A stretch of 15,737 nt of DNA from Acanthamoeba lenticulata. Its lineage: Eukaryota; Discosea; Longamoebia; Acanthamoebidae. The stretch spans positions 1 through 15,737 of the forward strand of contig NAVB01002015.1 of NCBI GenBank assembly GCA_002179805.1, written 5' to 3'. The translations under genes and the position numbers were made by a program. The notes under the pieces were generated by a model, which was given only the letters and a program-made list of their open reading frames with translations, did no database searches and was not told the origin of the DNA. Numbering within the stretch: position 1 is the stretch's first letter; each line of letters starts with the position of its first letter. This document shows positions 1 through 15,737 of this stretch, piece by piece.

Positions 1-1620
1 ATTTGCTGCTTGCGCTGCTCTTGTCCTTCTTGTCCTTTCGGCCACTGGCGCTGCTGGCGCTAGCCTCGGCCTCGGCCTTGTCCTTGGCGGCGAGGATCTC
101 GACCAGCGGCACCTGCTGCGCAAGCGCGGCGGCGCTGCGACCTCGGCTCTCAAAGTAGGCCCGCGCGTGTCGCTCCACCTGGCTCCGCGCGCACACCAGG
201 AACTCACAGCAGTCGTGTCCCAGCGCCCTGCACGACAGCTCCACCACCGCCAGCTTGTGGCGCGTAGCGAAATAAAATAAAATACCAAAACAAAGAACGA
301 AGATGAGAGGAAGCTGTGACATGAGGAAGAAGAAGAAGAAGAAGGTACCGCAGAGGAAGAAACAGGAGGGGGAGTGGCTGGGGGTGTGTTGCTTCGGTCC
401 CGCAAGCCTCGAGCGCTGAGAATCGTGGAGCCCTTCCTCCGTAGCTCGGGTACGTGCGCTGGTATCGTTGGCGCCTCACTCACGTCCGAGTCCGAGCGGC
501 CGGCGTGCATGCTCACCGCCTGCAGCGAGGCCGGCACTGCCAAGCCGCTGGCGCCTCGGCTCTTGTTGACAAAGGAAAAGATGGGCGCCGCCTCTGAGTA
601 CTTCTGCCAGCACTCGTTGAGGTAGCCGCTGACGTAGCCCGCCGCCATCACACACGCCGACGTGCGAAGCTCTCTTCGTTCTCGGGTCCTTCCGCTACTT
701 CCGCTATTGTGCTGGTGGTGATGGTGATGATTGTTGTTGCTGTTGCCGTCCTTGTCCTTGTCCTTATCCTTGTCCCGGTCACGGTGTTCCCTGTCCCGCC
801 TGTGGTGAGAGGTCGTCCCCTTGCTGCTTGCCTCGGCCTGCTTGAGGTAGACCGATGCCTCCATGGAGTTCTCAATGGTGAACAGCACGTAGAGGCCAGC
901 CGGCGACGAGCCAGAGCCGGACCCGGGCCCAAAGGAGCAGCTGAGGGTGGCGTAGTCGAACCGCACGCTGCCCCAGCCCGTGTAGGCCATCACCGTCGGC
1001 AGGCCAAACAGGAGCAGATCGGCAAACATCGACGGCGCCAGGTTGGCGGCCGCCGCGCCGCCCCGAGCCGACCCGACGGATGTGGTCGCCGCTGCAGAGT
1101 AGAGCGAGGCCAGGTAGGTGATGTCGACGCTTCGCTGGCTGACGACCTTGTTGAGAAAGTCGCGGTGGTCGTTGCTGCCCATGGCCGACGAAAAGTCAAA
1201 CAGGAAGTTGGCCGTGAAGGTCTCGGCATTCCGGCGCAGCTCGTCCCGCTCGCGCTCCTCTGCCGTGCTGGAAGCACCACCCTGTTGTTGCTGCTGGTGG
1301 GCGAGGACCGAGTCAAGACCGCCACCGGCTGCCGCGGCGCCAAAGGCAGCCAGGGCCGCATCGCCGACGAGGCGCGCGTCGATCTGCCGAGGTGCGCTGC
1401 TGCGGCGCGACTTGCTGCCCTCGCGCGCGGTCTCGGCCTCGCGCTGCTCGATCAGCATGCGCTCGACGATGTCCACAAACTCAAGCGAGATGGAGCTGCC
1501 TCGCACAAAGATGTGGCGCTCGTTGTTGAGCCGCACCTCGCCCCGCGCCGGCTCGCACGAGATCTCCTGGAACAGTTTGGAGAACTGGCGGCCGATCTTG
1601 TGCTGCACGCTGCGGAGCTG
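1..1620 (-). other. Sensor module copy 2: XylR_N-like plus V4R domain with large inserts
   Basis: Residues about 1188-1600. It repeats the order of copy 1: GEVRLNNERHIFVRG (1215 onward), then FDFSSAMGSNDHRDF, then LPTVMAYTGW, then an ENSMEAS element, then C1511 in ACVMAAGYVSGY, and finally E1572, C1575 and C1583 (ELSCRALGHDCC). The zinc-type ligand set is therefore complete again. Compared with copy 1 there are three low-complexity insertions: about 80 residues of Ala/Gln/Ser-rich sequence after the first block, a Lys/Asp plus His/Asn tract (1460s-1490s), and about 45 residues inside the V4R core before the last Cys pair. The 230-nt intron 254-483 separates the last Glu-Cys-Cys segment from the rest; its donor is gtgagt and its acceptor cacaag. 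The coding frame remains open at position 1. Confidence 0.75.
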
Positions 1621-4600
1621 CTTAAGCTGATCTGGTGGGAAGATGGGCTTGGGCGGGAGCTGCTCGTCGCAGTTGTCGGCTGAGGACGGCGAAGACGACA
1701 GCTCGCCACTGGAGCGGGACGTCCCGGACCGCGTTGGGCTCGCACTGCCGCTGCTTGAAAGAAGGGTGCTCTTGCCCTTGATGGACAACTTGCGTCGGAG
1801 CTTGGCCGCGGTTGAGTCCCCCGACGAGGAGGAAGAGGACGTCGATGTGCGGGGCAGGTAGGTCTGCGTTGTCGAGAGGAACTGAGGAATGTACAGGGAC
1901 TCCTTGTGGCCAGAGGCCAAGTGCTTGTTCTCTGCAAAAAATCTGATGTGTTGCGGTAACGTCAATCCACTGGGACGACGTGGTCAGCTCCGACGTCAGC
2001 AGAACAAGCGGCGTACCGGGAGATGTGGTCGTGAATGCGAGCCTCTGTGGCCATGACAAAGAGGCAGCGCTCGTCGCCCTTGGCCTTGCACAGGAGCTCC
2101 ACCGCGAGCAGCTCCGACGGGAAGTTGAAGCACGACGAGACCCACCCGCTGCTGTAGCCGGCGCCAAGGATGCACATGGGTCCCCGCGGCGCGTTCTCAG
2201 TTGACTGCATTCAATACGTTTCGTCAGCAATCAACGACCGTTCTGAGCGCAGGAAAACGGACAAGCGATGGCGGAACATACGCTGAGGAGGGACTTGGCG
2301 CCGGGCGCAGTCCAAGCGTCGGCCTCAAAGGAGAAGATGTGGTCTGAGTAGAGGAAGAAGCTGTCGCCCGGCTCCAACCGCGCCTGTAGGATCTCGATGA
2401 AGGCCCACCCGGTGTAGGAAAAGTAGACTGGCCCAGCCAGCGTCGTATCAACCCCTGGGATTCAACTCATGATGAACATTCATCCGTGATGGGTCTAGCG
2501 GACTGGCAAGACATCGCGAGTACCATGTGGGCAGGAGGATTTTTGGGCAAAGTTAAGGGCATCAGACTTGCCCAGCGAGTGGCCAAAGTCAAAGAGAAAC
2601 TGGTAGGCAAAGTCCTTGCCCCGGTCTCCAAAGTTGTCCTTGACCGCCTGGAAGAACTCGGTTGACAGTGCCGCCGCCCTGCACATACACACACATGTCA
2701 CTCGTTACGTTGGCCAAACGCTAAAGGCCTGGGGAGCAGATTTGGTACCGGAAGAGGAGATAGCGTTCGCCGCAGACCTCAATCGTTCCGTTCTTGGCTG
2801 ACTGGTAGCATTGCGCAAAGTAACGATCCACCAGGGCCTCAGCCTTAGCCATGGGCTCCATGAGCTCCTCGGGTCCCTGCCGCCCATCATGGTGAGACTT
2901 CACCAAGCTTCTAGATGTGGTGTGGTTGAGGAAGGGAACTGACCTGGCAGCGAGGCGCATCATGCCCGTCCTTGTGTCGCCGCTGTTGGCGGCGAGAGGG
3001 GGAAGAGGTCGACGACGACGACGCCCCCTTGTCGCGCTTGTCTTCGATAATGGATCCGCCTGTGCGAGACAACCTCCTCTCCGCTGGCGTCTTGCGTTCC
3101 CTATCCTTCTCTCTGGAGTCCTTTTCCCGTTCTTTCTCTCGGTCGCGGTCCTTATCTCGTGACTCGCGGTCCCGCTCCCGATCGCGATCTCGGTCACGTT
3201 CGCGGTCCTTGTCCTGCGCTGTTACTGCAGGTGTCCCCTTCTCGCGGACGTCGCGCGACGACTGGCCGATGTTTCGATCGAGACCCTTGGGCGACGAGCC
3301 GTCACGAGGCGAAGAACGCCGTTCTTCGGCGATCGCGGCGTCGACGTTGAGTCGGCCGAGCGACTTCCGTCGCTCTCGGGTGTCTTTTTCCCTTTCCTTC
3401 TCTCGTTCTCGTTCTCGTTCTCGCTCTCGGTCACGCTCCCGGTCGCGGTCTGACCGTGCCTCGCGTGATCGCTTGCTGTCCGAAGAACTTCCCGAGCCAG
3501 AACGCTCACGCCCTTCACGTGTTGAACGCTCACGACTCAAGCCGCTGATCTTCTCGCGGCCTGGCGATTCCAGAGCGCGAGGGCTGGTGCTCCCGTCGTG
3601 GCCACGAGCCGGCTGCACATCGTCGCTGATTCGCGACAGGTCGTCAGAGGAAGAACAGAAGCTCGAGTCCGACGATCGTTCTCGGGGCGAGGATGAACGG
3701 CTGTCGATGCGCTCGCTCGAGTTTTTGCACTTGGAGGTCTTGAGCGGAGTCGGAGTGGAGGTCGATCGAGGAGAGCGACGCGAGGTGGACGGGGACAGTT
3801 TCCCTTCACTGGAGGTACCCCTCGGACTGATGCTACCACTGGGGGTGGTCATGCTCGAGGATGTACTACTGCTGTTGCTGCCGGGAGCTGAGGTAAGGGA
3901 GATGGCAGGCATGGTGCCGCTCGTGAACGTTGAGGTTGTCGTGGCGGAGGAAGCAAAATCATTATCCGAGGCCGAGAGGTCAGGAGTTACTGGAATAGCT
4001 GACGCAGACTGAGAGAGCAGCGGCGGTAGCGGCACGTTGCTGGGAATGGCCAAAGGGATCGAAATGGAAGATAACGAAGAAGGCAGCAACGATAAAGACG
4101 AAGACAGCGAAGAGTCTGTGTCATCATCCTCCTGTCGGTCCAACGGTTGAGTTGGTGATTTGAGTTTGCCCGAGAGGTAACGGGAGGTGAAACGTACAGA
4201 TTGTGTGGTGTTGCTTTCCGTTTCGGGCTCATAGGCGATGGTCGATCGTGACGGATCAGTCGGCACAGGCCCCGACCTGCAACACAGTAAGTCCAGACGT
4301 CCTTGAGCGGGGAGAGTAGAGGGAGACGCACTTTCTGAACATATTCCACAAGCTGGGCTCGGCTTTGAGCGATAAGGTGTACAACTCATCCTGCACGCGA
4401 GAAATGAAAAGCCACAAAGGTTGAGGAAGCGAGCAGCAACATTTGAAGGTTGAGTGCCTGTGACGCACCTCGTTGTGAGAGTCATAGCAAGAAAGGGCGA
4501 GCAGCTTCTGCTGTATAAGCCTGTCTTCAGGAATGGGGTAGCTGACGCTCTGATACTTGGCGATGTCCTGTGTGCGCTCGTAGAGGAGACTGAGTAGGTC

Positions 4601-6456
4601 GAAATTGATTGAGTTGTCCGCCAAATAGGTCCGATTGCCGTCGTAGATAAAGGTGAAGTCGCGTAGGTACAGCCCTGTGCCGTGTCAAGGCCTAAGTTGA
4701 GAAACCGGATACAGAGGAGCAAGAGAGGAGCTGGGCCTCACCAAAGTAGGGCAGAACGGGAAGCGGCCGCGAGTTGAGCTCCTGTCTATACTGTCGGAAG
4801 TTCTGCTTCGCGCCCATGATGGCCTCCAGCTCTGCAAACTTGGCCTCATATTTGGCAGATAGGTTCTGCATTTCACCACGGAGAGAAGACACGCTATTCC
4901 GTCAGCCCTCGCTTGTGCGCTCGCAAAGTAGTGTTCATAAAAAAAAATCAAAGCCAGTTCGTACCTCCCACAGCCGCTTGAGTCGCTGCACAGAAGAGTT
5001 GTTCAACCCAGACAGGATCTCCATGAACGAGTTGAAATTGCCCAGCGCCAAACACTCTGTGTGCGTGTGAGCATTGGCGAACGGTCAATCACAATCGTTG
5101 AAGACAAGGAATAGGATCAGCGCCAGTACCGCCCGCCACCTGGATGAACTTCTTGACAGTTGCCAACTGCCCCTTGAGGTCCTTGGATTGTACGACCTCG
5201 GTTGCCACCCAATAGCCCACCTGTACCGTGAATCGAGACGTTCATAAGTTCACTTCATTTCACTATGTAGCAGCTGCGGTGGTGGTGCATACCCGGTTGA
5301 ACTGCTCGATCATGGCGGTGATGTTGGGCGAGTGCGTGATCTTGCTCTCCTTTTTCCATTGCTGCTTAAAGAACTCTTCGGGCCGCACCCGGCGGAAGAT
5401 GTTAAACTCGAAGACAGTCAATTGTGCGGCGAGCGTGGCCGGTGGCAGTTGTAGAAGCTCAAAGTCCTAGCGAAACGCCAGTGAGGAAACATTAAACAAG
5501 ACTTTCGTAGGTACGGTACCTTGCCGCGCCCGGTCGGCAAGCTCTCGGTTGACGTCAGAGCGAAAGAGTGGGAAGAAGTTGCGAGGAACGAGGAAGATAT
5601 GGAGGGTTGGATGCTATCCGGCTTTTTATCGCTGTACAAAGGTGTTGGGATGCTCTCTTCCACCGTCTGCGGACCTGGAAGAGCCACCGCCGAGAGCCCT
5701 GTTCGGTGGCTGAGTGTATGTGAAGGTCGATTGGTTCAGTCCAACCGCTAGCGGCGCGTGTAGACACAGCGGAAAAAGCAGCCGTACTACTTCTTGCGTA
5801 TGTACAAGAGCTTGAACTCGTTCGTGCTCTCAGTGCCCAGCTGGCAACACAGGAAGGGACAGCATTAGACTTTCTACGACATTGCATAACCTCCAACGTA
5901 CCCGCTGCGTCAACTGGAAGAGCTGCGACAGGTCTGCCCGGCCAAAGGAGACGTGATGCTTGTCCAGCCACTCTCGCAGAAAGACAACCATCCTGCTCGA
6001 AGAAGAGACGAGTCTGTGGCTGCCAGCACAAGAACCAGATCCGTACCTCTGTTGTTTCGTGGGCGTTGAGGCACCTCCGTCAGTCGCAACACCGGCGCCT
6101 TCGGACTTGGCGCGCGACACAAGCAAGAACGTAACAACGGTCAAGGATCAAATGGATTTAACATAAAGATTTGCATCAATTGGATAAATTGAATTGGATT
6201 GGGGTGGGGAGTGGAGGCAGTAAGGATATTCATCCATCCAGAGGCGAAGTAGAAGTGAAGACTTCACATCAAGGATGCGGTAGTTCTGCAAGAAGGCGCG
6301 CACAAGACCTGGACAATCAATGTGAACGTGAGATAGGTGGTGCGAGTGTGCACAAAGTGGGGAAGCGCTACGTAGATCATCCTCTTCCTGCATCAGCCTC
6401 TTGGCCAACGCCCTAAAGCTGTTCCTCCTCGCCTCCTCCTCGCATGAGCCATCCAT
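1..6456 (-). CDS. RasGEF protein with REM domain, RS-like linker and tandem XylR_N-V4R sensor modules (3' end outside window)
   Basis: Predicted to activate a Ras-family GTPase by GDP/GTP exchange, with C-terminal domains of a small-molecule-sensor type. I infer 19 exons, all GT-AG and phase-consistent: 6456-6372, 6308-6268, 6105-6047, 5992-5902, 5840-5788, 5709-5520, 5466-5293, 5220-5130, 5056-4965, 4865-4742, 4674-4469, 4390-4332, 4276-2944, 2876-2749, 2678-2524, 2454-2282, 2204-2017, 1942-484, 253-<1. They give about 1651 residues with no stop before the window edge. Order: REM (about 12-110), RasGEF (about 174-421), low-complexity linker (422-866), sensor copy 1 (about 867-1090), sensor copy 2 (about 1188-1600). 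The start at 6456 places the REM domain close to the N-terminus; an in-frame ATG at 6597 would add 47 basic residues. The least certain junctions are the introns at 6106-6267 and 5710-5787. The fusion could instead be two adjacent genes, but no stop codon or obvious new start separates them in the spliced frame. Confidence 0.72.
1915..2876 (-). other. Sensor module copy 1: XylR_N-like plus V4R domain
   Basis: Spread over exons 2876-2749, 2678-2524, 2454-2282, 2204-2017 and the start of the next. The first half reads GTIEVCGERYLLFRAAALS, a segment ending in FDFGHSLGKSDA, then AGPVYFSYTGW. This follows the pattern of the XylR_N domain of phenol/xylene regulators (G-x-I...R-x-LL..A..L, G..A....G...G..DA). 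A SFEADAW element then precedes the V4R core: C1029 in PMCILGAGYSSGW, then E1054, C1057 and C1065 (E-x2-C-x7-C). In DmpR/MopR-type sensors these four positions bind a structural zinc. V4R and the TRAPP subunit Bet3 share a fold, so a vesicle-traffic role for the domain is an alternative to chemosensing. Ligand unknown. Confidence 0.78.
3106..3214 (-). repeat. Arg-Asp/Arg-Glu coding repeat, tract 2
   Basis: This is a second, longer charged tract in the same linker (RDRDRERDRES, then DKDRDREKEREK). It is less perfect at the DNA level than tract 1, so it looks older or under selection for charge alternation rather than sequence. Confidence 0.85.
3388..3452 (-). repeat. Arg-Glu/Arg-Asp coding repeat, tract 1
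   Basis: Near-tandem CGAGAA/CGAGAG hexamers on the minus strand encode alternating basic and acidic residues (DRDRERDRER pattern ending in EKEREK). It lies in the RS-like linker of the RasGEF gene. Hexamer repetition suggests length variation by slippage. Confidence 0.85.
4332..6456 (-). other. REM plus RasGEF (CDC25-type) catalytic domain region
   Basis: This part encodes residues 1-421. The REM domain is recognisable from LVRAFLQNYRILD (about 30-42) and VVFLREWLDKHHVSF (64-78), which match the helix patterns at the start and middle of RasGEF_N domains. A short Ser/Gly/Thr insert lies between them. The catalytic domain starts near residue 174 and shows the family blocks in order: LAAQLTVFEFNIF, then a NITAMIEQFNRVGYWV block, then GNFNSFMEILSGLNN followed by RLKRLWENLSAKYE, then LPYFGLYLRDFTFIYDGN. 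Every catalytic-domain exon joins in phase, and each junction restores a conserved block (for example PYF-G-LYLRDF across the 4675-4741 intron). The region between REM and the catalytic domain is a Ser/Pro-rich spacer. Exchange activity is inferred from family membership; the GTPase partner cannot be read from sequence. Confidence 0.88.
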
Positions 6457-6794
6457 GATGACGAAGAGTGAACCCACACTCAGACCACAGGTCCTGCGCT
6501 CGCCCTCGCGAACGAGGCGTCTTTTTCCACTTCTTCGCTGCTGCTTTCTCGGCCTGCAAGTAGCGTGATCGACACCAGCATACCTTTCTGGGCACATGCC
6601 CTAAAAACCGCACATAACGAACAGCACAGGAACGAACGGAATGTGGTCTCGTAGTGCAGGTGGTGTTTGACAGGTAGTTGTGGCCACTTCTCTCTATTCT
6701 TGGGCGGCGGCCCACTGAGACATGTACAACACGGCCGAGCCAAGCAGAAGAGAGGAGAGAGAACAGGCACCGGGTAGTAAGCTGGCGCCCGCGC
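6457..6794 (-). other. 338-bp gap: RasGEF 5' region and phosphatase 3' region
   Basis: This stretch lies between the phosphatase stop and the chosen RasGEF ATG. On the minus strand it holds several short upstream ATGs that stop quickly, a possible 30-nt GT-AG element (near 6583-6554, ending ttgcag), and a frame open from an ATG at 6597 into the RasGEF start. That extension is Arg/Lys-rich and looks non-conserved, so I left it out, but an upstream start or 5'-UTR intron cannot be excluded. No clear TATA box or terminator was seen. Confidence 0.45.
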
Positions 6795-7563
6795 TTAGAG
6801 CCACTTGGGCGGGTTCTCTGGGATGCCCACTAGGTCCGTGTCGAAGAGCTCGATGAATTGCTCGTTCAGCAGACGAACCTGTGACGGTGGCAGAATTGCG
6901 TGAGACGAAGATGAAGATGCATGTGTGCACGCGAACTGGTGCCTGGAAGGCACGCACCTTGGAGCCGGCGTGTCGTCGATACTCTTCAAAGATGGAGGTG
7001 AGGTTCCATCGTTGCAGCTTCCGCATGCAACCGATCACGGTACCTGATAACAGCACCATCAGCAAAATGAAAAAGGGCAGGGAGAGGACTGGGCTTACCG
7101 CTCCGATGCCGACCCAGATTGCACATCACCGAGAGAGGGTAGTTCTTCGGGTCTAGAATGAGCTTCAACGCCGAAACGACTGTGTCCTGGAGAGTGCAGA
7201 AGCGGCAGATGAGCGGCAACACGATAAGCACGCCTCTGCTCGAGATGAACATGCACCTCCGATATAGGATTCCAAGGGTTCGAGATGCGAAGTTGCGAGT
7301 CCATGCCAAGATGGATCAGCTCAATGCCTTGGTCATCTACAAAATTGTAGCTGCCACGTGCCGAAATGAGGGCCAGCCAAGCCAAAGTCAAGTCATGAAG
7401 ACGTATCGTACAATTGTTGAGTAGGATCGTCGGGTGCGAGCCAAATGATGGTCTTAAGATTGAGACGCTCAAGGAAAGGAAAATTGAGGACATTCGGTTG
7501 CCCAGACCTGTACAAGTCCTCTTCCACCATCCCCCAGTTGATGGGAGGAATGTAGTGCGCCAT
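6795..7563 (-). CDS. Siw14/PFA-DSP-like atypical dual-specificity phosphatase
   Basis: A 167-residue protein from five exons: 7563-7412, 7350-7257, 7186-7099, 7043-6958, 6878-6795; all junctions are in phase. It matches the plant-and-fungal atypical phosphatase family. The start contains [17 protein letters not shown] and [23 protein letters not shown] segment follows, and the catalytic loop is [11 protein letters not shown]. The C-terminal [20 protein letters not shown] and EQFIELFD blocks are diagnostic. Cys104 and Arg110 form the CX5R active site. Family members such as yeast Siw14 hydrolyse inositol pyrophosphates (5-PP-InsP5), with weak phosphotyrosine activity. The residue before Cys, normally His, is Met103 here. 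It is a cytosolic-type protein with no signal peptide, and its length is close to the family core. Its start is 73 bp downstream of the NMNAT stop on the same strand. Confidence 0.93.
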
Positions 7564-7636
7564 CTTGCTTAATGTAAGAACACGGCGTTTGGTTTTCGTT
7601 TCTTTTTTCCTCAGCTTTTTTCTTTCGAGACGACGT

Positions 7637-8794
7637 TCAGCTCGCGAAGAGCAAGTGCAGACCATTGGCGAAGATGTACTGCGATACAGCAGGGCCCGTA
7701 AGGTCCTCTACTCCCTCCGATCGAGCCAACCTATGCCAAGGTGGTTTGGTGGTTAGCATGTGCATGCAGGCTTCAACAAGCTCAGCGACATACCGGTGTC
7801 GAATGGCCGTGGAGCTCACGTCTTCCGTCTCCACCTCCACGAAATAGCACATCCCCTCGGTGCGCTTGCGTTTCGCGATGCTATCGGTATGTCCGGTTCT
7901 GCATGGAGCTATATGAGAACGCACGTAACTACACGAACAAGGAGGGCAGTGCACACGTGCCTGGCTACCGCCACTACGGGGATGGTGTGGGAAACGCCGT
8001 GCAGGAGCCCACAATTGGTTGCGTGATCGGCACCACAGAGGTACATGATCACAATGTTGGGCGCCTCCAAGCGGAGCTGATTCCTGTAGGCCCGCTCTTA
8101 ACTTCATCGGGCCGACGACAAGAGCGGGCACTCAAGTGCACTTACTTGATGTATTTTTCGTGCACGCTGGCGACCTCGGGGAAGTCAACGAACGTGTTCT
8201 GTCGTGCTTCCCACTCGCTCACTGCCAGCCATGGCGAGTCTCTAGTGTATTGAGCCTATGAGCTTCTCGGTCCTCAGTGGGAGAATAAGCGGTGCCACGT
8301 ACTGGAGGCTGAGGCGGCACATGGCAATACGATGCTCGATAGTGATATGTGCGACCTTGTTCCTCCGCATCTGTTTGCATGTACAGCTCAGTGGGGAAGT
8401 GTTAGGCTTTGGGAGTACCTGAGCGCACCTTGCTCCCCACGTAGAGGTCGTGCGAAGGTGACATGAAGCCGGCCACCACCACAAAGTCGTGGCGCTCTTC
8501 AAGCCTGCTCAACACGTAAGCAGTTCGCGCTGACAGGAAGCAAACGGAACACCACTTACCAGTGCTTGGCCGCCTCGAAGACTGCAACATGCATGCGGTG
8601 GACGGGCGCATAAGACCTTGGCCGACCCCATGTCAATAAACAAGTTCAGTGTTACGCCAGAGAGAGGGGGGGTACCCAGTGGATACAAGCACCACCGGCA
8701 CCTTGCCTTGCGGGACAGACGCTAAGTTGGTTCGCAGTTTGTCCAACGGAATGTGTATCTCCTCTGTCCTCTTCTTCGCCAGCCCAAGCCTCAT
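7637..8794 (-). CDS. NMNAT: Nicotinamide/nicotinate mononucleotide adenylyltransferase
   Basis: Joins NMN (or nicotinate mononucleotide) to ATP to form NAD+ (or its deamido form) and pyrophosphate, the last shared step of NAD synthesis. A 247-residue protein from eight exons: 8794-8676, 8616-8560, 8504-8429, 8370-8303, 8241-8146, 8083-7955, 7898-7794, 7730-7637. Evidence in order: PVVLVSTGSYAPVHRMH, with the nucleotidyltransferase HxxH motif; FEAAKHW; VVVAGFMSPSHDLY; EHRIAMCRLSL; DSPWLAVSEWEARQ; IVIMYLCGAD; and the late VSSTAIRHR motif followed by a QYIFANGLH end. The usual GSFNP turn is GSYAP, and the segment after CGAD is shorter than usual. The acceptor at 7899 is chosen over one at 7880 because it keeps more sequence; both are in frame. 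Start ATG 8794 follows an A-rich leader. Confidence 0.9.
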
Positions 8795-8913
8795 CCCCTG
8801 TTTTGTGTTGCGGTTCGCAATCTTAATCTTTGTTTTTTCAGGTTTTTTTGATTTTTTGTTTTGCTTTTCTTTTTCTTTCGGCGAAACATGTAATCCATGA
8901 ACGGCGCGCATCT

Positions 8914-10101
8914 TCAGGGATCAATGTCATACATGAGACAGAAGAGCAAATTGACAAACTCTCCGAACGAGAGCTTGCCTGAGCCGTCCTTGTCCAACGC
9001 CTTCATCATGCGACTCACCTGCATCACCAATAAACACGCACAGTTGAGGTGGAGATGTCCCAAACTTGAATCAGAGTACCATACCTCAGAATCATTCTTA
9101 GCTTCGACATCCACTACGGGCAGGAGTTCTTTGAGTTCAGAAAACGAGAGCTCCCCAGATCCATCTTTGTTTGTGTGGGGCCAGTGAGACACATAAAAGC
9201 TAGAGGTAAGAAGGTGAGTTATACCATCGTCGGCGGCCTCAAAGATGGTCTCTGCACGCTTGAGGAAGAACTCCAACTGAAAGAATTCCTCATATCTGAA
9301 AAAGACAGGATATGAGATGAGGTTGCAAACAACAGCACAGAGAAACTCACCCGATGGACCCCGAGTCGTCCTCATCAACCTGGTGGACAAGGAAGCTTGA
9401 GTGGCACATTTCCCACGTGAAATGGTGGGACTGAACGCACCATGTGGAGGAAGAGCTTAATTTGATCGCGGCTGAACTTGTAGCCCACGGCACTGAGGGC
9501 TTCCTCCAGCTCCTAGTGTGTCATAACAAATTAGACGCACAAGCTAACAAAACGGGGCTAACCATGGTAAAGAACCGCATGGTCAATTTGTCCGCTGTCG
9601 TCAGTGTCAAACTTGCTGAAGACACGCTTTACCTGTGTCCAGCCACAAGTAAGACCAAGCACGTCACTCTAGAATCATGCACATACCTTGTGCGTGTAGG
9701 CAATAAGCTCTAAGAACTCGTCAAATGTGAGCTTTTTATACTTACCAGTGCTGCTAACAGATTGGATCAACACTGTCACCAGTCAGGAAAACCACGCCAA
9801 AACATGGAGAGATAAGAAGAAAGAAAACGAAAAACAGCGAAGCTCCTGCAAAGAGAGGGGGGGGGGGAGTGGCTTACCGCCTATCTGGGTGTCGGAGAAG
9901 TTGTGACCGCTCTGCTCATTCAGAATTACCTTCAACTCTTCTGCCTGCATAGCACACAGAAGTTAAAAGGGAAGGGTAAGGCGGCACAAGAACGGGAACA
10001 CGAACGTCAAGTTTGCCATTTTCATCGTCATCCAGGATGGCGAAGAGCTTGCGTAGTCGCCGAGTCGTAACTGCGTCAAACTCGCTCCCTCCGTCTGCCA
10101 T
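8914..10101 (-). CDS. Six-EF-hand calcium-binding protein (calbindin-like layout)
   Basis: A 220-residue protein from nine exons: 10101-10006, 9944-9878, 9772-9687, 9632-9576, 9512-9441, 9379-9351, 9295-9225, 9164-9085, 9018-8914. Five canonical 12-residue loops are visible: DDDENGKLDAEE (24-35), DTDDSGQIDHAE (92-103), DEDDSGSIGYEE (128-139), DDDGSGELSFSE (158-169) and DKDGSGKLSFGE (195-206). A sixth hand near residues 60-74 (SSTGKYKKLTFDEF) has lost the acidic calcium ligands. Several splice junctions fall inside loops and each restores a perfect loop, which supports the model. There is no membrane segment or signal peptide, so it is probably a cytosolic calcium buffer or sensor; the target is unknown. 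An in-frame ATG 33 nt upstream (10134) could add 11 residues. The last exon ends 119 bp before the NMNAT start. Confidence 0.92.
9857..9867 (+). repeat. G11 homopolymer in an EF-hand gene intron
   Basis: Eleven consecutive G on the plus strand form an uninterrupted C-run within the intron 9877-9773, close to its donor. Likely a slippage or assembly-error site; no function inferred. Confidence 0.9.
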
Positions 10102-10372
10102 GTCGGTGGTGAAAAGGAAACAGTTATTTGGCAACCTTTTTCTTTTCCGGCGACGAAGTCAAGCCCAGCTTCATTTTCCCTATGCACCCGCTTCGTGCCG
10201 ACCCAAAAGCCCAAACCTGTAAACCTTCTTTTGGCTTTGCAGGATTGGCGAATTATTCCTCGTGGGCAGTTACCTGAGCCCGACACCACGAAAGTTCTGT
10301 TTGTTTGTCCGCCGCAGTGGTGACTTAAGGTTGCAAGCGCGGTCTTGCTTTCTTCTTTTCAACCGGCCCACA
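10102..10372. promoter_or_regulatory. Divergent promoter region between EF-hand and ependymin-like genes
   Basis: These 271 bp separate two start codons that point away from each other, so both promoters must lie here or overlap the genes. The side near the secreted-protein gene has a pyrimidine-rich stretch (about 10342-10360) just before its ATG. No clear TATA box was found; the AATTATT at about 10250 is the only AT-rich candidate. Confidence 0.5.
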
Positions 10373-11041
10373 ATGATCCGCACCCTTATCCTTACTACTG
10401 CTGTGTTCGTCTTCCTCGCGGTGGCTGGTGTGATTGCCGCTCCGTCGCAGCCCTCCTTCCCTAAGGACTACCATGCCGCCTTTAGCCAGATGACTGCTTC
10501 ATCTGCCGGCCAGAACTTCACCTTCACCGACGGTAGCCTTATCATCAGCAGCAGCCTTGAGGCGACCTTCCAGACCGGCCTCATGTTTGGCTTGGAGGTC
10601 TCGTCGCTCAATCTTTACAAGCAAAAGTTCACCTTCTCGTGGGCTGCTGCCGGGCCATGCAGAAGGACTCCGCTCGACACACCCTTCTCGGATCCGCTCA
10701 GCCTCATCCAGTACACGACCTACAAGGGCCTCGAGGTCGTGAATGGCCGCCAGACCCAGAAGTGGACGTTCGAATACGGTACTCTGCTGGTCCAGGTCTT
10801 CGTGACCAACAACAGCAGCCAGGAGCCTGTGCGCTACGTCGTCAACAACCAGGGCACTGGCATCCTTATTGATTTCACCAGCTTTGCCGCGGGCGCCTCG
10901 GCCAGCGTCTTTGTCCCGCCTCGTTCGTGTGCCAGCAGCGTCGTCGCTCACCTCGGGGCCAGGAGCCAGCATCACAATGTGGACGCCTTCGCCGCCGTCA
11001 ACGCGGTTGTGGAGTCTGCCATCGCCTCGCTTCAGGCGTAA
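10373..11041 (+). CDS. Secreted ependymin-like protein (intronless)
   Basis: A 222-residue single-exon protein. The N-terminus is a clear signal peptide (MIRTLILTTAVFVFLAVAG, probable cleavage near AIAA/PSQP at 21-24). The mature part is a beta-rich-looking domain with only two cysteines, C96 (GPCRRTPLDTPF) and C186 (VFVPPRSC), well placed for a disulfide. It also has N-glycosylation sequons at N48 and N146/N147. The order Cys-x-pF, a WTFEYG segment, a PV segment, an IDFTSF segment and an SVFVPP-C end resembles ependymin-related secreted proteins. Sequence identity by eye is low, so the family call is tentative. The start at 10373 is chosen because it begins the signal peptide; the in-frame extension upstream is not signal-like. 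It is intronless, unlike every complete neighbour. Function unknown; extracellular lipid- or ligand-binding is possible if the family call holds. Confidence 0.72.
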   Translation: MIRTLILTTAVFVFLAVAGVIAAPSQPSFPKDYHAAFSQMTASSAGQNFTFTDGSLIISSSLEATFQTGLMFGLEVSSLNLYKQKFTFSWAAAGPCRRTPLDTPFSDPLSLIQYTTYKGLEVVNGRQTQKWTFEYGTLLVQVFVTNNSSQEPVRYVVNNQGTGILIDFTSFAAGASASVFVPPRSCASSVVAHLGARSQHHNVDAFAAVNAVVESAIASLQA

Positions 11042-11187
11042 ACTTTAAACAGTTCGGCTTTTCGATTGACCTAAAAGCTTTACCGCTCCATCAGCATGTC
11101 GTCCACGCTGTCCCCGGCTGAGGTGTTGGTAGGGCTGACGTTGCAAAGAACTTAGGGCTGTAACACTAGTTCATGGAAAGGAGTTTT
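11042..11187. other. Convergent intergenic spacer
   Basis: These 146 bp between two stop codons must hold both 3' ends. I see no AATAAA signal or stem-loop that stands out. Confidence 0.5.
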
Positions 11188-12549
11188 TTACACGTCACCA
11201 ACGATCTTTACGACGTTGACGTGCTCTACAAAGGCCTCGATAACGGCTTCCGCTCGCGCCTTTTCCTCGTCGCTGAGCGCAAGCGTGACCGGCGTCTCGC
11301 GCTGGCAAGCGCCCTTTTCTGTGTGAGCATGCAGCAGTCGTGCGTGAGACTCACGTGTGTATTGCCCGGGCGCGAGAGAGGAGCACGTACCTCGCCTAAC
11401 ACCGTCCTTGGGGCCAAGGTGCTGCGCGAGCGGGATGAACCCATAGGCGGTCAGCTCGGGATAGTTCTGTACAAAGTAGCGCGTCACTGTGTCGCGAGCG
11501 GTGGTCGACGAGACGTCAATGTGAACAACAAGCAAGCAAGAAGCCATATATGAAGATGAGAAACGCACCATGGTCCTTAATGTCCTCGAAGGGGTCCTCC
11601 ACCTTGTTGAACACTGCGCCCAGCACGCGGACGCCAAAGTGCTCAAAGTAGACCTTGTTGATGTTAAAGCTATCGATCGCGTCACCCACACCTATACAAT
11701 GATCACAACCGATGGCGCCATTCATCAACTTCAACATCACAAGCTCACCACCAGACAAGCTTATAAGCTGTTGCGCCGTACCACTTCGGCCCACAAGGAG
11801 CACGGGGATGTTGAGGCGCTGAGCGATCTGAGCATTCGACACGCCGACGACACTGAGCGCACAGGAGGAGCGGTGGTGAGCGCACAAACATACGGCGGTG
11901 CACTTGCTGGACTTTTGTTAGAGGCAACGCACCTGCCGACCGAGGGATAGCCCACGCCGTCCACGATAACGAACTGCACACACGCGAAAAGCCAGCGAGG
12001 ATGAGATATGGCCTGAAGAGGGGCGCAAGCGGGAAAGATGGCACCTTCTTGCCCTTAGCGATGGTTTTGACGGCATCCTCGATCTTGTCCAGCAGCTCCT
12101 TGGGCGATGGACCCACGCCATTGATGCACTCGCGCGTGAAGCCCGTGTAGAACACCACCGGCCCTATGCCGCGGTGCGCGATGCCTGGAGGAGCATGTCG
12201 CAGTCAGCAAGCCAGCATGTTCCCCGGCGCGTTAAATCAGACGGAGAAGCAGCAACCATGCAAGTGGCAGTACTTGGACACAAGCTGCACGTCGATGCAT
12301 TGGGTGGCGGGCTTGATGTAGGCGATTTCTTCCGGCTTGTACAGACCCTGTAACGAACGCGCGTGAGCGTTTGGCAACAGCATCTTGCTTTTCAGCGGAG
12401 CAACGAACGGTGCGAAGAAGAGAGCCGAGGAGGCCGAGAGCGACAGTGCTCTTGCCCACAGAGGCGCGATCACCCGCCACAAAAATCATCTTTGGTCCGA
12501 TCTCGTGAGTTACGAGCGATTCGACCGGGACGGGTGGTGCTGCCTCCAT
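11188..12549 (-). CDS. Dethiobiotin-synthetase-like P-loop NTPase (AAA_26/CobQ-like), function unknown
   Basis: A 307-residue protein from seven exons: 12549-12409, 12347-12257, 12184-12045, 11973-11933, 11852-11569, 11486-11391, 11318-11188. MIFVAGDRASVGKST (21-35) is the deviant Walker A loop of the BioD/CobQ group, with the same spacing as GTDTEVGKT. KPEEIAYIKPATQ fits the strand and loop that follow in BioD-like folds. FVIVDGVGYPSVGSVVGVSN is the Walker B and switch region, followed by IPVLLVGRSG, then VLGAVFNK (conserved Asn-Lys base contact), ELTAYGFIPL and a C-terminal helix. Biotin synthesis cannot be assumed: related P-loop domains also sit in phosphotransacetylases and in stand-alone proteins without assigned reactions. 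Probably cytosolic. The start at 12549 gives a short leader before the P-loop and is divergent from WDR82. Confidence 0.85.
11692..11709 (-). other. In-frame 18-nt GT...AG segment: micro-intron or coding insert
   Basis: Inside the long exon 11852-11569, the 18 nt gttgtgatcattgtatag begin with GT, end with AG and are a multiple of three. Read through, they add six residues (CDHCIG) in a Gly-rich turn; removed, the protein reads NGAIGVGDAIDSF, which looks more like a conserved turn. I kept it as coding because 18 nt is shorter than the other introns here. Confidence 0.35.
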
Positions 12550-12711
12550 TGTGGTTGTTTGCAGTTTGCAGAACACGCAGCGAGCAAGAGCGCACGTTGA
12601 GCGCCAGCAAGGCGCGACGTAAGCTGTCCCCTTAACTAAGCGTTTTCTTTGCTTTTGTTTTCAGTTTCTTTTCGCTCTTGGATCTAACAAGATCCAACAG
12701 CTCAAACCTTC
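12550..12711. promoter_or_regulatory. Bidirectional promoter between P-loop NTPase and WDR82 genes
   Basis: Only 162 bp separate the two divergent start codons. The WDR82-proximal half is pyrimidine-rich (12640-12680) and may include a 5'-UTR acceptor-like ttttcag. No TATA box is obvious. Confidence 0.55.
12680..12695. repeat. Perfect inverted repeat GGATCT-aaca-AGATCC
   Basis: A 6-bp palindromic pair with a 4-nt spacer ends 16 nt before the WDR82 ATG. It could be a protein-binding dyad or a small RNA hairpin in the leader; chance occurrence is possible at this length. Confidence 0.5.
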
Positions 12712-14252
12712 ATGGCGCGCATTGACGATGATGTCGTGCATGCCATGGCCATGGGCAAGGTCTTCAAGGACAATGTGCGTATATTACAAATTTGATGTGG
12801 TTGGCCGTCCATTTTTGCCCAATCGTTCTCCGCTCAATCGTACCATTCCCCGTGCGCCACTATGCACAGACGTCCAGAATCAATTCGCTAGATTTCTACA
12901 AAACGGGGGAGCACCTCGTTACCGCCAGCGACGATGAATCGATTCACGTCTACAATGCCGTGTCTGGCAAGTACGTTCGTTGCACGCAGCTGCTGGCCAC
13001 GCCCATGGGCTCACCACAACCACGCTCGGGCGCGTGCATCCACCTCCCCTCCAGGATGACAAGAACAGTGCTGAGCAAGAAGTACGGTGTTGACCTCATC
13101 CGCTGGACGCACAACGAGAACACCGTCATCTGCGCCTCCAAGAACTCGTGGGACGGTACGTGGTGTTGGGATCCCATCAAGCCTTCCTTGGTAGTGCAAT
13201 GCTGACACAACCGCGCACCGCGCACAGAGACACTACGGTATTTGTCGCTGCACGACAATCACTACCTGCGGTACTTCAAGGGCCATCGCGACCGCGTGAC
13301 ATCGCTCGCTATGTCGCCCGTCGACGACACCTTCCTCTCGGCCTCGCTCGACAGCACCGTCCGCCTGTGGGACCTCCGCACCAATGCTTGCCAGGTATTT
13401 CCCATCTTCACTACTATCATCATGATCGACCTTCATCATGTTCATCTATCAACTGTGGTGCAGGGCCTAATTCGACGGACGGGACGAGCGAGCGTGGCCT
13501 ACGACGCGCAGGGCCTTATTTTCGCTGTGGCCACCGCCAACAATGCCATTAAACTCTACGACCTGCGATCGTTTGAGAAGGGTCCGTTCGCCACGTTTAC
13601 CGTGGAGCACCCGGTGCCGCTGCAGTGGACGGGCATCAAGTTCAGCAACGACGGCAAGTACATCTTGCTCCCCACGACCGAGAGCCCTATCTTCCTGATC
13701 GACGCCTTCACCGGCAAGAAGGTCTCCTCTTCCTCCTTCCTCCTCCTCACTGATCTTCTTGTTGATCGTCCTACCCGCGTGAAATGGAGCAGAAACAAAT
13801 GTACACAACGCGCATCAACGACCACCAGTCCGTGCTGGAGGCCTCGTTCTCGCCCGACGCGCAATACGTGCTCTCCGGTGCGTGTCTGCAGTTTGGTGTG
13901 CGTGGCCGCGGCGTGGTGACCCATGACGCTGATGATGATGATGCTGATGCTGATAATGATGATGATCGGCCTGGGACGCACACAGGATCCGAGGACGGGT
14001 CGGTGCACGTGTGGAACACGGTGAGCGGCGAGCAGGTCGCGGTGTGGCGAGGCCACGCGGGCGTCGTGGGCGCCGTCCAGTGGAATCCACGGTATGCATT
14101 GTTTCTTTTCTCCCTTTCTTGCTTGTGCGTCATCAACATGATGAGGTTGTCATGAACCTCACCCGATCGTGTTCATCTCCAGGTACATGATGGCCGCGTC
14201 GTCCGACTTCCGATTAGTGTTTTGGATCCCGGGAGACAAGGACAAGGATTGA
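12712..14252 (+). CDS. WDR82: WDR82/Swd2 WD40-repeat protein, SET1/COMPASS subunit
   Basis: A 316-residue protein from eight exons: 12712-12774, 12870-12970, 13055-13155, 13228-13394, 13464-13721, 13793-13877, 13986-14091, 14183-14252; every junction is in phase. It matches WDR82 along its full length and is nearly the same size as the animal protein. [37 protein letters not shown] [44 protein letters not shown] and [10 protein letters not shown] are close to invariant in the family. In other eukaryotes it recruits the SET1 H3K4 methyltransferase to Ser5-phosphorylated RNA polymerase II, and it also joins PP1/termination complexes; it acts in the nucleus. It ends in a short Lys/Asp tail. The donor at 13722 (gtctcc) is weak but required by phase and homology. 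Confidence 0.96.
13931..13966 (+). repeat. GAT trinucleotide repeat in a WDR82 intron
   Basis: An imperfect (GAT)n tract with GCT and AAT interruptions lies in the intron 13878-13985. It is a microsatellite, not coding in the WDR82 frame. Confidence 0.85.
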
Positions 14253-14533
14253 AGAAGCCAAAGTTGGGAACCTTACTTGTCCCTTCTTCTTAGAGCAAGA
14301 TGACGACCGCGGAAGCGATTGGTCGGACGAGTGCACTTTGTCGCCGCAAACAGAGAGAGGAAGAAGGAGAGGAAAGGTTGTGGTGGCGAAAACTATGTCA
14401 ACTATGAACAGGCAGCTTGCGCTTGGATGTTTGAAATTGAAAACTATTAATAATTGGCTGGCCCATTTCTTTTCGTTCGCCGAGACACAACACTTGCAGA
14501 CCAGACCAGACCAGACCCGACCCTACCCGCAAC
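14253..14533 (+). promoter_or_regulatory. Tandem-gene spacer with WDR82 3' end and aminopeptidase promoter
   Basis: 281 bp. It contains an AT-rich patch (about 14442-14456, attaataatt) that could serve as a TATA-like element. A run of CCAGA repeats at 14497-14515 is followed by C-rich sequence directly before the ATG. No gene was seen here. Confidence 0.45.
14497..14515 (+). repeat. (CCAGA)n short tandem repeat in the aminopeptidase leader
   Basis: Almost four copies of a 5-bp unit end 18 nt before the start codon, so the repeat is probably in the promoter or 5' UTR. Confidence 0.85.
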
Positions 14534-15737
14534 ATGAGGGGCGAGAGGACGGGCCTCGTGCGTGGACGCGACGAAGAAGAGTCGGCCATTGTCTATGACT
14601 GTAAGTTCCTTTTTCCAAGATTCAAACCCAAATTTATTTCATCTATACATAATAAGATTCTCACAAATCTATCCGCATCTAGCTCTCCACAACAGTTGGT
14701 GGTACAAGTTGCAGCAGAGGAAGCTCTGGATCGGCATCGCAATCGTGCGCTCGCTCTCCACATTTTTTGACCGCGGTCAGCTCATTTGTTGGGGCACAGG
14801 TGGTAGCAGTCGCCATTGTCGCCGTCGTGGTGCTGGCTGTGGCCCTTTCGGTGGGTCTGGACAGCAACGACGACAAGAATAACAACAACAACCCGGGTTC
14901 GACCAACCTCTACTCGAGCGTTAGTGCGGCCAACATCCAGAAGCACCTCGCCAAGCTTTTTGACACGGTGACTTCCACCATCTGCTGCTCGTCGTGTGCC
15001 TGCACGAGTCGCTCACGTCGTACGTGCGCGCGTGTGCGGTGGTGTTCAGGCCAACAACTTGACCAACAACACCGTCAACTCGCGGTCGGTGCGGAATGGT
15101 TACAACGAATCGGCGGCCTACATCATCCAGCAGCTGCAGGAGGTGGTCGGGAAGGACTTTTGCGAGGTCACCACGCAGCCCTTTGTCATCCCGGTCTTCC
15201 AGCTGCTTGCCACCCCGCAGCTCGTCCTCACGGCCATCCCAGTCGCCAACGCCTCGTCGCCGGCCTTCACGCCCCTGACCTACCAGTACGGCGTCGACTT
15301 CCTGTACCTTCGCTACGGCGGCAACGGGACGTACGACATCCGGGCCGACCTCTCAGTGGTGGCCAACCTGGGCTGCGCCGCGTCGGACTACGCGTCGGTC
15401 AAGCCCGGCACGATCGCGCTCATCGTGCGCGGCGGCAACTGCACGCTGTACAACAAGGCCATCCTGGCCGAGGACGCCCAGGCGGCGGGCATCCTCTTTG
15501 CCAACCCCAACTCGACCACCGTCATCACCGCCGCGCGCGTCTTTGACTCCACCTGGGTTCCCAGTACGTCCCATCACTGAATCTTGTTGGTCACAACAAA
15601 CAAACATGTGCTCCTTGAGGCCTCTGACTTCTGGCGTTGGTTCTTTGACAGCCGACCGGATCGTCAACATCCCCTCAGTTGGCGTCTCCTACTCTGTGGC
15701 CACCACCCTCATGTCCCTTCGCGGTACTATGCAAACT
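14534..15737 (+). CDS. Membrane-anchored M28-family aminopeptidase with PA domain (3' end outside window)
   Basis: The N-terminal 299 residues of a peptidase, from exons 14534-14600, 14683-14744, 14800-14967, 15050-15563 and 15652-15737 (open). A short charged cytosolic tail (MRGERTGLVRGRDEEES) leads to KLQQRKLW and one transmembrane helix (about IGIAIVVAVAIVAVVVLAVA). An Asn-rich stalk follows; this is type II topology. Luminal/extracellular sequence then resembles secreted aminopeptidases: a SRSVRNGYNESAAYIIQQL lead-in, YQYGVDFLYLRYGGNGT, and a PA domain with ANLGCAASDYASVKPGTIAL, a GGNCTLYNKA segment and NIPSVGVSYSV. Several N-x-S/T sites fit a glycosylated ectodomain. The zinc-binding catalytic residues of M28 would come later and are not in the window, so catalytic competence cannot be judged. 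The exon 2 acceptor at 14681-14682 is preferred because it pairs in phase with the strong donor gtaagt. Confidence 0.85.

Follow-up and report, generated by a model that had tools for sequence, protein, structure and literature searches.

The window, a stretch of 15,737 nucleotides comprising bases 1-15737 of contig C1253 in the Acanthamoeba lenticulata genome (48.5 Mb, 1825 contigs), carries on its minus strand, from position 6456, a gene whose product is a predicted Ras exchange factor followed by a long linker and two sensor modules (Table 1). The exon model, which was built by script and by eye or hand with GT-AG introns, has 20 exons and 1709 codons within the window, and its stop codon lies three codons past the window edge on the position 1 side, as seen in contig C213. 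This contig, which aligns to window positions 1-14246 at 96.9% identity, was used as a second haplotype. A first model of 19 exons and 1731 codons was dropped after the haplotype comparison exposed a frameshift in the linker exon: C213 carries a 5-bp insertion inside the supposed exon, which is explained by the 66-bp intron (GTACGT...ACAG) that lies there, and once this intron is removed the indels between the haplotypes in the linker exon are multiples of three. In the final model all 19 GT-AG intron pairs are present in both haplotypes, and neither contains a stop.

The haplotypes differ at 50 of 5107 aligned exon sites (1.0%) and at 53 of 1299 aligned intron sites (4.1%). The pN/pS ratio between them is 0.11 for the whole gene and, by part, 0.20 for REM, 0.04 for RasGEF, 0.13 for the linker, 0 for sensor 1, 0.35 between the sensors and 0.14 for sensor 2, all from small counts (39 synonymous and 14 nonsynonymous changes in total, by codon count). 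These differences fit one gene under purifying selection, the linker between the two halves included.

Table 1. Features of the window gene, and the sensor genes of the genome with their contigs.
Feature	Position or contig	Strand	Evidence or remark
Whole gene	1..6456	-	20 exons; haplotype C213 conserves the frame and the splice sites
Exons 1-7	6456-6372, 6308-6163, 6105-6047, 5992-5902, 5840-5788, 5709-5520, 5466-5293	-	
Exons 8-14	5220-5130, 5056-4965, 4865-4742, 4674-4469, 4390-4332, 4276-4198, 4131-2944	-	
Exons 15-20	2876-2749, 2678-2524, 2454-2282, 2204-2017, 1942-349, 253-1	-	
REM-like region (RasGEF_N), exons 1-4, weak	5935..6420	-	PF00618
RasGEF (CDC25) catalytic domain, residues 220-394, exons 7-11	4598..5433	-	PF00617
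Disordered-looking Ser/Arg/Asp/Glu-rich linker, residues 458-879, containing the 66-bp intron 4197-4132	2944..4275	-	Sequence
Intron between linker and sensor 1, GTCAGT...GCAG	2877..2943	-	Kept in C213
Sensor copy 1 (XylR_N-V4R), residues 880-1095	1942..2876	-	Pfam, bacterial relatives, MopR-matching profile
XylR_N of sensor copy 1	2801-2384	-	Pfam
V4R of sensor copy 1	2186-2052	-	Pfam
Sensor copy 2, residues 1196-1662, low-complexity inserts	146..1638	-	V4R match; paralogue and metagenome alignments
V4R of sensor copy 2, split by intron 348-254	675-194	-	Pfam, insert-trimmed module
Gene A	C1253/C213		RasGEF upstream, same strand
Gene B	C1302/C12		RasGEF upstream, same strand, E=1.5e-43
Gene D	C1326		RasGEF upstream, same strand
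Gene E	C345		RasGEF upstream, same strand, E=1e-48
Gene F	C1176, probable continuation C736/C1746		RasGEF upstream, same strand, E=1e-56
Gene G	C423		RasGAP then two sensors in one predicted gene

The sequence-only reading had assigned REM and RasGEF domains to the first half of the protein. The RasGEF part of this assignment stands, as the PF00617 match (E=1.6e-60) spans positions 2-178 of 181 and the catalytic domain is thus complete; the CDC25 region aligns with RasGRF1 over residues 220-451 (E=1.6e-38), and Epac2 and SOS also align. The REM part is a weak match (PF00618, E=0.0055) under the cut-off of its family.

The tandem XylR_N-V4R layout proposed for the second half was recovered in the expected order behind the RasGEF domain. 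Copy 1 has a XylR_N match (E=2.5e-4, positions 9-97 of 101) and behind it a V4R match (E=6.9e-4), each under its cut-off, and in copy 2 V4R matches the insert-trimmed module at E=9.3e-7, below the curated cut-off. When six modules were scanned, V4R matched all of them, above its cut-off in three, and XylR_N reached 0.001 in two, always below its cut-off. A profile of these six modules, which come from three genes, matched MopR residues 13-193 at E=3.4e-15, CapR/DmpR at 1.3e-7 and PoxR at 3.8e-7, so that the claimed resemblance of the sensor to MopR and DmpR is borne out by both domain order and profile. Taken together, the RasGEF match, the XylR_N-then-V4R order and the MopR profile scores amount to more than chance. 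Two copies are present, as proposed, with their limits corrected from residues 867-1090 and 1188-1600 to those in Table 1. Searched exon by exon with the XylR_N family, the genome gave no match, and the control genomes gave none either.

The fold predicted for the window's own copy 2 exon is poor (pLDDT 61.5), its best PDB match being PoxR at E=2.4. The good-quality prediction is for a relative that shares 27% identity with copy 2, not for the window's own module, and it matches PoxR/MopR far better than TRAPP, which has a lower Z. No TRAPP family is among the matches listed for the six modules at E values up to 10, a list from which matches above about 0.1 may be filtered out. A TRAPP origin of the modules was rejected on these two grounds; TRAPP Bet3 also differs in serving vesicle tethering and not Ras exchange.

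The closest relatives recovered are signalling proteins of bacteria, most of them sensor histidine kinases. A search with the complete protein of the first model, scored on copy 1, gave six matches among 665 candidates. Each of the six is a bacterial-type signalling protein (five histidine-kinase, one GGDEF/EAL) with 40-45% identity over 89-100% of copy 1. The module profile search returned 20 matches: ten at 37-42% identity, seven of which have histidine-kinase domains, one bacterial-type fragment (P0017), and nine weaker matches that look like, for the most part, exons of orthologues from metagenomes. The relatives belong to Planctomycetota, Myxococcota, Bacteroidota, Desulfobacterales and other groups. 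Their source names are of the kind "XylR N-terminal domain-containing" and "predicted hydrocarbon binding protein". A pattern search of prokaryote genomes matched 203 stretches, 167 of which encode a relative, and the best 80 of the 167 were kept; 78 of their 80 ORFs were scanned for domains, two being omitted for length. V4R was found in 78 of the 78, XylR_N in 69 and HATPase_c in 49, and neither RasGEF nor RasGAP occurs among the families listed (25 of 30). The outputs of these relatives are bacterial, whereas here the output is a RasGEF or RasGAP. Among viral contigs 34 stretches fit the pattern and none encoded a relative, and plasmids gave no match to P0027.

Of the 69 rows in the main tree, 40 are drawn from the 80 loci, 13 are proteins from the searches, 11 are modules of the A. 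lenticulata genome, four are sigma54 activators (the sigma54 domain was checked in all four) and one is P0021. The modules of the four sigma54 activators make up a clade of their own (100/99), as do the copy 2 modules (98/95). Four of the five copy 1 modules cluster (90/97) among bacterial modules; the remaining one, that of C423, sits with a bacterial row, long-branched and away from the others. Support for the forks by which copy 1 falls within the bacteria is only 90/85 and 90/93 in this tree, which has long branches, and a second tree of 44 rows, with five long-branched or incomplete rows removed and fewer bacteria, agrees with it. Because copy 1 falls among bacterial modules, transfer from bacteria is the likely source of the sensor, as the sequence-only reading had suggested. 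A topology constrained to unite the two sensor copies was not rejected (p-AU 0.33), and both one shared origin and two would be compatible with the trees. In the likeliest history the sensor would have come from bacteria, been fused and doubled in tandem, and spread to a RasGAP, with the doubling either before or after the transfer.

The residues of the modules bear on what they might detect. In DmpR, three cysteines and one glutamate bind the zinc, and phenol lies between His100 and Trp128 (PMC7264223); in MopR the phenol pair is His106 and Trp134, ringed by hydrophobic residues (PMC10715001). The Cys-Glu-Cys-Cys zinc site has all four residues in both window copies and in nine of the ten tabulated modules of the genome, the exception being copy 2 of C423 (a hand join), where one cysteine is missing. 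Window copy 1 and the bacterial relatives, which have the same zinc site, also have Ala112, Tyr161, Ser162, Trp165 and Phe191 in common; these pocket residues recur in C1302 copy 1 and in part in copy 1 of C1326, C345 and C423. The pocket of copy 2 is unlike that of MopR and unlike that of the bacterial relatives. The bacterial counts (80 of 80 at several positions) are inflated because the loci were fetched by patterns covering positions 106, 112 and 134; the three tabulated proteins from word searches have the same pocket residues as the pattern-fetched loci. Since window copy 1 keeps the bacterial pocket residues, it probably retains the ligand class of its bacterial relatives and would not be a MopR-type phenol sensor. 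No ligand of bacterial XylR_N-V4R sensor kinases was found in the published literature searched.

These residues help to weigh two other accounts of what the modules do. One is that they have ceased to sense ligands and now act as dimer or membrane anchors, like Bet3 in TRAPP; the retained pocket of copy 1, the far better match of the predicted fold to PoxR/MopR and the lack of a TRAPP family among the listed matches make this rather unlikely. The other, the original suggestion, is that an aromatic sensor of the DmpR/XylR/MopR type, responsive to phenol, drives Ras. The domain order, the zinc site, the MopR profile match and the fold of the relative are what the modules share with MopR, DmpR/CapR, PoxR and XylR, but the output of those regulators is a sigma54 AAA+ domain whereas that of the window gene is a RasGEF, four sigma54 activators form a separate clade, and the nearest relatives found are mostly kinases. 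The anchoring His/Trp pair is moreover absent in ten of ten tabulated modules, the equivalents of MopR His106 and Trp134 being Phe and His in copy 1 and Met and Ile in copy 2; phenol sensing was rejected on this ground, and the account as a whole is considered decidedly improbable.

A 67-bp GT-AG intron (2943-2877) and the long linker stand between the exchange factor and the sensors, and the model is read from genomic sequence, which leaves a very small place for two adjoining genes or separate transcripts. The doubt over this junction is answered by the paralogues C1302 and C1326, in which one uninterrupted open frame runs from the linker into the opening helix of sensor 1; phase is also maintained across the 20 exons in two haplotypes, and the same order recurs in five RasGEF genes and one RasGAP gene. 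A gene split was rejected on frames, paralogues and haplotype, and the single phase-continuous gene that had been proposed, from RasGEF through the linker into the sensors, is upheld.

The recurrence of this order emerged from a genome search with the two C1302 modules, which scored the best candidates alone and gave matches on at least 11 contigs. Ten of these 11 read as at least six sensor genes, so that beside the window gene there are five further sensor-bearing Ras regulators, and every one of the six pairs its sensor with a Ras regulator, five with a RasGEF and one with a RasGAP. The RasGAP of gene G matches PF00616 at E=1.7e-15 and neurofibromin at E=3.7e-15, and the arginine of its finger motif, which we take to be the catalytic finger, is aligned with neurofibromin. 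The sensors on C736 and C1746, whose upstream parts lie off the contig, are probable continuations of C1176 to judge from the points at which the matches break off. For C1326, C345 and C423 the exons were joined manually or with a simple script, and these joins are less certain than those of genes A and B. A match on C850 (E=0.04) was dropped, as the profile scan gave it no support, and the RasGEF relatives on C645 and C686 have no sensor in the stretches read. In a RasGEF tree of 13 rows, two of them the same C345 domain, a single clade for the RasGEF domains of the fused genes appeared in only 40% of 200 bootstrap trees. Bacterial contamination or an assembly chimera, which the identity of sensor 1 to bacterial-type proteins might suggest, is almost certainly not the explanation, as the sensors contain introns, lie on eight contigs together with RasGEF or RasGAP exons and occur as diverged haplotypes and paralogues.

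The reading that we favour, with moderate confidence, is that this single protein would work as a switch: a small hydrophobic ligand, probably other than phenol, would act through the sensors to raise or lower Ras activation. The mRNA would be spliced as modelled, and the ligand would enter copy 1, whose pocket would be of the same kind as in the bacterial relatives; copy 2 would offer a different, greasier pocket or play a chiefly structural role. Binding would alter the dimer, or the contact of the sensor with the rest of the protein, and with it the access of Ras to the RasGEF domain. The simplest form would be relief of inhibition or a change of dimer state as in DmpR, a restraint-type model carried over from that regulator, whose sensory domain restrains the output when phenol is absent (PMC7264223). 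In gene G this signal would reach the RasGAP instead. A wider proposal, which we regard as tentative and somewhat short of probable, is that the sensory half of such a bacterial kinase has been built into a whole Ras-control system, with the same tandem pair on several activators and on an inactivator; if true, one hydrophobic chemical, perhaps from bacterial prey, would set Ras from both sides without a membrane receptor.

Ligand-gated exchange factors of the Ras family, in which a small ligand controls exchange, are already known in Epac and RasGRP. The CDC25 domains of Epac (RAPGEF4) and RasGRP match the window RasGEF, but those proteins use cAMP or diacylglycerol/calcium domains, in place of which the window gene has XylR_N-V4R. 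As far as searched, this sensor, its origin and its use in both GEF and GAP are undescribed, in keeping with the earlier claim of novelty: open-access full text gave neither V4R with RasGEF or RasGAP nor any mention of XylR_N together with V4R, and among the matches listed from the open-access V4R literature on eukaryotes or amoebae none names a Ras regulator in its title. Those on amoebae deal with other subjects, judged by title and opening of the abstract, and on the same basis further listings contained no fusion of this kind. Automatic annotation of the layout may exist elsewhere, since subscription papers and eukaryote protein databases lay outside the search.

In eukaryotes, signals usually reach Ras by way of receptors and second messengers, whereas here the exchange factor itself, and also a Ras inactivator, bears a bacterial-type sensor. 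The finding also points to a large group of sensor kinases in bacteria for which no ligand was found in print. If the protein works as predicted, it would provide a compact component with which to put Ras under chemical control, a test case for the rewiring of transferred sensor domains, and a direct chemical-to-Ras route made from a reused bacterial sensor.

The genome assembly holds two versions of the region apart, the contig of the window and a second contig, C213, which are 96.9% identical and which we read from their sequences as haplotypes; because the two versions are separate, the gene model of the window can be tested. Elsewhere in the same genome, contig C423 (3296-7818) encodes a RasGAP followed by two modules of the XylR_N-V4R type, a predicted Ras inactivator that bears the same sensor pair as the RasGEF gene of the window. 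Further features of the window and two other RasGEF loci of the genome are collected in the table.

Other features of the window and two other RasGEF loci of the genome
Feature	Location	Strand	Match
Tyrosine phosphatase, start of	window 7393-7707	-	PF03162, E=2.3e-13
EF-hand protein exon	window 8914-9456	-	PF00036
Open frame, hydrophobic stretch resembling a signal peptide	window 10223-11041	+	no Pfam match at E 0.01
WD40 repeat protein	window 12732-13919	+	
PA-domain protein, close to contig end	window 14972-15580	+	PF02225
Double RasGEF matches in a single open frame, ~1370 residues	C816 5854-7698; C1023 5369-7213		

The best 80 of 167 prokaryote loci encoding relatives of the sensor represent a numerous group of signalling proteins in bacteria that have XylR_N-V4R as their input; the majority are sensor kinases, and one literature search named no ligand for them. 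Their pocket is well conserved at Phe106, Ala112, His134 and Trp165 (MopR numbering), although the conservation counts are inflated by the retrieval of these loci with patterns that span positions 106, 112 and 134. Two metagenome proteins, P0027 and P0021, are intron-free relatives of sensor copy 2, and the former also contains the end of a sensor copy 1; these relatives suggest that tandem sensors are present in further lineages.
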